This document shows positions 1 through 64,000 of a stretch of DNA of 64,000 nucleotides, in pieces (positions within the stretch are counted from its first letter, which is position 1; every line of letters begins with the position of its first letter). A program made the translations under genes and the position numbers. The notes under the pieces were generated by a model. That model had not been told where the DNA came from and did not search any database. It saw only the letters and a list, made by a program, of their open reading frames with translations. Source of the stretch: Hymenobacter monticola (lineage in GTDB: Bacteria > Bacteroidota > Bacteroidia > Cytophagales > Hymenobacteraceae). The stretch lies in assembly GCF_022811645.1 (NCBI RefSeq), contig NZ_CP094534.1:3782001-3846000 (forward strand), written 5' to 3'.

Positions 1-854
1 GCGACAAAATCGGGGCCGGCCGCCAAGCGCAGTTGCTTGGCGTGGCGGGCAAAAGCGGCGGGTGTGGTGCCGCTGTAGCGTCTGAATTCCCGGCTCAGGT
101 GGGCCTGGTCGGCGTAGCCCAAATCGTGCGCCAAGCCGGCCAAAGAGGCATCGGGCTGCAGCCACAGCTGGTTGCGCACCTGCTCGAAGCGTATCAGCCC
201 CGACACGTCTTTCACGGTGTGGCCCGACGACTCCTTAAATTTTCGCTCCAGGGTGCGCACCGTGGCGTGCGCCGCTGCCGCTACCTCACTGACGGGCAAA
301 GTGCCTTTGGCCGCGCGCAGGGCTTTGCCCGCTTTGGTTAGCACGGTGTTGGCCCCAGCCACCGGCAAAGGCAGTTGCTCGAAATATTCGGCTGCTAAAG
401 CCAGGGCCTCGGTCACCCGGCCGGCTTGCAAACAGGCGGCCAGCGGGGCGTGCAGCTGCGCAATGGCATGTTCGAGGTGGCGCACGACGCCCGGCCCCGC
501 CGCCGGCAGTCCCAACAGCTCAAACACAGCCCAGGGAAAGCATTTGATGCCAATAATTTCCACCCGGCCGGCCGCGTGCAGCGTCACCGGCTGTCCCAGC
601 AGGCCCATCAGAAAAGGGGAGGGCAGGGGCTGCAGGCCGTCGAGGGTAGCGACGCTGCAGGCACTGCCAAAATGGAAAATGATTTCGGCGTAGCCGTCCG
701 GCAGCACCTCAAAGCCCATCGGCAGCTCGGCAAATTCGATGTGGTTGTGCCAAAAGCCTTTGATAGCAAAGCGTAACGGTTCGGGAACGTCGAAGGGCTG
801 GTACGGCATGGCGAAAGGTACTACCGGCCCGGCTTCATCGTCGCAGCCCACCAT
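1..854 (-). CDS. AraC-family transcriptional regulator, C-terminus cut by window edge
   Basis: The protein reads from an ATG at 854 (a second in-frame ATG is at 809) and runs off the left edge. The N-terminal half looks like the DUF6597-type ligand domain of many Bacteroidota AraC regulators, with stretches such as EVLPDGYAEIIFHFG. The C-terminal ~85 residues form the AraC double helix-turn-helix: RTLERKFKESSGHTVK, then LAHDLGYADQAHLSREFRRY and SGTTPAAF. It should bind DNA and regulate transcription; the target and inducer are not visible. No clear ribosome site separates the two starts. It is transcribed away from the S74-domain gene's 3' end, so the two share no promoter. Family assignment is firm; the extreme C-terminus is missing. 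Confidence 0.88.
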   Translation of the reverse strand, partial: MVGCDDEAGPVVPFAMPYQPFDVPEPLRFAIKGFWHNHIEFAELPMGFEVLPDGYAEIIFHFGSACSVATLDGLQPLPSPFLMGLLGQPVTLHAAGRVEIIGIKCFPWAVFELLGLPAAGPGVVRHLEHAIAQLHAPLAACLQAGRVTEALALAAEYFEQLPLPVAGANTVLTKAGKALRAAKGTLPVSEVAAAAHATVRTLERKFKESSGHTVKDVSGLIRFEQVRNQLWLQPDASLAGLAHDLGYADQAHLSREFRRYSGTTPAAFARHAKQLRLAAGPDFV

Positions 855-981
855 CGGCCAGCCGTTTGCGCCTGCGTTGCGCACCAAGTCCTTGAACCTG
901 CGCCTACGCTTCCCCACTCCCAACTCGCCGTCTTCATCACTGTCGACGCCTATTAGTTAGCGGACGGCCTTATGCAGGCGG

Positions 982-2769
982 CTAATGGCTGACCTGGGCA
1001 CGTGCGCCGCCCGCTTCCAGCGCCCGCAGGCGCTGCTCAAAGCTGCCGAGACTGGCCTGCTGCTGCTGCACCTGGGTTTCGAGCGTGGCGTTTTTGGCAG
1101 CCAACTCTTTCAATGCTTCGAGCAGGACGGGAGTGAGTTGGGCGTAGTTAACGCTTTTGTAGCCGGCTTCGTCGGTATACACCAACTCGGGGTACAACTT
1201 CTCCAGCTCCTGGGCTAGGAAGCCAATCTGCTCCTGCCCGGCCGCGCCGCCGTGCTGCACGCCCAGCGCGTTCCAGCGGTAGCGCACGCCGCGCAGTTGT
1301 TGCACGGCGGCCAGCGAGCCGGCCAATGGGCGCACCTGCTGCTTGAAGCGGGCGTCCGAGGTCAGGGTTACGCCGTTGGCCGTCACGGTGCCGCGCACCG
1401 TGGCCGAACCATTGGCGTTAAGGCGCAGGGCGTCCACCAGGGTGCCGTTGTTGGTGGTGCGAAACTGCAGGGCTAGGCTGGCGGTGGAGGGCGCAGGCAC
1501 GGTGGCCTGCACGTAGGCAGTGGCGTCGGTGGCGCTGTAGGGGGCCAGCAGCAGGCTGCCGGGCAGGTACAGGTTCTGGGAATTGCCGTTGGCGGGGTTG
1601 CCCACCAGGTAGCTGTCACCGGGGCCGGCCACATCGAGGGCGCCGCGCGCCGCGGCCGTGCCAATGCCCACGCGAATGCCCGAGCCACCGGTGAGCAGCA
1701 CGTTGGCGCCGGTTTGCGTCCAAGGCGGTGTGACGAAGGTGACCTGGCCGTCGGCCTGCTGCGTGAGCACCTGCCCCGGGTTGCCGGCCGTGGCGGGCAG
1801 CCCGTAGGCGCCGGCCGCGCGCTGCCCCAGAAACAGCACGGGCACGCCGTTGGTGGCGGAGGTGATGTTTGCGCCACAGGGACTGGCGCCCTGCCCGAAC
1901 CCGGTCACGAACGGTCCGCCGGGGGTGTAGCCGGTGCTAACCACCAGGTCGACGCCCACGGCGGCGGCGTTGCTCATGCACACGTCCACCAGCAGGTTGC
2001 TGGTGCCGTCCCACACAAAGGGCGTCGTGAACGGGTAGGTATTCAGCCCGAGCTGGGTGGTAACGTCGCCGGCGAACACCACCGGACCGGGGCTCGCGCC
2101 CTGGTAGGGTACGTCGGAGAGGGGTGTGTTGCCCAGACGAATGGTGAAGCCCGCGAAGGCCCCGGTGCTGTTTTTGGCCGTGACTGTGAAGCCCAGTGAG
2201 CTGATGGGGCCGGCCACCAGCCCGCTGGCCTGCATCCGGCTGGCCAACAGGATATACTGGCTGCGCCGGTTGATACCAGTTGCCGTGCTGTTGTAGGGCG
2301 TTGTAAAGGTGGTGGAAAGGAGCCGGTCGCCTAGCAGGGTGACGCCCACGGCGGTGCCCACCGGGCCGGTTCCCACCTGCGGGCCCGTGCCGGGCGCATA
2401 GGTCAGCGCGGAGCCGCTGTCGGCCAGGCGCAGCCACTTGGGGGCGGCGCCGGTGCCGGCGTTGTAGTAGAAGCCGGGCTGGCTGCCGGCCGCGGCCCCC
2501 GTAACGGGCGCATCGATTTGGTACACCAGCAGGCCGGGCGCGGGCGACGGCACTGTGCCCTGGCCCATGTCCAGGCGCTGGGCGGCCGTAAGGCGGGGCA
2601 GCAGGGCGCCCTTGTCGCTGCTCACCACGTCGAGGGCCGCGGACGCGTCAGGGGCGGTGGTGCCAATGCCCACACTGCCGGTCTGGGCGCGGGCCACCGG
2701 AGAAATTATGAGCATCAGGGCGGCTACTCCGGCCGCCCGGGCCCACTGGCATAAGTAAACAGTTCGCAT
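982..2769 (-). CDS. Secreted tail-fibre/S74 (endosialidase chaperone) domain protein
   Basis: 595 residues. Residues 1-28 are a signal peptide ending ARA-Q. The start of the mature protein (SVGIGTTAPDASAALDV) matches the repeat-rich N-terminus of Bacteroidota 'tail fiber domain' proteins. The middle is low-complexity Gly/Ala/Thr-rich beta structure. From about residue 471 comes an intramolecular chaperone of the peptidase S74 type (SDARFKQQVRPL, then IGFLAQELEKLYPELV and YKSVNYAQLTPVLLEAL), followed by a heptad-like coiled coil to the end. S74 domains trimerise and may cleave themselves off fibrous proteins. The signal peptide and absence of phage genes argue for a cell-surface protein rather than a phage fibre. 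Substrate unknown. Confidence 0.85.
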   Translation of the reverse strand: MRTVYLCQWARAAGVAALMLIISPVARAQTGSVGIGTTAPDASAALDVVSSDKGALLPRLTAAQRLDMGQGTVPSPAPGLLVYQIDAPVTGAAAGSQPGFYYNAGTGAAPKWLRLADSGSALTYAPGTGPQVGTGPVGTAVGVTLLGDRLLSTTFTTPYNSTATGINRRSQYILLASRMQASGLVAGPISSLGFTVTAKNSTGAFAGFTIRLGNTPLSDVPYQGASPGPVVFAGDVTTQLGLNTYPFTTPFVWDGTSNLLVDVCMSNAAAVGVDLVVSTGYTPGGPFVTGFGQGASPCGANITSATNGVPVLFLGQRAAGAYGLPATAGNPGQVLTQQADGQVTFVTPPWTQTGANVLLTGGSGIRVGIGTAAARGALDVAGPGDSYLVGNPANGNSQNLYLPGSLLLAPYSATDATAYVQATVPAPSTASLALQFRTTNNGTLVDALRLNANGSATVRGTVTANGVTLTSDARFKQQVRPLAGSLAAVQQLRGVRYRWNALGVQHGGAAGQEQIGFLAQELEKLYPELVYTDEAGYKSVNYAQLTPVLLEALKELAAKNATLETQVQQQQASLGSFEQRLRALEAGGARAQVSH

Positions 2770-3375
2770 GAGCTTCTAACACAACACGCGGCCCGGCACC
2801 GTACCAGGCAGCGTGTTAAAGATAGATGCAGGGAGGCGGGCCTTCCCGACCCAGAAGGGCCCTGACGGGCCATTCCGGGCTGTTTTGGGGGCTGGCCCAC
2901 ATACCGCCACGCGGCGTTGACTAGCCAGAAAATGACGTTCACTACGGCGGGGCCGTCGTTTGCATACATTCGGGGCGCGGCTGTGGGGCCGGGCAGCCCG
3001 CCGGAGCATGCCCCGGTTGGCAGCGGGGGCCATGCCTATACCCCCCCGGCTCCCGGGTAGCAGGAGCGACGGTAGTTGCCTACTCGCGGGCAAAGCTCAG
3101 AGCCCAGTGGCAGATTTCAGAAACGTACAGGAGCATAGGCGCGAAGCCAAGAAACGGGCGGGGCACAGCAGCGCGGGCGAACAGGGCGCGCCACGCGCCC
3201 TGTTCGCCCGGCGCCTCACCCAGGCCCCGAAGAAACGCTTGAAGCGCATTTTCCCCGGAGAGCAGACCCCGGTGCCATCAGAGGCGAGACCAGTGCCCCT
3301 TTCGCAAAGGGGAGTGGGGCGGGGGAGAGGGCATCCACCCACGGCCCGCGCACGTACCACCCCAAACTCCGCGCC
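2770..3375. other. Gene-poor intergenic stretch
   Basis: About 600 bp between a leftward and a rightward gene. Open frames here lack start context and protein-like composition. Apart from the hairpin at 3174-3210, no gene, RNA or clear promoter is seen. Confidence 0.6.
3174..3210. repeat. Perfect 17-bp hairpin, 3-nt loop
   Basis: Arms 3174-3190 and 3194-3210 are exact reverse complements (core GGGCGAACAGGGCGCG) around the loop CCA. There is no T-run, so it is not a typical intrinsic terminator. It lies about 165 bp upstream of the DUF4112 gene and could act in its leader or as a cruciform. Confidence 0.7.
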
Positions 3376-3870
3376 ATGGCCTTTCCTCCCACCGCTTCCA
3401 CTTCGGCTGCCCCCGCCTCCTTCGATGCCGACGAGCGCCTGCGCTGGGTCGAGCGCGTGGCCCGGCTCATGGACAGCCAGTTCCGGCTGCCCGGCACCCG
3501 CTTCCGCTTCGGCCTCGACCCGGTGCTGGGTTTGCTGCCCATCGTGGGCGACTTGGGCACCACCGCCGTGTCGGCGGCGCTGCTGCTCACCATGTTCCGG
3601 CACGGCGCCAGCGGGGCCGTGGTGGTGCGTATGGCCCTCAACATCCTGCTCGATACCGTGGTGGGCGGTATCCCCATTATCGGCAACGTGTTCGACTTCG
3701 CCTACAAAAGCAACGAGCGCAACGTGGCCCTGCTGCGCCGCCACTACGCCGAAGGCCGGCACACGGGCAGCGGCAAGGGGCTGTTGCTGCTGTTCACGGC
3801 CGGGCTGCTGGCGCTGGTGGGCTGGGGCAGCTACGTGCTGCTGCGTTGGGGCTGGCAGCAGTTCAATTGA
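3376..3870 (+). CDS. DUF4112 domain membrane protein
   Basis: 164 residues. The block ERVARLMDSQFRLPGTRFRF followed by GLDPVLGLLPIVGDLGTTAV is the DUF4112 signature: a short conserved N-terminal motif, then hydrophobic segments around residues 55-75 and 85-110, and a last membrane helix at about 140-158. The function of the family is not known; it is predicted to sit in the inner membrane. The ATG at 3376 follows a GC-rich leader without an obvious Shine-Dalgarno sequence, as usual in Bacteroidota. It is followed 17 bp downstream by an inverted repeat. Confidence 0.85.
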   Translation: MAFPPTASTSAAPASFDADERLRWVERVARLMDSQFRLPGTRFRFGLDPVLGLLPIVGDLGTTAVSAALLLTMFRHGASGAVVVRMALNILLDTVVGGIPIIGNVFDFAYKSNERNVALLRRHYAEGRHTGSGKGLLLLFTAGLLALVGWGSYVLLRWGWQQFN

Positions 3871-3886
3871 GTAGAACGCCAAAGCT

Positions 3887-3979
3887 CCTGTCATCCTGAG
3901 CGCCGCGAAAGACCTTTTCATGGCTGAACAATGGACGTTCAAACGTCAGAAGGTCCTTCGCGGCGCTCAGGATGACAGG
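3887..3979. repeat. Dispersed inverted repeat, family A copy 1
   Basis: Arms 3887-3916 and 3950-3979 are near-perfect reverse complements built on CTGTCATCCTGAGCG. A second copy with the same arms is at 9185-9287. It lies between the convergent DUF4112 and M14 peptidase genes and could act as a bidirectional terminator. Confidence 0.85.
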
Positions 3980-4010
3980 CACCCACATTCTTAACGATTA
4001 GTTGAATTTC

Positions 4011-5768
4011 CTATAGTTTGCCCTGTCCCAGCCAGCGCGCCACCGGGTAGCGGTTGTGGCCGGGCTCGTGGTAGGGCGAGTTCAAGTACACCCATTCGAG
4101 CTGGGCGCGGCCGTTGGCAGCGAAAGCGGGGTTGTCGTGCTTGAGCTTTTCCAGCCGTTCGCGCAGGGCGGGTTCGCGGCGCAGCAGGTCGGCGGCCAGG
4201 TCTTCGAACACGTAGTCGGAGAAATGTTCTTTTTGCTGCAACACGCTGTCGAAGAAGCCCCAGGCGAAAAAGGAATCGGTGGCCTGCGGCTCCAGCGCTT
4301 CCATCAGGTAGCGTAGGGGGGCGCCTTCTTTCAGGTACACCACCAAGTCGCCGGCGTGGTAGGCGGCGGTTTCCCGCACCGTGCGCAAACTCACCTGGCT
4401 GTGCACGTAGTGACCTTCGAAGGGCTTGGGTGTGGTTTTGTAATCTTCGAAATAATAGCTTTCTACGGGCGCGGTCACCTCGCGCGTCAGCGGTTCCAGG
4501 GTGGCGCCGTTGCGGCGCAGGAGGTCGGCCACTTCCACCCAGGCTTTGGGGATGATGTAGGCCGTGGGCCGCGTGGCCGTGGTAGTGGCCTTGAAGGTGT
4601 TGAAGTACTTCACGGGCCGGGTGAAGGGCGCGGCGCGGTCGTAGTACAGGCGCGGCTGGCCGCTCACGTCACTGGGCTTCATGCGGCCCTCGTAGCCGCG
4701 AAACTGCACGGTTTCGTGCTGGCTCTCATCCAGCGTCCAAGTGAGGGGGAAAGTGGTTTGGGCCACCATGTCGGCGGCGGCCTGGGCCCGGGCGGCGGCC
4801 AGGGCGGGCGCCTGCGCGTCCACGGTTTCGAGCACGGTCTTCAGAAAGTCATAGGTCGAGTGCACGCGGGGCGCATAGGCCTTCAGCATGTGCGTTTCGG
4901 GCATGAAGCCGATGGTGTTGAACAGCGCCGCGTAGCCCGTGGAGTAGCGCGGAGACTCCAGAAACGCCTGCAGGCCGCTCTCGGGCGTCTGGCCCTCAAA
5001 GTCCACGTAGGGCGTCATCGGCCACTTTTTCTGCTCCATGCTCTTGTAGAGCGCCGGCAGCATTTGCCCTTGCAGGTAGCTGCCCAGCGCGGGCGCCAGC
5101 TTGCTGTGCTGGGTGGCAATGAGCGTCATGGTGTACTGGTAATCAGCACCGTTGGAAGTATGCGTTTCCACGAATACATCGGGCTGCCACTTCTGAAATA
5201 GCTGGGCAAACGAGCGGGCATTGCGCGACTCCTGCTTAATGTAGTCGCGGTTTAAATCGAGGTGGCGCGCGTTGCCCCGGAAGCCGTAGGCGGCTGGCCC
5301 GTTCTGGTTCACGCGCGTGGTCGAGTTGCGGTTTAGCATCCCGTCGATGTTATACACCGGCACCAGCACAATGGTGACTTTGTCGAGCAGCTTGAGCAGG
5401 ACCTTATGTTGCAGAAGGTCGCGGGTCAGCATCATGCTGGCGTCGATGCCCTCGGGTTCGCCGGGGTGGATGCCGTTCTGAATGAACAGGATGCGCCGGT
5501 TTTTGCGGCGAGTGCTGGCTGGGTCGGCGTCGCCGTCGGCGCTCAGTACCACTTCGTGCAGGGGCTGGCCGGCATCGGTGGGGCCGGCCTCGGCCAGGTG
5601 CAGGTGCGCCGGGTAGGCCGCGGCCAGTTTCCGGTAGTAGGCCACGCACTCGGCGTAGGTGGCCGTGGTGTTGCCGGCCGGGTCGTTTTCGAAAGGCGTG
5701 CGCCAGGCGGGGGCCGGGGCAGGAGTGGAGGCGAGGGACATCAGCGAAGCAAGCAGCAGGGTGAACAT
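4011..5768 (-). CDS. M14 family zinc carboxypeptidase, secreted
   Basis: 585 residues from the ATG at 5768, which opens a signal peptide (MFTLLLASLMSLASTPA). The HPGEPEG motif at about residues 101-107 gives the His and Glu zinc ligands of M14 carboxypeptidases, and THTSNGADYQ about 100 residues later fits the third ligand. The rest is a long C-terminal region as in large Bacteroidota M14 proteins. It should release C-terminal residues from peptides outside the cytoplasm. The frame stays open upstream to 5873, but that extension is translated from the inverted repeat at 5832-5914, so 5768 is preferred. Confidence 0.88.
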   Translation of the reverse strand: MFTLLLASLMSLASTPAPAPAWRTPFENDPAGNTTATYAECVAYYRKLAAAYPAHLHLAEAGPTDAGQPLHEVVLSADGDADPASTRRKNRRILFIQNGIHPGEPEGIDASMMLTRDLLQHKVLLKLLDKVTIVLVPVYNIDGMLNRNSTTRVNQNGPAAYGFRGNARHLDLNRDYIKQESRNARSFAQLFQKWQPDVFVETHTSNGADYQYTMTLIATQHSKLAPALGSYLQGQMLPALYKSMEQKKWPMTPYVDFEGQTPESGLQAFLESPRYSTGYAALFNTIGFMPETHMLKAYAPRVHSTYDFLKTVLETVDAQAPALAAARAQAAADMVAQTTFPLTWTLDESQHETVQFRGYEGRMKPSDVSGQPRLYYDRAAPFTRPVKYFNTFKATTTATRPTAYIIPKAWVEVADLLRRNGATLEPLTREVTAPVESYYFEDYKTTPKPFEGHYVHSQVSLRTVRETAAYHAGDLVVYLKEGAPLRYLMEALEPQATDSFFAWGFFDSVLQQKEHFSDYVFEDLAADLLRREPALRERLEKLKHDNPAFAANGRAQLEWVYLNSPYHEPGHNRYPVARWLGQGKL

Positions 5769-5831
5769 GATTGCAAAGGAACGACGCACCCGCTTTCGGC
5801 CTGCCCAGAGCCGTTTCGGAGCCGCTGCATA

Positions 5832-5914
5832 GTAGCGCGAACTTTGTAGTTCGCGTGCCCCGCGCCGTTGCAACGATTATCGTTCTGCCACGCGAACTAC
5901 AAAGTTCGCGCTAC
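5832..5914. repeat. Dispersed inverted repeat, family B
   Basis: Arms 5832-5857 and 5889-5914 are 26-bp perfect reverse complements. Each arm is itself nearly palindromic (CGCGAAC-TTTGTA-GTTCGCG), so several alternative hairpins can form. It lies between DoxX and the M14 peptidase gene. Confidence 0.85.
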
Positions 5915-5924
5915 TGTGGCCTCG

Positions 5925-6350
5925 CTACCAGCGGCGTCCGCCAAACAGCTTCTCGTCGAGGCTGTAGCGCCCCGGCCCCACTAGCAGCAGCCCGGCAAAG
6001 AGCAGCGCCGATTCCAGCGCGTGGGCGTAGCCGTTGAAGCCGTCGCCGCTGCTCAGGTGCATCACCGTGGCCATTATCATGGTGAAGAGCAGGGCCGGCA
6101 CGGCCAGGCGCCACAGCAGCCCCAGCGCCAGCAGCGCCCCGCCCCCAAATTCGGCCAGCGCCGCCAAAAAGCCCCAGAACGCGGGCGCGAAGTTCAGCCC
6201 TACTTTGGCCATCACGCCGCCCACCCCGGCCCAGGCCTCGGGGCCGCCCGCCAGCTTGGGGTAGCCGTGCGCCATAAACATGAGGCCGATGCCCACGCGA
6301 ATAATCAGCAGGCCGAGGTCGTGGGCGGGGTAGCGGTTGGAAAGGAACAT
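5925..6350 (-). CDS. DoxX family membrane protein
   Basis: 141 residues from ATG 6350 (an upstream TTG at 6374 is possible but less likely). Four hydrophobic helices are visible, with the family's first-helix pattern LLIIRVGIGLMFMAHGYPKL and the second block AALAEFGGGALLALGLLWRL. DoxX proteins are small inner-membrane proteins; related members take part in thiosulfate oxidation or redox protection, but most have no assigned role. It is transcribed leftward, divergent from surE. Confidence 0.87.
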   Translation of the reverse strand: MFLSNRYPAHDLGLLIIRVGIGLMFMAHGYPKLAGGPEAWAGVGGVMAKVGLNFAPAFWGFLAALAEFGGGALLALGLLWRLAVPALLFTMIMATVMHLSSGDGFNGYAHALESALLFAGLLLVGPGRYSLDEKLFGGRRW

Positions 6351-6471
6351 GAGGCCGAGGGATAAGTGAAGCAAGGCCGCAAATAACGAAGCTCAGCCGT
6401 AAACTAAAACCACCCGCCCCGGCCGCCCGTTACCTTCGCAGCCGGTCATTTTCCAACCCTCAACTCTTCTC

Positions 6472-7332
6472 ATGGCAGCATCCCGCCCCCTTATTCTGGT
6501 TTCCAACGACGACGGCATCACCGCCCCCGGCATCCGCTGCCTCGTCGAAATTGTGCACGCACTCGGGGCCGAAGTGGTGGTGGTAGCGCCCGATTCGCCG
6601 CAGTCGGGCATGGGCCACGCCATCACCATCGGCCACCCCATGCGCCTCACCGAAAACCCCATTTTCGGCCCCGACGTGCAAGCTTACGAGTGCTCCGGCA
6701 CGCCCGCCGACTGCGTAAAAATCGCCAAGCACTACGTGCTCAAAGACCGCACCCCCGACTTGGTGGTGTCCGGCATTAACCACGGCTCCAACTCGTCGGT
6801 GAACGTGCTTTACTCCGGCACCATGTCGGCGGCCATCGAGGCCGCTATTGAAGGGCTGCCCGCCGTAGGCTTCTCGCTGTGCGACTATGGTCCGAAAGCG
6901 GATTTCTCGCACGTCACCGAATGGGTGCGCCAGGTGTGCCAGCACGCTTTGGCCCACGGCATTCCCACCGGTACGGCGCTGAACGTCAACATTCCCAAGA
7001 AGTCCGACACCCCCATTGCCGGCCTGCGCCTGGCCCGCCAAGCCCGCGCCAAGTGGCAGGAGGAGTTCGACCGCCGCCTCGACCCTTACCAGCGCCCCTA
7101 TTTCTGGCTGCGCGGCGAATTCGTGAACTTTGACACCGGCACCGACACCGACGAGTGGGCCTTGGCCCACAACTACGTGTCGGTGGTGCCCTGCCAGTTC
7201 GACCTCACCGCCGCCCACGGCCTGGCCCACCTCAGCCAGCAATGGCAGTTGCCCCTGCCCGACGCCAGCGACGCCGTGACGCCGCCGCAGCCGATAGCGC
7301 CGGAAGACTACGGCGTTGCTAATCAACATTAA
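6472..7332 (+). CDS. surE: 5'-nucleotidase SurE
   Basis: 286 residues. The N-terminus reads LVSNDDGITAPGI (Asn12-Asp13-Asp14), the metal-binding motif of SurE. Later blocks are VVAPDSPQSGMGHAIT, SGTPADCVKIA and VSGINHGSNSSVNVLYSGTMSAA, all in family order. SurE removes phosphate from nucleoside 5'- and 3'-monophosphates and short polyphosphate, with a metal at the Asp pair. A TACCTTCG box at 6431-6438 could be its -7 element. It ends just before an inverted repeat and a strong terminator. Confidence 0.96.
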   Translation: MAASRPLILVSNDDGITAPGIRCLVEIVHALGAEVVVVAPDSPQSGMGHAITIGHPMRLTENPIFGPDVQAYECSGTPADCVKIAKHYVLKDRTPDLVVSGINHGSNSSVNVLYSGTMSAAIEAAIEGLPAVGFSLCDYGPKADFSHVTEWVRQVCQHALAHGIPTGTALNVNIPKKSDTPIAGLRLARQARAKWQEEFDRRLDPYQRPYFWLRGEFVNFDTGTDTDEWALAHNYVSVVPCQFDLTAAHGLAHLSQQWQLPLPDASDAVTPPQPIAPEDYGVANQH

Positions 7333-7350
7333 AGGTTAAGTAGCGCGACT

Positions 7351-7423
7351 GTAGTGTGGACTCTGCGAGTCCGCGCTTTGCTAGGATGTTCGCCCAGGCG
7401 CGGACTCGCAGCGTCCACGCTAC
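7351..7423. repeat. Dispersed inverted repeat, family C copy 1
   Basis: The left arm (7351-7378) and the right arm ending at 7423 pair imperfectly around GTGGACTCTGCGAGTCCGCG. The same repeat occurs at 48942-49028. It lies 18 bp downstream of the surE stop. Confidence 0.8.
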
Positions 7424-7455
7424 AAACCGTACTTCGCGTCGGCCCGGTCATTTAC

Positions 7456-7491
7456 AAAAAAGCCCTCGCATGCACAATGCGGGGGCTTTTT
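7456..7491. terminator. Bidirectional intrinsic terminator
   Basis: Stem AGCCCTCGCAT (7461-7471) pairs with ATGCGGGGGCT (7477-7487), with one G-T pair. It is flanked by AAAAA on the left and TTTTT on the right, so it can stop surE and the opposing operon. Confidence 0.85.
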
Positions 7492-7510
7492 CGTGGAGAA
7501 ATTTAGAGGG

Positions 7511-7732
7511 TCACCGTACCTTGGCCATCCGGTGCCGGGCAGTCGGCCGGGGCAAGGTTCGCACTAGTTTGGGCGGCGGCAAAAGGTCGGGGGCCTTGCG
7601 CACGACCACGGGCGCCGCCAGCGGGCCGGCTGCGGGGAGGGCGGCACGGTGCAGCGCCACCACTTCGGCGCCCACCGCGGCTGCCAGCACCAGCAGCAAG
7701 CCCGGAACGAGGATTTTCAACAGAATACGCAC
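7511..7732 (-). CDS. Small single-pass membrane protein, unknown
   Basis: 73 residues: start MRILLKILVPGLLLVLAAAV, a membrane helix at 5-22, then a Pro/Ala-rich tail ending in basic residues. It begins 24 bp after the histidine kinase stop on the same strand, so it is probably the third gene of the two-component operon and could be an accessory or sensor-interacting protein. Another frame covers the same end of the region, but it lacks a start near here. No family recognised. Confidence 0.5.
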   Translation of the reverse strand: MRILLKILVPGLLLVLAAAVGAEVVALHRAALPAAGPLAAPVVVRKAPDLLPPPKLVRTLPRPTARHRMAKVR

Positions 7733-7756
7733 GGGAGTTTGAATTACTCCCGAAAG

Positions 7757-9148
7757 TTATTTCTGGGCCAATGAAGGGGGCATGAAACCTGAGGCCGGGC
7801 TCACGTTGGGCCCAAAATCCAGCACGAAAGCCGTGCCCTGGCCCACCGTCGATTCGGCCTTTAGTTCGGCGCCGTGGAAGCCGGCAATGGTTTGGGCAAT
7901 GGGCAGGCCCAGGCCGTAGCCCTCGGGCGAGCCCGGCGCGTTGGAGTTGAAGCGCCGGAACCGGTCGAACAGATAGGGAATGTTTTCGGCCGCGATGCCG
8001 GGGCCGCTGTCCTCCACCCGCAGGGTGTAGCAACCGCCCGGCGCGGGCCGGCCCAGCACCCGGATGCGGCCGCCCTCGTGGTTGTACTTGATGGCGTTGC
8101 TGAGCAGGTTGCGCAGCAGCGTGTGCATCAGGCTGGCGTTGGCATGGGGGCGCACGTCGTTGCCGGCAATGTCCACTTCCAGGGCGATGTCGCGCTGTTG
8201 GCGGCGGTCGTCCAGCTCCTCGGCCACGTCGGCCACTACATCGGAGAGGCGCACCGATTCTTCGCGCAGGTACTGCTCGTTTTCAATGTTGGCGATGAGC
8301 AGCAGGGTGCGCACGGTGTTGCGCAGGCGGTGCAGCGTGCGCTGCGATTCCACAATCTGCTGGGCGTTCTGCTCGGGCAGGGTGGGGTCCTGCAGCATGT
8401 TTTCGAAGCGCGACTGCAGGATGCTGACCGGCGTAAGCAGCTCGTGGCTCACGTTGCTCATGAACTCCCGCTCCTTGGCAAAGGCCGACTGCACCTGCCG
8501 CATCAGCGCATTCAGCCGGTCATCAAGCCGCCGGAAGTCGGTGGTTTGCGTGTCAATGACGTCGAAATTGAAGTCCGACGGCTGACGGATGCCGCGCAGC
8601 TTGCGCACCGTCAGCTCGCGCAGCGGCCCCAGCAGGTAGTGGGCCACCGCCGCGTCGCTCACCACCGTGAGCAGCGAGGCCGCCACCAGCACCCACAGCG
8701 CCAGCTGCCGCAGCGTGGCCGTGAGCAGTTCCACCGTTTCGAGCGACGACCCGATTTCGAGCCGAAACGCGCGTTGGTGCAGCCCGCCTGCCAGCAGCGC
8801 AAAGCTCAAAATCCGGAAGTCCTCCACCTGCTGGTCTACCTGCCGGGGCTCCTCAAATATGCGCTCTGCCGGCAGCGGCGTCCCTTCCGGCAGCGGGGTC
8901 AGCGTGATGTATTCCTGCTTGAAAATGTTGTAGTCGGCGTAGGTTTCGGCCCGCTCGCCGCGCTCGAAAGCCTGCAGGCCGTCGCGGGCAATGAGGCCCT
9001 GCACCAGCCGCTTCTTCTCGCGCAGGTGCGCATCGGTGTGGGCCACGGCCACCTGCTGCACAATGGGCGGAATGACCAAGGCCCCCAGCAGCACCAGCAG
9101 CAGCTTCGACACAGCGTTGGAAATGGCGAGTTTGGCTTCGAGGCGCAT
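7757..9148 (-). CDS. Sensor histidine kinase
   Basis: 463 residues from ATG 9148. A membrane helix near the N-terminus (LLLVLLGALVIPPIV), an extracytoplasmic region of about 100 residues and a second helix (WVLVAASLLTVVS) precede the HisKA box SHELLTPVSIL, with phospho-acceptor His235. The ATPase part shows NLLSNAIKYN, EDSGPGIA and GYGLGLPIAQ. The H-box has Leu where SHELRTP usually has Arg. It pairs with the response regulator just upstream. Upstream in-frame codons to 9220 translate the inverted repeat at 9185-9287 and are not considered part of the protein. Confidence 0.93.
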   Translation of the reverse strand: MRLEAKLAISNAVSKLLLVLLGALVIPPIVQQVAVAHTDAHLREKKRLVQGLIARDGLQAFERGERAETYADYNIFKQEYITLTPLPEGTPLPAERIFEEPRQVDQQVEDFRILSFALLAGGLHQRAFRLEIGSSLETVELLTATLRQLALWVLVAASLLTVVSDAAVAHYLLGPLRELTVRKLRGIRQPSDFNFDVIDTQTTDFRRLDDRLNALMRQVQSAFAKEREFMSNVSHELLTPVSILQSRFENMLQDPTLPEQNAQQIVESQRTLHRLRNTVRTLLLIANIENEQYLREESVRLSDVVADVAEELDDRRQQRDIALEVDIAGNDVRPHANASLMHTLLRNLLSNAIKYNHEGGRIRVLGRPAPGGCYTLRVEDSGPGIAAENIPYLFDRFRRFNSNAPGSPEGYGLGLPIAQTIAGFHGAELKAESTVGQGTAFVLDFGPNVSPASGFMPPSLAQK

Positions 9149-9184
9149 GCTGGGTGGGGTGGAGTTTAAGTAAATGCAAAAGGC

Positions 9185-9287
9185 GTCTGTCGTCCTGAGC
9201 GCAGCGAAGGACCTTCTCACGGCTGCAGCTCGCGCTGCAAGTTATTCAAACGTGAAAAGGTCCTTCGCTGCGCTCAGGATGACAGAC
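9185..9287. repeat. Dispersed inverted repeat, family A copy 2
   Basis: Arms 9185-9215 and 9257-9287 are near-perfect 31-bp reverse complements, same family as 3887-3979. It lies inside the regulator-kinase operon, in the gap between the two genes, where it could reduce kinase transcription or shield mRNA ends. Confidence 0.88.
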
Positions 9288-9316
9288 GACCCCTGGTTTC
9301 GCTTTATGCCCCGCTA

Positions 9317-9997
9317 TTACTCCGCCGCCCGGTACCCAATGCCGCGCACCGTCTCCAGGAAGTCGGCCGCGCCGAACTGGGCCAGCTTTTTGCGCACGTT
9401 CTTGATGTGCACATCGATGTAGTTCGAGTCGGAATCGTCTTCGAGCACGTTGCCCCACAGGTGCTCGCCCAGTTGCAGGCGCGTGAGCACGCGGCCGCGG
9501 TGCAGCAGCAAGTAGTGCAGCAGGTCAAATTCTTTCTTGGTGAGGGGCACTTCCTGGCTGCCGTGGCGCACAATGCGGGCGTTGGGGTCCATGCTAAAGC
9601 CTTGGCCGAAGCTGATTTCGGGCCGCTTCAGGTTGAATTTGCGGCGCGTGATGGCCTGCATGCGGCTGGTGAGCTCCAGCAGCGAGAAAGGCTTGGGCAG
9701 GTAGTCGTCGGCCCCCAGGTCGAGGCCGCGAATGCGGTCGTCGAGGGCGCCGCGGGCGGTGAGGATAATGAAGGAAGCTTCCTGGTTTTCGTTGAGGCGG
9801 GCTTCTTTCAGCAAGTCCAGACCGTCGCCGCCCGGCAGGCCCAGGTCCAGCAGCACGAAGTCGTAGCTGCTCACGTAAAGTTTTTCCGAGGCCTCGGCGT
9901 AGGTATAGGCCGAATCGACTAAGTACTGCGCTTGCAGCAGGAATTGCCGCATTTCCTGGTGCAGGCTTTTTTCGTCTTCGATGAGCAGAACGTGCAT
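9317..9997 (-). CDS. OmpR/PhoB-type response regulator
   Basis: 226 residues from ATG 9997 (MHVLLIEDE). The receiver domain has the acidic pair in IEDE, phospho-acceptor Asp51 in FVLLDLGLPGG, Thr80 in ILTARGA and Lys102 in DYLPKPFS. The C-terminal half is a winged helix (VPLTKKEFDLLHYLLLHRG, then SNYIDVHIKNVRKKL). It should bind DNA when phosphorylated by the kinase encoded downstream. The frame stays open upstream to 10093, but the extra residues do not fit the family. Confidence 0.95.
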   Translation of the reverse strand: MHVLLIEDEKSLHQEMRQFLLQAQYLVDSAYTYAEASEKLYVSSYDFVLLDLGLPGGDGLDLLKEARLNENQEASFIILTARGALDDRIRGLDLGADDYLPKPFSLLELTSRMQAITRRKFNLKRPEISFGQGFSMDPNARIVRHGSQEVPLTKKEFDLLHYLLLHRGRVLTRLQLGEHLWGNVLEDDSDSNYIDVHIKNVRKKLAQFGAADFLETVRGIGYRAAE

Positions 9998-10145
9998 GGG
10001 GCGGGGTTGGTAAGCGGTAATAAAGGTTGGTGTTGCAACATACGGCACGCGCGGCTGAAGGCTGCATGAAGGCAACCCGGGTGCCGGTTCCACGTTTGTG
10101 GTGTAATTTGCTCGGGCAACCCCCCTACTTTCCTATATTTCAGTT

Positions 10146-10775
10146 ATGACTGCACGTTTCCCCTTCCGATTTTTCGCGTTGCTGGCTGCTTTTGCCGGAT
10201 TGACCGCGGGCTCGGCTCAGGCTCAAACCAAAACGGTTTCCAAAGACAAAGTCAAGCCCATCGTGACCACGGTATACATCGTGCGTCACGCTGAAAAAGA
10301 CTCTACCTCCGACGCCGCCGACCCCACGCTTTCGACCCTGGGGCAGGCCCGCGCCCAAGCCCTGCGCCAAACCCTGGAGAAGCGCCACCCCGCCGCCCTC
10401 TTCACCACCGACACCAAGCGCACCCGCGCCACGCTGGAGCCCCTGGCCGGTGCCCTCAAGCTGGAGCCGCAGGTGTATGACGCCCGCCGCGGCCGCGACC
10501 TGGCCGACCGCGTGCTCAAAGAATACGCCGGCAAATCGGTGGTCGTGGTGGGCCATTCCAACACCATTTTGTCACTGATTGACGACTTTGGCGCCATTCC
10601 GCCCGTCGAGGAAATCGGCGAAAACGAATACGAGTACCTCTTCACGGTGCGCACGGCCGAAGGCATGCAGCCCATCGTGGAAACCCGCGGCTACGGCGCT
10701 GAGCGCAAGGTGAAAACCAAAACCAAAACGGCTATGGCACCGGTCGCGCCGGCGCCGGCCGCGCCGCAGAATTAA
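10146..10775 (+). CDS. Secreted histidine phosphatase family protein
   Basis: 209 residues. Signal peptide 1-26 (ending SAQAQ). VYIVRHAEKD (Arg47-His48) is the catalytic RHG-type motif with Ala for Gly, and VVVVGHSNT carries the second His. Such enzymes remove phosphate through a phospho-histidine; the substrate is unknown. A Lys/Thr-rich tail (KVKTKTKTA) then an Ala/Pro end follow. It is the first gene of a close-packed plus-strand run: the next gene starts 6 bp after its stop. Confidence 0.88.
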   Translation: MTARFPFRFFALLAAFAGLTAGSAQAQTKTVSKDKVKPIVTTVYIVRHAEKDSTSDAADPTLSTLGQARAQALRQTLEKRHPAALFTTDTKRTRATLEPLAGALKLEPQVYDARRGRDLADRVLKEYAGKSVVVVGHSNTILSLIDDFGAIPPVEEIGENEYEYLFTVRTAEGMQPIVETRGYGAERKVKTKTKTAMAPVAPAPAAPQN

Positions 10776-10780
10776 GCCCC

Positions 10781-12028
10781 GTGACAGCCTTCGGCGAACG
10801 GGCCGTGTGGCGGCTGCTGCTGCTGGCCGGCTTGGCTTCGGCTCCCCTTCATTCCATTACGGCCCAACGGCCCGGTGCCTTCGGTGCCGGGCCGCAGCTT
10901 TTTGAGGGCAACCACCGCTACCGCGGCACCCTGGGCGGACAGCGCGTCACCGTCGAGCTATCCATTGGCCAGGAGGGGTACGACCCCGATGCCCCGGTAA
11001 GCGCCACCGGCACCTGCCGCTTCGAGGACAACCCGACGCAGCTGCACCGCCTGCGCAGCTGGCAGGTGGTGAGCGCCTCGCGGCCCTTGCAGCTGCTGGA
11101 AGCCGACAGCACCGCTTCGGCTACCCGGCTGGGGCACTGGCGGGCCGAGGGGCCGCCCGGCCCGGTGCTGCGCGGCACCTGGGCGGGCCTCACGGGCGAG
11201 ACCCGGCCATTTGAGCTGCGCGAAGACTACCGCGCCGCAGACGGCTTCCTGGCTGCCGTGCCTTATGAAGTAGTGGGGGAGGAAGTAATAAAAATCGACA
11301 GCTTATTCCTGTGGTTTCCGGAGTGGAAGGCCCGCTGCGTGGGCCCCAAAGCCAACCCGAAAGCCCATTGCGACCCGCGGGCTACCCTGGGCCGCCACTT
11401 CCTGCATTTCATTGGCCCGGACAGCCTGCGCCCGGCCCTGGCGGCGCTGCAGTGCCCGCCTCCGGCCGAGCGACGGGCCCAAACCATGGCCGCTATGCGC
11501 GAAATGGTGGGCGAGCCCGCCGCCGACCGGGAATCCACCTCGTCGACCCCGCTGGAAGATTCCGAATCGATAGGCGTCAGCTTCAACGGCCACGGCCTGC
11601 TGAGCTGGGGCTCCTTCAGCTACTACTACAGCGGCGGCGCGCACGGCGGCCATCGCATCGAGCATCAGGTGTACGACCTGAATACCGGCGAATTTCTGTC
11701 CATTTCCGACCTGCTGCGGCCGGGGGCCGAGCGGGTGCTGTGCCACCTGCTCACGCGGCACCTGGCCACGGAGCAGAGCTTCCCGGCCGACGCCCTGCGC
11801 CAAACCGCCGACTACCCCGGCGTGACTTTTGCGCCCCTGCCCGCAAGCGGATTTGGGTTGGAAGAGAAGGGCTTGGTGTTTCAATACGGCGACTACGAAA
11901 TTGGGGGCTACGCCGACGCCATCAACCCCATGACCATTCCGTGGGCCGAGCTGCTGCCCCTGCTCAGCCCCGATTCGGTGGTGGCCCGGATGCTGCGCGA
12001 GCGGGGCCTGTGGCGGGCCGCCAATTGA
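10781..12028 (+). CDS. DUF3298-like secreted protein
   Basis: 415 residues from a GTG at 10781, followed by a signal-like segment (LLLLAGLASAPLHSITAQ). The C-terminal third has GGAHGGHRIEHQVYDLNTGE and FLSISDLLRPGAERVL, the pattern of DUF3298 (the lysozyme-binding domain type of RsiV). The N-terminal part (RYRGTLGGQRVTVEL) looks like a beta-rich domain. The ligand is unknown. Start choice rests on tight spacing to the upstream gene and the signal peptide. Confidence 0.72.
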   Translation: MTAFGERAVWRLLLLAGLASAPLHSITAQRPGAFGAGPQLFEGNHRYRGTLGGQRVTVELSIGQEGYDPDAPVSATGTCRFEDNPTQLHRLRSWQVVSASRPLQLLEADSTASATRLGHWRAEGPPGPVLRGTWAGLTGETRPFELREDYRAADGFLAAVPYEVVGEEVIKIDSLFLWFPEWKARCVGPKANPKAHCDPRATLGRHFLHFIGPDSLRPALAALQCPPPAERRAQTMAAMREMVGEPAADRESTSSTPLEDSESIGVSFNGHGLLSWGSFSYYYSGGAHGGHRIEHQVYDLNTGEFLSISDLLRPGAERVLCHLLTRHLATEQSFPADALRQTADYPGVTFAPLPASGFGLEEKGLVFQYGDYEIGGYADAINPMTIPWAELLPLLSPDSVVARMLRERGLWRAAN

Positions 12029-12073
12029 GGCCGGGCGCGGCGGGTTCAAGTAAAAGTTGCGTTCTTCGCGTTC

Positions 12074-13519
12074 ATGCGCACCTCCCTATCCATTCTGCTG
12101 GCGGCGGGCCTGCTACTGGCGGCCCCCGCCGGCCACGCCCAAGTCCGCAAAAAAGCCAAAGCCAAACCAGCGGCCGCCCGGCCCGCCACGCCAACGCCCG
12201 AGGTGGCGTCGGCGCCCGTGTCCGACTCCGTGGCGCTGCGCAAAATCTTCAACGAGGCCCTGCTGCGCGGCGAGAGCTACGACAACCTGCGCTACCTCAC
12301 CGGCAACATCGGGGCCCGGCTTTCGGGCTCGCCGCAGGCTCAGCTGGCCGTGGAATGGGGCAAGGCCACGATGGAAAAAGCCAAGTTTGACCGTGTGTAT
12401 CTGCAGGAGGTGATGGTGCCGCACTGGGTGCGGGGCAGCAAGGAGCGCGGCGAAATAGTGGGCAATAAGGACAAAGGCGTGAAAGTGCCGGTGTGCGCGC
12501 TGGGCGGCTCGGTGGGCACCGGCGGCAAGCTCAAGGCCGGCGTGGTGGAAGTGCACAGCTTCGACGAGCTGAAGAACCTGCCGGATGCCGCCGTGAAAGG
12601 CAAATTCGTGTTCTTCAACCGCCCCTTCGACGACGCCCTCATCGAGCCCGGCGCGGCCTACGGCGGGGCCGTGGAACAGCGCGCCCTGGGGGCAGTCGAG
12701 GCGGCCAAGCGCGGTGCCGTGGGCGCCCTGGTGCGCTCCATGACCAGCGCCCGCGACGACAACCCGCACACCGGTACTATGCGGCCCGCGGCCATTCCCG
12801 GCGCGGCCCTGAGTACCAACGCCGCCGACCGGCTCAGCCTGCTCCTGAAGGCCAGTCCGGAGCTGCAATTCGAGCTGGAACTGGAATGCATCACGCTGCC
12901 CGACGAAAAAAGCTACAACGTGGTGGGCGAAATCCGGGGCAGTAAATACCCCAACGAAATCATCACCGTAGGCGGCCACCTCGACTCCTGGGACCTGGCC
13001 CAGGGCGCCCACGACGACGGCACCGGCTGCGTGCAAAGCATCGAGGCCCTACGCCTGCTGCGGGCCGCGGGCTTTAAGCCCGAGCGTACCCTTCGCGCTG
13101 TATTGTTCATGAACGAGGAAAACGGCAACCGCGGCGGCACCGAATACGCCCGCCTAGCGGCCGAGAACAAGGAAACCCACGTGGCCGCCATCGAGTCGGA
13201 CGGCGGAGGCTTCACGCCCCGCGGCTTTGGGCTCGAAGCCGACGCAGCCACCCTGGCCAAAGTCGTGAAATGGGCACCGCTGTTCAAGCCATACAACGCC
13301 GACGACATCACCGCCGGCCACGGGGGCACCGACATCGGCCCCCTGAAAGAAGGCGTGCACCCCAAAGCCCTGATTGGCTACAAGTGCGACTCGCAGCGCT
13401 ACTTCGACATCCACCACACCGCCGCCGATACCTTCGACAAGGTGAACCGCCGCGAGCTGGAGCTGGGCGGCGCCAGCATGGCCGCGCTGATTTACCTATT
13501 GAGCAAGTACGGGCTGTAA
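12074..13519 (+). CDS. M28 family zinc aminopeptidase, secreted
   Basis: 481 residues. Signal peptide (ILLAAGLLLAAPAGHAQ). The zinc-site blocks of M28 are present: VGGHLDSWD (His and Asp), GAHDDGTG (Asp), FMNEENGNRGG (Glu-Glu), ESDGGG (Asp) and IHHTAADTFDKVN (last His). A PA-type insert lies between roughly residues 100 and 260. It should remove N-terminal residues from peptides in the periplasm or outside. It is directly followed by the subtilase gene with no gap. Confidence 0.93.
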   Translation: MRTSLSILLAAGLLLAAPAGHAQVRKKAKAKPAAARPATPTPEVASAPVSDSVALRKIFNEALLRGESYDNLRYLTGNIGARLSGSPQAQLAVEWGKATMEKAKFDRVYLQEVMVPHWVRGSKERGEIVGNKDKGVKVPVCALGGSVGTGGKLKAGVVEVHSFDELKNLPDAAVKGKFVFFNRPFDDALIEPGAAYGGAVEQRALGAVEAAKRGAVGALVRSMTSARDDNPHTGTMRPAAIPGAALSTNAADRLSLLLKASPELQFELELECITLPDEKSYNVVGEIRGSKYPNEIITVGGHLDSWDLAQGAHDDGTGCVQSIEALRLLRAAGFKPERTLRAVLFMNEENGNRGGTEYARLAAENKETHVAAIESDGGGFTPRGFGLEADAATLAKVVKWAPLFKPYNADDITAGHGGTDIGPLKEGVHPKALIGYKCDSQRYFDIHHTAADTFDKVNRRELELGGASMAALIYLLSKYGL

Positions 13520-15358
13520 GTGGTTGTGCACAAATGGATAAGTGAGGCGAGGAGGAGCTGGACGCTCGGTGGCCTGCTGTGGCTGGCGTTGCTGAGCCCA
13601 GCGGCGGCGCAGCCACCTCGTTCGGAGTTGCCAGAGCGCTACTGGATTACTTTTCGCGATAAGAACGGCGCCAGGTTCGACCCGCAGCAGTACTTCTCGC
13701 CCGAAGCCCGGGCCCGCCGGCAACGCCAGCACCTGCCCGCCTACGAGGCCTCTGACCTGCCCGTGCGCGCCGACTACGTGGCCGCCATTCGGGCGCGGGT
13801 CGATACCGTGACGCTGGTCAGCCGTTGGTTTAATGCGGTGGCGTGCCGGGCCACGGCGGTGCAGGCGGCGGCCCTGCGGCACCTGCCCGGCGTGCGCTCC
13901 GTGGTGGCGTGGCCCTACAGGGAGGCGCAGGTGGCTGCACATGCACCTACCCGGGAGGCGGGGATAGTACGCCAGTTATCGCCGCGCAAGCCGCTTTCTT
14001 CCAATGATTTTCTGTTGGCGCGCCGCCAGACGGCCCACCTCGACGGGCCCGCGCTGCGCGCCGCCGGGCTGGAAGGGCAGGGGATGCGCATTGCCATTTT
14101 CGACGTGGGCTTTCGGGGCGTACCCGTCCACCCGGCCTTTCAGGAGTTGGTGGCCAGCAGGCGCATTGTGGCCACACACGACTTTCTGCGCAACACCGAC
14201 AATGTGTTTCTGGGCGGCAGTCACGGCACCGAGGTGCTGGGCTGCCTGGCAGGCCGCCTGCCTGGCACGCAGGCTGGCATGCTGGGGCCTGCTTTAGGGT
14301 TAGCCCCAGCAGCTGAATACCTGCTGGCCCGCACCGAGCAGCTCCACCGCGAGCGGTACGCCGAGGAGGAGGCCTGGCTGGCTGCTGTGGAGTGGGCCGA
14401 CCGCCTTGGGGCCGACATTATCAATTCTTCGTTGGCCTACACCGAGCAGCGCTACTTTCCGGAGCAGATGGACGGGCGGCGCAGCCTGATAGCGCGCGCC
14501 GCTAACCTAGCCGCGCGCAAGGGTTTGCTGGTGGTGAGCGCCGCCGGCAACGACGGCGACGACGACTGGGTGCGCATCGGCACGCCCGCCGACGCCGACT
14601 CGGTGCTCGCCATCGGCGGCCTCGACCCCGAAACTGGCCTGCACGTCGATTTCAGCTCCTACGGCCCCACGGCCGACCGCCGGCCCAAGCCCAACCTGGC
14701 CGCCTTCGGCATTGTGCTCACCACCACCACCGACGACTACGAGCGGCTGGAAGGCACCTCGTTCTCATCGCCCTTGGTGGCAGGTTTTGCCGCTTGCTTG
14801 TGGCAGAAAAACCGGCAGCTCACGGCCATGCAGCTGTTTCGAGCCCTGGAAAAGTCGGGCGAGCTGTATCCTTATTTTGATTACGCCCACGGTTTTGGCC
14901 GGCCGCGGCTGGCCGGTTTTGCACCCGTGGCGCCGTTGGGGGCCGCGGCACCCACGTTCGACTTTGTGCCGCACGACAGCCTGGTAGCCGTGGTAATTCG
15001 GCCCGAAGCAGCCCTGCGGCCGGCCGAGATGCTGCCTCTGGTGGCCGAGCAAAGCGACGCCGTTTTGCCCAGCCTCACGCCGCCGGAAGATGCCAAGCCC
15101 GCCACCGACAACTCGGTGCCGCGTGTGGGCCGCGAGCAGCCCGTGGCGCCCGGCAGCGCCCCGCTCAACCCCTTGCCCGAGCCTAACTATCCCGCCTACC
15201 TCTACTGGAACCTGGCCGACCGCCGGGGCGTGCTGCACCGCTACGAGGCCCGAGCCGTGACGCAGCGGCTGGTGGTGCAGGTGCCGCGTCAGCTGCTGCG
15301 CGGCGGCGACGTGCTGCGGGTGCATTTTAAAGGCTATACCGGCACGTACTCGGAATGA
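13520..15358 (+). CDS. S8 subtilisin-like serine protease, secreted
   Basis: 612 residues from a GTG that directly follows the upstream TAA. Signal peptide to about residue 31. The N-terminal propeptide-like region (YWITFRDKNG) precedes the catalytic triad: Asp195 in IAIFDVGF, His235 in GSHGTEVLG and Ser414 in GTSFSSPLVAGF, with the oxyanion Asn in SAAGNDGDD. The C-terminal ~120 residues are Pro-rich, then a beta-strand region; no clear T9SS domain is seen. It probably works with the neighbouring M28 peptidase in protein breakdown. Confidence 0.93.
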   Translation: MVVHKWISEARRSWTLGGLLWLALLSPAAAQPPRSELPERYWITFRDKNGARFDPQQYFSPEARARRQRQHLPAYEASDLPVRADYVAAIRARVDTVTLVSRWFNAVACRATAVQAAALRHLPGVRSVVAWPYREAQVAAHAPTREAGIVRQLSPRKPLSSNDFLLARRQTAHLDGPALRAAGLEGQGMRIAIFDVGFRGVPVHPAFQELVASRRIVATHDFLRNTDNVFLGGSHGTEVLGCLAGRLPGTQAGMLGPALGLAPAAEYLLARTEQLHRERYAEEEAWLAAVEWADRLGADIINSSLAYTEQRYFPEQMDGRRSLIARAANLAARKGLLVVSAAGNDGDDDWVRIGTPADADSVLAIGGLDPETGLHVDFSSYGPTADRRPKPNLAAFGIVLTTTTDDYERLEGTSFSSPLVAGFAACLWQKNRQLTAMQLFRALEKSGELYPYFDYAHGFGRPRLAGFAPVAPLGAAAPTFDFVPHDSLVAVVIRPEAALRPAEMLPLVAEQSDAVLPSLTPPEDAKPATDNSVPRVGREQPVAPGSAPLNPLPEPNYPAYLYWNLADRRGVLHRYEARAVTQRLVVQVPRQLLRGGDVLRVHFKGYTGTYSE

Positions 15359-16236
15359 AGAAAAACGCTTGGCAATTGAGTAATGCGCTTTCGGAGGTAG
15401 GGCCGGGGCTTGCCCCCGCCCGGCTATTCGCGTCTTTCCATCGATTCCCTTCTACGACGGGTGGAGGAAAGCCGCGCCCCTACATCGTTCAGCATGTGCC
15501 GCAGCTTGCAAACCACGTCAGGAACTGGGTTCTCCAAGGGGCAGCCCTAACGGCCCTGGTGCTGGCCGGGGCGCCGGCAGTATACGCCCAGCAAGTGCTG
15601 GTGCAGGCCAATGTGGCCAACGATACCGTAAAAACAACCTTCGGACCCAACCGCCGCTACTTCGGCCACGCGTATTTCGGCTATGCCTTGCTGGCCGGCC
15701 CGGCCGGGCGCGGCGCCGAGCTGCGCGGAGGCTTGTCATCGGCCGAGCTGCGGGGCGGGGGGCGCTTTAAGGTGCGCTTCAGCCAAGCCGTGGCGCTGAA
15801 CCTGGATTTGGGTTATGCCTTTCAGCATTTCGAGTTAGCGCAGACTGACCACAAAGTGGTGCCCTCGGCCACGCGGCACCGCGAAGAGGGGCTGAACCTG
15901 CATCAGTTGTACTCGGAAATCAGTCTGCGGCTGAACGCCGGCCGGCGCGGCAATTCCGTGGGCAGCTACCTGGATTTAATAGCCGATGGCGGATGGGCGG
16001 CCGCCACCTCCCACAGCACCGAAGACGAGCCCGCCCCGGGCATCGGCTCGGTCGAAACCACGGAGCGGGGCCTGCCGTACCTGCGGCGCTGGAGTGGCAG
16101 CGCGGGCGCCCGCCTGGGTTTCGACCGCTACGCGCTGGTGGCGCGCTACCGCCTCACGCCGGCTTTTGGGCCGGCCTACGCGGCCTGGCCGGAACTGCCC
16201 CGCTGGGCGCTGGGCTTCGAAATCGGCTTATTCTGA
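15355..16236 (+). CDS. Outer-membrane beta-barrel-like protein, unknown
   Basis: 293 residues if the ATG overlapping the subtilase stop (ATGA) is used. The sequence has alternating beta strands (VALNLDLGYAFQHFEL, LVARYRLTPAFG) and ends in Phe, as outer-membrane barrels do. The signal peptide (ALTALVLAGAPAVYAQQ) lies only at residues ~52-75, because a decayed copy of repeat family D (15397-15485) sits between the ATG and it. A GTG at 15496 would give a normal N-terminus of about 245 residues. Function unknown. Confidence 0.65.
   Translation: MKKNAWQLSNALSEVGPGLAPARLFASFHRFPSTTGGGKPRPYIVQHVPQLANHVRNWVLQGAALTALVLAGAPAVYAQQVLVQANVANDTVKTTFGPNRRYFGHAYFGYALLAGPAGRGAELRGGLSSAELRGGGRFKVRFSQAVALNLDLGYAFQHFELAQTDHKVVPSATRHREEGLNLHQLYSEISLRLNAGRRGNSVGSYLDLIADGGWAAATSHSTEDEPAPGIGSVETTERGLPYLRRWSGSAGARLGFDRYALVARYRLTPAFGPAYAAWPELPRWALGFEIGLF
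15397..15485. repeat. Decayed inverted repeat, family D, inside a reading frame
   Basis: GTAGGGCCGGGGCTTGCCCC (from 15398) and a complementary right arm ending CGCGCCCCTAC (15484) match the perfect copy at 56512-56597 with several changes. It is translated in frame if the 15355 start is used. Confidence 0.65.
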
Positions 16237-16387
16237 TATGTCGCCGCTTGCGCGAAAACCCAACGGTTTGCGTTTTTCGTAAAAATCATGCTGCCGCAAG
16301 GTCCCGACCGGCGCGGCAGATGGCTACTGCCTCCTTTTCATACCTTACCTTCGTGCGCCCGGCCACATCCCGTGCCGGGCATTCTCC

Positions 16388-17008
16388 ATGAAAACATTTC
16401 CCTTTAAACGAACCGCGGGGTGGGTGCTGGCCGCGGGGCTGACCTTGCAATTGGCTTCGTGCGTGAGCACCGAGCGCGAAGTGAGCAGCTCGACCGTAGA
16501 CCCGCGCACCACCTACACCCCGCCGGCCGCCGGCTCCCGCGTGCGGGTGGGCAATAAGACCGTGCTCAATACCGTGAGCACCACGCACGCCTTTTCCGAC
16601 CCCAATACCAAGGACAATTTCATTCTTCAGCTGCGCGGCCCGCGCGTGCTCACGGCCCAGGCCCACCTCATCGTGACGAGCAGCAAGGGCGATACCTTGC
16701 GCCACGAAGTGATACCCGCCCGCGCCCTGCTCAGCGAAAAAGCCCTTCTCGACCCCCAGGCGTCGAGCGTGCGCGACCAGGAAATCGCCATTCTGCAGGG
16801 CATGAACGCCTTTTTTGCCGACGCCCACTTCATGCAGCCCGCCGTGCCGGCCAGCGCCGAGCAGCCCGCCGAAATGGACACCAACACCTGGGCTGCCCTG
16901 CGCGAAGACCCCACCGCCGTGGGCTTCGACTACACGGGCGCCGGTGGCGCCGAGCGCCGCATCACCTACGCCCGCAAGCTGCGCAAGGCCGTCGTCATCA
17001 ATCAATAG
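16388..17008 (+). CDS. Lipoprotein of unknown function
   Basis: 206 residues. The N-terminus has a lipoprotein signal with lipobox LASC (Cys about 28), so it should be anchored in the periplasm or outer membrane. The remainder is mixed alpha/beta with STTHAFSDPNTKDNFILQL and a C-terminal YARKLRKAVVINQ. No family recognised. A TACCTTCG box at 16346-16353 may be its -7 promoter element. Confidence 0.75.
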   Translation: MKTFPFKRTAGWVLAAGLTLQLASCVSTEREVSSSTVDPRTTYTPPAAGSRVRVGNKTVLNTVSTTHAFSDPNTKDNFILQLRGPRVLTAQAHLIVTSSKGDTLRHEVIPARALLSEKALLDPQASSVRDQEIAILQGMNAFFADAHFMQPAVPASAEQPAEMDTNTWAALREDPTAVGFDYTGAGGAERRITYARKLRKAVVINQ

Positions 17009-17081
17009 TGGGCCCGGCGCCGGCCCTTCGTCGGGCTGATGGTGCAGGCTGTATACTTCAAAAACCTTTCTCGTTTATCCC

Positions 17082-17690
17082 ATGAAATTCCTGATTTCCT
17101 TCGCCGTTGTCCTTGTGCTGATTCTGGCGTATTTCCGCCTGTTTCCTTCGGCTCCCATCAACCCGGTGCTGCCCGTGCCCCAGGGCCAGCAGGAAGTGAA
17201 CGGCCACAATGCCGACGTGCCCAAAGGCGCCACCGAGGACGAGGAAGCCGGCGAGGAGGGCGAAAACCACTCCAGCAGCAGTATCACCCCGGCCACGCCC
17301 GGCCAAACCTACGGCGCCGCCGTCACGCCCGATGGCGCCCTGCCCATGACGGCCCTGCCCACCGCCCTCGGCACCCGCGACTCGGCCCAGGTGAAGCTGA
17401 CCGGTAAGGCCTCGGCCGTGTGCCAGGCCAAGGGCTGCTGGATGACGCTGCCCACCGCCGACGGCAAGCAGATGCGCGTCCGCTTCAAGGACTACGCGTT
17501 TTTTGTGCCCAAGGACCTGAGCGGCCACGAGGTGGTGGTGAGCGGCTGGGCCTACCGCAGCACGGTACCGAAGTCGGAGCTGCAGCACTACGCCAAGGAC
17601 GCCGGCAAGTCGGACCAGGAAGTGGCCGCCATCACCCAGGATGAGCAGCAGCTGACTTTTATGGCCGACGGCGTGCGCGTCGTGAACTAA
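17082..17690 (+). CDS. DUF4920 domain protein
   Basis: 202 residues. A hydrophobic N-terminus (FLISFAVVLVLILAYF) anchors or exports it. An acidic linker (TEDEEAGEEGE) follows. The C-terminal domain is typical DUF4920: VKLTGKASAVCQAKGCWMTL with two Cys, MRVRFKDYAFFVPKDLSG, and VVSGWAYRSTV. The Cys pair and the His/Asp content suggest metal or redox binding, but the role is not established. Followed by a terminator. Confidence 0.87.
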   Translation: MKFLISFAVVLVLILAYFRLFPSAPINPVLPVPQGQQEVNGHNADVPKGATEDEEAGEEGENHSSSSITPATPGQTYGAAVTPDGALPMTALPTALGTRDSAQVKLTGKASAVCQAKGCWMTLPTADGKQMRVRFKDYAFFVPKDLSGHEVVVSGWAYRSTVPKSELQHYAKDAGKSDQEVAAITQDEQQLTFMADGVRVVN

Positions 17691-17719
17691 GGTTAGCAGT
17701 TGAGGTTGAAAGTTGTAGA

Positions 17720-17750
17720 AAGGCCGCCCGTTGAGGCGGCCTTTTTCTTT
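17720..17750 (+). terminator. Intrinsic terminator
   Basis: Stem AGGCCGCC (17721-17728) pairs with GGCGGCCT (17735-17742), followed by TTTTCTTT. It ends the DUF4920 transcript before ligA. Confidence 0.88.
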
Positions 17751-17778
17751 GCCTAACCGTTTTGAGATGCTGCCGTAG

Positions 17779-19929
<2,151 letters not shown>

Positions 19930-20163
19930 GACGTGTTGAAACGGCTGGCAGGCGGCAACATCATGCGTTTTTTCCAAGCCGCTGGAAGGACAACGCTTGA
20001 CCCGCTATTGATAGTGAGCAATCCAGTGACTGCGGTACCATCGCATCGGTAGCCAGGTCAGCCCCGCTGGCCAGGGGCTTTCGCAGTTCCTTATGGCCGG
20101 AAAATGATTGATGTTGTGAAAAAGGAATGCCTGATTCTGGGTATTTCCCAGGCGGGGCAGGCC

Positions 20164-20171
20164 TATATTTG
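20164..20171 (+). promoter_or_regulatory. Likely -7 promoter element
   Basis: TATATTTG matches the Bacteroidota TAnnTTTG box and lies 36 bp before the repeat-protein start. The -33 position holds only a weak TTTC. Confidence 0.5.
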
Positions 20172-20206
20172 ACAGGGTTTTTCCTGACTAAATTCTTCCT
20201 TTTTCT

Positions 20207-22765
20207 ATGCATACTACTACCCTTACCAGTTCTTGGCGGAGCCTTTGCAGCCTGCTAAATACCCTGACGCTGGCCCTGCTGCTACTGGCTGGCCCGGCCG
20301 GGGCCGCCCCACCGCTCGCTGCCCTGCCGACGGGCCGGCCCCTAGCCGGGGCCCTCAACCCCGATAGCACCCTGCAAGCGGGCCTGTGCGGCACCTTCGA
20401 CGCCCACGGCTACACGATGGGCACCGACGCGGCCTCCGGCCGGCCCACCTTCCGGCCCGCTAGCACCCGCGGCATTCGGGGCGCGGGCGACGAAAACTGG
20501 CAGGACGGCTTCGACTTAGCGGGCACAAATGGTGATGTCTATGCGATGGCTCGGGCCGCCAACGGCGATTTGTACATCGGGGGCAATTTCACCACCGTTG
20601 GGGGCATAGCCGCCAACTACTTGGCCCGCTGGAACGGCACGGCCTGGAGCGCGCTGGGCACGGGCCTGGGCGGCAGTGTATATGCGCTGGCCGTGGATGG
20701 CAGCGGCAACGTGTATGCGGGGGGCGGCTTCATCACGGCCGGGGGCGTGGCCGCTAACCGCATAGCCCGCTGGAACGGCACGAGTTGGAGCGCGCTGGGC
20801 ACGGGCATGAGTGCGGTGGGAGTGAATCCTGGCGTGAGTGCGCTGGCCGTGGACGGTAGCGGCAACGTGTACGCGGGGGGCGGCTTCACCTCAGCCGGGG
20901 GCGTGGCGGTCAATTACGTGGCCCGCTGGAATGGCACGAGTTGGAGCGCGCTGGGCCAGGGCCTGAGCAGCGGGGTATCGGCGCTGGCCGTGGACGGCAG
21001 CGGTAACGTGTACGCGGGGGGCGGCTTTGCCGGGGCCGGGAGCGTGGCGGCCACCAATGTGGCCCGCTGGAACGGCACGAGTTGGAGCGCGCTGGGCACG
21101 GGTCTGGGCAGCAGCGTATACGCGCTGGCCGTGGATGGCAGCGGCAACGTGTACGCGGGGGGCTTCTTCACCGGAGCCGGGAGCGTGGCGGCTAACCGCG
21201 TGGCCCGCTGGAACGGTACGAGTTGGAACGCCCTGGGCGCGGGCACGAATGGTCCCGTGAGTGCGTTGGCCGTGGATGGCAGCGGCAACCTGTACGCGGG
21301 GGGGAGCTTCACGACGGCTGGAGGCGTGGCGGCCAACCACGTAGCGCGCTGGAACGGTACGGCCTGGAGTGCGCTGGGAGTGGGTACGGGCAGCAACTTA
21401 ATTGCGCTGGCCGTGGACGGCAGCGGGCAAGTGTGTGCCGGGGGCTTCTTCACCGAAGGGGCCAACAACTTGGCCCGTTGGAACGGCACGGCCTGGCGCG
21501 CGTTGGGCACGGGCCTGAATGGTCCCCTGTATGCGCTGGCCGTGGATGGCAGTGGGCAGGTGTACGCCGGGGGCAACTTCACCTGGGCTGGGGGCGTGAC
21601 GGCCAACTACGTGGCCCGCTGGAACGGCACGGCCTGGAACACCTTGGGCGTAGGCACGAATGGTCCCGTGAGTGCGCTGGCCGTGGACGGCAGCGGCAAT
21701 GTGTACGCGGGGGGAGACTTCACCGTAGCCGGGGGCGTGGCGGCCAACTACGTGGCCCGCTGGAACGGCACGGCTTGGAGCGCGCTAGGCGCGGGCATGG
21801 ACAATAGTGTGAATGCGCTGGCCACAGACGGCAGTGGGCAAGTATACGCCGGGGGCAACTTCACCACGGCCGGGGTTGTGCCGGCCAATTACGTGGCCCG
21901 TTGGAACGGCACGGCCTGGAATGCGCTGGGCACGGGAATGGATGCAACCGTGCGGGCGCTGGCCGTGGATGGCAGCGGGCAGGTGTACGCGGGAGGAGAC
22001 TTCACCACGGCCGGGGGCGTTACGGCCAACCGCGTGGCCCGCTGGAACGGTACGGGCTGGAGTACGCTGGGCACGGGAATGGATGCAACCGTGCGGGCGT
22101 TGGCCGTGGACGGCAGCAACGTGTACGCCGGGGGCAGCTTCATGACGGCTGGGGGTGTTGCGGCCTACAACGTGGCGCGCTGGAATGGCACGGCTTGGAG
22201 CACACTCGTGCGGGGCGCGGGGGTGAATGGCACCGTGAATGCGCTGGCCGTGGACGGCACCGGCAACGTATACGTCGGGGGGCTGTTCAGCACGGCCGGC
22301 GGAACCGCCCCAGGCTGCGTGGCCCGCTGGAATGGCACGGCCTGGAGCGCGCTGGGCACTGGCCTGAACCGTACGGTGTACGCGCTGTCTGCGCCGGGTA
22401 CCAGCCGGCTGTATGCTGGGGGAGACTTCACACGGGTCGGCGACGGCTCGAAGGTGACAGCCTACTTCGGCATCTACAACAACGTGGTCCCGACGGGCAC
22501 GGCCCCGGCCAGCCTGGGCGCTCAGGTGGCGGTATACCCCAACCCAGCGGCCAAGGCCGTATTTGTGGCGTTGCCCGCCACCCTCGGCCACCAGCCGGCG
22601 AGCGCTGAGCTGGTCAACGCGCTGGGCCGCGTGGTGCGCGCCTACGCGCTGCCCGTTGGCCGGGCCGCCCATTCCCTGCCGCTGACGGACGTGGCCGCCG
22701 GCGTGTACGTGTTGCGCCTGAGCACGGCCGCCGGCTACGTAAGCCGCAAGCTGGTGGTGGAGTAA
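20207..22765 (+). CDS. Repeat-rich T9SS-exported surface protein
   Basis: 852 residues. After a signal peptide (LALLLLAGPAGAAP) there are 13 copies of a ~47-residue unit with the core ARWNGT-W-LG, then ALAVDGSGNVYAGG, resembling delta-60/propeller-type repeats that fold as beta blades. The last ~85 residues (VYPNPAAKAVF... ALPVGRAAHSLPL... GVYVLRLS) form a type A T9SS sorting domain, so it should be exported through the type IX system and attached to the surface or released. It may be an adhesin or binding scaffold; the ligand is unknown. Confidence 0.87.
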   Translation: MHTTTLTSSWRSLCSLLNTLTLALLLLAGPAGAAPPLAALPTGRPLAGALNPDSTLQAGLCGTFDAHGYTMGTDAASGRPTFRPASTRGIRGAGDENWQDGFDLAGTNGDVYAMARAANGDLYIGGNFTTVGGIAANYLARWNGTAWSALGTGLGGSVYALAVDGSGNVYAGGGFITAGGVAANRIARWNGTSWSALGTGMSAVGVNPGVSALAVDGSGNVYAGGGFTSAGGVAVNYVARWNGTSWSALGQGLSSGVSALAVDGSGNVYAGGGFAGAGSVAATNVARWNGTSWSALGTGLGSSVYALAVDGSGNVYAGGFFTGAGSVAANRVARWNGTSWNALGAGTNGPVSALAVDGSGNLYAGGSFTTAGGVAANHVARWNGTAWSALGVGTGSNLIALAVDGSGQVCAGGFFTEGANNLARWNGTAWRALGTGLNGPLYALAVDGSGQVYAGGNFTWAGGVTANYVARWNGTAWNTLGVGTNGPVSALAVDGSGNVYAGGDFTVAGGVAANYVARWNGTAWSALGAGMDNSVNALATDGSGQVYAGGNFTTAGVVPANYVARWNGTAWNALGTGMDATVRALAVDGSGQVYAGGDFTTAGGVTANRVARWNGTGWSTLGTGMDATVRALAVDGSNVYAGGSFMTAGGVAAYNVARWNGTAWSTLVRGAGVNGTVNALAVDGTGNVYVGGLFSTAGGTAPGCVARWNGTAWSALGTGLNRTVYALSAPGTSRLYAGGDFTRVGDGSKVTAYFGIYNNVVPTGTAPASLGAQVAVYPNPAAKAVFVALPATLGHQPASAELVNALGRVVRAYALPVGRAAHSLPLTDVAAGVYVLRLSTAAGYVSRKLVVE
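20600..22450 (+). repeat. Tandem ~141-bp coding repeats (13 units)
   Basis: Units share long DNA stretches, for example TGGCCCGCTGGAACGGCACG and GCGCTGGCCGTGGA, so identity exceeds what the protein needs. Spacing is mostly 141 bp, with some shorter units missing blocks. Copy number may change by recombination. Confidence 0.88.
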
Positions 22766-22801
22766 AGACCTGCCGCAGCTGCCGCGTGGTGGCCACGGCC
22801 T

Positions 22802-22863
22802 TTTCCCAAACGTCAAATGCCCTTCCGGCTACATAGCCGGAAGGGCATTTGACGTTTGGGAAA
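22802..22863. terminator. 29-bp perfect hairpin between convergent genes
   Basis: Arms 22802-22830 and 22835-22863 are exact reverse complements around the loop ACAT. The stem begins with TTTCCC and ends GGGAAA. It likely stops transcription from both sides. Confidence 0.8.
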
Positions 22864-22935
22864 GTCGAAAGAAGATTTAGGTAAGGACCAGCCTGCACAG
22901 GTGGCGCTTTTTAATCGACCTTAGCTGAAACCTGC

Positions 22936-23868
22936 TTAGAAGCTCTGCACGATGTTGTTGCGCAACGTCTTGGGCGACCAGTAGCCGCTGGCGATGATGC
23001 GGCGGATAGTGAACATGGGGTCCTGCTGGTCGCGCTTTTCGGCCAGCGAGAAGGCGGCGACGAAGCCGCGCTTTTTCAGCTCGGGGAAGGCCTGCGGGTT
23101 CCAGAGGCCGAAGGGGTAAGCGAAGTACACGATTTTCTTGCCCGTGATTTCCTCCAGCGTCTTGGTGGGCTTGTCGATTTGGGTTTCCCAGTCCTTGCCC
23201 TGGTATTTCTTCACGTTGTGGTGGTCCCAGGTGTGCGAGCCGATGACGTTGCCCTCGTCGGACAATTGCTTCACCATGGCCTTGGTCATGTAGTTGGGGC
23301 GGCCCAGGCTCACGGTCATCACAAAGTACATGGCCTTGTAGTTGTACTGCGCCAGCGTGGGGCGCGCCACCGTGAACTGGTCGAGGTCGGTGTCATCAAA
23401 CGTGAGCATGATGGGCTTGCTCGGCAGCTTGGCACCGGTGGTCATGTAGGCGTAGAGCTGGTCGGGCGAGATGGTATGGTAGCCGCTGTCGGCCAGCATC
23501 TTAATCTGGGCCTTGAACTGGGCCACAGGAATGATGTAGTCTTTGGCGCCTTTGGAGTCGCGGGCCGTCCAGTCCCGAATCTGGTGGTAGCAAAGGATGG
23601 GCACCTGCGGGCGGGCCAGAATGGCGGCGGCATTGCCGGCGCTGCCGGCCGGAATGGTGCTGGGGTCGGGGGCCGGGGTGGCGTTGGCCTCGTCGGCCGC
23701 AATGGCTTTGGTGCCGGAGGTTTCGGCAGCGGCCGCGTCGGTGGCGGCGGTGTCGGCTTTTTCGACGGTGGCGGTGCTGGTGCCGGCTTCGCCGGTGGTA
23801 GCGGTTTTGGTGTCGCAGGCGGTCAGCGTCAGGCCGGCCAGCAAGAGGGAAGCGGAAAGAACTTTCAT
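22936..23868 (-). CDS. Polysaccharide deacetylase family lipoprotein
   Basis: 310 residues from ATG 23868. Lipobox LTAC at about residue 18. An Ala/Thr/Glu-rich linker follows, then a NodB domain: PILCYHQIRDW, MLTFDDTDLDQF (metal Asp pair), IGSHTWDHH (His ligands) and YFAYPFG. It should remove acetyl groups from a cell-wall or surface polysaccharide. The pattern resembles PgaB-type enzymes, but the substrate cannot be told. Confidence 0.92.
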   Translation of the reverse strand: MKVLSASLLLAGLTLTACDTKTATTGEAGTSTATVEKADTAATDAAAAETSGTKAIAADEANATPAPDPSTIPAGSAGNAAAILARPQVPILCYHQIRDWTARDSKGAKDYIIPVAQFKAQIKMLADSGYHTISPDQLYAYMTTGAKLPSKPIMLTFDDTDLDQFTVARPTLAQYNYKAMYFVMTVSLGRPNYMTKAMVKQLSDEGNVIGSHTWDHHNVKKYQGKDWETQIDKPTKTLEEITGKKIVYFAYPFGLWNPQAFPELKKRGFVAAFSLAEKRDQQDPMFTIRRIIASGYWSPKTLRNNIVQSF

Positions 23869-23959
23869 GAAATGCGCGAAGCCCAGGCGTCGCAACGAAG
23901 AAAAAATGGGGTGAGAAAGCAGCCTAAGCTCCGCAGCGGCACCAAACGGGCCAACCTGC

Positions 23960-23967
23960 TACTTTTG
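23960..23967 (+). promoter_or_regulatory. -7 promoter element of dapA
   Basis: TACTTTTG is an exact TAnnTTTG match 33 bp before the dapA ATG. No good TTTG is seen at the -33 distance. Confidence 0.5.
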
Positions 23968-23999
23968 CAGCCCACAAAACTAACTCTTAAACCCCTGGC

Positions 24000-24884
24000 A
24001 TGAACAACTCCGGCACCTCGCTTTCGCGCTTTCACGGCACCGGCGTGGCCCTGATTACGCCCTTCACCGCCAATTTTGCGGTAGACTACTCCGGCTGGCG
24101 CCGCTTGCTCGATTTCTGCATTGACGGCGGGGTAGAATACCTCGTGGTGAACGGCACCACCGGCGAGTCGCCCACCACCACGGTGGCCGAAAAAGCCGAG
24201 CTGCTGCGCGTGGCCAAGGAGCACGTGGCCGGCCGCGTGCCGCTGGTGTACGGCATCGGCAGCAACAACACGGCCGACGCCGTGGAGCTGTTTCGCAGTA
24301 CCGACCTGCACGGCGTGGCCGCCGTGCTCTCGGCCAGCCCGGCCTACAACAAGCCCAGCCAGGCCGGCCTGGTGGCCCACTACCAGCGCCTGGCCGACGC
24401 CAGCCCCGTGCCCGTCATCCTCTACAACGTGCCCGGCCGCACAGCTTCCAATCTCACCGCCGAAACCACGCTGCGCCTGGCCCACCACCCCAACATCATC
24501 GGCATCAAGGAAGCCAGCGGCCTCATGGAACAATGCTTGGCCATTGCCGCTCACAAGCCCAAGGATTTCCTGCTGCTCTCGGGCGACGACATGCTCACGC
24601 CCGCCCTCATAGCCTGCGGCGGCGAGGGCGTTATCTCGGTGCTGGCCAACGCCTTCCCCAAGCGTTTTTCCGACATGACCCGCGCCGCCCTGGCCGGCGA
24701 CTTTGCCGCCGCGCGCGCTGGTCTCTTCCGCCTGCTGCCCCTCAACCCCCTCATGTATGAGGAAAGCAACCCCGTAGGCGTGAAAGCTGCCCTCGAAGCC
24801 CTGGGCGTGTGCGGCGCCGCGGCCCGCCTGCCGCTGCTCGAAGCCACCGAGGGCCTGAAGGAGCGGATTCGGAAGGCGCTGTAA
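24000..24884 (+). CDS. dapA: 4-hydroxy-tetrahydrodipicolinate synthase
   Basis: 294 residues. GTGVALITPF, VNGTTGESPT and LYNVPGRTASNL (Tyr142) are DapA motifs, and the Schiff-base Lys170 sits in IIGIKEASG. It condenses pyruvate with aspartate semialdehyde, the first step of the lysine/meso-diaminopimelate branch needed for peptidoglycan. It stands alone, with the convergent O-antigen-ligase-like gene 32 bp away. Confidence 0.97.
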   Translation: MNNSGTSLSRFHGTGVALITPFTANFAVDYSGWRRLLDFCIDGGVEYLVVNGTTGESPTTTVAEKAELLRVAKEHVAGRVPLVYGIGSNNTADAVELFRSTDLHGVAAVLSASPAYNKPSQAGLVAHYQRLADASPVPVILYNVPGRTASNLTAETTLRLAHHPNIIGIKEASGLMEQCLAIAAHKPKDFLLLSGDDMLTPALIACGGEGVISVLANAFPKRFSDMTRAALAGDFAAARAGLFRLLPLNPLMYEESNPVGVKAALEALGVCGAAARLPLLEATEGLKERIRKAL

Positions 24885-24916
24885 GCAGTAGCCGAGGGGC
24901 CAAATGGTGCCTGGTT

Positions 24917-26242
24917 TCAGCCATTAGCCGGGAGCAGCGCCGCTGGCGGTTGCTCCCGGTTTTTCCGCTCGCCGGCCACCATCAGGAAGCCGTAGAGAAA
25001 CACGAAGAAATTCAAGCCAATCTGCAGGTCCAGCACGGAGTCGACCAGCATGGCGGTGGCTTCGATGACCAGGAATAGGCACACGGCGGCGTCGCGGCGG
25101 GCCCAGCCTTGCGTGAGCGGCCAGAATAGCAGCCCCAGCAGCAGGGCCACGCCCAGCACGCCGCCGCCCAGCAGCGACTGCACGTATTGGTTGTGCACCT
25201 CGACGCGGTTTTCTTCCCGCAGGCCCAGGCTCTGCCAATCATACTGCGCCATCATGGCGTCGCGCACGTCGGCCGGCCCCACGCCCCGGAACCAGTGGTC
25301 GCCCGCGATGTTGCTGGCCGTTTGGAGTGCGGCCAGGCGGCGGGCCACCGAATATTCGTTGATATCGCTTCCGTTGGTGTATTGCTCCAAGTCAAAGAGT
25401 GTGCTGTTCACTCGCACCTGCACCGTGGGCAGCAGTTGGTAGGCCAGCCACGGCCCCAGCGCCAGTCCCGCCAGCAGCGCCAGTCCCAGCACCAGGTGCC
25501 GACGGACCAGTACGCGCAGGGCCACGGCCAGCAGGCCGGCGTAAAACACCAGCAGGCCGGTGCGGTAGGCCAGCACATGCAGCGCAATGGCCGCTACCGC
25601 CGCCGCGGCCAGCAGCGCCGCCCGCAAAGCCCGCCCGGCCCGCTGATGGCCCCGTAGCAGCAGCCCGGCGAAGAAAGTCAAGGCCAGCATTATCCCAAAG
25701 GCAATGTGGAAGATGTGCGTGATGGCCGGCACGTTCTGACCCACCCGAATGGCTTCGGCTGCAGCCGCAGGGTCGAGCAGGTAGCGCGCCAGCGTGGCCA
25801 GGCCGACGGCGGCCGTGCCCAGCACAAACGTGCTGCCCACCGCCAGCCGCTGCCAGCCTGCCAGCGGCACGGCCACGGCAAAGGCCAGCGGCACGCCCAG
25901 CCACACCAGGTCGCGGTACAGCTCGTGGCGCCAGGTGGCCCAGTTGCTGGTATACAGGCCCGTTAGCAGGAGGAAGGCCGGAATGGCGGCCGCGCGCATG
26001 GCGGCACCGTTGCGAAAATACCGGGGCAGGGCCCGCACGAAGTCAGGATTGGCCAGGGCCGCCACCACGCCCACAATGGGCGCAATGGCAATGAGGGCCC
26101 GCGAAGCCAGCAGCCCCGCAACGCCCGTCACGCAGGCCAGCAGCAATAGGTATTGCGAAAGGCAGCCGGAACGGTAGTGCTGTAGCAAAAGGAGAATAAA
26201 GAAAAAACGTTGGCGGGCGCAAGAACGGAACGGCGCCGCCAT
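24917..26242 (-). CDS. O-antigen ligase / Wzy-type polymerase family membrane protein
   Basis: 441 residues with about 11-12 hydrophobic helices over the whole length and a larger periplasmic part around residues 270-350 (containing FRGVGPADVRDAM and VEVHNQYVQSLLGGG). The motif HNQYVQSLLGGGVLG is typical of the Wzy_C/O-antigen ligase family. It probably joins or polymerises surface polysaccharide. It begins 21 bp after the LutA-like gene, so is likely in one operon with it. A hairpin (around CCGGGAGCA/TGCTCCCGG) overlaps its 3' end. Confidence 0.87.
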   Translation of the reverse strand: MAAPFRSCARQRFFFILLLLQHYRSGCLSQYLLLLACVTGVAGLLASRALIAIAPIVGVVAALANPDFVRALPRYFRNGAAMRAAAIPAFLLLTGLYTSNWATWRHELYRDLVWLGVPLAFAVAVPLAGWQRLAVGSTFVLGTAAVGLATLARYLLDPAAAAEAIRVGQNVPAITHIFHIAFGIMLALTFFAGLLLRGHQRAGRALRAALLAAAAVAAIALHVLAYRTGLLVFYAGLLAVALRVLVRRHLVLGLALLAGLALGPWLAYQLLPTVQVRVNSTLFDLEQYTNGSDINEYSVARRLAALQTASNIAGDHWFRGVGPADVRDAMMAQYDWQSLGLREENRVEVHNQYVQSLLGGGVLGVALLLGLLFWPLTQGWARRDAAVCLFLVIEATAMLVDSVLDLQIGLNFFVFLYGFLMVAGERKNREQPPAALLPANG

Positions 26243-26263
26243 TCGGTATGCGGCCGCCCGATT

Positions 26264-27007
26264 TTACCAGCCGCTGGCCAGCACATCGGCCACGTGCAGG
26301 CACTTGAGGGGCAGCTTTTCGCGCTTGATGTAGGCGTCCAGGTGCATGAGGCAACTCACGTCGGTGCTCACGAGGTAGTCGGCGCCGGTATCGAGGGCAT
26401 GTTCTACTTTCTGCTGGGCCATGGCCACCGAAATGGCTTCAAACTTCACCGCAAACGTGCCGCCGAAGCCGCAGCAGGTGGTGGTTTCGGCCATTTCGAT
26501 GCGTTCCAGGCCCGCCACGCCGTCGAGCAGCTGCCGGGGCTGCGGCCGGATGCCGCACTCGCGCAGGGCCGAGCAGGAGTCGTGGTAGGTGTATTTGCCT
26601 GCCAGCCGGGCACCCGGCACAGCGGCCACACCCAGCACATCCACCAGGAATTCGGTCAGCTCATACACGCGGCCCTGCACGCCCTTGCAGGCGGCCAGCT
26701 TCGGCGTGCCCGCAAACAGTTCGGAGTAGCTGTTGCGCACCATGCCCACGCAGGAGGCCGATGGGCTCACCACGTAGCGCGGCCCGGCTGCGGCGGGCGG
26801 CGCGGCAAAATCAGCCAGAAATTTTTCGGCCACGGCGCGGCTCTGGTCGTGGTAGCCGGCATTGTAGGCGGGCTGGCCGCAACAGGTTTGGGCCGGGTTG
26901 TAGTTGACCGCGACGCCCACTTTTTCCAGCACCTTCACCATGTTCAGGGCCGTGGTGGGATAAAGCTGGTCGACGAAGCAGGGAATGAAAATATCGACGA
27001 TGGGCAT
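26264..27007 (-). CDS. LutA-like (Fe-S)-binding CCG-domain protein
   Basis: 247 residues. Two CCG domains: IPCFVDQLYP followed by TCCGQPAYNAG, and HDSCSALRECG followed by TTCCGFGGTFAVK. This is the LutA/YkgE architecture, one of three proteins (LutABC) that oxidise L-lactate. No LutB or LutC neighbour is seen; it stands between an HMG-CoA lyase and a polysaccharide ligase gene, so the partner may be elsewhere. Soluble cytoplasmic protein. Confidence 0.9.
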   Translation of the reverse strand: MPIVDIFIPCFVDQLYPTTALNMVKVLEKVGVAVNYNPAQTCCGQPAYNAGYHDQSRAVAEKFLADFAAPPAAAGPRYVVSPSASCVGMVRNSYSELFAGTPKLAACKGVQGRVYELTEFLVDVLGVAAVPGARLAGKYTYHDSCSALRECGIRPQPRQLLDGVAGLERIEMAETTTCCGFGGTFAVKFEAISVAMAQQKVEHALDTGADYLVSTDVSCLMHLDAYIKREKLPLKCLHVADVLASGW

Positions 27008-27036
27008 TAGGCAGAAGAATTTAAAAAGCAGGCGAA

Positions 27037-27888
27037 TTAGTGCCCGGCAAACACGGGCTGGCTGAGCAGTTGGGCTTCCCGAAAGGCTTCCATATTCAGT
27101 CCGGTTGGCACGCTCTGCTCCGCCAAAAACGCCACCAGATTCTCGGTCGCCATGTTGCCCGTCAGTTCATCGGCCGCCATGGGGCAGCCGCCGAAGCCGC
27201 CGAGGGCCCCGTCAAAACGGCGGCAGCCGGCCTCGTAGGCGGCGGCCACTTTCTCGCGCCAGGTGCCGGGCGTGGTGTGCAGGTGCGCACCGAACTCAAT
27301 CTGCGGATAGGCCGGAATCAAGGCCGAGAACAGCGGCGCAATAGTAGCCGCAGATGAAGTGCCCACCGTGTCGGATAAGGCCACAATGCGCACGCCCAGT
27401 GCCGCCAGCTGCTGGGTGAAATCCGTCACGATTTCCGGGCTCCAGGCGTCGCCGTAGGGGTTGCCGAAGCCCATCGAGAGGTACACTACCAGCGTTTTGC
27501 CGGTGCGCTCGCACAGCGCGTGCATGGCGGCCACGTCGGCCAGGGCCTCGGCGGTGCTTTGGTTGGTGTTGCGCCGCTGGAAAGTTTCCGACACCGACAG
27601 CGGGAAACCCAAATAGCTGATTTCGGGGTGCTGGGCGGCGGTTTCGGCCCCGCGCAGGTTGGCCACAATAGCCAGCAGCTTGGTTTTCGTGTTCGCCAAA
27701 TCGAGCCCGGCCAGCACCTCGGCCGTGTCGCGCAGCTGCGGAATGGCTTTGGGCGACACAAACGAGCCAAAGTCGAGCGTGTCGAAACCGACTTGCATCA
27801 GGGCGTTGAGGTAGGCGGTTTTGGTGGCCGTCGGGATAAAGTCGTGCAGGCCCTGCATGGCGTCGCGGGGGCATTCGATGAGCTTCAT
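27037..27888 (-). CDS. Hydroxymethylglutaryl-CoA lyase
   Basis: 283 residues from ATG 27888 (MKLIECPRDAMQGL). The TIM-barrel fold of the HMGL-like family is clear: FDTLDFGSFVSPKAIPQL, SDTVGTSS, GAHLHTTPGTW and GGFGGCPMA. The last contains the conserved active-site Cys region. It splits HMG-CoA into acetyl-CoA and acetoacetate in leucine breakdown. A TACCTTTA box (27925-27918, minus) lies upstream. First gene of a three-gene leftward operon. Confidence 0.92.
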   Translation of the reverse strand: MKLIECPRDAMQGLHDFIPTATKTAYLNALMQVGFDTLDFGSFVSPKAIPQLRDTAEVLAGLDLANTKTKLLAIVANLRGAETAAQHPEISYLGFPLSVSETFQRRNTNQSTAEALADVAAMHALCERTGKTLVVYLSMGFGNPYGDAWSPEIVTDFTQQLAALGVRIVALSDTVGTSSAATIAPLFSALIPAYPQIEFGAHLHTTPGTWREKVAAAYEAGCRRFDGALGGFGGCPMAADELTGNMATENLVAFLAEQSVPTGLNMEAFREAQLLSQPVFAGH

Positions 27889-27991
27889 GGGAGCAAAATA
27901 GGGGGTGGGAGGGGCCGTAAAGGTAGCAGCCGAAGGGAGGCGTGGGGAAGCCCGTTCCCGAACTAGCCACCGGCCGCCATTGTTGGGAGGA

Positions 27992-29374
27992 ATGCTTTTT
28001 AAAAGGAATGTGAACGCCGCGCGGCCGACTACCCAGCCGCGCGCCCGAGTTTGGTGGACCTTGTTAGCTGTGGCTTTGCTGGCTCTGGGCGGCTGCAGCA
28101 AGCAGCAAACCTTGCAGGCCCTGTTTCAAAAATCAACCCCGCACGAGGCCTACGCCCGCCAGCTGCACCAGGCCGGCTTCGACCAGCGCCCCGCCGGCCG
28201 CGCCTGGCTGGGGGCCGCCGCCCAGGCCCTGCGCGACTCGCTGGTGGTCGCCCTACCCTTTGCCGAAACCGGCTATTTCCGCCCCGAGCGGCCCGCTGCC
28301 GCCAGCTACCGCTACGCCGTGCGCGCCGGCGAGCAGGTACACGTGAGCCTGGCCCTGGCGCCGGGCGTGAATGCGCGCGTGTTCGTCGATGCCTTTGAAG
28401 TAGGGCCGGGCCGCCGCCTGCTGCCTCTAGCCAGTGCCGATACCTTGGTGCTCGATTTCCGCTACCGGGCCGAAAACGACGGGCAGCACCTGCTGCGCCT
28501 GCAGCCCGAGCTGCTGGCCGCCGGCCGCTACACCCTGCGCCTAACCCGCGAGCCCAGCCTGAGCGTGTTCCCGGTGCAGGGCCGAACCGATGCGGCCGTG
28601 GGCAGCTTCTGGGGCGCGGCGCGCGATGCCGGGGCCCGCCAGCACGAGGGCATCGACATTTTTGCCCCGCGCGGCACGCCGGCCGTGGCGGCCGTGGCCG
28701 GCTACATCACCCGCACCGGCGAAACCCCACTGGGCGGCCGCGTGGTGTGGCTGGCCGCCGACGGCCGCCCCGACCACCTCTACTACGCCCACCTCGACCG
28801 GCAGCTTGTGACACCCGGCCAGCACGTGCAGCCCGGCGACACCCTGGGCCTGGTGGGCAACACCGGCAACGCCCGCACCACCGTGCCGCACCTGCATTTC
28901 GGCATCTACCGCGGCGGCCGCGGCGCCCTCGACCCTTTTCCGTTTGTGCAGCGCCCGGCCGCCCCGGCCCCCGCGCAGGCTGGCCCTGACCGCCGGGGCG
29001 AGTTTGTGCGGTTGCGAAAAGAAGCCGCTTTGCAAGCCACGGCTGCTTTGAAGAAAAACCGCAAGCCGGAGCTGGCAGCCATTCCGGTTCGCGTGCCGCT
29101 GCTGGTGGTGGGGCAGCAGGGCGCGGCTTTACGCGTGCAGCTGCCTTCGGGTGAGCTGGGCTACGTGGCGGCGCAAGGCGTGGTGGCCGCGGCGGCCACG
29201 CCGCTGCGCCGCCTCAGCCTCAGTGGGCCTACCGAGTTGCACGTGGGGCCGAGTGCTACGGCGCCGGCTATTGGCGCGCTGGCGGCGGGTACCGCGGTAG
29301 CCGTGCTGGGCCAGGCCGAAACCTACAGTCTGGTGCGCGGGCCCAAGGGCGAAACCGGCTGGGCCGTGCTCTAG
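27992..29374 (+). CDS. M23 family (LytM) peptidase lipoprotein with SH3-like end
   Basis: 461 residues from ATG 27992, preceded by GGGAGG, an unusually good ribosome site for this genome. Lipobox LGGC at about residue 34. A beta-rich N-terminal part, then the LytM/M23 domain with HEGIDIF (His and Asp zinc ligands) and HLHFGIYRG (His-x-His). The end (LHVGPSATAPAIGAL, GETGWAVL) looks like an SH3-type wall-binding domain. It should cut peptidoglycan cross-links. Confidence 0.92.
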   Translation: MLFKRNVNAARPTTQPRARVWWTLLAVALLALGGCSKQQTLQALFQKSTPHEAYARQLHQAGFDQRPAGRAWLGAAAQALRDSLVVALPFAETGYFRPERPAAASYRYAVRAGEQVHVSLALAPGVNARVFVDAFEVGPGRRLLPLASADTLVLDFRYRAENDGQHLLRLQPELLAAGRYTLRLTREPSLSVFPVQGRTDAAVGSFWGAARDAGARQHEGIDIFAPRGTPAVAAVAGYITRTGETPLGGRVVWLAADGRPDHLYYAHLDRQLVTPGQHVQPGDTLGLVGNTGNARTTVPHLHFGIYRGGRGALDPFPFVQRPAAPAPAQAGPDRRGEFVRLRKEAALQATAALKKNRKPELAAIPVRVPLLVVGQQGAALRVQLPSGELGYVAAQGVVAAAATPLRRLSLSGPTELHVGPSATAPAIGALAAGTAVAVLGQAETYSLVRGPKGETGWAVL

Positions 29375-29482
29375 GCAACTCCGCTGGGCTGGTTTCGTTA
29401 GGGAAGCAGGCCGTACTTTGCGGCCGTCCGGCGTGTGGGCCTTGCGCCAGCGTCGGCGCCACCTTTCACCCATTCCAGCATC

Positions 29483-29719
29483 ATGGCTGATAATTCCTCC
29501 AATTTCGCCGACATCGCGGCCTCCCTGCTTAACAAACTTTCGGGCGGCGTCGAGCTGAGCTGCGCCTTCGACCAGGTCGAGCTGCAAGTGCCCAACGCCC
29601 AGAACCCCAACGCCCCCGCCGCCACTTGGAAGCTCAACGGCTCGGTGCGCATCCGCACGCGCGGCGAGCAGCCCAGCGCCCCCCAACTACCGGCCAGCCC
29701 CTCCGAGCCCGGTGCCTAG
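29483..29719 (+). CDS. Small hypothetical protein, first of an overlapping pair
   Basis: 78 residues. The N-terminus is helical (FADIAASLLNKLSGGVEL), then beta-like (AFDQVELQVPN, TWKLNGSVRIRTRG), with a Pro/Ser tail. No signal peptide or membrane helix. Its 3' end overlaps the next gene by 8 bp, implying translational coupling. No family recognised. Confidence 0.6.
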   Translation: MADNSSNFADIAASLLNKLSGGVELSCAFDQVELQVPNAQNPNAPAATWKLNGSVRIRTRGEQPSAPQLPASPSEPGA

Positions 29720-30050
29720 CGTCCTCGAAATAGATGCCCAGCTGGTCATCACCTGGAATGGCCACCCGTTGCAGTTGGCGGCGGCTGGCACCTACCTCAT
29801 CCTGAACATTCCCAGCCAGGAGGTCCTCGACCAGCTCACCGCCGGCCCGCCCAAGCCGCCCGGCACGCCCAAAGCCCCCAAGCCGCCGGGGCCCGACCCG
29901 CTGCAGCAAATCAACGACCTGGCCCGACAACTGGGCTGGGTGCTCGACCTGCGCGTGGGCGGCAAGACCTACGTCACGTTCGGGGTGCAGCGCACGCCCA
30001 AAATCACGCTCAACGCCGTGCTGGGCAAGATTGGCTCGTTCTTCAAATAA
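29712..30050 (+). CDS. Small hypothetical protein, second of an overlapping pair
   Basis: 112 residues from a GTG at 29712. A beta-type N-terminus (LVITWNGHPLQLAAAG), a Pro/Lys linker (PPKPPGTPKAPKPPGP), then a helical and beta C-terminus (QQINDLARQLGWVLDL, KTYVTFGVQRTPKITL). The linker suggests two small domains. Coupled to the upstream small gene. Function unknown. Confidence 0.6.
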   Translation: MPSVLEIDAQLVITWNGHPLQLAAAGTYLILNIPSQEVLDQLTAGPPKPPGTPKAPKPPGPDPLQQINDLARQLGWVLDLRVGGKTYVTFGVQRTPKITLNAVLGKIGSFFK

Positions 30051-30080
30051 GGCAGTGGGTAGAGGGTCAAATTCGGGCTA

Positions 30081-30111
30081 TTTGCAACTAATTTTTACCC
30101 AATTAGTTTCG
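30081..30111 (+). promoter_or_regulatory. Promoter of the cox subunit III-like gene
   Basis: TTTG (30081-30084), 19 bp, then TAGTTTCG (30104-30111) fits the Bacteroidota promoter pattern; start codon 27 bp downstream. Confidence 0.6.
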
Positions 30112-30137
30112 GTACTATACCCCTTGGTGCCCCCCAA

Positions 30138-30791
30138 ATGAACCCCGAAAACAATCCCGATAACCACGTCGGCGCGCGGCAGCGTCCGTCGCCTTTTGCC
30201 CGCATCGAGCGCCTGCCGCCGCTGGCGGTGGCGCTGTACTTGGCGCTGCTGGCTATCACGGTCATGTTTTTCGTGTTGATTGTGGCCTACGTGGCGGCCC
30301 GGCTGCGGAGCGGCGTGCCCACGGGGCTACACCCGCTGCCGCGCTATTTCTCGCTCAGTACCATTGTGCTGATTGTCAGTAGCTACACCATGGCGCAGGC
30401 GCCGCGCCTCTATGCCCAAGACGATTTGGCGAGCCTGGCCCGCGGCTTGGGCGCCACGCTGCTGCTGGGCTGCATTTTTGCCGGCCTGCAGGTGCTGGGC
30501 TGGCGTGAGCTGATGATGTATGGCACGCCTTTCAGCGGCCCTGGCAGCCAAAGCAGCGGTCAATTTATCTACCTGATTTCAGCCCTGCACGTGGCGCACT
30601 TGCTGGGGGGCATGCTCTTTCTGCTGGCCTTCCTGCTGCGCGTCATTCACAACGAGCGCGACGCCGTTCGGACGCTCGTCTTCATCCGCAACCCTTACTA
30701 TCGGCGCCAATTACGCTTGCTGAGCACCTACTGGCACTTCGTCGACGTGCTCTGGGTAGTGCTGTTCGCCGTCTTTCTGTTCATGTATTAA
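30138..30791 (+). CDS. Cytochrome c oxidase subunit III-like protein
   Basis: 217 residues with five membrane helices (about 29-54, 69-88, 98-118, 140-165, 190-217). Blocks GQFIYLISALHVAHLLGGM and STYWHFVDVLWVVLF are the subunit III signature. Subunit III supports proton-pumping terminal oxidases. No other oxidase subunits are near, so this is an orphan copy that may serve a complex encoded elsewhere. Possibly driven by the promoter at 30081. Confidence 0.9.
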   Translation: MNPENNPDNHVGARQRPSPFARIERLPPLAVALYLALLAITVMFFVLIVAYVAARLRSGVPTGLHPLPRYFSLSTIVLIVSSYTMAQAPRLYAQDDLASLARGLGATLLLGCIFAGLQVLGWRELMMYGTPFSGPGSQSSGQFIYLISALHVAHLLGGMLFLLAFLLRVIHNERDAVRTLVFIRNPYYRRQLRLLSTYWHFVDVLWVVLFAVFLFMY

Positions 30792-30792
30792 T

Positions 30793-30891
30793 GAGAAGCT
30801 AGACAATGGGAGGTGAGACCTGGGCAAGCAGAAAAAAGTGTGGTCTTGCCATGTGCTTGCTCAGGTCTCACCTCCCATTGTCTAGCTTCTC
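30793..30891. repeat. 38-bp-arm inverted repeat between convergent genes
   Basis: Arms 30793-30830 and 30854-30891 are reverse complements with one G-T mismatch; the 23-bp loop contains GAAAAAAGTG. It starts right after the subunit III stop and ends 8 bp before the opposing gene's stop. Confidence 0.9.
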
Positions 30892-30898
30892 TTATTGG

Positions 30899-33163
30899 CT
30901 ACAGCACCACCTCCAGCCAGCCACGGAAGCGGCGCCCATCGGTGTAGGTGATGTAGTAGTAGAACATGCCGCCGCTGCCATTGCCTGGCCAGCGGAAATC
31001 CCGGTCGTTCGATTCAAAAACCTGCTGGCCCCAGCGCGAGAAGATGCGGATGTTGGTGAACTGCGAGTCGCAGAAATTGGGCGGCAGTTCGGGCAGGCGG
31101 AATTCGTCGTTTTGCCCGTCGCGGTTGGGCGTGATGACGTTGTAGAGCTTCACGGCCAGGGTGTCGGGGCTTTTCACCAGCAGGCGCACGCGCTGCACCT
31201 GCGGCAGCGGCCGGCAGGTGGCGTCAACCAGCTGAAAAGCTACCACCAGGTCGCGGTGCAGGTTGGCGGCCGCGCAGCTCACGTCCCAGCGGAAGACGCC
31301 CGTGGCCACCCCGCTGCCGTTTTGGGCCTCGAAGCGCATGCCGGCACTGCTCAGGTCGAAGCCCTCCTTGCCATCCGACGCAAGGCCGGTGGCCACAAGG
31401 GTAAGCCCGTCGCGGTCAGGGTCGACGCCGTTGAACGTGGCCGTGTAAATCTGGCCCAACGGCAGCTTAACCTCGGGCATGTCGTTGCCTGATTTAGTGA
31501 CAGGCAAGGTAGAAGTGAGGGTGGGGGCGCGGTTGGCGTAGCGCACGACGATGGGCACGCTCACCGTGGCCGCCTGGCGCTCGCTGCACGGCGATGTGGC
31601 CGCCGCAAACTGGAAATTGAACACCGAATCGGCGCCCACGGCCCGGCAATCGACGCGCCAAGTGAAGCGCCCGCGCTGCTGGTTGGCCTGCGTGCCCTGC
31701 GACAGCGTGGCGCCCAAACTGGTGGGGTTGAAGCCCTGCCCGGTCATTTCCAGTTGTATGGGGTCGTTGTCGGGGTCGGTGCCCGTCACGTCGAAGCTTA
31801 TCAGGTCGCCCACGTGGGCGCGCAGGGGCAGGACGGGGCCCGCCGTGGTGATGAGCTGCGGCGGCGAGTTGGGCGGCGGCACGGCCGTGAAGGCTACCCG
31901 CACCGTGTCGCGCTTGGGCAGGCTGCAGCCGTCGTCGCCCACCACCACATCCAGCAAAAACACCCGCCCGCGCGAGTTGAGGCATTCGGGAAAACACAGC
32001 GTGGCGGTGAGCGTATCGGGGGCACCCGGGCTGCGCACGGCGCCAGTAATGGCGGTGGTGAAGTTGGGCAGCAGCCCGGTGAAATTCACCGGGCTCAGGC
32101 TCAGGGTGAGGCGTGAGTTGGGGTCGGGGTCGGTGAAGCGCAGGCGCACGCATCGGTTGCCACCGGGCACAAAGCGCAGCGTATCGCGCCCCGGCCGGTA
32201 CACGCCCGCGCCCGTGGGCGTAGGCTGCAGCACAATCTGAGGCTTGGTATTGGTGGGGCACACCAGCACCATCAGCTGGAAATCGCGGCGGCACTCCCCG
32301 ATTTTCTCGCCGCGCCGGTATTCCGCGCAGCGCACCCCAAACACAAACAAGCCTTGGCTGGTGGGCCGCACCGTGAGGCGCCCGGTGTGCCGGTCGATGC
32401 GCAGGGTGGGGGCGCCCGGAATCTGATTGGTCGTGCCCAGGCCAAAATTCCAGCTGATGTCGGAATAGGGGGCGGCCTGGGCCGTGGCTGGCTTGGGCGT
32501 ATTGGTGTCGGCGTGCCCGTTGAGGGGCGTCACCAGGTCGTACACCAGCGAGTCGCCGTCGGCATCCTGGCCGCCAAAGTCGTAGTAAAACAGCTCATTG
32601 ATGCACGCGTAGTCAGCCAGCGGCGGGAAGATGCGGGGCGTGGAATCGTAGAACGAGCTGCCGCGCCGCACCACGGCCGGAAACTCCAGGTAAAACGCTT
32701 GGGCGGCATTGCCGGGCGCCGCAATGTTGCTGATGCTGTTGTTGCGGCAGCACCGCTCCACGGCCACGTAGTAGCCCTGGGGGCTGTTGTACGTACTGGC
32801 CGAGAGCGTAATATTCTTGCTATACACCAGCTTGCGGGTGCTTAGGGTGGGCTTGGCGCAGGCCGGATTGGTATAGTTGACAAAGGTGTTGCTGGTGAGG
32901 GGCAGCACCACGTTGGCCATGCGTGAGTTGGCCCCTTTTTCAAAAATGCTGGCCGTCAGGTCAGCGTCGAGGGCGCTGGCACTGCCGTACACCGCGTCGA
33001 AATACAAGTTAAGCTTAAGCGTGTACGACTCGCCGGTGTTGTGCACCAACTCCATTTCGCCGCCCACGATGTGCGTGGCCCACGCCGGCCCGGCCAGCAG
33101 CAACCATAGTGCCAGCAACAAAACCGACCGCAACGCGCCAGGCGGATGAAGGCGTAAAGGCAT
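30899..33163 (-). CDS. T9SS type B (CHU_C) surface protein
   Basis: 754 residues. Signal peptide 1-29. The body has several Ig/cadherin-like beta domains with Asp-rich stretches (DPDNDPIQLEMTG, DPDRDGLTLVATG) that may bind calcium. The last ~90 residues (VITPNRDGQNDEFRLP, FSRWGQQVFES, GMFYYYITYTDG) are the gliding-motility-associated C-terminal domain used for type IX export. Such proteins are secreted or cell-attached; the target is unknown. A TATCTTTC box upstream (33210-33203) may be its -7 element. Confidence 0.92.
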   Translation of the reverse strand: MPLRLHPPGALRSVLLLALWLLLAGPAWATHIVGGEMELVHNTGESYTLKLNLYFDAVYGSASALDADLTASIFEKGANSRMANVVLPLTSNTFVNYTNPACAKPTLSTRKLVYSKNITLSASTYNSPQGYYVAVERCCRNNSISNIAAPGNAAQAFYLEFPAVVRRGSSFYDSTPRIFPPLADYACINELFYYDFGGQDADGDSLVYDLVTPLNGHADTNTPKPATAQAAPYSDISWNFGLGTTNQIPGAPTLRIDRHTGRLTVRPTSQGLFVFGVRCAEYRRGEKIGECRRDFQLMVLVCPTNTKPQIVLQPTPTGAGVYRPGRDTLRFVPGGNRCVRLRFTDPDPNSRLTLSLSPVNFTGLLPNFTTAITGAVRSPGAPDTLTATLCFPECLNSRGRVFLLDVVVGDDGCSLPKRDTVRVAFTAVPPPNSPPQLITTAGPVLPLRAHVGDLISFDVTGTDPDNDPIQLEMTGQGFNPTSLGATLSQGTQANQQRGRFTWRVDCRAVGADSVFNFQFAAATSPCSERQAATVSVPIVVRYANRAPTLTSTLPVTKSGNDMPEVKLPLGQIYTATFNGVDPDRDGLTLVATGLASDGKEGFDLSSAGMRFEAQNGSGVATGVFRWDVSCAAANLHRDLVVAFQLVDATCRPLPQVQRVRLLVKSPDTLAVKLYNVITPNRDGQNDEFRLPELPPNFCDSQFTNIRIFSRWGQQVFESNDRDFRWPGNGSGGMFYYYITYTDGRRFRGWLEVVL

Positions 33164-33247
33164 GGGTACCGGGGTAAGCGTCTTAAAATCCTGATTTAAA
33201 ACCGAAAGATACTCTTGACTTGGCCAACTTCGAGCTGAAACTTGTCG

Positions 33248-33278
33248 TTTGCCGACAACTACCGCTGCCGTACCTTCG
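33248..33278 (+). promoter_or_regulatory. Promoter of the M1 peptidase gene
   Basis: TTTG (33248-33251), 19-bp spacer, TACCTTCG (33271-33278); about 57 bp before the ATG. Good fit to the Bacteroidota consensus. Confidence 0.65.
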
Positions 33279-33335
33279 AAGGCCGGCTGGCTGGTAGCTT
33301 AACCCGTCTTTCCTTCAATTTGTTACTGCCCTTTT

Positions 33336-35405
33336 ATGCGCTTTCATTTTTACGCTTTCGTGCTAAGTTGCCTGTTCAGCACGCCGGGTAGGCTGGCGGC
33401 CCAGGCACCGCAGCCCTTGCCCGCCACGCGCCCGGCTACCCCCGTCGACCTGGATGCCGGCCGGCTGTGCGCGGCGGCGCACGTGCACACGGCCCAGCGC
33501 ACGGCCACCTCGTCGGTATCGCACCGGCGCAAGATGGACCGCTACGACGTGAAGTACTACAAGCTGGATTTGGCGATGGAAAACAATTCGCTGAACGTGG
33601 CCGGCTCGGTGTGGATGCGCGTGCGGGTGGGGGCGCAGGCCCTCGATTCGCTGGCCTTTGAGCTCTACCAGGCCCCGGCGGGCTCGCCCGCCGGCACGGC
33701 CACCCTGCTCATCGACTCGGTGGTGGTGAACGGGCGCCGCTCGCCCGGCATCCGCCGCGCCGGGCCCGACGCCACGGCGGCCCTGGCCCAGCCCGCCGCG
33801 GCCAACTCGCTTGCCGACGCCCGCATCTACTACCACGGCACCGCCCCCAGCGGCAACTCGGCCGCCATCGGCAACGGCCTGAGCACCCGCAACACCGTGC
33901 ATCTCGATACCTACCAGGGCGCGCCCGAGTTTGCATATAACCTGACCTGGTCGTTGTCGGAGCCGTTTTCGGCCCACGAGTGGTTCCCCTGCAAGCAAGT
34001 GCTCACCGACAAAGCCGACTCGTCGGACGTGTGGGTGACCACCACCTTGCCCAACAAAGTCGGCTCAAACGGCGTGCTGGTGCGCAGCGTGCCGCTGGCC
34101 GGCAACAAGATGCGCTACGAGTGGAAATCGCGCCATCCGATTGATTATTACCTGATTTCGGTGTCGGTGGCGCCCTACGTGGAGTACATGACCACGGCCC
34201 GCCCGGCGGGAGGGTCCGCGGTGCCCATCGTGAGCTATGTCTACAATCAGAACTATCTGAATTACTGGATGCCGTACATATCGAACACGGCCGACTTTCT
34301 CGAAAATTATTCGGCTCTGGTGGGCATGTATCCTTTTGCCAATGAGAAATACGGTCACACCATGGCCCCCATCTTCGGTGGCATGGAGCACCAGACTATG
34401 ACCACGCAGGATGGCTTCAATTACACCCTGGATGCCCACGAACTGTTCCACCAGTGGTTTGGCGATAACGTGACCTGCGCCAGCTGGGAGGACATCTGGC
34501 TGAATGAGGGCTTTGCTTCTTACGGCGAATACCTGTCGCTGCAAACATTCCGACCCAACGACGCCAGGTCTTGGATGGACGACGCCCACTTGTACGCCCT
34601 GCAAAACCAGGGCAGCATCTACGTGGCCGATACCACCAACGTGGGCCGCATTTTCGATTATAACCTGTCCTACAAAAAAGGCGCCGGGGTGGTACACATG
34701 CTACGCTACCTGCTGAACGACGACACCAAGTTTTTCCGGGCCCTGCGCACCTACCAAACGCAGTATCGCGGCTCCACGGCCCGCACCGCCGACTTGCAGC
34801 GCATCTTCGAGGCCGAAGCGGGCCGGCCGCTGGGGTACTTCTTCCAGCAATGGTTCACGGGGCGCGGCTACCCTATCTTCAACGTGACCTGGAACCAGAG
34901 CGGCAGCAACCTGGTGCTGCGCGTGAACGAAACCGTGACGCAGCCCGCCACCACGCCCTTCTTTGATACCGATGTGGACTATCGCCTCACTTTCGCCAAC
35001 GGCACTGCCCAAACCGTGCGCCGCCGGCAAACCACGGCCACCCAAACTTTCGCCCTGACGGTGAACGGCACCGTCACGGCCATCACCGTCGACCCCGACC
35101 AGTGGGTGCTCGACGCCCCCGGCCCAGCCCCCGTGCGCGACAACAGCGTGCTGGCTACCCGCGCGGCCGCTTCGGCGCTACTGCCGGTGCATCCCAACCC
35201 CTGCCACGACCAGCTGCAGCTGCCCGCCACCCCGGCCGCCGCGGCCGAAGTGCGCGATGCTACCGGGCGCCTGGTGCTGCGCCAGGCCCTGGCCGGCGCC
35301 CAGCCGCAACTCGTTACCCACGCCTTGGCGCCCGGGTTGTACCAGTTGCGGCTGGTGGGAGCGCAGGGCGAACCGATGGGCCAGACGCGCTTTGCCAAGG
35401 AGTAA
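33336..35405 (+). CDS. M1 family metallopeptidase with T9SS type A domain
   Basis: 689 residues. Signal peptide to about residue 22. The N-terminal beta domain is followed by the gluzincin site: GGMEHQTM (GxMEN-like, with His for Asn), HELFHQWFGDNV (His368, Glu369, His372) and NEGFASYGEY with the third ligand Glu. The C-terminal ~80 residues (VHPNPCHDQLQL... ALAPGLYQLRLVG) are a type A sorting domain. It should be an aminopeptidase exported by the type IX system. Ends at a strong terminator. Confidence 0.94.
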   Translation: MRFHFYAFVLSCLFSTPGRLAAQAPQPLPATRPATPVDLDAGRLCAAAHVHTAQRTATSSVSHRRKMDRYDVKYYKLDLAMENNSLNVAGSVWMRVRVGAQALDSLAFELYQAPAGSPAGTATLLIDSVVVNGRRSPGIRRAGPDATAALAQPAAANSLADARIYYHGTAPSGNSAAIGNGLSTRNTVHLDTYQGAPEFAYNLTWSLSEPFSAHEWFPCKQVLTDKADSSDVWVTTTLPNKVGSNGVLVRSVPLAGNKMRYEWKSRHPIDYYLISVSVAPYVEYMTTARPAGGSAVPIVSYVYNQNYLNYWMPYISNTADFLENYSALVGMYPFANEKYGHTMAPIFGGMEHQTMTTQDGFNYTLDAHELFHQWFGDNVTCASWEDIWLNEGFASYGEYLSLQTFRPNDARSWMDDAHLYALQNQGSIYVADTTNVGRIFDYNLSYKKGAGVVHMLRYLLNDDTKFFRALRTYQTQYRGSTARTADLQRIFEAEAGRPLGYFFQQWFTGRGYPIFNVTWNQSGSNLVLRVNETVTQPATTPFFDTDVDYRLTFANGTAQTVRRRQTTATQTFALTVNGTVTAITVDPDQWVLDAPGPAPVRDNSVLATRAAASALLPVHPNPCHDQLQLPATPAAAAEVRDATGRLVLRQALAGAQPQLVTHALAPGLYQLRLVGAQGEPMGQTRFAKE

Positions 35406-35426
35406 CGGTTCTGATTGTGAGGTAGT

Positions 35427-35465
35427 AAAAAAGGGCCGCCAGCACAACTGCTGGCGGCCCTTTTT
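35427..35465. terminator. Bidirectional terminator
   Basis: GGGCCGCCAGCA (35433-35444) pairs with TGCTGGCGGCCC (35449-35460), flanked by A6 on the left and T5 on the right; lies between convergent genes. Confidence 0.92.
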
Positions 35466-35478
35466 ATGGTTTTCAGGC

Positions 35479-36117
35479 TCAGAAAGTATCGTGGTATTCA
35501 GGGATGCGCGCCTGGGTAGCGGCATCGGGCAGCGGCGCATCCAGCAGGCATTGCAGCAGGTCTTCGAAGGGCCAGGCTGGCGTAAAGCAGGGGTCGAGCA
35601 CGGCGTTGCTGGCGATGCGAATGAAGAACGGGGTGCCGTCCACGGCCACCAAATCGACGGTGATGAGGCCGAAGCGCTGGTTGCAATGGCCCGTTTTGGG
35701 GCAATCGGTGGGGTTGGGCTTGAAGAGCTGCTTGAGCGTGATTTCGGTGTGGCCGGCGTTGCGCCGGGTGCCACGGTCGGCGCAGGCGCGGCGGTAGCCC
35801 TGGGCCAGCAGCCGCTCGCCGAGGTGCTCAAAGAAGTGGCGGAAGTTGCCGGGCCCGATGCTGGGGTCGTAGAACAGCAAAGCCCCGCGGCGGCCCTGTT
35901 CGGCCAGCAGCTCCACGCGCAGGCCGCGGCTGCCGCCCGCACCGCCTTTGCGCAGGTGGTAGGCTTTGTAATAAGGCCCCAGCCAGTTCAGAAACACCCG
36001 CTGCTCTACCCAGCGGGCGTGGCGTTTGGCCTGGCCCGCGGTGAGCTTCACGGCGCGCCAGGGCGCCTGCGCTTTCGCCCGCTGGGGACGAAAAAGTGTC
36101 TGGAGGAAATTGAGCAA
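35479..36117 (-). CDS. Conserved-looking cytoplasmic protein, unknown
   Basis: 212 residues from a TTG at 36117; no ATG is available nearby, so the start is uncertain. The protein has a basic N-terminus, a helical middle, and the clear blocks RGALLFYDPSIGPGNFRHFF and LITVDLVAVDGTPFFIRIA. Three Cys lie near CADRGTRRNAGHTE and CPKTGHCNQ. No signal peptide. I do not recognise the family. Confidence 0.65.
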   Translation of the reverse strand: MLNFLQTLFRPQRAKAQAPWRAVKLTAGQAKRHARWVEQRVFLNWLGPYYKAYHLRKGGAGGSRGLRVELLAEQGRRGALLFYDPSIGPGNFRHFFEHLGERLLAQGYRRACADRGTRRNAGHTEITLKQLFKPNPTDCPKTGHCNQRFGLITVDLVAVDGTPFFIRIASNAVLDPCFTPAWPFEDLLQCLLDAPLPDAATQARIPEYHDTF

Positions 36118-36233
36118 GGGTGGAACGGTTAGTGAGGTCGAAACACGGCCTGGGGGAAATAGTTTCGGCCTCTGCCGCGAACAAAGCCCCGGTTTGGCCG
36201 CTGCCCAGGCCGCCTTGCCGATGCCGTGCCACG

Positions 36234-36266
36234 AAAAAGGCCGGCCCCCGCAAGGGAGCCGGCCCG
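36234..36266 (-). terminator. Terminator of the DUF2147 gene
   Basis: GGCCGGC (36239-36245) pairs with GCCGGCC (36258-36264) with an inner CCC/GGG; AAAAA at 36234-36238 gives the U-run on the minus strand. Confidence 0.8.
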
Positions 36267-36294
36267 GTAAAAACGGCCTGAAGTAGTGCCGAGC

Positions 36295-36732
36295 TTATTT
36301 CACCCGCGTCCAGGTTTGCGACTTGCCGATGAGCGAAAAGCCGATGTAGCCTTTCACTTCCATGGTGTTGGCGTTTTCCATCTTCATGTAGCAGGAGTAC
36401 GTTTTGCCGCTTTCGGGGTCGTAGATTTTGCCATCGTCCCATTTGTTGTCGCTGTCGTACTTGAAGCCCTGCATGAACACCAGGCCCAGGCGGGGGCGGC
36501 TGCGCAGCTTGGGGTCGGGGTTTTGCGAGTCGGTTTTGGGCTTGCCGCTGGCGTCGTTGGGCGTGGTCAGGCTCACGATTTTGCCGCACAGCTTGTCGCC
36601 GCACTTATAGATTTCGAACGTGGCTTTCTTCTCCGCATTCGTCCACACCCCCAGCGGAGACATGGATTGGGCCGAAGCCATGCGGGCCGCGCCCAGCACA
36701 AGGAGAACAAACAGGAGCAGGGTTTTTTTCAT
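36295..36732 (-). CDS. DUF2147 domain protein, secreted
   Basis: 145 residues. Signal peptide (KTLLLFVLLVLGAARMASA). The mature part is a compact beta domain: GVWTNAEKKATFEIYKCGDK, LCGKIVSL, GLVFMQGFKYDSDNKWDDG, YDPESGKTYSCYMKM and GYIGFSLIGKSQTWTRV, which fits DUF2147. Two conserved Cys may pair. Lipocalin-like fold is likely for the family; the ligand is unknown. Confidence 0.92.
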   Translation of the reverse strand: MKKTLLLFVLLVLGAARMASAQSMSPLGVWTNAEKKATFEIYKCGDKLCGKIVSLTTPNDASGKPKTDSQNPDPKLRSRPRLGLVFMQGFKYDSDNKWDDGKIYDPESGKTYSCYMKMENANTMEVKGYIGFSLIGKSQTWTRVK

Positions 36733-36950
36733 TTCAAAATGAAGATTGGGTGAGGTTTGGGAAGAAAAGGTAAGGGAAAAAAATCCGGAAGCTCAACTAC
36801 CGGCTTCAACAAGCCATAGGCAAGTTTACGGCCAAGTTTGGAGGTGCAGCAAAAAGGCAAATTTCTTGGCCGGTCAGCTAAAATTAATAGCACTGTAAAT
36901 CAGGCTTCAAGCCGCGCTGGGGGCCAATAGGCCTAAAAATAGGCCTGTAA
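36733..36950. other. Upstream half of a 624-bp intergenic region
   Basis: AT-richer than the surroundings, with no reading frame of note. It holds the DUF2147 leader on one side and leads into the promoter at 36953. Confidence 0.5.
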
Positions 36951-36952
36951 AT

Positions 36953-36982
36953 TTTGAACCTTACCCCCCGCTATTAACTTTA
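36953..36982 (+). promoter_or_regulatory. Strong promoter of the structured intergenic RNA
   Basis: TTTG (36953-36956), 18 bp, TAACTTTA (36975-36982). It faces right into the folded segment; no annotated gene follows on this strand. Confidence 0.65.
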
Positions 36983-36987
36983 CCGCT

Positions 36988-37320
36988 CAGTAGTGAGTGC
37001 TACGGCCTCGCTCAAGCAGCCCTAAGGTGCTGGGCCGCGCGAGCGAAGGTTATGTCGAACGTAAAGAAAGGAGGTACAAAATGTCTAGTAGTCCCAAACA
37101 AATCCTGCCAAGCCTGTCGAATGTCGTACGCTTCACCGCAGTACGCGCCTAACAACAGCTTCGTGGGGTAGCTCCTAAGGCTGCCCACATTCGGCCAGGT
37201 CTTATCTTAAAGACGCCGGAACTGTACCCCAGTTTCGCCGCTTGGTAAGATTTGAAGGATTAGATGCCCGGTTTGCCCAGCCGCCCTTTAGTGGGACGGC
37301 AGAGGCAGGCCGGGCATCGC
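36988..37320 (+). ncRNA. Candidate structured RNA carrying a mini-ORF
   Basis: About 330 nt after the promoter with several hairpins: AGCA...TGCT around CCCTAAGG (37014-37030); GGGTAGC/GCTGCCC around TCCTAAG (about 37165-37186); a long imperfect stem CTTATC...GTAAG (about 37201-37250) with loop TACCCC; and a final stem GATGCCCGG/CCGGGCATC (37264-37319). Two loops share CCTAAGG. It does not match tmRNA (no start GGGGC or T-loop end), RNase P or SRP RNA as far as I can see. Ends are inferred. Confidence 0.5.
37081..37152 (+). CDS. 23-residue peptide with perfect Shine-Dalgarno
   Basis: AAAGGAGGT at 37067-37075, complementary to the 16S tail, sits 6 nt before an ATG that opens 23 codons (MSSSPKQI to RFTAVRA, TAA at 37150). 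The peptide is Ser-rich and basic, with no membrane helix. In this phylum such a ribosome site is rare, since the anti-Shine-Dalgarno is normally masked. It may be a leader peptide, a real small protein, or a ribosome-binding decoy inside the RNA. Confidence 0.5.
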   Translation: MSSSPKQILPSLSNVVRFTAVRA

Positions 37321-37356
37321 TGCGTTTGCGCCATTGAAGTTTGACGCCAAACCCGC

Positions 37357-38310
37357 TTAGCGTGCCGTGCGCTTGTGAGTAGCGGCTTTGGGCCTGGGGA
37401 CCGGCTTACTCACCTTCTTTGTCATGGCTTTTTTCACAGGCGCTTTCTTAGCAACGGTCTTCGTTTTCACTGCTGCCTTCTTTACCGATGCCTTCTTTTT
37501 GGTGGGTGCCTTGGCTGCTACCGTCGCTTTGCGTGCCGCTGGCTTTCTAGCAGCGGTGCGCTTGCGCGAAGTAGTTGATGCCGTTGGTCTGGCGGACTTT
37601 TTGGTTGGCAGTTTCTGCGGCAGGGCGGGGGCCACCACGGTTTCTGGCGCCTCCACGGGCACGGCCGGTACTGGCAGCGCGGCCACGGCGGCTTTGCGTG
37701 GGGTGGTGGGTTCGGGCCGGGGGCGGGCGGTAGCTACCTCATTAGTACCCAGCACGCGCCGCACCTGCATGAAGCGCCGCTCGTAGTCGGAATTTTCTAC
37801 TTGGTTCACTTTTACGAAGGGCTCGCGGCGCGACGAGGAGGCGTGCACGAAGCGCAAGGGCACCTCGCCCCGCCGGGAAATGACGATGCCCGCGTGCCCT
37901 GGCGTGCTGCTGGTGCTAGCCGTGCCGGTAAACACCACAATGTCGCCGGGCTGGGCCTCGGCGCGCGGCACGGGTCGGCCCACGTCGATGAGCAGGGCCG
38001 TGGAGTGTGGCACGGCCACCCCAAAACGCGCAAACGTGTACATAATGAACCCCGAGCAGTCGAAACCGGTGAGGGGCGAGGTGCCGGCATACACGTAGGG
38101 CGTACCGCGCTGCGCCAGTCCGAAGGCCACCACGCTATCGGCGCGGGCGGCCAAGCCCGGGCGCGGCCCCTCGCGCAGGCTGGCGAAGGTCGAAGTGGTG
38201 GCTGGCGGAGCTTGTACGGCCTTTGGTTGGGCCGCGCGGTGGCCGAGGCGCGGGAGCACCAGCACCATCAGGGCCACCAGCCCGGCAAAAGCCATCCATA
38301 TAAAGCGCAT
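37357..38310 (-). CDS. NlpC/P60 (C40) hydrolase with histone-like basic tail
   Basis: 317 residues from ATG 38310. N-terminal membrane/signal segment (MAFAGLVALMVLVLP). The NlpC/P60 domain shows GTPYVYAGTSPLTGFDCSGF (catalytic Cys), PGHAGIVIS (His) and FVHASSS. The last ~130 residues are Lys/Ala/Pro/Thr-rich (TKKKASVKKAAVKTKTVAKK), like histone H1 tails, interrupted only by an Ala/Pro linker. The enzyme should cleave peptidoglycan stem peptides; the tail could bind wall polymers, DNA or acidic polysaccharide. Confidence 0.9.
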   Translation of the reverse strand: MRFIWMAFAGLVALMVLVLPRLGHRAAQPKAVQAPPATTSTFASLREGPRPGLAARADSVVAFGLAQRGTPYVYAGTSPLTGFDCSGFIMYTFARFGVAVPHSTALLIDVGRPVPRAEAQPGDIVVFTGTASTSSTPGHAGIVISRRGEVPLRFVHASSSRREPFVKVNQVENSDYERRFMQVRRVLGTNEVATARPRPEPTTPRKAAVAALPVPAVPVEAPETVVAPALPQKLPTKKSARPTASTTSRKRTAARKPAARKATVAAKAPTKKKASVKKAAVKTKTVAKKAPVKKAMTKKVSKPVPRPKAATHKRTAR

Positions 38311-38441
38311 AAACAAGTAAGTATCGGTTGGGGCGGCTCAGTTTAGAACCACCTTGGCTCCTAACGGTGCGGCCGTGCGTTGGGTTGGAGCCGGCGGCGG
38401 GGGCGTATTTTGCAGGCTCGAATTATTTCACAACGTTGTCA

Positions 38442-40259
38442 ATGCTCAAAAAAACTCCCGCCTTCCTTTCCGCTGCCCTGCTGGCCACGCAGTTGGCCGG
38501 TTCCATTCCGGCCCAGGCCCGCCCCGCGGCGGCCGTGCCTAGCCTGCGCTATTCGTTGTCCATGCCGGCTCCGCAAACACATTATTTTGAAGTAAAAATG
38601 GAGCTCGGCGGCTTTCCGGCCGAGTTTACCGACGTGAAAATGCCCGTATGGGCGCCCGGCTCCTACTTGGTGCGCGAGTATTCCAAAAACGTGGAAGGCT
38701 TTCAGGCCCGCACGGCCAGCGGCCAGGCCCTGGCCTTTGAGAAAATCAACAAAAACACCTGGCGGGTGAAGCACCCCAAGCAGGCCAATTTTACGGTGAG
38801 CTACCGCGTGTATGCCTTCGAGCTAAGCGTGCGGACCTCGTTCGTGGATGCCGACCACGGCTACCTCAACGGCAGCAGCGTGTTCATGTACCCGGCCGAC
38901 AATAAGATGCTGGGCAGTACCGTGGTGGTGCAGCCCGCCGCCGGCTGGTCGCAGGTGAGCACCGCGCTGCGCCCCGGCACCGGCAAATTCACCTACAAAG
39001 CCATGAGCTACGATGAACTGGCCGACTCGCCGATGGAAATCGGTAACCACAAAGTATTGGAATTCACGGTCAACGGCACACCGCACCAGGTGGCCATGTT
39101 CGGCACCTACCAGGCCGACGACGCCAAAATCGTAGCCGACATGAAGCGGGTGTGCGAAGAAGCGCACCGCGTGATAGGACAGAACCCGCTGGACCATTAC
39201 CTATTCATCGTGCACAATTTGGAGCGTGGCGGCGGCGGCCTGGAGCACCTGTACTCGACCACGCTGGAAGTGGGCCGCACTACCTATAGCACCGACGCCG
39301 GCATGAAGTCCTTCCTGGGCCTGGTGGCGCACGAGTACTTCCACTTGTGGAACGTGAAGCGCATCCGCCCGATGGCGCTGGGGCCCTTCAACTACGACCA
39401 GGAAAACTACACGCACATGCTGTGGGTGAGCGAAGGCATGACGGAGTATTACTCCAAACAGATTCTGGAGCGGGCCGGCGTGCTATCGCAAGCCGAGTAC
39501 TTGGGCAAGCTGGCCAACGCCATTGGCGAGGTGGAAAACACGCCCGGCAACAAGGTGCAGTCGGCTGCCGAATCCAGCTTCGACGCCTGGATTAAGTATT
39601 ACCGGCCCAACGAAAACTCCGTGAACACCCAAATTAGCTACTACTCCAAGGGCGACCTGATTGGCACCTGGCTGGATTTGAACATCGCCCAGGCTACCCA
39701 GGGCCAGAAGCACCTCGACGACGTGTTCCGCCTGCTTTATGACACCTACTATAAGAAGGCCGGCCGCGGCTTCACCGACAAAGAGTACGAGGATGCCGTG
39801 GCCACGGTGGCCGGTCGCCGCTTCGACGAGTTCTTCCAGAACAGCGTGTACGGCACCAAAACCATCGACTACGCTACGGCCCTCGGTTACGCCGGCCTCA
39901 GCCTGACCAGCGCTCCGCTCACCACCTCGGGCACGCTGGGTGCCACGTTCTCGAACCGCACCGGCAAGCTACTGGTCACCAGCGTGGTGCGCGACGGCGC
40001 CGCCTGGAACACCGGCCTGAACGTGAACGACGAAATCCTGCTCATCAACGGCGTGGCGCCCAGCGAGGAGTCGGTGAAGTCGCTGCTCAGCGGCTCGGTG
40101 GGCAACGAAGTGGCCCTACAGGTGCGCCGCGACGGCCTGCCCCGCGAGCTGAAAATCAAGATGGCCGCCAACCCGGACGTGAAATACACCATTCAGCCGG
40201 TGGCCAACCCCACGGCCGCTCAGCAGAAGGTGCTAGCCAAGTGGCTGGGCAAAGCCTAA
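38442..40259 (+). CDS. M61 family glycyl aminopeptidase with PDZ domain
   Basis: 605 residues from ATG 38442. Signal peptide to about residue 28. N-terminal beta domain (YFEVKMELGGFP, MPVWAPGSYLVREYSKNV), then the M61 zinc site AHEYFHLWNVKRIRP (His297, Glu298, His301) with WVSEGMTEYYS supplying the third ligand. A C-terminal PDZ domain (KLLVTSVVRDGAAWNTGLN, DEILLING) follows. It should cut N-terminal Gly/Ala from peptides in the periplasm. Confidence 0.96.
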   Translation: MLKKTPAFLSAALLATQLAGSIPAQARPAAAVPSLRYSLSMPAPQTHYFEVKMELGGFPAEFTDVKMPVWAPGSYLVREYSKNVEGFQARTASGQALAFEKINKNTWRVKHPKQANFTVSYRVYAFELSVRTSFVDADHGYLNGSSVFMYPADNKMLGSTVVVQPAAGWSQVSTALRPGTGKFTYKAMSYDELADSPMEIGNHKVLEFTVNGTPHQVAMFGTYQADDAKIVADMKRVCEEAHRVIGQNPLDHYLFIVHNLERGGGGLEHLYSTTLEVGRTTYSTDAGMKSFLGLVAHEYFHLWNVKRIRPMALGPFNYDQENYTHMLWVSEGMTEYYSKQILERAGVLSQAEYLGKLANAIGEVENTPGNKVQSAAESSFDAWIKYYRPNENSVNTQISYYSKGDLIGTWLDLNIAQATQGQKHLDDVFRLLYDTYYKKAGRGFTDKEYEDAVATVAGRRFDEFFQNSVYGTKTIDYATALGYAGLSLTSAPLTTSGTLGATFSNRTGKLLVTSVVRDGAAWNTGLNVNDEILLINGVAPSEESVKSLLSGSVGNEVALQVRRDGLPRELKIKMAANPDVKYTIQPVANPTAAQQKVLAKWLGKA

Positions 40260-40279
40260 GCAGCTTTTAAATCAGTAAA

Positions 40280-40316
40280 GCAAAAAGCCCCGTGCAGCTA
40301 GCACGGGGCTTTTTTT
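40280..40316. terminator. Bidirectional terminator
   Basis: AAAAGCCCCGTGC (40283-40295) pairs with GCACGGGGCTTTT (40301-40313), loop AGCTA; lies between convergent M61 and kup genes. Confidence 0.94.
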
Positions 40317-40335
40317 ATTGGCAAGCAGTAGGCAT

Positions 40336-42294
40336 TTATTTGATGCGCTTCAGGGCCACCTCGCGCACGGGGGCAATTACAAGCGGCACCTTTTCTACTT
40401 TCACCGACGAGGTGTCGAGGCCGAAATACTGGTCTTCGGAGGCGATGAACTGGCGGATGTAGAAGTAAGCCTGCATCACGAGCTTCTCCAGCGTCGGGAA
40501 GTCGTTTTCGACGCTGAGGAATTTCTCCAGCACCACAAAGCGGAAGTCGCCGGTCACGTGCTGCTTGTTCAGCGACTCGTAGCGCGAAGTGATGTCTACT
40601 TCCTTGTTGCGCACCAGGTCTTCAATCACCTTCCTGAAATACAGGTTGATGCGCTGCTGCACCCGGAAGCCCAGGCGGAAGTTGATGCGGAACACATCGT
40701 CCTTGGCCACTTCGGTCACCTTGTACTCCATGGTGTACGGTTCGTCGGTGGTGTCGACGTGAATAAACCAGTAGATGTCAGCCCGTTTGGGGCGCTTCTG
40801 GAAGATGGAGTAGATGATTTTCTGCTCAATCTCGGTGCTGCGCTCGGCCGAGGTGAGGAACACGAGGTGGGTGGAGTATTTCGGGATGGAATCGTCGTCG
40901 CTGAGCTGCTTGAGGGCATCGACGTAGGGCTCCAGCCGCACGAACTCGGTGAGGCGGCGCTTGATGTAGTACGACTTGAGCCACACATACATCACGCCCA
41001 TCAGCGTGCCGCCAATGGCCAGCGACACCCAGCCGCCGTGCGGAAACTTAATCATGTTGGCCAGCAGGAACGAGCCCTCGATGAGGCCATACACCACGGC
41101 AAAAAGCACAATCAGCGGCAGGGCCACCCTCTTCATGCGCAGCCACATGCACAGCAAGATGGTGGTCATGAGCATGGTGAGCGTGATGGCCAGGCCGTAG
41201 GCCGCTTCCATGTTGGTTGATTCGCGGAAGTAGAGTACCACCCCGATGCAGCCCAGCAGCAGCAGCCGGTTCATGCTGGGCACGAAGAGCTGGCCCTTCA
41301 CGTCGGTGGGATAGTTGAGCTTTACCTTCGGCCACATATTCAGGCGGATGGCCTCGGCCACCAGCGTGAACGAGCCCGTGATGAGCGCCTGCGAGGCAAT
41401 AACGGCTGCAATGGTAGCTATGCTGATGCCAATGAGCAGGAACCATTGCGGCATCAGTGCATAGAAGGGGTTTTTACCGTTTAGCATCTGCCCCTGGTGT
41501 TGCAGGAGCCAGGCACCCTGGCCCAGGTAATTCAGCAGCAGCGTGGTCTTCACAAAAGTCCAGCTAATACGGATGTTGCCTTTGCCGCAGTGGCCCAGGT
41601 CCGAATACAGCGCCTCGGCCCCCGTGGTGCACAGAAACACCGAGCCCAGCAGCCAGAACCCGCCGGGGTAGTGCGCCAGCAAGTCGTAGGCGTAGTAAGG
41701 GTTGATGGCCTTGAGAATGACCGGGTTCTGCACTATCCAGACAGTGCCCAGCACGCCCAGCATGGTGAACCACAGAAACATGATGGGCCCGAAGGCTTTG
41801 CCTACTATTTGAGTGCCAAAGCTCTGCAGCAGAAACAGGCCCGCGATGATGCCGATGACGATATACACCACCATGTCCTGCGTGAGCGTTGGAAACACGT
41901 TCTTGAGCCCCTCTACCGCCGATGATACCGAGATGGGTGGCGTAATCACGCCATCGGCCAATAGGGCCGAGCCGCCAATAATGGCCACGGCCGACAGCCA
42001 GGCTCCGCGCCGCCGCACCAGGGCGTAGAGCGAGAAAATGCCGCCTTCGCCGTTGTTGTCCGCGTTTAGGGTGAGCAGCACGTACTTGACGGTGGTTTGC
42101 AGCGTCAGCGTCCAGATAACGCAGGAAATGCCGCCGAGCACCAGGTGGGCGTCAATCAAATCGGGCACGCGCCCGCTTTTGAGGATGGACGACATCACGT
42201 AGAGCGGCGAGGTGCCAATGTCGCCGTAGATAATGCCAAGCGCAATAAGAAGCCCAGCGCCGGATATAGCGGTGTGCGAATGTTTGGAATCCAT
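40336..42294 (-). CDS. kup: Kup-type potassium uptake transporter
   Basis: 652 residues. About 12 membrane helices in the first ~430 residues, with the family signature ALGIIYGDIGTSPLYVMSSI near the start and NADNNGEGGIFSLYALV, GALLADG-type (GSALLADGVITPPISV), and a ~200-residue soluble C-terminal domain. It imports K+ with H+ in low potassium. A TACCTTCG box (42354-42347, minus) lies upstream. Single-gene unit. Confidence 0.96.
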   Translation of the reverse strand: MDSKHSHTAISGAGLLIALGIIYGDIGTSPLYVMSSILKSGRVPDLIDAHLVLGGISCVIWTLTLQTTVKYVLLTLNADNNGEGGIFSLYALVRRRGAWLSAVAIIGGSALLADGVITPPISVSSAVEGLKNVFPTLTQDMVVYIVIGIIAGLFLLQSFGTQIVGKAFGPIMFLWFTMLGVLGTVWIVQNPVILKAINPYYAYDLLAHYPGGFWLLGSVFLCTTGAEALYSDLGHCGKGNIRISWTFVKTTLLLNYLGQGAWLLQHQGQMLNGKNPFYALMPQWFLLIGISIATIAAVIASQALITGSFTLVAEAIRLNMWPKVKLNYPTDVKGQLFVPSMNRLLLLGCIGVVLYFRESTNMEAAYGLAITLTMLMTTILLCMWLRMKRVALPLIVLFAVVYGLIEGSFLLANMIKFPHGGWVSLAIGGTLMGVMYVWLKSYYIKRRLTEFVRLEPYVDALKQLSDDDSIPKYSTHLVFLTSAERSTEIEQKIIYSIFQKRPKRADIYWFIHVDTTDEPYTMEYKVTEVAKDDVFRINFRLGFRVQQRINLYFRKVIEDLVRNKEVDITSRYESLNKQHVTGDFRFVVLEKFLSVENDFPTLEKLVMQAYFYIRQFIASEDQYFGLDTSSVKVEKVPLVIAPVREVALKRIK

Positions 42295-42404
42295 AATGGA
42301 AAAACGATTGTCTGCAGCGGCTACTGACCAACTGAATTACGGGGCGCGAAGGTAGCAGCCAACCCGCTGCTGTGCGCTTACGAAGCTGACCTTAAAAAGG
42401 CGAA

Positions 42405-43076
42405 CTAATTGTTGGTTAATGTATTATTATTTGCAGAAGCTTCGCTTTCGGCTGCGGCCTGGGCCTCGCGGGCGGCTTGCTGCATGGCGGCATCGGCGGC
42501 GGCGAGCAGGGCGGCGGCCTCGCGGGCGGCGTGGTCGTGCACCCGGAAGATGCGGCGGTTCACCTCGGCGCTGAGGCTTTGCCAAGGCGCGGGCTCGCCG
42601 GGCAGGGCAAAATTGAGGGCCTCGCGGCCCAAGCGGTGCAGGCGCAGGCGGTTGGTGCCGCGGTGCCCGTAGGCCAGCAGCAGCGCCGTGAGGGCCATGC
42701 CCGTCATGGCCGGCCCGGTGCGCAGCCAGTTTTGCAGAAAGGCAATCATGACGCCTGCCAGGCCCAGGGCACCCAACAGGTACCACAGTATCCACTTCAC
42801 CGGCGTGATTTCTGCGCGCTCCAGCTCGCGTAGCGCAAACTCCTGCCCGCGCACCGTGAGCGAGGTGCCTGTGAGCGTGACGCGGCCGTCTTTGCTTTGC
42901 ACCGTGGGCAGCGGCGGCAGCTCGGCTACTTCTACCGGCGCAGGCGCTGGCTGGTACACCGGGCCGCTCGTAGCAGGCTCGGTGGCGTCCGTCAGCAAAG
43001 CGGCCCCGGAAGTTGCTTCCGGGGCCACGGGGGCTGATTCAGCCGGGGGCTGATTTTCAACGTTGTTCATGGGCAT
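42405..43076 (-). CDS. Membrane protein with N-terminal beta segment, unknown
   Basis: About 223 residues from ATG 43076 (or 43070); an upstream open extension to 43163 has unnatural composition. An Ala/Pro/Glu-rich linker, a short beta segment (KDGRVTLTGTSLTVRGQEF), two membrane helices (ILWYLLGALGLAGVMIAFL, TGMALTALLLAYG), then an Ala-rich helical end (HAAREAAALLAAADAAMQQA). The beta-plus-two-helices layout resembles DUF6232 proteins, but this is a weak match. It follows the FKBP gene by about 97 bp. Confidence 0.65.
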   Translation of the reverse strand: MPMNNVENQPPAESAPVAPEATSGAALLTDATEPATSGPVYQPAPAPVEVAELPPLPTVQSKDGRVTLTGTSLTVRGQEFALRELERAEITPVKWILWYLLGALGLAGVMIAFLQNWLRTGPAMTGMALTALLLAYGHRGTNRLRLHRLGREALNFALPGEPAPWQSLSAEVNRRIFRVHDHAAREAAALLAAADAAMQQAAREAQAAAESEASANNNTLTNN

Positions 43077-43172
43077 GGCTGCCGCCGAAAGGGTGGAGGT
43101 GCGCGTCCAGGTGGGCGGCGCGGTGCGCGTGGTGGCCGACGCCCGGGTGGGCGCGGCCGCCACGGCGGTCCC

Positions 43173-43808
43173 TCAGTTGTTCACTTTCAGCAGCTCCACG
43201 TCGAAAATCAGGGCGGTGTCGCCGGGGATGTCGCGGCCGGCGCCACGCTTGCCGTAGGCCAGGTCGGAGGGGATGTAGAGGCGCCACTTCGAGCCTTCGG
43301 GCATGAGCTGCAGGGCTTCAGTCCAACCGGCAATCACCTGGTTCACGCCGAAGGTGGCGGGTTGGCCGCGCTGGTAGCTGCTGTCGAACACCTTGCCGTT
43401 AATCAAGGTGCCGTGGTAGTGGGTGGTTACCTTGGAGCTGGGGCCGGGCTTGGGGCCGCTGCCTTCCTTGATAACCTCATACTGCAGGCCGCTGGGCAGG
43501 GTGGTGACGCCCGACTTCTGGGCGTTTTCGGCGAGGAAGGCTTCGCCTTCGGCTTTGTTGTTGTTCATGGCATTGGGGTCTTGGTTATCATCTTGGTCGT
43601 CTTCGGCGCCGCCCATCTGCTCCTGAAGCTGCTGCATGGCGGCTTGCATTTGTTCCTGGGTGAGGCGGCTGGGGAGGCCCTGCAGGCCTTCTTTGAGGGC
43701 GCCGGCCAGGGTGTCGATGTCCAGGTCGAGGCCCTGCTGGGCGAAGTTGCGGGCCAGGTCGCGGCCAATGATGTAGCTCACCTGAGCCTGATGGGAATCG
43801 AGGTTCAT
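43173..43808 (-). CDS. FKBP-type peptidyl-prolyl isomerase
   Basis: 211 residues. An N-terminal dimerisation-type helical domain (SYIIGRDLARNFAQQGLDL, ALKEGLQ), an acidic linker (EDDQDDNQDPN), and the FKBP domain (SGLQYEVIKEGSGPKPG, VTTHYHGTLINGKVFDSS, VIAGWTEALQLMPEGSKWRL, LAYGKRGAG, LIFDVELLKV). This is the FkpA/Mip architecture, but there is no signal peptide, so it may act in the cytoplasm. Catalyses proline cis-trans isomerisation during folding. Confidence 0.95.
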   Translation of the reverse strand: MNLDSHQAQVSYIIGRDLARNFAQQGLDLDIDTLAGALKEGLQGLPSRLTQEQMQAAMQQLQEQMGGAEDDQDDNQDPNAMNNNKAEGEAFLAENAQKSGVTTLPSGLQYEVIKEGSGPKPGPSSKVTTHYHGTLINGKVFDSSYQRGQPATFGVNQVIAGWTEALQLMPEGSKWRLYIPSDLAYGKRGAGRDIPGDTALIFDVELLKVNN

Positions 43809-43960
43809 AAGAAACCGGGGGCGTTGGGGCTAGCGGGCGAGGCCGCAGCCGGTGAAAAAATAGCTCAACGGGTTACGCCGTTGCAAGTCGAAAGTTCCAA
43901 AAGCCGGGCCGAACCCACGGGGCCCGCCGCATTGGCCGGATTCGGGAACCAGGCGGCAAC

Positions 43961-43991
43961 AAAAAAGCCCGGCCAGAGGGCGGGGCTTTTT
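43961..43991. terminator. Intrinsic terminator
   Basis: AAAAAGCCC (43962-43970) pairs with GGGCTTTTT (43983-43991), with inner GCC/GGC; ends the transcript of the 45-residue peptide gene on the minus strand. Confidence 0.8.
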
Positions 43992-44033
43992 CGCAAAAGA
44001 CGCGGAATCGTAGCCGTAGGGCTACATATCGGC

Positions 44034-44171
44034 TTAGCAGTAGTGCGAGTGGTCGTCGTCGCCGTCGAAGAAGAACGTCAGGTCCAGGTCGGCCAGTTTG
44101 GCAGCCAGGTAGCTCACGCCGCCCAGCAGCAGCAACGAAGAGAAGGAGAGGGCAGTGGTGGACTTTTTCAT
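44034..44171 (-). CDS. 45-residue exported or membrane peptide with acidic His tail
   Basis: ATG at 44171, TAA at 44034. The peptide begins MKKSTTALSFSSLLLLGGVS, a classic signal or membrane segment, and ends FFFDGDDDHSHYC, a cluster of Asp, His and Cys that could bind metal. A TATCTTTG box at 44216-44209 (minus) is an exact -7 match, and a terminator follows the stop, so this is a complete transcription unit. No family recognised. Confidence 0.65.
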   Translation of the reverse strand: MKKSTTALSFSSLLLLGGVSYLAAKLADLDLTFFFDGDDDHSHYC

Positions 44172-44208
44172 CGGATAGCGCGAATAGCGTTAGTGGTTGA
44201 TTTGGATG

Positions 44209-44216
44209 CAAAGATA
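44209..44216 (-). promoter_or_regulatory. -7 promoter element for the 45-residue peptide
   Basis: TATCTTTG on the minus strand, exact TAnnTTTG, 38 bp before the ATG. The -33 element is not clear. Confidence 0.5.
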
Positions 44217-44236
44217 CGCCGGGAAGTGGCAAAATG

Positions 44237-44253
44237 TTATGCATGCAGCATAA
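44237..44253. promoter_or_regulatory. Palindromic operator candidate
   Basis: TTATGC-ATGCA-GCATAA, perfect 6-bp arms, wrapped by a wider TGTTA/TAACA pair (44235-44239, 44257-44261). It lies between divergent genes (45-residue peptide and ABC transporter). Confidence 0.45.
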
Positions 44254-44357
44254 AATTAACATGAATGGCACAAATGGTAATGAAAAAGAGACAATTTGAA
44301 ATAGATTTTCTATTGAAAGAGACAACCTTTGAATCAGTCATTTAACCCCTCGTCAAC

Positions 44358-45248
44358 ATGGAGCTACGTATTACCAACCTCTCCAAAACCTACCCCAACG
44401 GCACGCGGGCCCTGCGCGGCGTCACGCTCACCATCCCGAACGGCATGTTTGGCCTGTTGGGCCCCAACGGCGCGGGCAAGAGCAGCCTCATGCGCACCAT
44501 CGCCACCCTGCAGGAGCCCGACACGGGCAGCATCATGCTCGGCGACATCGACGTGCTGACCCAGAAAGATGAAGTGCGGAAGGTGCTGGGCTACCTGCCG
44601 CAGGAGTTCGGGCTGTACCCCGGCATTTCGGCCGAGGTGCTGCTCGACTACTTTGCCGGCCTCAAGGGCATCCGCGACGCGGCCGAGCGCAAGCTGGCGG
44701 TGGAAAGTCTGCTGCAGCAAACCAACCTGTGGGCCGCGCGGAAGAAGGCCGTGGGCGGCTACTCGGGCGGCATGCGGCAGCGCTTCGGCATTGCGGTGGC
44801 GCTGCTGGGCGCCCCGCAGCTCATCATCGTGGATGAGCCCACTGCCGGCCTCGACCCCACCGAGCGCAACCGCTTCCTGGATTTGCTGAGCGAGATTGGG
44901 GAGAATGTGGTGGTGATTCTGAGCACGCACATTGTGGAGGACGTGACGGAGCTGTGCCCCAACATGGCCATTATTGCCGGGGGCGAGGTGGTGGCCACAG
45001 GCTCGCCCAACGACGTGATTGGCGAAATCCGGGGCAAGGTGTACCGCACCAAAACGGAAAAGGCGGCGCTGGCGCAGCTCAAATCCGAGTATGAGGTGAT
45101 TTCCTCGAAGCTGGTGGCGGGGCAGCCCATCGTGCGGGTGTTCAGCGAGGTGCCCATCAACGGGCAGTTTCAGCCGGCCGAGGCCACGTTGGAAGACGTG
45201 TATTTCCATCGGCTGGCGCGGCGGGAGCAACAGGCAGTCACTCTTTAA
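44358..45248 (+). CDS. ABC transporter ATP-binding protein
   Basis: 296 residues. Walker A GPNGAGKSS, signature YSGGMRQR, Walker B LIIVDEPTAGLDP and the switch His in LSTHIVEDV are all intact. It should power the 1226-residue permease/peptidase fusion encoded 12 bp downstream. The upstream leader (44172-44357) is AT-rich and holds a palindrome and two AAGAGACAA copies. Confidence 0.96.
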   Translation: MELRITNLSKTYPNGTRALRGVTLTIPNGMFGLLGPNGAGKSSLMRTIATLQEPDTGSIMLGDIDVLTQKDEVRKVLGYLPQEFGLYPGISAEVLLDYFAGLKGIRDAAERKLAVESLLQQTNLWAARKKAVGGYSGGMRQRFGIAVALLGAPQLIIVDEPTAGLDPTERNRFLDLLSEIGENVVVILSTHIVEDVTELCPNMAIIAGGEVVATGSPNDVIGEIRGKVYRTKTEKAALAQLKSEYEVISSKLVAGQPIVRVFSEVPINGQFQPAEATLEDVYFHRLARREQQAVTL

Positions 45249-45260
45249 GCCAGCGCCGCT

Positions 45261-48200
45261 ATGTTTTTGCAAACGCTTCGCTTTGAGCTGCGCTACCGTT
45301 TCACGCAGCCCACGACCTACCTCTACTTTGGGGTCTTCGCCCTGTTTGCGTTTCTGTCGCAGACCGTGGACGACTTCGGGTTCAATTCCAGCCCCAAGGT
45401 GCACGTGAACTCGCCCGACGCGCTGGCCCAGCTGTTTCTGGTGTCCTCCATTTTCGGCATGTTCATCACCGCGGCGATGCTGGGCACGCCCATCTACCGC
45501 GACGACAAGGACCAGATGACCGGGCTGCTTTACACCACGCCGCTGCCCAAGTGGGGCTACCTGGGTGGGCGCTTCGTGGGCTCGGTGCTGGCCATGTGGT
45601 TTGTGCAGGCGGGCACGGCGGTGGGGGCGCTGCTGGGCATGTTGATGCCTTGGGTGGAGGCCACCAAGCTGGGGCCGGTGCAGCCGGTGGCGCTGCTGGT
45701 GCCCTTGGTGGCCGTGGGCTGGACCAACGCGTTGTTTGCGGGCTGCCTGTTTTTTGCGGCCTACTTGGTTTTTCGCTCGCCTTTGGTGGTGTACCTGGGG
45801 GGCATCGTGCTGTTTGTGGGCTACCAGGTGTCGTTGCAGTTCAGCGAGCGGGTGACCAGCGACTTCCTTTTCGCCATGCTCGACCCCTTCGGTATCGTGG
45901 CTAAAAACCTGGACGTGAAGTACTGGACCATTGCCGAGCGAAACACACAAATAGCCAACTACCTGGGCGGCTTGATTTTGCCTAACCGGCTGCTGTACAT
46001 GGGCATCGGGCTGGTGGTGCTGGGGGTGGCCTGCGCCACGTTCCGGCTGGCACTGCCGCGCACCCGCGCCGCTAAGGCCGCGCCAGCCGAGGCACCGCCG
46101 GCATTGTTGGCCGGGGCGGGGCTACGGCGCACGGCCCCCGCGTTTGGTTCGGGGCTGAGCCGTTGGCAGCTGGGCCAATTGGTACGGGTGCAGGTGGCTA
46201 ATGTGATGCAGGCCTGGCCGTTTCGGGTGCTGGCGCTGCTGGGTACGGTGTACGTGCTGTTCAACTTTTACTGGACCTACCACGATATGCGCGGCGTGCA
46301 GCTGCCCGTGACCTACCAGATTCTGAACGTCGTTAACTCCAACTTCACCATCTACCTGTTCATCATTATCACCATCTATGCCGGCGAGCTGGTGTGGCGG
46401 GAACGGGAAACTCGCCTGCAAGGGGTGTTTGACGCCTTGCCGTTTGCCAGCTGGCTGCCGTTTGCGAGCAAGCTGCTGGCGCTGGCGGTGGTGAGCGCCG
46501 TGCTCACGGCGGTGCAGCTGCTGGTGGGCATGGCCGTGCAGGCTTTTCTCGACGCAAGTCTGATTGAGCCGCTGCTGTACCTGAAGAATTTCCTGATTCA
46601 GCTGGCCTCCCTCACGGTGCTGTGCACGCTGGCGCTGGTGGTGCAAACGGTGGCCAACAACAAGTACGTGGGCCACGCCCTGATGCTGGTATACTACGCG
46701 GTGGTGTTTTTGCTGGCCGATGCGCTGGGGCTGCACCATGCCCTGCTCAAATTCGGGGCGGCCGTGCCTTACACGTATTCCGACATGAACGGCTACGGGC
46801 ACCTGGCGGCCCCGCTTTTGTTCATCAACCTCTACTACCTGGCCGGGGCGGCCCTGCTGGGGCTGCTGGCCAGCCTGCTGTGGGTGCGCGGCAACGATAC
46901 CGGCGCCCGCACCCGCCTGCGGCTGGCGGGGCAGCGCCTGCGCACGCCCGGGATGCGGCCCGCCCTACTGTTGGCCGGACTGGCGGTGCTTACGGCTGGC
47001 GCCTGGGTGTTCTACAACGCCAACGTAATCAATGAGTTTGTGACGCCCCGCGGCCTGGAGGCCCGGCAGGCCCGCAAGGAACGGCAGTACAAGAAGCTGG
47101 AAAACCTGGCCCAACCCAAAATCACGGCTGTGGTGGCGAAGGTGGACCTGTTTCCGACGGCCAGCCCGCGCGGCTACCGCCTGCACCTGAATTACACCCT
47201 GCACAACCAGACCGCCCGCCCGCTCGACTCGCTGCTGGTGAACTACGACCCGAGCCGCAGCATCCGGCGCGTGCTGGCCACGCCCGGCCGCCCGGCCCGC
47301 GTGCTCTTCGACGACCCCGTGACCGGGCTGCGCATGTTTCGGCTGGCGCAGCCGCTGGCGCCCGGCGACTCGCTCACGCTGGCGTATGAAGAGGACTACC
47401 GCGCCCGGGGCTTTAGCTCGCGCCTGACTGGGACGGGCGTGTTCGACTGGTCTACCATCTCACCCGAAGACCGGCTCACCGAAAACGGTACCTTCCTGGA
47501 CTTGAGCAGCCTGCGCATTGGCTACCAGCCGGGAGAGGAAATAGAAGAGGATGACGCCCGCCGCCGCCAGGGCCTGGGCCCCAAGGAGCGCACGCCCCGC
47601 CTCAACGACCCGCGTGGGCGCATGCAAGCCCAGTTTGCCCGCGATGCCGACCGGGTACGCTTCGAGGCCACCCTCAGCACCGACCCCGACCAGCGCGCCG
47701 TGACGGCCGGCTACCTCGACCGGGAGTGGACGCAGGGCGGCCGCCGCTACTTCCACTACCGCATGGACCAGCCCATTCAGCCGCTCATCAGCGTGCTCTC
47801 GGCCCGGTTCAAGGAGTATAAAACGGAGTGGCAGAGCCCGGCCGGCGGCCCGCCGGTGGCCATCGAAATATATTACGACCCGCACCACCCCGCCAACGTG
47901 CGTCGCATGGCGCAGGCGCTGAGCGACGGCCTGGCGTACTACACCAAAGCCTTCGGGCCTTACCAGTACCGCCAAATCCGGCTGCTGGAGTTTCCGCGCT
48001 ACAAGTCCTTTGCCCAGAGCTACGCCAACACAATTCAGACCTCGGAAAGCGCGGGCTTTATTGATGATTTGCGCGACAAGAACACCCCGGACGTGACCTA
48101 CTTCATCACCAGCCACGAGCTGGGGCACCAATGGTGGGGCCACCAAACGGTGGGGGCCAACGTGCAGGGCAGCAGCATGCTGGTGGAGTCGCTGGCCGAG

Positions 48201-48941
48201 TATTCGGCCATCATGAATGCCAAGCACGCCTTCACGCCCAACCAGATGCAGCAGTTCATGCGCCGCGAGCTGATGAATTACCTCACCGGCCGCCGGTCCG
48301 AGCGGAAGAAGGAGCTGCCGCTTGTGCTCTGCGAAAACCAACCCTACATCCACTACTACAAGGGCGGCATGGTCTTCTACGCCCTGCAGGACTACATCGG
48401 CGAGGAAAAGCTGAACGGGGCACTGCGCGAATTCCTGGCCGCCAACCATCAGAGCAAGCCCCCTTATCCCACTTCAACCGACCTGCTGGCCTACCTGCGG
48501 CGGGCCACGCCGGATTCGCTGCAGTACCTGCTGCGCGACCAATTCGAGAAGATAACGCTCTACAAGAACGAGCTGAAGGACGCCACCTACACCCTGCGGT
48601 CCGACGGCCGCTACGACGTCGCCCTCACCATCAAAGCCGAAAAGGTGCACGCCGACAGCCTTGGCAACGAAAGTCCTGCTGCACTGGCTGACTATTTCGA
48701 AGTAGGCGTATTCGGCCCTGACCAGGCTCCCGGCGAAAGCTGGGACGTGCGTGGCAAGGCGCTGCTGCTGAAGAAAGTGAAACTGACCAAGCCCGAAACC
48801 ACCCTGCGCTTCGTGGTGAGCGAAAAGCCCGCCAAAGCCGGCGTCGACCCCTACCAGAAGCTGATTGACCGGTTTTACTACGACAACGTGAAGCCGCTGG
48901 AAGAGAAGAAAGCGGGCTCGAAGACCGTGGCGGTGAAATGA
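45261..48941 (+). CDS. ABC permease fused to M1 aminopeptidase
   Basis: 1226 residues. The N-terminal ~590 residues hold two sets of about six membrane helices (first set 20-260, second 320-590) typical of ABC-2-type permeases. The rest is an M1 domain: beta region, then SHELGHQWWG (His952, Glu953, His956) and ESLAEYSAIM with the Glu ligand. The catalytic residues are intact. The fused arrangement is known in Bacteroidota; it may export or extract membrane-bound peptides and trim them. The downstream repeat starts directly after the TGA. Confidence 0.94.
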   Translation: MFLQTLRFELRYRFTQPTTYLYFGVFALFAFLSQTVDDFGFNSSPKVHVNSPDALAQLFLVSSIFGMFITAAMLGTPIYRDDKDQMTGLLYTTPLPKWGYLGGRFVGSVLAMWFVQAGTAVGALLGMLMPWVEATKLGPVQPVALLVPLVAVGWTNALFAGCLFFAAYLVFRSPLVVYLGGIVLFVGYQVSLQFSERVTSDFLFAMLDPFGIVAKNLDVKYWTIAERNTQIANYLGGLILPNRLLYMGIGLVVLGVACATFRLALPRTRAAKAAPAEAPPALLAGAGLRRTAPAFGSGLSRWQLGQLVRVQVANVMQAWPFRVLALLGTVYVLFNFYWTYHDMRGVQLPVTYQILNVVNSNFTIYLFIIITIYAGELVWRERETRLQGVFDALPFASWLPFASKLLALAVVSAVLTAVQLLVGMAVQAFLDASLIEPLLYLKNFLIQLASLTVLCTLALVVQTVANNKYVGHALMLVYYAVVFLLADALGLHHALLKFGAAVPYTYSDMNGYGHLAAPLLFINLYYLAGAALLGLLASLLWVRGNDTGARTRLRLAGQRLRTPGMRPALLLAGLAVLTAGAWVFYNANVINEFVTPRGLEARQARKERQYKKLENLAQPKITAVVAKVDLFPTASPRGYRLHLNYTLHNQTARPLDSLLVNYDPSRSIRRVLATPGRPARVLFDDPVTGLRMFRLAQPLAPGDSLTLAYEEDYRARGFSSRLTGTGVFDWSTISPEDRLTENGTFLDLSSLRIGYQPGEEIEEDDARRRQGLGPKERTPRLNDPRGRMQAQFARDADRVRFEATLSTDPDQRAVTAGYLDREWTQGGRRYFHYRMDQPIQPLISVLSARFKEYKTEWQSPAGGPPVAIEIYYDPHHPANVRRMAQALSDGLAYYTKAFGPYQYRQIRLLEFPRYKSFAQSYANTIQTSESAGFIDDLRDKNTPDVTYFITSHELGHQWWGHQTVGANVQGSSMLVESLAEYSAIMNAKHAFTPNQMQQFMRRELMNYLTGRRSERKKELPLVLCENQPYIHYYKGGMVFYALQDYIGEEKLNGALREFLAANHQSKPPYPTSTDLLAYLRRATPDSLQYLLRDQFEKITLYKNELKDATYTLRSDGRYDVALTIKAEKVHADSLGNESPAALADYFEVGVFGPDQAPGESWDVRGKALLLKKVKLTKPETTLRFVVSEKPAKAGVDPYQKLIDRFYYDNVKPLEEKKAGSKTVAVK

Positions 48942-49028
48942 GCTGTAGCGTGGACTCTGGGAGTCCGCGCTTGGGCGAACGGCCTCATAGTTCCGGTAAG
49001 CGCGGACTCGCAGAGTCCACGCTACAGC
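48942..49028. repeat. Dispersed inverted repeat, family C copy 2
   Basis: Arms 48942-48972 and 48998-49028 (GCTGTAGCGTGGACTC...) are nearly perfect. The repeat abuts the ABC/M1 stop and overlaps the 3' end of the opposite pseudouridine synthase gene, whose TAG is inside the arm. Same family as 7351-7423. Confidence 0.9.
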
Positions 49029-49585
49029 CCAAAGTCCGTCACCTCACGCACTTCGCCTGCTGCCAGGTCGCCCAGCCGGATATCGGCTACCCGCACCCGC
49101 AGCAGGCGCAGGGTGGGAAAGCCCACGGCCGCCGTCATCTTGCGTACCTGCCGGAATTTGCCTTCCGTCACGATGATGCTCACCCAGGACGTGGGCCCGT
49201 GCCGGTCGTCGCGGATTTTGCGGGTGCGCGCAGGGAAAGCCGGGGCGGGGTCGAGGCGGCGGGCCTGGCAGGGCGTGGTAAGGTACTTCGTGCCGTGGAT
49301 GCCGATTTCGACGCCGGTTTGCAGCTGCGCCAGGGCCGCGTCGGCTATCAGGCCATCGACCTGGGCGTAGTATTCCTTTTCTACTTTGCGGCTGCGCACC
49401 AGCTCGCTCATCTGCCCGTCGGTGGTGAGCAGGAGCAAGCCTTCGCTGTCTTCGTCGAGCCGGCCGATGGCCATGATGCCTTCGGGAAAGTCGTGGAATT
49501 CGCCCAGCTTTTTCTTATTGGCCTCGCCCACAAACTGGCTGAGGTAGCCGTAAGGCTTGTGAATGAGGAAATGGCGGTGCGGCAT
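49022..49585 (-). CDS. Pseudouridine synthase, RsuA/RluE-type
   Basis: 187 residues from ATG 49585 (MPHRHFLIHKPYGYLSQF). The catalytic motif AIGRLDEDSEGLLLLTTDG contains the active Asp, followed by KVEKEYYAQV and EGKFRQVRKMTAAVGFPTLRL. It should convert uridine to pseudouridine in rRNA; length and lack of an S4 domain fit the RluE/RluF-like small forms. Its TAG stop (49024-49022) lies in a dispersed repeat. Confidence 0.93.
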   Translation of the reverse strand: MPHRHFLIHKPYGYLSQFVGEANKKKLGEFHDFPEGIMAIGRLDEDSEGLLLLTTDGQMSELVRSRKVEKEYYAQVDGLIADAALAQLQTGVEIGIHGTKYLTTPCQARRLDPAPAFPARTRKIRDDRHGPTSWVSIIVTEGKFRQVRKMTAAVGFPTLRLLRVRVADIRLGDLAAGEVREVTDFGL

Positions 49586-49599
49586 GGTAGGAGCCGCAG

Positions 49600-50301
49600 C
49601 TAGCGGGCCGGGTTTTCGGTGAGTACCATGAGGGAGTAGCCGCCCAGAATTTTGCTGCAAAGCCGGGGGCTGATGCTGTAGAGTGCCCGGCGCAGCGCGT
49701 GCGTGAGGCGCTCTTTCAGGGACCAATGCTTATAGCGCGGCTCGGTGTACATTTTGTCCATCACCCGGAACCCGTAATCGGCCAACACGCTGAGAATGAA
49801 ATCTTCGGTGAAGTTGTGGATGTGGCCCACGCGGGCCTTCGATTCGATGAGCATCTGCTCGCGCAGCAGTGACCACAGGCTGAGGTCTAGCGGAATGTGA
49901 AACACGGTGTAGCGGCTGGCGCTGGCAATGCCTTCCAGAAATTGAAAGTAGTTGGGCAGGTGCTCGATGACGTCGATGACGAGCAGCAAATCATACGGCT
50001 CGGTTACGGGCTGTGCCGCGAGGTCGTGTTGCTCGAAGCGAAGGCGAGCGGTTTGTTTGGGCGCGGCCAGCGCTAGCGCGTCCTCCGAAATGTCGAACCC
50101 GGTGAACGTGCTGCCGGGCAATTGCGCGGCCAGCTGCACCAGCACCTCGCCGCTGCCGCAGCCCACTTCGCAGACCGTGGCCCGTGGCACGGGGTGGCGG
50201 CGCAGCAGCCGCAGGATGCGCTCGGCCTTGAACGGGGCGTCCTCCTCGTGCCAGGTTGGGTTGTTGGCCAGGTAGGTGCGGTCGTTGTAAATGTCCTGCA
50301 T
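49600..50301 (-). CDS. Class I SAM-dependent methyltransferase
   Basis: 233 residues. Motif I ATVCEVGCGSGEVLVQLA binds S-adenosylmethionine, followed by TFTGFDIS and LLLVIDVIEHLPNY. The C-terminal part (SPRLCSKILGGYSLMVL) is not diagnostic. Substrate unknown; the pattern fits UbiE/COQ5-like or lipid/sugar methyltransferases. It is 14 bp upstream (same strand) of the pseudouridine synthase gene. Confidence 0.92.
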   Translation of the reverse strand: MQDIYNDRTYLANNPTWHEEDAPFKAERILRLLRRHPVPRATVCEVGCGSGEVLVQLAAQLPGSTFTGFDISEDALALAAPKQTARLRFEQHDLAAQPVTEPYDLLLVIDVIEHLPNYFQFLEGIASASRYTVFHIPLDLSLWSLLREQMLIESKARVGHIHNFTEDFILSVLADYGFRVMDKMYTEPRYKHWSLKERLTHALRRALYSISPRLCSKILGGYSLMVLTENPAR

Positions 50302-50410
50302 GCAGCAGCGCGGAAAAAGCCGGTCGGAGAATTCTACAAACTTACGGCCGCCTTATTATTTGCCAGGAGCACGCCGCAGACCCAAGTACTGCGCCGCGCC
50401 AGCTCTGCGG

Positions 50411-51229
50411 CTACTTTTTGCCCACTACGTCTGCCTTTTCGTCCTTAATTCGCTGGGCTACTTCTACCATTGGCGCCACCCAAATTTCCTTTTCGTGCGC
50501 CTTGAGGTAGCGCAGCAGCTGCCGGTGCGCGGGCAGCGCCACGTTCAGCGAATGGCCACCGCCCACGCCGTGAAACAGAAACACCAGCAGCGTGTGCGAC
50601 TGCTGCGCCTGCTTCACCAAGTCAATCAGGTACTGCCCGTCCTGGCCGTTGATGAAGTAGGCGTCCACATTGCTCAAGTCGACCTGGGCGGCGGTCTGCA
50701 TGCCCGATGTAATGCCCCGGGCGGCCACGAAGTCGTTTTTCAGCTGGTCGTAAAATTTCACGCCGCCAATCTGCAGGTCGCCGCAGGGGTAGGCAAAGGT
50801 GCGGGCGGTTTTGCCGTCGATGGCCGAAAGCAGCGTGTTATTCGCCCGGATTTCGTCCACGGCCCGGCCCACGGTGTAGGTGTGCAGGTCGTGGTCGGGC
50901 TGCACGAATTCGCGGCCGGGCCGGCTGCCGTCGCAGGGGTGAAAGAGGGCGTGGTTGCCCAGCTCGTGCCCGCGCTTGGCGGCGGCCCGCCACTCGGGCA
51001 GGCGCTTCGTGACCACCGGCGAGGAGCCGATGAGGTAGAACGTGCCCCGAAGCTTCACCGAATCCAGCGCCGGCACCACGTTGTCGAGGTCCACGTCGAT
51101 GGCGTCGTCGTAGGTAAGCACCACGGCGCACTGCTTGTTATTCCATGGGGTGGCAGCGGGCGTGGTTTGGGCCAGGGCCGCGCTGGAAATCAGCAGGCTG
51201 GCCGCTAGCGACAGGGTTGGAAATTTCAT
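50411..51229 (-). CDS. Polysaccharide deacetylase family protein, secreted
   Basis: 272 residues. Signal peptide (LSLAASLLISSAALAQ). NodB-type domain: CAVVLTYDDAIDVDL (metal Asp pair in TYDDA instead of the usual TFDDG), GTFYLIGSSP, ELGNHALFHPC (His ligands) and FAYPCGD. Should deacetylate a surface or wall glycan; the altered first motif suggests a divergent substrate. Followed 43 bp away by the OmpA gene on the same strand. Confidence 0.9.
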   Translation of the reverse strand: MKFPTLSLAASLLISSAALAQTTPAATPWNNKQCAVVLTYDDAIDVDLDNVVPALDSVKLRGTFYLIGSSPVVTKRLPEWRAAAKRGHELGNHALFHPCDGSRPGREFVQPDHDLHTYTVGRAVDEIRANNTLLSAIDGKTARTFAYPCGDLQIGGVKFYDQLKNDFVAARGITSGMQTAAQVDLSNVDAYFINGQDGQYLIDLVKQAQQSHTLLVFLFHGVGGGHSLNVALPAHRQLLRYLKAHEKEIWVAPMVEVAQRIKDEKADVVGKK

Positions 51230-51272
51230 CGGCGCGAAAACAAGGGAAAGCGCAAAGATGCCCCCGTAGATT

Positions 51273-52358
51273 CTATTTCACTTCTTCCACCTCCACGCGC
51301 CGGTTGCGCACGTCGGGCGAGGGGTGGAGCGGGCGCGTGTCGCCGTAGCCGATGGTGCGGATGCGCTCGGCCGCAATGCCGGCCTTCACCAGATACGTTT
51401 TTACTGCTTCGGCGCGCTGCTCGCTCAGCACCTGGTTTTTGTCGGGTTCGCCCACCTTGTCGGCGTGGCCCGACACGCGGATTTGCAGCGTGGGTCGGCT
51501 TTTCAGCTCGGCCGCCAGCTGGTCGAGCGCCGGGCTCGATTCGGGCAGCAATTCCGGCTTGCCCACCTTGAACAGCACCGTGGGCAGCACCACGGGCGTG
51601 GTCGAAATCAGGGGCGCCGCCGGGGCCGGGCGAACCGTATCGGGCGGGGCCACGGGCGGCGTGGGCGGGGCAGGGGCCGGCGTCGCCGTTTTCGGCGGGT
51701 TGCCCGTTACTTTGATGGTAATGGGCACGGCCGAGCTTTCCTTGGTGGGATAGTAGCCCTGCGTGATGTAGAAGGTGGTGGTTTTGTTGAGCTTGGTGCG
51801 GAAAGTATTGCCGGTGTTCACGGGTTGCTTCAGCTCGGCATCGGCGTACCACAGCACGTTGCGGCCCGACACGCGCAGGCTGCTTTCGACGCCCGCCGGC
51901 ACCGTGCCGGCCGATTTCAGCCGGACGCGGTAGAGCGTGAGCGTGCCCACGTTGCAGTCGCCCTGCGGGCGGTAGGTGGCGTGTCCCGTGAGCTTTTCCA
52001 GGGCCGGGTCATAGGTGAAGGTGATGGAACCGTCGCACCAGTAGCTGTCTCGCGTCCAGCCGGTTTCGTTCAGCTTGGCCACGTGCTCCAGGCGCAGGCC
52101 GGTGGCGGTGCGGGTGCCCTTCATCTGGAAGGTGACCGTGACGTACGGTTTGTCGCCCACTTCTTCGTAGAGAATGCCGAAGGCGTCGGCGCCCTTGCCT
52201 TGCTGCAGGCGCAGCAGCGACGGCCAGTATTGGCCGGGTTTGGAAGAATCATTCTCTACGCCCTGCCAGATGCCCGTCAGGGATGAGGCGGAGGTTTGGG
52301 CCTGGGCCGGGGCCGCGAGCAGCAGGGCCCCGATACCGTACCAAAAGCTGCTTTTCAT
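51273..52358 (-). CDS. OmpA family peptidoglycan-binding protein
   Basis: 361 residues from ATG 52358. Signal peptide to about residue 21 (AAPAQAQ). A beta-rich N-terminal part, a Pro/Ala/Thr linker (PAPAPPTPPVAPPD), then the OmpA domain: VLFKVGKPELLPESSPAL, LQIRVSGHADKVGEPDKNQ, LSEQRAEAVKTYLVKAGI, IGYGDTRPLHPSP, NRRVEVEEV. Should tie the outer membrane or surface to peptidoglycan. The N-terminus may be a small ligand domain. Confidence 0.92.
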   Translation of the reverse strand: MKSSFWYGIGALLLAAPAQAQTSASSLTGIWQGVENDSSKPGQYWPSLLRLQQGKGADAFGILYEEVGDKPYVTVTFQMKGTRTATGLRLEHVAKLNETGWTRDSYWCDGSITFTYDPALEKLTGHATYRPQGDCNVGTLTLYRVRLKSAGTVPAGVESSLRVSGRNVLWYADAELKQPVNTGNTFRTKLNKTTTFYITQGYYPTKESSAVPITIKVTGNPPKTATPAPAPPTPPVAPPDTVRPAPAAPLISTTPVVLPTVLFKVGKPELLPESSPALDQLAAELKSRPTLQIRVSGHADKVGEPDKNQVLSEQRAEAVKTYLVKAGIAAERIRTIGYGDTRPLHPSPDVRNRRVEVEEVK

Positions 52359-52637
52359 AGCGGCAATCAATAAGCTCAGTAGATGGAGAGATGCGCCAAT
52401 AGACGCACCGCCGAAACCAAGAGTTGCCCCGGAAAGGTCCCGAACAAAGCCGAACCGTGAGGCGGTGGCTGCCGAAGGATTTGGCGAACTACTCCAACGT
52501 TGGTGTTGAGCGTGGGCGAAGCAGCTGGCGCGCTACGTGCCTCGGTCACCTGATTCACGCCGGTTCGCAGCAGACCAGGGCCTCTGCTTGGCGCCGCGCC
52601 TGCCCCGCATCGCCCCCGCGTGCGAACTTCGCCCTCT

Positions 52638-53726
52638 ATGAAGTCTTATTACTCGCCCTGGCACCGGCCGTTGCAGCGGTTCTACTGGCACTCGGTGCTG
52701 GCCCTCACGGTCTTTTTTGTGGTGGGCACGCTGCTGCTCGTGCTGCTGGTGCGCGGCACCTTGTCGGTGGTCGACGTACGGCTGGCGCTGGAGGTGGGCG
52801 GCCCGGTGGGCCTGCTGGTGGCCGGCCTGGAAGTGTACGTGTTTCCGCAGCTTTTTGCCCGGGTGCGGCTGGGGGCGCGGCTGCTACTCGGCATGTTGCT
52901 CTACTTGGCCGGCTTCTGGCTGCTGTTGTTTCTCATCCGCCGCATCTTCGCCCCGGCCGTCGACAACAGCCTGCTGGCCGCCCTCGACGCCGAAGGCTTT
53001 CGGGGCTGGCGCAGCCTGGTCGTGCGTCCCGAAGGCCGGGCCTTTGTGCGGCTGCTCACCGGCTACGGCATCCTCAGTCTGTTCACCTCGCTGTTTTACC
53101 AGCTCAGCAACAAAATAGGCCGGCCGGCGCTGCTGCGGCTGTTTCTGGGCCGTTACCACCACCCGGTGGCCGAGCAGCGCATCTTCCTGTTTGTGGATGT
53201 GAAGGGCTCAACTACCCTGGCCGAGCAGCTGGGCAACGAGCGATACAGCCAGCTCATCCGCGACTTTTTCTTCGACATGGGCGCGCCCATTGTGGCGCAC
53301 CGGGGCGAGATTTACCAGTACGTGGGCGATGAGGTGGTGGTGAGTTGGGAGTGGCCCACTGGCATTGCGCAGGCGCGCTGCGTGCGCTGCTTCTTCGCCA
53401 TGCAGCAGGCCATCGACCTGCGTCGCGACTACTACCTGCGCACCTACGGCACCGTGCCCGCCTTCAAAGCCGGCCTGCACGGCGGCCCGGTGATGGCTAC
53501 CCAGGTGGGCGCTATCAAAACCGAGCTGGTGTTCCACGGCGATGTGCTCAACACCACCGCCCGCATCGAGGCCCAGTGCAACGCCCTGCACAGCCGCCTG
53601 CTCTTGTCAGCGTCGCTCTACGACGCCCTTCCGCACCCGCCCGAATTTCAGTTTCAGGCCCGGGGCGCGTTTCCGCTGAGGGGCAAGGCGGGCACGGTGG
53701 CGCTGTACTCGGCTGAAGTCGTGTAA
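52638..53726 (+). CDS. Membrane adenylate/guanylate cyclase
   Basis: 362 residues from ATG 52638. About four to six membrane helices in the first ~170 residues, then a class III cyclase catalytic domain: FLFVDVKGSTTLAEQ (first metal Asp), YQYVGDEVVVSW (second metal Asp), and TELVFHGDVLNTTARIEAQC with the transition-state region. Makes cyclic AMP or GMP. The promoter region 52371-52637 holds no other gene. Confidence 0.92.
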   Translation: MKSYYSPWHRPLQRFYWHSVLALTVFFVVGTLLLVLLVRGTLSVVDVRLALEVGGPVGLLVAGLEVYVFPQLFARVRLGARLLLGMLLYLAGFWLLLFLIRRIFAPAVDNSLLAALDAEGFRGWRSLVVRPEGRAFVRLLTGYGILSLFTSLFYQLSNKIGRPALLRLFLGRYHHPVAEQRIFLFVDVKGSTTLAEQLGNERYSQLIRDFFFDMGAPIVAHRGEIYQYVGDEVVVSWEWPTGIAQARCVRCFFAMQQAIDLRRDYYLRTYGTVPAFKAGLHGGPVMATQVGAIKTELVFHGDVLNTTARIEAQCNALHSRLLLSASLYDALPHPPEFQFQARGAFPLRGKAGTVALYSAEVV

Positions 53727-53799
53727 ATAATCGGCAGTTGATTATTTGTTATTTTCGTGGTTAGCGCCAGTGAGCGCCAATTCCTTCAAACAGACTTTT

Positions 53800-54225
53800 A
53801 TGTCTACCTATTTCGATGATTTTGCGGAGCCCGAGGCGGCGTCGGCCGGCGGGAGCAGGGCCGCTGAAAAGCCGCACCGGCCCAGCCTCACCGGTGCGGT
53901 AGCCACCACGGCCACCAAGCTGCTGCCGCTGATGGCCCTGCTCGATTCCATCCAGCCCTCGGTTACGAAAGAGTCGGTGTTCCGCATTCGACGCAAGAAA
54001 ATTAAGCAGCACTTCACCGAGGTATACGCCGAGCTGCATGCCGAGCGGCCCCGCCGCGAAGCCCTGCTCCACGCCTTCCAGGCGCTGGCCGAGTTGGTGC
54101 AGGAAGAAACCCGTGACATCAGCAAAGACGAGCTCAAGCAGGCCGCCAAGGAAGTAGTGCTGGCCACGCTGCAGAACGCCCCAGCGCTCATTAACGTCGC
54201 CCACCAGGCCCGCCTGCTGGCGTAG
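53800..54225 (+). CDS. Small helical protein, unknown
   Basis: 141 residues from ATG 53800. Acidic N-terminus (YFDDFAEPEAAS), a hydrophobic stretch (ATKLLPLMALLDS), then basic and helical (FRIRRKKIKQHFTEVYAEL, ALAELVQEETRDISKDELKQ). Predicted mostly alpha-helical, possibly partly membrane associated. It starts 74 bp after the cyclase on the same strand and may be co-transcribed. No family recognised. Confidence 0.6.
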   Translation: MSTYFDDFAEPEAASAGGSRAAEKPHRPSLTGAVATTATKLLPLMALLDSIQPSVTKESVFRIRRKKIKQHFTEVYAELHAERPRREALLHAFQALAELVQEETRDISKDELKQAAKEVVLATLQNAPALINVAHQARLLA

Positions 54226-54236
54226 TTTAACGACTT

Positions 54237-54330
54237 AGAGACGCAATATTCTGCATCTGTCAGCCGCGCCGTTCGTGTGTCGTTCAAAAGTTGTCGTTCA
54301 ATGTAGAGACGCAAAATATTGCGTCTCTAC
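54237..54330. repeat. Dispersed inverted repeat, family E
   Basis: AGAGACGCAATATT (54237-54250) and a palindromic right part around GTAGAGACGCAAAATATTGC (54303-54330). The right part contains the TAG stop (54329-54327, minus) of the acyl-CoA synthetase gene. Confidence 0.82.
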
Positions 54331-56261
54331 GCCCGCCGCACGTCATACGGCACGTGCATGCCCAGCAGCGCCTGCGCAATGGCTGCATCGGAAGCGGCAC
54401 CCGACACCTTGATGTCGGCCACCAGCCCGCGCTGCCGGTCGTCGCGCACGGTTATGGAATCTACTTTCAGGTCCGGTACCGTTGCCAGCTGCTTGGCATA
54501 CACGCGGCTGATTTCCTGCTTGGCCAGCGCCGGCTTGAAAATTTTGCCGATGGCCGTGAGCGGTAGCTCGGCGGCCGTGTACACTTGCTTGGGCCAGGCG
54601 GCGCGCTCGGGAATGTGCGTTTCGGCGAAAGTGCGCAGCTCGGCTTCCGATGCGTTTTGGCCCGGGTGCAGCGTCACGTAGGCCACGGGCAGTTCGCCGG
54701 CGTGGGCGTCGGGGCTGCCGATGGCCGCCGCCAGGGCCACGGCGGGGTGGGCCATCAGCGCGTCTTCGATGACTTTCGGGTCGATGTTGTGGCCGCCGCG
54801 GATGATGAGCTCCTTTTTGCGGCCCGTGATGTAGAAACCGCCCTGCGCATCCTGTCGGCCCAGGTCGCCGGTGTTGTAGTATGGGCCCTGGCCATCGCCC
54901 GTATCCACCCAGATGCCTTTGTTGTGCTCGGGCTGCAGGTAGCCGTGGAAGATGTTGCTGCCCCGCACCACCATCACGCCACTTTCCTCGGACTCCGCGA
55001 AGCGCTCAAACTGGCCGGTTTGCTCGTCCAGCACCACAATGCGGACGTCCTGGTAGGGCACGCGCAGGCCGATGCTGCCCGGCATGGGCGCCCCCGCCAG
55101 CGGCCCCACCACGCTGATGCAGCTGCCCTCGGTGAAGCCGTAGCCTTCCACCAGCCGCAGCTTGGTGCGCTCCTCAAAAGCTCGCAGCAGCTCCACCGGC
55201 AGCGGGGCCGCCCCGCAGATGGCGTAGCGCAACGAGCTCAAGTCGTGGCCCTCCACCGGCAGCGTGAGCAGCTTGCTGAAGATGGTGGGCACGCCGCTAA
55301 AGAGCGAAATGCGGTAGTGCGCCACCAATTGCCAGAAATTGTCGAGGATACCCGGCCCGCGGTAGCCCGCCGGGCTGCCCAGCACCACCGTGTGGCCCAG
55401 CAACCACGGCACGCTGCCCGTCACCACCACGCCGTTCACATGGAACAGCGGCAGCCCGCAGAAGAAAACTAGCCGCTCCGGCGCGGCCTCGCCGCCCAGC
55501 AGCTGCGACGACGCAAAGGTGGTGCTCGTGATGTTGTAATGCGTCAGCGGCGCGATTTTGGGCGTGCCCGTGGTGCCGCCGGTGTGGAAGTAGCAGGCCA
55601 CATCCGTCGGCGCCAGCTGCCGGCCCGATACCAGCCGGTCGGCGGGCTGGCGGGCGCTGGCTTCGGCAAAATTTACCACTTTAATGCCCGGCAGGGTCAG
55701 CTTGGGCTGCGTGAGCCGGAGCGCGCCCACCACCAGCTTTTGCACCGTGGGCAGGTAGCCAAGCAAGTCCACCGCCACCACCGTTTGCAGGGTGGGCACC
55801 AAAGGAGCCACGGCTTGCACTTTTTGCCAGATATCGGTTTTCGGGAAAGCTCGCAGCGTGACGAGCACCTTGGTGCCGGCCGCGTTCAGGATGTCGGCAA
55901 TCTGGGCGGGCTCCAGCAGCGGGTTCAGGGGGTTGACGATGCCGGCCGCCTGCCCGCCCCAGAGCGTGAAGTGCGTTTCGGGCAGGTTGGGCAGCAGGTA
56001 TGACACCACGTCCGTCGGCCCCACGCCCAACTCGTGCAGCATGTTGGCCGTCTGGTAGCAGCGCTGCACTAGCTGCGCGTAGCTGAAATCGACCGACTCG
56101 GTGGGCCGCTCCCCGCTGAACACGAAGCGCAGCGCCAGGGCCGCCGGGTTGCGGTCGCGGCCGCGCTCCAGCAGGGCCAGGGTGTGGGCCGGCACGGGCT
56201 GGGCGGCCAGCGGCGTTTGCTCAATGGTTAAAATGTCGTCGAGGTTGCGGTAGCCCGGCAT
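54327..56261 (-). CDS. AMP-dependent acyl-CoA synthetase
   Basis: 644 residues. The AMP-binding motif YFHTGGTTGTPKIAPLTH, then GYGFTEG, YNTGDLGRQD, GRKKELIIRGGHNIDPKVIE and the C-terminal catalytic Lys region TAIGKIFKPAL. This is the FadD-like/long-chain acyl-CoA ligase class. It activates a fatty or aromatic acid to its CoA ester using ATP. Single-gene unit; its stop lies in a repeat. Confidence 0.94.
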   Translation of the reverse strand: MPGYRNLDDILTIEQTPLAAQPVPAHTLALLERGRDRNPAALALRFVFSGERPTESVDFSYAQLVQRCYQTANMLHELGVGPTDVVSYLLPNLPETHFTLWGGQAAGIVNPLNPLLEPAQIADILNAAGTKVLVTLRAFPKTDIWQKVQAVAPLVPTLQTVVAVDLLGYLPTVQKLVVGALRLTQPKLTLPGIKVVNFAEASARQPADRLVSGRQLAPTDVACYFHTGGTTGTPKIAPLTHYNITSTTFASSQLLGGEAAPERLVFFCGLPLFHVNGVVVTGSVPWLLGHTVVLGSPAGYRGPGILDNFWQLVAHYRISLFSGVPTIFSKLLTLPVEGHDLSSLRYAICGAAPLPVELLRAFEERTKLRLVEGYGFTEGSCISVVGPLAGAPMPGSIGLRVPYQDVRIVVLDEQTGQFERFAESEESGVMVVRGSNIFHGYLQPEHNKGIWVDTGDGQGPYYNTGDLGRQDAQGGFYITGRKKELIIRGGHNIDPKVIEDALMAHPAVALAAAIGSPDAHAGELPVAYVTLHPGQNASEAELRTFAETHIPERAAWPKQVYTAAELPLTAIGKIFKPALAKQEISRVYAKQLATVPDLKVDSITVRDDRQRGLVADIKVSGAASDAAIAQALLGMHVPYDVRRA

Positions 56262-56511
56262 GGAGAAGAATAGAAGCGGCAGTGTGGGCCGTAATGAAGA
56301 GGTTTTCCTTCAAAAGTAGGCACGGAGCGGCCGCAAATGGGCCAAAAGCAAGTCCTGACTGGATTTCGCGCAGGTGCCGTAGCTGCTTGGTAGCCGTTAG
56401 CCATCCGGTCCGACGAAGTAAGCTCGGGCTAACCTTTCCATGGCGCGGGCAGTTCAATCCACTAAACCTGCCGCATAGTGTGGCTTTGCAGGTGGTGTAT
56501 AGTTGAACGAC

Positions 56512-56597
56512 GTAGGGGCGGGGCTAGCCCCCGCCTACCATTTGCGCATTTGCAACGATTCCGTTCAACGGCGGGCGGGGGCTAGCCCCGCCCCTAC
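56512..56597. repeat. Dispersed inverted repeat, family D copy
   Basis: GTAGGGGCGGGGCTAGCCCC starts the left arm (56512-56535); the right arm (56574-56597) is its exact reverse complement. It is in the leader region of the MFS gene. The rest of 56262-56626 shows no gene. Confidence 0.88.
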
Positions 56598-56626
56598 ATC
56601 TACCTACTCCAAAACCGCCGCTAACA

Positions 56627-57907
56627 ATGGAAGATACTGTCCAGCCGCCGCGCACCAAGCCCTACGTTGTTGCGTGGGTGTTTTCGCTGATTTTCTACTT
56701 TCTGGAGTACGCGGTGCGCTCCGGGCCAGCGGTGATGATACCCGAGCTGGCGCGCACCTTCGGCGTCGATGCAGTGGGAGTGGGGGCCATTCTCGGTACC
56801 TATTACTATACCTACTCCGTGGCGGGGCTGGTGGCCGGTGTGGCCCTCGACCGCACCGGCGCCAAGTATGCGCTGCCCACGGGCATTGCCATTGTGGCGC
56901 TGGGCTGCCTGCTGTTTGCCCTGCCCGGCGCGGCGGCCGGCAACAGCGGCCGGTTGCTGCAAGGCGCGGGCTCGGCGTTTGCCTTCACGGGCTCGGTGTA
57001 TCTGGCCTCGCGCGGGTTTCAGGCGCGGTCGCTGGCCACGGCCATTGGGGCCACGCAGTGCCTGGGCATGCTGGGCGGGGCGCTGGGGCAGTCGCTGGTG
57101 GGCCCGCTCATTCACGGCGGGTTCGATGTGCGCGTGTTCTGGGTGCTGATGGGGCTGGCCAACCTGGCCACCGGCGTGGCGCTTTACTTCATCACCCCCA
57201 ACGATGCTCAGGCACAGGCCGCGCAGCCCACCGCAAAGGCGGGGTTGCTAGCTCCTTATAAAATTGTGTTCGGCAACCCGCAATCGTACCTGTGCGGGCT
57301 GGTGGCGGGCCTGCTGTTTGCGCCGACCACCATTTTTGCCATGAACTGGGGCGTGGCCGCCCTGCAGCGCGACCAGCACCTGAGCTACACCGCCGCCATC
57401 TGGGCCTGCTCCATGGTGCCGCTGGGCTGGGTGGTGGGCTGCCCCGCCCTGGGCTGGCTGGCCGACCGCCTGGGCCGGCGCAAGCCCGTCATCTGGCTGG
57501 GGGCGGGGTGCATGGTGCTGCTGGGTTTGCAGCAACTGTATCTGCCTGCGCTCATGCCGCTGGCCCTGAGTCTGTTGCTGTTCGGCGTGGCCTCGGGCGC
57601 GGCCATGATTCCCTATTCCATCATCAAGGAAGCCAACCCCGACCACGTGAAAGGCAGCGCCACCGGGGCCATGAACTTCCTCACCTTCGGCGTGTCGGCC
57701 GTGCTCGGGCCCTTGTTTGCCCGCCTCTACGGCCAAACCCTGGGCCTTGCCGACCCCGCTGCTCACTTCGAAAAAGGGGGACTTTTCTGGATAGCCTGCA
57801 CCTGCCTGGCGCTGCTAGCCAGCCTGCTACTCCGCGAAACAGGCACGGCGGCGCACCCACCGGCAGCCTACGCGGTAGCGGGCGACAACAAGCCGGCGCT
57901 GGTATAG
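56627..57907 (+). CDS. MFS transporter
   Basis: 426 residues with about 12 membrane helices. Blocks SLIFYFLEYAVRSGPAVMIPEL, GTYYYTYSVAGLVAGVALDRTGAKYALP, LADRLGRRKPVIWLG (the conserved loop pattern) and a short Pro/Ala tail. It belongs to the anion:cation symporter/UhpT-like group or other small-solute carriers; the substrate is not predictable from sequence. Confidence 0.92.
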   Translation: MEDTVQPPRTKPYVVAWVFSLIFYFLEYAVRSGPAVMIPELARTFGVDAVGVGAILGTYYYTYSVAGLVAGVALDRTGAKYALPTGIAIVALGCLLFALPGAAAGNSGRLLQGAGSAFAFTGSVYLASRGFQARSLATAIGATQCLGMLGGALGQSLVGPLIHGGFDVRVFWVLMGLANLATGVALYFITPNDAQAQAAQPTAKAGLLAPYKIVFGNPQSYLCGLVAGLLFAPTTIFAMNWGVAALQRDQHLSYTAAIWACSMVPLGWVVGCPALGWLADRLGRRKPVIWLGAGCMVLLGLQQLYLPALMPLALSLLLFGVASGAAMIPYSIIKEANPDHVKGSATGAMNFLTFGVSAVLGPLFARLYGQTLGLADPAAHFEKGGLFWIACTCLALLASLLLRETGTAAHPPAAYAVAGDNKPALV

Positions 57908-58123
57908 GAAGTCTGTTTAGTAAGGGTTTCGAGCCCCATTTAAGCCCGGATGTTTGGCTAGCGCGTGCTTACTGCGCGCCGTATGTCACAACCCTAGAGC
58001 CGCTTGCAGCCGAACCCGGCCACGCCCCTTGGCGGGGACGCCTGCTCCCGCATTTCGAGGAAATAGTAAGCGCCGCTCTACCTTCGTCGCAAATAGCAAC
58101 CTACCACTCAACCAACCCTCGTA

Positions 58124-59023
58124 GTGAAACACGGCTTACTTGCTCTTGCCACCTTCGTGGCTGTCGGCGCGGCGCCAGCCGCCCACGCCCAAACGACCAT
58201 CAGCTTCGGCCTGCGGCTCGGGGCCAACTACGCCTCCCGCTCCGGCGACGACCCCAAGTACTCGCCTGTTACGGGCACCAATAGCGGCACGGCCACCGTG
58301 GCGGTCACTTCGCAGCAGGACTACAATCGCAAGGCCATCTTCGCCCCGCAGTTTGGGGCGGTGCTCGACGTGCGCTTTGGCAAACTGGCCTTGCAGCCGG
58401 CCGTCTTGTTCTCCCAAAAAGGGGTCGACCAGACGCTCAAGTCAACGGCCACCCAGACCTCTTCCTTCAATGGATTTCCCGGCAGCAAGTTTGTGTACAA
58501 CGACAGTTTTCACAGCACGAGCCGCGCCAACTACCTGGAAATACCCATCAACGTGGTCTACACTTCGGGTACCGACCACGGCTTCCAGCTTTTTGCCGGT
58601 CCGTACGTTGCCTTTGGCGTGGGAGGCCGCACCGAAATTGAAAACGAAGGCAGCGTTGTGAGCACCAACGGCAGCTTTACCAGCACCAACAACTATTACT
58701 CCTACGGCAACACGTTTTTCATTTACCGGGATAACTACCCGGGTGCCCCCACCACCAACAGCAGCACCGGTACCGGCGGGCAGTCTACCACCGTCAATGC
58801 TTCTTTCGAGGCTACTAGCGGAGCCGTAGTGGCCCGGCGCTTCGATGCGGGCCTCAACGCCGGGATAGGCTACCGGTTCAGCGCCCTGCAGGTGCAGTTG
58901 GGCTATGGCCTGGGCCTCGTCAACCAGCAAACGGGCAAGGCGCCCACCTTCCGCGACGACCTGCCCGCCTATTACCAGCGCGTGGCTCACCTCACGGCCA
59001 CTTATTTCATCAAAGGCATGTAG
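58124..59023 (+). CDS. Outer membrane beta-barrel (PorT-like) protein
   Basis: 299 residues from a GTG at 58124. Signal peptide (LALATFVAVGAAPAAHAQ). The rest is alternating beta strands (ISFGLRLGANYAS, LAVLQ-type, FQLFAGPYVAFGVGGRTEI, LQVQLGYGLGLV), consistent with the outer-membrane barrel 'PorT' family. Ser/Thr/Asn-rich loop near residues 175-225. A TACCTTCG box (58079-58086) precedes it. Ends at a terminator. Confidence 0.85.
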   Translation: MKHGLLALATFVAVGAAPAAHAQTTISFGLRLGANYASRSGDDPKYSPVTGTNSGTATVAVTSQQDYNRKAIFAPQFGAVLDVRFGKLALQPAVLFSQKGVDQTLKSTATQTSSFNGFPGSKFVYNDSFHSTSRANYLEIPINVVYTSGTDHGFQLFAGPYVAFGVGGRTEIENEGSVVSTNGSFTSTNNYYSYGNTFFIYRDNYPGAPTTNSSTGTGGQSTTVNASFEATSGAVVARRFDAGLNAGIGYRFSALQVQLGYGLGLVNQQTGKAPTFRDDLPAYYQRVAHLTATYFIKGM

Positions 59024-59026
59024 GGC

Positions 59027-59077
59027 AAACGCAGCCCGCCGCTTTGGCTCAAGGGCCAGCGGCGGGCTGCGTTTTTT
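59027..59077 (+). terminator. Terminator of the barrel gene
   Basis: AAACGCAGCCCGCCGCT (59027-59043) pairs with AGCGGCGGGCTGCGTTT (59058-59074), then T-rich; 17-bp stem. Confidence 0.93.
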
Positions 59078-59082
59078 AAAAC

Positions 59083-59120
59083 CAAAAGCGTGCGGCCCCT
59101 TGTGGGGCTGCACGCTTTTT
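59083..59120. terminator. Second terminator, opposing gene
   Basis: AAAAGCGTGCGGCCCC (59084-59099) pairs with GGGGCTGCACGCTTTT (59104-59119), loop TTGT; ends the minus-strand lipoprotein gene. Confidence 0.9.
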
Positions 59121-59143
59121 CTGTGCTTTGCAAAGCGGCGCCA

Positions 59144-59860
59144 TCAGTCGAGCTGCCCCATCACCAGCCAGTTCGACTGCCGGGCCGTTTCGGTGCGGCG
59201 GTGTCCCAGCTTCACCACGCGGCCCCCGGTCTTGTACCAGCCTTCGTCCCAGTCGCCCATGTCCAGGTAGAGGGCGTTGCGGGCGCCCAGCTCCCGCAGG
59301 TCGTCGCCGAATTGTTTCAGGGTGAGGTCGTCGCCCACACTTTCCGCCACCACAAACCGGTGGTCGGCCAGCTCCACCAGCGCCCGCCGCTGGAAAGCGC
59401 TGCCGCCCGCCGCGTGCACGCTCCGGCCCTCCTGCACCAGCAGCTCCTGGAGCAGGAGCGTCCCGCTCTGCCGTTGCATGCGGGCAGCTGCCGCGCGGAA
59501 CTGTGACTGTTCGGGAATCCGGGTAATCGCAAGGCTGTCGTTTACCAACATCAGCATCCCGTCCAGAAAACCTACTTTGGGCCGGGGCTGCAACTCGCGG
59601 CCGTTGCTCACCAGCAGGTCCAGCGGCTGGTCGGTGTCCAGGTCGGTGTAGGCGGCGGCCACGCTCAGCTGGTAGCGGCTATTGGCTGCATCCGGCCGGG
59701 TAGTGGTGATTTGGATGGCCGTGCCTTGCGGATAAAAAAGTGAATACTGGTTGCCCCCGGCCGTGGTTTTGCCTACAATTTGCACCGCTGGGCCCTGGCC
59801 GCTACAAGCAAGAAAGGCGGGCAGCAGGCACAGCAGAAGCAGGGTTTTCAAAACGTGCAT
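59144..59860 (-). CDS. Lipoprotein, possible phosphodiester glycosidase-like
   Basis: 238 residues from ATG 59860. Lipobox FLAC at about residue 19. Blocks QYSLFYPQGTAIQITTTRPD, KVGFLDGMLMLVNDSLAI and ELGARNALYLDMGDWDEGW resemble the NAGPA-like phosphodiester glycosidase domain (the last near its ALNLDGG-type motif), but the match is incomplete. It faces the barrel gene across two terminators. Function assigned with low confidence. Confidence 0.6.
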   Translation of the reverse strand: MHVLKTLLLLCLLPAFLACSGQGPAVQIVGKTTAGGNQYSLFYPQGTAIQITTTRPDAANSRYQLSVAAAYTDLDTDQPLDLLVSNGRELQPRPKVGFLDGMLMLVNDSLAITRIPEQSQFRAAAARMQRQSGTLLLQELLVQEGRSVHAAGGSAFQRRALVELADHRFVVAESVGDDLTLKQFGDDLRELGARNALYLDMGDWDEGWYKTGGRVVKLGHRRTETARQSNWLVMGQLD

Positions 59861-59951
59861 TGATGCAAAGAAGGGAACAGCGGGCGCACCACGCAAACTT
59901 ATTTCCTCCCCTGAACATCCTATCCGGCCCCAGCGCACCTGAAGCTTGGGC

Positions 59952-60554
59952 TTATTCGCCGGAGTAAAATGGCGTTGGCTCAATTCCCTGCCGGCTTTTT
60001 CGGAGCACCGGTTGCTTGGCTTTGCCCTTGGCCCGCCCTTTTTTGAAGGTAATGGTCCAGATGCTGTCGTAGTCGTCATCGGGCCAAGCCGGTGGCTCGG
60101 CTATGCCCAAGGCTGCGGCAATGCGCACAATGTTGTGGTGCTCCCACACCAGCAGCACGGTGCCACGGTGGCGCCGCAGCTCGCGCACCAGGCCCTGCAC
60201 CTCATCCGGGGCGTAGTCGCTGTTGATGGTCAGGTTGTGCTGCACAGCGTAGGGCAGCACCGTTTGCATCATGCGCACGCGGGTGGTTTCCTCCTTGTCG
60301 GTGCCGATGCACGGCACGTAGGTGAAGTGCGGCGGCCGGGGCAGCAGCCGGTTGAGCACTTCGGGCAAGGCCAGCGCCCGGGCCAGGCCTATGGCCGAAA
60401 GGTTGTCGCCCTCGGTCGGCTTTTCGCCGTGCCGGATAATCACAATCCGCAACAGGGGGCCTTTGGGTACCGGCGGCGCCTTGGGTTCCACCGGATTGAG
60501 GTGGTACAGCAGCAGCAGTTTGGCGCGGTCCAGTTCGGTAAGGCGGTCAATCAT
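59952..60554 (-). CDS. Histidine phosphatase family protein, cytoplasmic
   Basis: 200 residues from ATG 60554 (MIDRLTELDRAKLLLLYHL). Motif LLRIVIIRHGEKPTEGDNLS has the catalytic RHGE, and VLLVWEHHNIVRI carries the second His region. No signal peptide. Phosphatase or mutase; substrate unknown. Ends at 59952; the repeat H1 lies just upstream of its start. Confidence 0.9.
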   Translation of the reverse strand: MIDRLTELDRAKLLLLYHLNPVEPKAPPVPKGPLLRIVIIRHGEKPTEGDNLSAIGLARALALPEVLNRLLPRPPHFTYVPCIGTDKEETTRVRMMQTVLPYAVQHNLTINSDYAPDEVQGLVRELRRHRGTVLLVWEHHNIVRIAAALGIAEPPAWPDDDYDSIWTITFKKGRAKGKAKQPVLRKSRQGIEPTPFYSGE

Positions 60555-60621
60555 AGGGGCAATGATGCAGAATCGGAGTAGCTGCGGCATACTAGCCCGG
60601 CCGGCGAATGGTTGCAATTAT

Positions 60622-60673
60622 GCCCCGCGCCCCCGCCGCCTCTTGAAGTGGCTGGGAGAGGCGAGCGAAGCTG
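60622..60673 (+). repeat. Cassette repeat H, copy 1
   Basis: 52 bp starting GCCCCGCGCCCCCGCCGCCT, near-identical (one mismatch) to 61320-61371. Contains CGCCTCT...AGAGGCG, a 7-bp stem. Lies between the phosphatase gene and the two-gene pair. Confidence 0.85.
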
Positions 60674-60687
60674 CCTCAGAAGGCCAA

Positions 60688-61110
60688 CTATAAAGTCCGC
60701 CTAATGAACGTAAAGGTGTGGCTGGTCTGCTCCACGTCATATTCGCGCAAGTCGAGGTGCTTTCGATAAAGCGCCAGCCGTTGCGTCACGCCATAGGGCG
60801 CTTTGATAAAATGCTCCACAATGGCCGGCCGCACTTCGTCCAGAAAGCGCTGCTTGATAGCGAAAATGATTTCCCAAAGTTGCCGCTTGTGCGCCGCCGG
60901 ATACCTGGCAAAGTCCTCCGGCACCGCCGAGCCTTGCCGGAACAGCGTGAAGTCGCTGGTATAAATCAGTTGCTCCTCATAGCTAATGCCACGCACCTCA
61001 TAGGTCTGAATGACCACGTCCCAGTCGTCGTGCAGGTGGCTGATGTCGTATTCGAGACTGCCCCCGCTCTCATTCCAATCGCAAAACCGAACGCGCGCTT
61101 CGTCCAGCAT
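60688..61110 (-). CDS. Unknown protein, second gene of a coupled pair
   Basis: 140 residues from ATG 61110, which overlaps the TGA of the upstream small gene by one base. Sequence is mixed: SLEYDISHLHDDWDVVIQTY, GISYEEQLIYTSDFTLFRQG, HKRQLWEIIFAIKQRFLDEV and EYDVEQTSHTFTFIRR. No signal peptide or membrane helix. The small upstream gene and tight coupling suggest a toxin of a type II toxin-antitoxin pair, but the fold is not one I recognise. Confidence 0.7.
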   Translation of the reverse strand: MLDEARVRFCDWNESGGSLEYDISHLHDDWDVVIQTYEVRGISYEEQLIYTSDFTLFRQGSAVPEDFARYPAAHKRQLWEIIFAIKQRFLDEVRPAIVEHFIKAPYGVTQRLALYRKHLDLREYDVEQTSHTFTFIRRTL

Positions 61111-61274
61111 CAACGGGCTGGGCGGCGCTCGCGCAATTCTTCCACCCGTTCGGCCGCCGTTTTGCCCGTCAACTTGTCGAGGGCCTCATAGCGGCGGCGC
61201 AACTGCGCCAGCGCATTTTGGCGCCGGGCCTCGTGCAGTTGGGCTTGGTCGGTGGCGGGCTGGGCATTCTTCAT
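61110..61274 (-). CDS. 54-residue helical protein, first gene of the pair (antitoxin-like)
   Basis: 54 residues, start MKNAQPATDQAQLHEARRQN, highly charged and predicted helical (QLRRRYEALDKLTGKTAAER). Too short to appear in standard gene calls. It ends where the next gene begins. The layout (small basic/charged protein before a ~140-residue protein, 1-bp overlap) is typical of antitoxin-toxin operons. Could also be a DNA-binding accessory peptide. Confidence 0.6.
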   Translation of the reverse strand: MKNAQPATDQAQLHEARRQNALAQLRRRYEALDKLTGKTAAERVEELRERRPAR

Positions 61275-61319
61275 GGTATTCAAAGATAAAGCCTAGGCGG
61301 ATAGTTTCATGCGCCCGCC

Positions 61320-61458
61320 GCCCCGCGCCCCCGCCGCCTCTTGAAGTGGCTGAGAGAGGCGAGCGAAGCTGTTGCAGGTACTCTACGCGCGCCCGCCCTA
61401 GCGCCCTTAGCGCCTCTCAACGCCGCTGAGGAAGTTGGGAGTATCTGGGGGCTGCGCC
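61320..61458 (+). repeat. Cassette repeat H, copy 2 (two parts)
   Basis: Part one (61320-61372) matches copy 1. Part two (61386-61458) has CGCCCTTAGCGCCTCTCAAC and continues GAAGTTGGGAGTATCT, similar to copies 3 and 4. Lies between the pair and Fic. Confidence 0.8.
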
Positions 61459-61481
61459 CTACAGGCTTGCAGGGCCAGCGC

Positions 61482-62522
61482 TTAGCTCAAGGTGTAATTA
61501 AGCCCAGGGCCGCTGCCGTGCCGCGCTATCAAGCCCCGTTCGACTAAGATTGCCAGTATCTTTTTAACGGTAGGAGCGGGAATGCCCAGTCGGCTGGCAA
61601 TAATTCCCGACCGGCAGCCGGGGTTGTTTTCGATAAAAAGTAAAATGGACTTTTCGCGAGGCTGCAGCCCGCCTTCGGGCCCATTAGTCGTCAGTTTTTG
61701 CAGCAACTGTTGCTGCACATTGCCCAGGGCACTAAAGAAGAAGGTCAACCAAGAGGAAATATTCTCGTCCGGTCGCTGCGACTGGCACCGCTGCAACTCG
61801 CGGTAATACTCCGTTTTGCGGCTTTCTATCTCGTGCTCCAGGCTCACGTACTGAATCCAGACGTAGCCCTGCCGCAGCAGGAGCAACGTCGCCAGTAGCC
61901 GACTGAGCCGCCCGTTGCCATCCTGAAACGGGTGGATGCTCAGAAACTCGTAGCAGAACAAGGCGCATTTTACCAGTGGGTGCGTGGCCGTGTCCTGCGC
62001 ATACCAGGCCAGGAGCGCCCGCATGGCATCCTCGGTGGCAATGCCCGGCGCGGTGGTCGCAAACACCAGTCGCTTGGTGCCGTCGGGCAGGTTGGCCTCC
62101 ACGGAGTTGGGGTGCTGCTTGTAGTTGCCCCGGTGCCATTCGTCTTTGCGGCTGAAGCGCAGCAACTGGCTGTGCAGCCCTTTCAGGCTGTTTTCGGTGA
62201 TATCGATGTCGGCGTAAGACTCGGCAATCAAATCCAGCGCCTGAAAATAGCCTACCACCTCCTGCGAGTCCCGGTCTTCGAGCTTGGTAATGTCGGTGTT
62301 GCGCAGCAGCACGTCCACCTCCGCGTCGCTCATCCGCGAGCCCTCAATGCGCGTCGAAGCGCCCACGCTCCGCACCGTGGCAATGGCTTTGAGCTGCTTC
62401 AGCGTCTGCCCTTCGCGCCGCTCTATGGCCGACCAGCTGGCATCAAAACGGTCCAGCTTGCTCACCGCCGCCAACAACCCCCAGTCCAGCGTGACCGCCA
62501 CCGTGTGCACCTGCGTTTCCAT
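61482..62522 (-). CDS. Fic family protein (AMP-transferase) with winged helix
   Basis: 346 residues. An N-terminal inhibitory-type motif STRIEGSRM (S-xxx-EG) around residues 56-64 is followed by the Fic core IHPFQDGNGRLSRLL (His197, the full HPFxDGNGR). The C-terminal ~60 residues form a winged helix (SGIIASRLGIPAPTVKKILA). It is predicted to transfer AMP to a target protein unless inhibited; the winged helix suggests autoregulation or DNA binding. The in-cis motif makes it a class II Fic. Confidence 0.95.
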   Translation of the reverse strand: METQVHTVAVTLDWGLLAAVSKLDRFDASWSAIERREGQTLKQLKAIATVRSVGASTRIEGSRMSDAEVDVLLRNTDITKLEDRDSQEVVGYFQALDLIAESYADIDITENSLKGLHSQLLRFSRKDEWHRGNYKQHPNSVEANLPDGTKRLVFATTAPGIATEDAMRALLAWYAQDTATHPLVKCALFCYEFLSIHPFQDGNGRLSRLLATLLLLRQGYVWIQYVSLEHEIESRKTEYYRELQRCQSQRPDENISSWLTFFFSALGNVQQQLLQKLTTNGPEGGLQPREKSILLFIENNPGCRSGIIASRLGIPAPTVKKILAILVERGLIARHGSGPGLNYTLS

Positions 62523-62559
62523 GCCGCAAAAGTACGCGCCGCCCGCCGACTCAGATACG

Positions 62560-62594
62560 GTACGATACGATAGGAGCTAGTACCGATACGATAG
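62560..62594 (-). promoter_or_regulatory. Direct-repeat operator candidate upstream of fic
   Basis: Two copies of CTATCGTATCG(G)TAC (minus reading; 62594-62580 and 62573-62560), end points 21 bp apart, lie 38-72 bp before the fic start. Spacing of two helical turns fits a dimeric regulator, perhaps the Fic winged helix itself. Confidence 0.5.
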
Positions 62595-62640
62595 CGGCTC
62601 CGCGCCCCCTACCGCTACCGGAGCTTTGTGTCTCTCAGTG

Positions 62641-62720
62641 CCGCGCCCGCCCACCCCCGTGCCCTTGGCGCCTCTCGAAGCCGCTGGGGAAGCTTGGAGT
62701 GTCTCCGGGAACTGCGCTGG
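62641..62720 (+). repeat. Cassette repeat H, copy 3
   Basis: Contains GCCCTTGGCGCCTCTCGAAG and then GGGGAAGCTTGGAGTGTCTC, shared with copy 4 and part two of copy 2. Lies between Fic and the 42-residue peptide gene. Confidence 0.75.
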
Positions 62721-62825
62721 GTAGGGGCGAGAGATTGACGTTTCAGCCAATCGAAGTAGCTTTGCCGCACTGTGCGGTAGTCTCCCGCCAACCACGGTGC
62801 TCCATTTGGCTTCGGCTAAAACGAG

Positions 62826-62855
62826 CGAAGCCCGTGGCTGGCACCACGGGCTTCG
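62826..62855. repeat. 12-bp hairpin upstream of small gene
   Basis: CGAAGCCCGTGG (62826-62837) pairs exactly with CCACGGGCTTCG (62844-62855), loop CTGGCA; 40 bp before the small ATG. Could be a leader element or a terminator for an opposing transcript. Confidence 0.6.
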
Positions 62856-62894
62856 AGAAGTGGGTGATTTGTCCCCCCCATTATTTTGAAGACG

Positions 62895-63023
62895 ATGGAG
62901 AACAAACCAAACAGCGACGGTGATTACGTGGTAATCGTCGTCAGGCTCCCGGTGAAGCTGCTTGCGCAGTTCGGCCGGTGGCTGGTGTTAGCCGCTGCCA
63001 CTTACGTGGTGCTGCAACACTAA
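62895..63023 (+). CDS. 42-residue single-pass membrane peptide
   Basis: ATG 62895 to TAA 63021-63023. The peptide starts MENKPNSDGDYVVIVVRLPV and ends GRWLVLAAATYVVLQH, with a hydrophobic helix over the last ~20 residues. Flanked by hairpins on both sides, the second terminator-like with a GCAA tetraloop. Small membrane peptides are common toxins or regulators; nothing more can be said. Confidence 0.5.
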   Translation: MENKPNSDGDYVVIVVRLPVKLLAQFGRWLVLAAATYVVLQH

Positions 63024-63032
63024 CCGTAGCCA

Positions 63033-63058
63033 GCAGGAGGGACGCAAGTCCTTCCTGC
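63033..63058 (+). terminator. Terminator-like hairpin after the small gene
   Basis: GCAGGAGGGAC (63033-63043), loop GCAA, GTCCTTCCTGC (63048-63058); 11-bp stem with one G-T pair, no strong T-run. Confidence 0.6.
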
Positions 63059-63142
63059 CTTGGGCTGTAACTACGCCCAGCCGCCGGAAGTTGCGCAAAG
63101 ATGCAAAGATTCCGGGAAAACTGCCGCCGCTGCCGAAGCTTT

Positions 63143-63246
63143 GCCCGCCCCCGCCCGGCCCCTTGCGCCCGCCCCCGTGCCCTTGGCACCTCTTAGAGCC
63201 GCAGGGGAAGCTGGGTGTGTCTTTGGAGTTGGGCGCTGCGGGGGCG
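63143..63246 (+). repeat. Cassette repeat H, copy 4
   Basis: Contains CCCCCGTGCCCTTGGCACCT, then GGGGAAGCTGGGTGTGTCTT, matching copy 3 and part two of copy 2. Lies between the 42-residue gene and the Shedu gene. Confidence 0.75.
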
Positions 63247-63252
63247 CATGTA

Positions 63253-64000
63253 CTACATTACTTTCAATAGTCTCATTCTGTCCAAGTATTTGACTTGGTA
63301 TTCAAGTAGCTCGTCATATGTTAATAGGTTGATGTGCAAAGCTCCCATTTGCCGCATCCTTTTAGTTAGATTGTACAGGTTGCTGTCTTTATCAGCAGAC
63401 CTTCCAATGAGAAGGTTGTACTCAACATTTGATGGAATAAACCCAAAAACTGCTTTGAGCTTTTTGTGGTACTCTTCGCTTTCGATATAATCCTTGTAGT
63501 CATTAACTTGAAAAATATGACTCATCAATGAGCCATATGGGCCTGGATGAAATTTAGTCTTCTTGATGAATCTTTCATTAGGTAGTTTTACTTCCAATAT
63601 ACTTAAATCTGTGAGTTGACTAAAATTTGGGCTTAACGAATAGTCTGGTTCGTAAAAATTCTTTTTATTGTAGTGAAGTTTGGCTTCGTACCAGTGGTTG
63701 TTGTAGTTGTCTCTTTTAATTAAAAAAAGATTTTCGTTGAAAATCTTATGAAATTCTTTTTCTTCTTTATCTTTCTTGTCAAGTCTTGTCGCCCTTTTTA
63801 GTTCCTTAATGTACTTGTCGATACCAAGTTCAATTTGCTTTTCATTTAAATTAAGCCAGTCGTAATTCAGCTTGCGAGGAAAGGATTTGAAATTTCTTGA
63901 CAAAATATTGGTTTCTACTCTAAGCTTGCGGTCAGAGGAAAAGTAGTAGGTATAATCAATCTTTCCGGAGTTGAATTTAACACCAAGATTATCTAGCTCG
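63253..64000 (-). CDS. Shedu (DUF4263) anti-phage nuclease, N-terminus cut by window edge
   Basis: Coding continues off the right edge; about 248 residues are visible, ending at 63253. The DUF4263/Shedu pattern is clear: KEFHKIFNENLFLI, YEPDYSLSPN and SILEVKLPN (the D...E-x-K nuclease motif), then PYGSLMSHIFQVNDYKDYI and YNLLIGRS. Shedu nucleases protect against phage. The gene is strongly AT-rich compared with its GC-rich neighbours, a sign of transfer. The domains before ELDNLGVKFNSG are outside the window. Confidence 0.88.
   Translation of the reverse strand, partial: ELDNLGVKFNSGKIDYTYYFSSDRKLRVETNILSRNFKSFPRKLNYDWLNLNEKQIELGIDKYIKELKRATRLDKKDKEEKEFHKIFNENLFLIKRDNYNNHWYEAKLHYNKKNFYEPDYSLSPNFSQLTDLSILEVKLPNERFIKKTKFHPGPYGSLMSHIFQVNDYKDYIESEEYHKKLKAVFGFIPSNVEYNLLIGRSADKDSNLYNLTKRMRQMGALHINLLTYDELLEYQVKYLDRMRLLKVM

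Follow-up and report, generated by a model that had tools for sequence, protein, structure and literature searches.

SgrS/SgrT, RNAIII, and Spot 42 are dual-function small RNAs of other bacteria. In Bacteroidia, the anti-Shine-Dalgarno (anti-SD) sequence is reported to be concealed behind bS21, bS18, and bS6, and the phylum mostly avoids SD sequences; the case in which an extended SD is documented is rpsU, where it is sensed by specialised ribosomes (McNutt et al. 2023, PMC9976891). According to the same paper, bS21-less ribosomes favour the extended-SD mRNA of rpsU, Tyr54 is a named residue of bS21, and about 20% of Cytophagales, mainly Cyclobacteriaceae, have an extended-SD rpsU. Neither Hymenobacter nor an sRNA is mentioned in PMC9976891.

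The window analysed here is a stretch of 64,000 nucleotides from Hymenobacter monticola (contig NZ_CP094534.1, positions 3,782,001 to 3,846,000). A sequence-only reading of the window had described a 624-bp gene-free gap, and the gene ends bear this out: the gap (36733-37356) lies between the start of a DUF2147 gene (36732) and the stop of an NlpC/P60 gene (37357) and holds a single element on the plus strand. The promoter and the 23-codon frame of that reading are found in place as well (Table 1). The reading preferred here, with a probability of about 45%, is that the element is a translated regulatory RNA, stand-alone, vertically inherited, and about 345 nt long, whose mini-ORF of 20-23 codons would be read by ribosomes with a free anti-SD (bS21-less ribosomes), this reading opening a long-range helix.

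Table 1. Features of the element in the gap (window coordinates).
Feature	Coordinates	Strand	Evidence or details
Promoter	36953..36982	+	TTTG (-33) 36953-36956, 18-nt spacer, TAACTTTA (-7) 36975-36982
Whole RNA as aligned	36984..37329	+	Alignment A1 (47 loci), fold z, covariation; about 345 nt
5′-terminal hairpin GUAGYGAGUGCUAC	36990..37003	+	Helix 1, 100% of cells paired
Second 5′ stem-loop with first CCTAAGG	37006..37049	+	Helices 2 and 3, four pairs changed on both sides
Extended Shine-Dalgarno AGAAAGGAGGT	37065..37075	+	11-nt exact complement of 16S tail ACCUCCUUUCU
23-codon ORF MSSSPKQILPSLSNVVRFTAVRA and stop TAA (37150-37152)	37081..37152	+	20-23 codons in 88/88 loci
Long-range helix, 5′ strand (ORF codons 3-11)	37089..37113	+	Consensus fold, helices 5 and 6, cross-group pairing
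Hairpin within ORF 3′ half	37126..37144	+	Helix 7, columns 148/162: A-U 24, C-G 20, U-A 3
Long-range helix, 3′ strand (GCUUGGUAAGAUUUGAAGGAUUA)	37240..37262	+	Consensus fold, covariation analysis, cross-group pairing
3′ terminator-like hairpin GATGCCCGG...CCGGGCATC	37263..37318	+	Helices 11-13 of covariation analysis

One strong copy of the RNA was found in each of the 79 sampled genomes of the window's family. By blastn, the element occurs once in its own genome and in 36/36 other genomes of the genus (37/37 with its own included), and its 40-nt core is present in 2/22 genomes of other families of the order. Five sequences of this core were made into a primary-sequence model. Among 390 genomes of the order, the model matched 109 at E up to 0.05, comprising 47/47 of the same genus, 30/32 from the remaining genera of the family, and 32 from other families. 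The 30 same-family matches outside the genus were read, and 10 of them, although scoring only E 0.009-0.04, contain SD, ORF, and 3′ strand alike; blastn with a closer query recovered the two same-family genomes that the model had missed. Second matches within a genome were weak among the matches listed.

Beyond the family, but within the order, the RNA was accepted in nine genomes from three families (seven of f5 and one each of f17 and f20). The remaining 23 of the 32 other-family model matches were not accepted: G128 and G221 lacked the architecture on reading, the match in G172 lies inside an ORF, and 20 (best E 0.004-0.04) were taken as noise on score. Sequence-pattern matches in G172 and G241 were likewise dropped, as they fall inside ORFs, and one f5 genome (G144, 72% complete) had no match to the earlier sequence pattern. 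Outside the order, no model match better than E 0.001 was obtained in 395 genomes of the phylum, and those obtained were taken as noise. Plasmid and phage records gave no match to the RNA; twelve viral contigs matching the SD-ATGTCTAGT pattern were set aside, the ORF having 82-547 codons in ten of them and 5 and 14 codons in the other two.

With regard to the neighbouring genes, the DUF2147 gene is divergent and the NlpC/P60 gene convergent in the window (Pfam covered the proteins of the window alone), so that the gene following the RNA is oriented against it. At the loci of lineage groups g23, g24, g25, and g105, visual inspection identified DUF2147 upstream and NlpC/P60 downstream, with one extra gene inserted in g23 and g105; in this comparison, the ORF calls of g104 were ambiguous and ORF positions alone were used within the window's genus. 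These shared flanks point to vertical inheritance of the RNA within the family. The f5, f17, and f20 loci have other neighbours. It was also observed that the NlpC/P60 protein of the window (37357-38316, minus strand) continues after RRVL with a tail of 130 residues in which Ala, Lys, Pro, and Thr abound, as in histone H1, and that the versions in g23, g24, g25, and g105 (about 190-210 residues) end at or near RRVL.

The bounds of the RNA were set from the putative promoter at the 5′ side and from the terminator-like hairpin at the 3′ side. The promoter motif and its spacing are present in 48/48 same-genus loci scanned (up to two substitutions allowed). Among 33 loci checked elsewhere, a similar motif was matched in those of g104, g24, g25, and g105, and the same pattern was unmatched in most g23 loci and in f5, f17, and f20. 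A run of at least four consecutive T follows the 3′ hairpin in 35/49 same-genus and 38/39 other loci (73/88 in total); the window, whose T run is degenerate (CGCTGCGTTT), is among the 15 without it.

The region folds at -154 kcal/mol, compared with -120 kcal/mol for shuffled sequence (z = -5.65), and none of 100 shuffles is as stable. The consensus fold of alignment A1, which holds 47 same-genus sequences (locus L053 was left out, its hairpin being missed by the search pattern), comprises 13 helices, with 98.4% of cells paired versus 32-40% for slid controls. Compensatory changes in Hymenobacter homologues, which the sequence-only reading had named as support for an RNA, are seen at 18 pairs changed on both sides; such covariation is reached by 0/500 shuffles, while one of the five measures (further pair types) is matched by 6/500, in a test in which the structure derives from the same alignment and the shuffles ignore relatedness. 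Visual inspection showed a hairpin like the 5′-terminal one in further genera of the family. The same reading had pointed to two hairpins with a CCTAAGG loop. Both exist in the window, but the loop recurs in 35/49 same-genus loci in the 5′ part and 10/49 in the 3′ part and, on this comparison, is not a conserved feature. Masking of the SD by the loop GUACCCC was also considered; a 5-bp match is present in 41/47 rows of A1, and, by eye, the pair is lost but the SD retained in the remaining six, which leaves such masking unsupported.

A search of Rfam release 15 gave no gathering-threshold match in the window or in the loci of 12 relatives, and at E up to 10 four unrelated sub-threshold matches in or around the element, none of them fitting. 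No description of the RNA was found in titles and abstract openings of the open-access literature among the matches listed, and it is likely absent from print. The structured RNA is almost certainly real and would constitute a new family with respect to Rfam release 15.

The helix that matters most for the preferred reading joins the first half of the ORF to the 3′ side of the RNA. Both of its strands were located in 88/88 loci. Within the genus it barely varies, with one pair changed on both sides, and its pairing was therefore tested across lineage groups (at most six loci per group). Duplexes formed by a locus's own strands average -22.0 kcal/mol (n = 39), compared with -15.1 kcal/mol for strands mixed between groups (n = 1318), of which 9.6% reach the own-duplex mean. 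These means hide cases in which foreign pairing is better, namely g105 when combined with the window's genus, g24 when combined with either of these two, and g23b and g25 when combined with g104. When 45 loci were tested singly, 0 to 8 of 200 shuffles paired equally well. The pairing is found in ten of ten lineage groups tested, by differing sequences, the groups being author-defined (g23 was split in two; f5, f17, and f20 were taken as families). It was also observed that GGUCUUA(U/C) at 37198-37205 could pair with GUAAGAUU at 37245-37252, replacing the pairing with the ORF strand, which would make a possible switch. This alternative pairing is nearly invariant in 47 loci, and since it hardly varies, the alternative helix has no covariation support.

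The 16S 3′ end ACCUCCUUUCU was read in three rRNA copies, and AGAAAGGAGGU is its exact complement; the duplex of SD and 16S tail has 11 bp and -17.7 kcal/mol. The sequence-only reading had placed AAAGGAGGT 6 nt before an ATG. The motif is indeed there (37067-37075, before the ATG at 37081), although the spacing is 5 nt. Over the family and beyond, AGAAAGGAGGU precedes the mini-ORF in 85/88 loci at 3-5 nt from the start, and in those loci AGGAGG stands 4-6 nt upstream of the start codon. The count is partly built in, because the SD-start core itself, as a pattern or a model, served to find most loci after the first 37; the ORF end and the helix lie outside that bias.

The mini-ORF has 23 codons in 66 of the 88 loci, 22 in 15, 21 in 1, and 20 in 6; it starts with ATG (79) or GTG (9) and uses all three stops (TAA 70, TAG 12, and TGA 6). 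Its in-frame length has a standard deviation of 0.8, while the +1 frame averages 14.6 codons (sd 7.4) and the +2 frame closes within two codons. If codons 1-11 are fixed and the remainder is shuffled, such a length arises by chance in about 10% of cases (0.1) per lineage group, giving a product of 6e-10 over the ten groups on the assumption of independence, which does not quite hold. From this conservation, the mini-ORF is likely translated, and we hold this with considerable confidence. As a whole, the RNA and the ORF are well supported by comparison of the loci.

How the parts could work together may be outlined as follows. The extended SD would pair with the entire 16S 3′ tail. Since bS21, bS18, and bS6 normally occupy this tail in Bacteroidia, the mini-ORF should be read mainly by ribosomes with a free tail, either bS21-less or still immature; an SD helix of 11 bp and about -18 kcal/mol would favour such ribosomes. 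As the SD and AUG stand just before the long-range helix, a loading ribosome would have to open this helix, keeping it open or melting it. The 3′ strand would thereby be freed for local refolding, e.g., with GGUCUUA(U/C), or for pairing elsewhere, which might alter the fold, stability, or pairing of the RNA. In this way, the RNA would convert a state of the ribosome into a state of the RNA. What the sequence comparison itself shows is the RNA with its helices, the ORF, the complementarity of the SD, and the missing rpsU SD in the same genomes; transcription of the RNA, translation of its ORF, selectivity for bS21-less ribosomes, and the helix switch are what we infer.

The distribution of rpsU signals bears on this proposal. 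A strong rpsU SD is absent in 31/31 RNA-bearing genomes (best -9.5 kcal/mol) and present (-16 to -20) in 7/25 parsed RNA-less genomes, six of f19, presumably the Cyclobacteriaceae, and one of f22. The RNA-less sample consists of the 25 of 30 genomes that could be parsed for rpsU, RNA-less meaning without a convincing match to pattern or model; G039, G061, G285, G343, and G383 in this set had weak model matches and were judged on score. The contrast is only suggestive, because 18/25 RNA-less genomes likewise lack a strong rpsU SD, Tyr54 of bS21 is present in all 56 genomes (31/31 RNA-bearing and 25/25 RNA-less), and the genomes are related. The rpsU of the window's own genome (L093, C1:1050117-1050275) was observed to have no SD. 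A bolder version of the preferred reading is that, in one lineage of Bacteroidota, the sensor of ribosome composition moved from rpsU to a free-standing RNA. Initiation on its 23-codon ORF would then be possible for bS21-less ribosomes alone, and their passage would flip the helix, so that the RNA would signal to other genes what share of the ribosomes is incomplete; this extension is speculative and less likely than not.

Among the other explanations, the one that survives best is that the RNA is a small mRNA for a peptide of 20-23 residues, the structure stabilising the message and the strong SD giving high or conditional output. ORF length, start, and stop are kept in 88/88 loci, all groups share the peptide start M-S-S/N/D-(S)-P, and third-position changes are the commonest (30/55). 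The sequence-only reading had named synonymous-biased change in the 23 codons as the mark of a peptide, and such a bias is weakly seen: substitutions within the genus fall 17:8:30 by codon position (permutation p = 0.083, not significant), a signal weak because helices overlap the mini-ORF. The conserved N-terminal half, however, occupies the same nucleotides as the long-range helix, and the helix accounts for it equally well, while the C-terminal half varies from group to group (VRFTAVRA, IHLNRELAS, STVNRVEAC, and HLLGVRF). Within the genus, the covarying pair of helix 7 switches codon 21 among Val, Gly, and Glu. A long hydrophobic stretch, the trait of type I toxin-antitoxin peptides, was absent from the peptides examined by eye, a set that covered part of the 18 same-genus variants. 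We consider a role as a mere peptide message unlikely.

A second explanation extends the anti-SD sponge already raised in the sequence-only reading: the RNA would be a sponge or decoy for 30S subunits whose 3′ tail is free, either holding immature subunits or keeping them off ordinary mRNAs. The 16S complementarity behind this idea stands, since the exact 11-nt complement is kept in 85/88 loci, and the earlier remark that a perfect SD is notable also holds: AGAAAGGAGGT-N5-ATG has a single perfect match in the 6.1-Mb genome, at the mini-ORF (N5 spacing and ATG only), and 30 matches with one or two mismatches, versus 13 for a reversed control pattern. A decoy, however, needs no start, stop, or fixed ORF length, yet all of these are conserved, which makes a pure sponge less likely, and the helix overlapping the ORF would be left unexplained; we regard this role as improbable.

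A little less probable still is a trans-acting base-pairing sRNA in which the mini-ORF is incidental and which has no tie to ribosome state. The predicted promoter and terminator-like hairpin of its own would suit such an RNA, and dual-function sRNAs are known in other phyla. Against it, the SD and ORF are hardly incidental, being among the slowest-changing parts: in one FastTree run within the genus, the SD shows 0.5, the ORF 0.8, and the 3′ strand of the helix 0.2 steps per site, compared with 3.0-4.3 in other regions, including 3.4 and 3.0 before and after the SD and ORF. The single target tested, rpsU, gave no signal; it has an 8-bp match in the window's own genome, but the mean z over 31 genomes is -0.27, with six same-genus values ranging from -3.3 to 0.2.

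A divergent 6S-like or tmRNA-like housekeeping RNA is very improbable: the single strong copy that each sampled genome of the family has would fit it, as would the failure of either 6S model to match elsewhere in the window's own genome (RF00013, whose control was positive in 5/14 genomes and not in Bacteroides, and RF01685, whose control was positive nowhere), but the element itself has no 6S match even at E up to 10, and the genome's tmRNA lies elsewhere (C1:2525292-2525663). To our knowledge, an SD and an ORF are not part of 6S RNA. In the window, ARAGORN found no tRNA or tmRNA and RF00023 gave no match; three sub-threshold matches to the tmRNA model (18-31 bits) were recorded in the same genome, at C1:4775198, 2990026, and 1575031.

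The translated regulatory RNA favoured here may finally be set beside the described systems. Like leader-peptide attenuators, it has a short ORF overlapping a helix strand and a possible alternative pairing near a terminator-like hairpin. The leader-peptide sensor suggested in the sequence-only reading is nevertheless unsupported as a general role, because, unlike in attenuators, the downstream neighbour is convergent in the window, g23, g24, and g25 and, where it is co-directional (g105, one f5 genome, and f17), is a different gene each time.

The resemblance to the autoregulation of rpsU is closer. In both cases, an extended SD occurs in a phylum that avoids SDs, the complementarity to 16S rRNA is similar (11 nt and -17.7 kcal/mol here, and 9-13 bp and -14 to -21 kcal/mol in PMC9976891), and bS21 of the RNA-bearing genomes has Tyr54. 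Unlike in rpsU autoregulation, the SD leads an ORF of 20-23 codons, which is not rpsU, in a stand-alone structured RNA, and rpsU of the RNA-bearing genomes has no strong SD. As Bacteroidia are mostly without SDs, a perfect extended SD kept where rpsU has none would offer a second, directly testable case of SD use.

The dual-function RNA proposed in the sequence-only reading fits what is seen, a structured RNA in which a notable SD leads a conserved short ORF. Like SgrS/SgrT, RNAIII, and Spot 42, the RNA combines structure with a short ORF, a predicted promoter of its own, and, at its 3′ end, a hairpin of terminator-like form. It differs from them in that its SD is exceptional for the phylum, in that it matches no Rfam family and its target test, confined to rpsU, was negative, and in that the ORF forms one strand of a conserved long-range helix, an example of an ORF and an RNA helix sharing nucleotides across a whole bacterial family.
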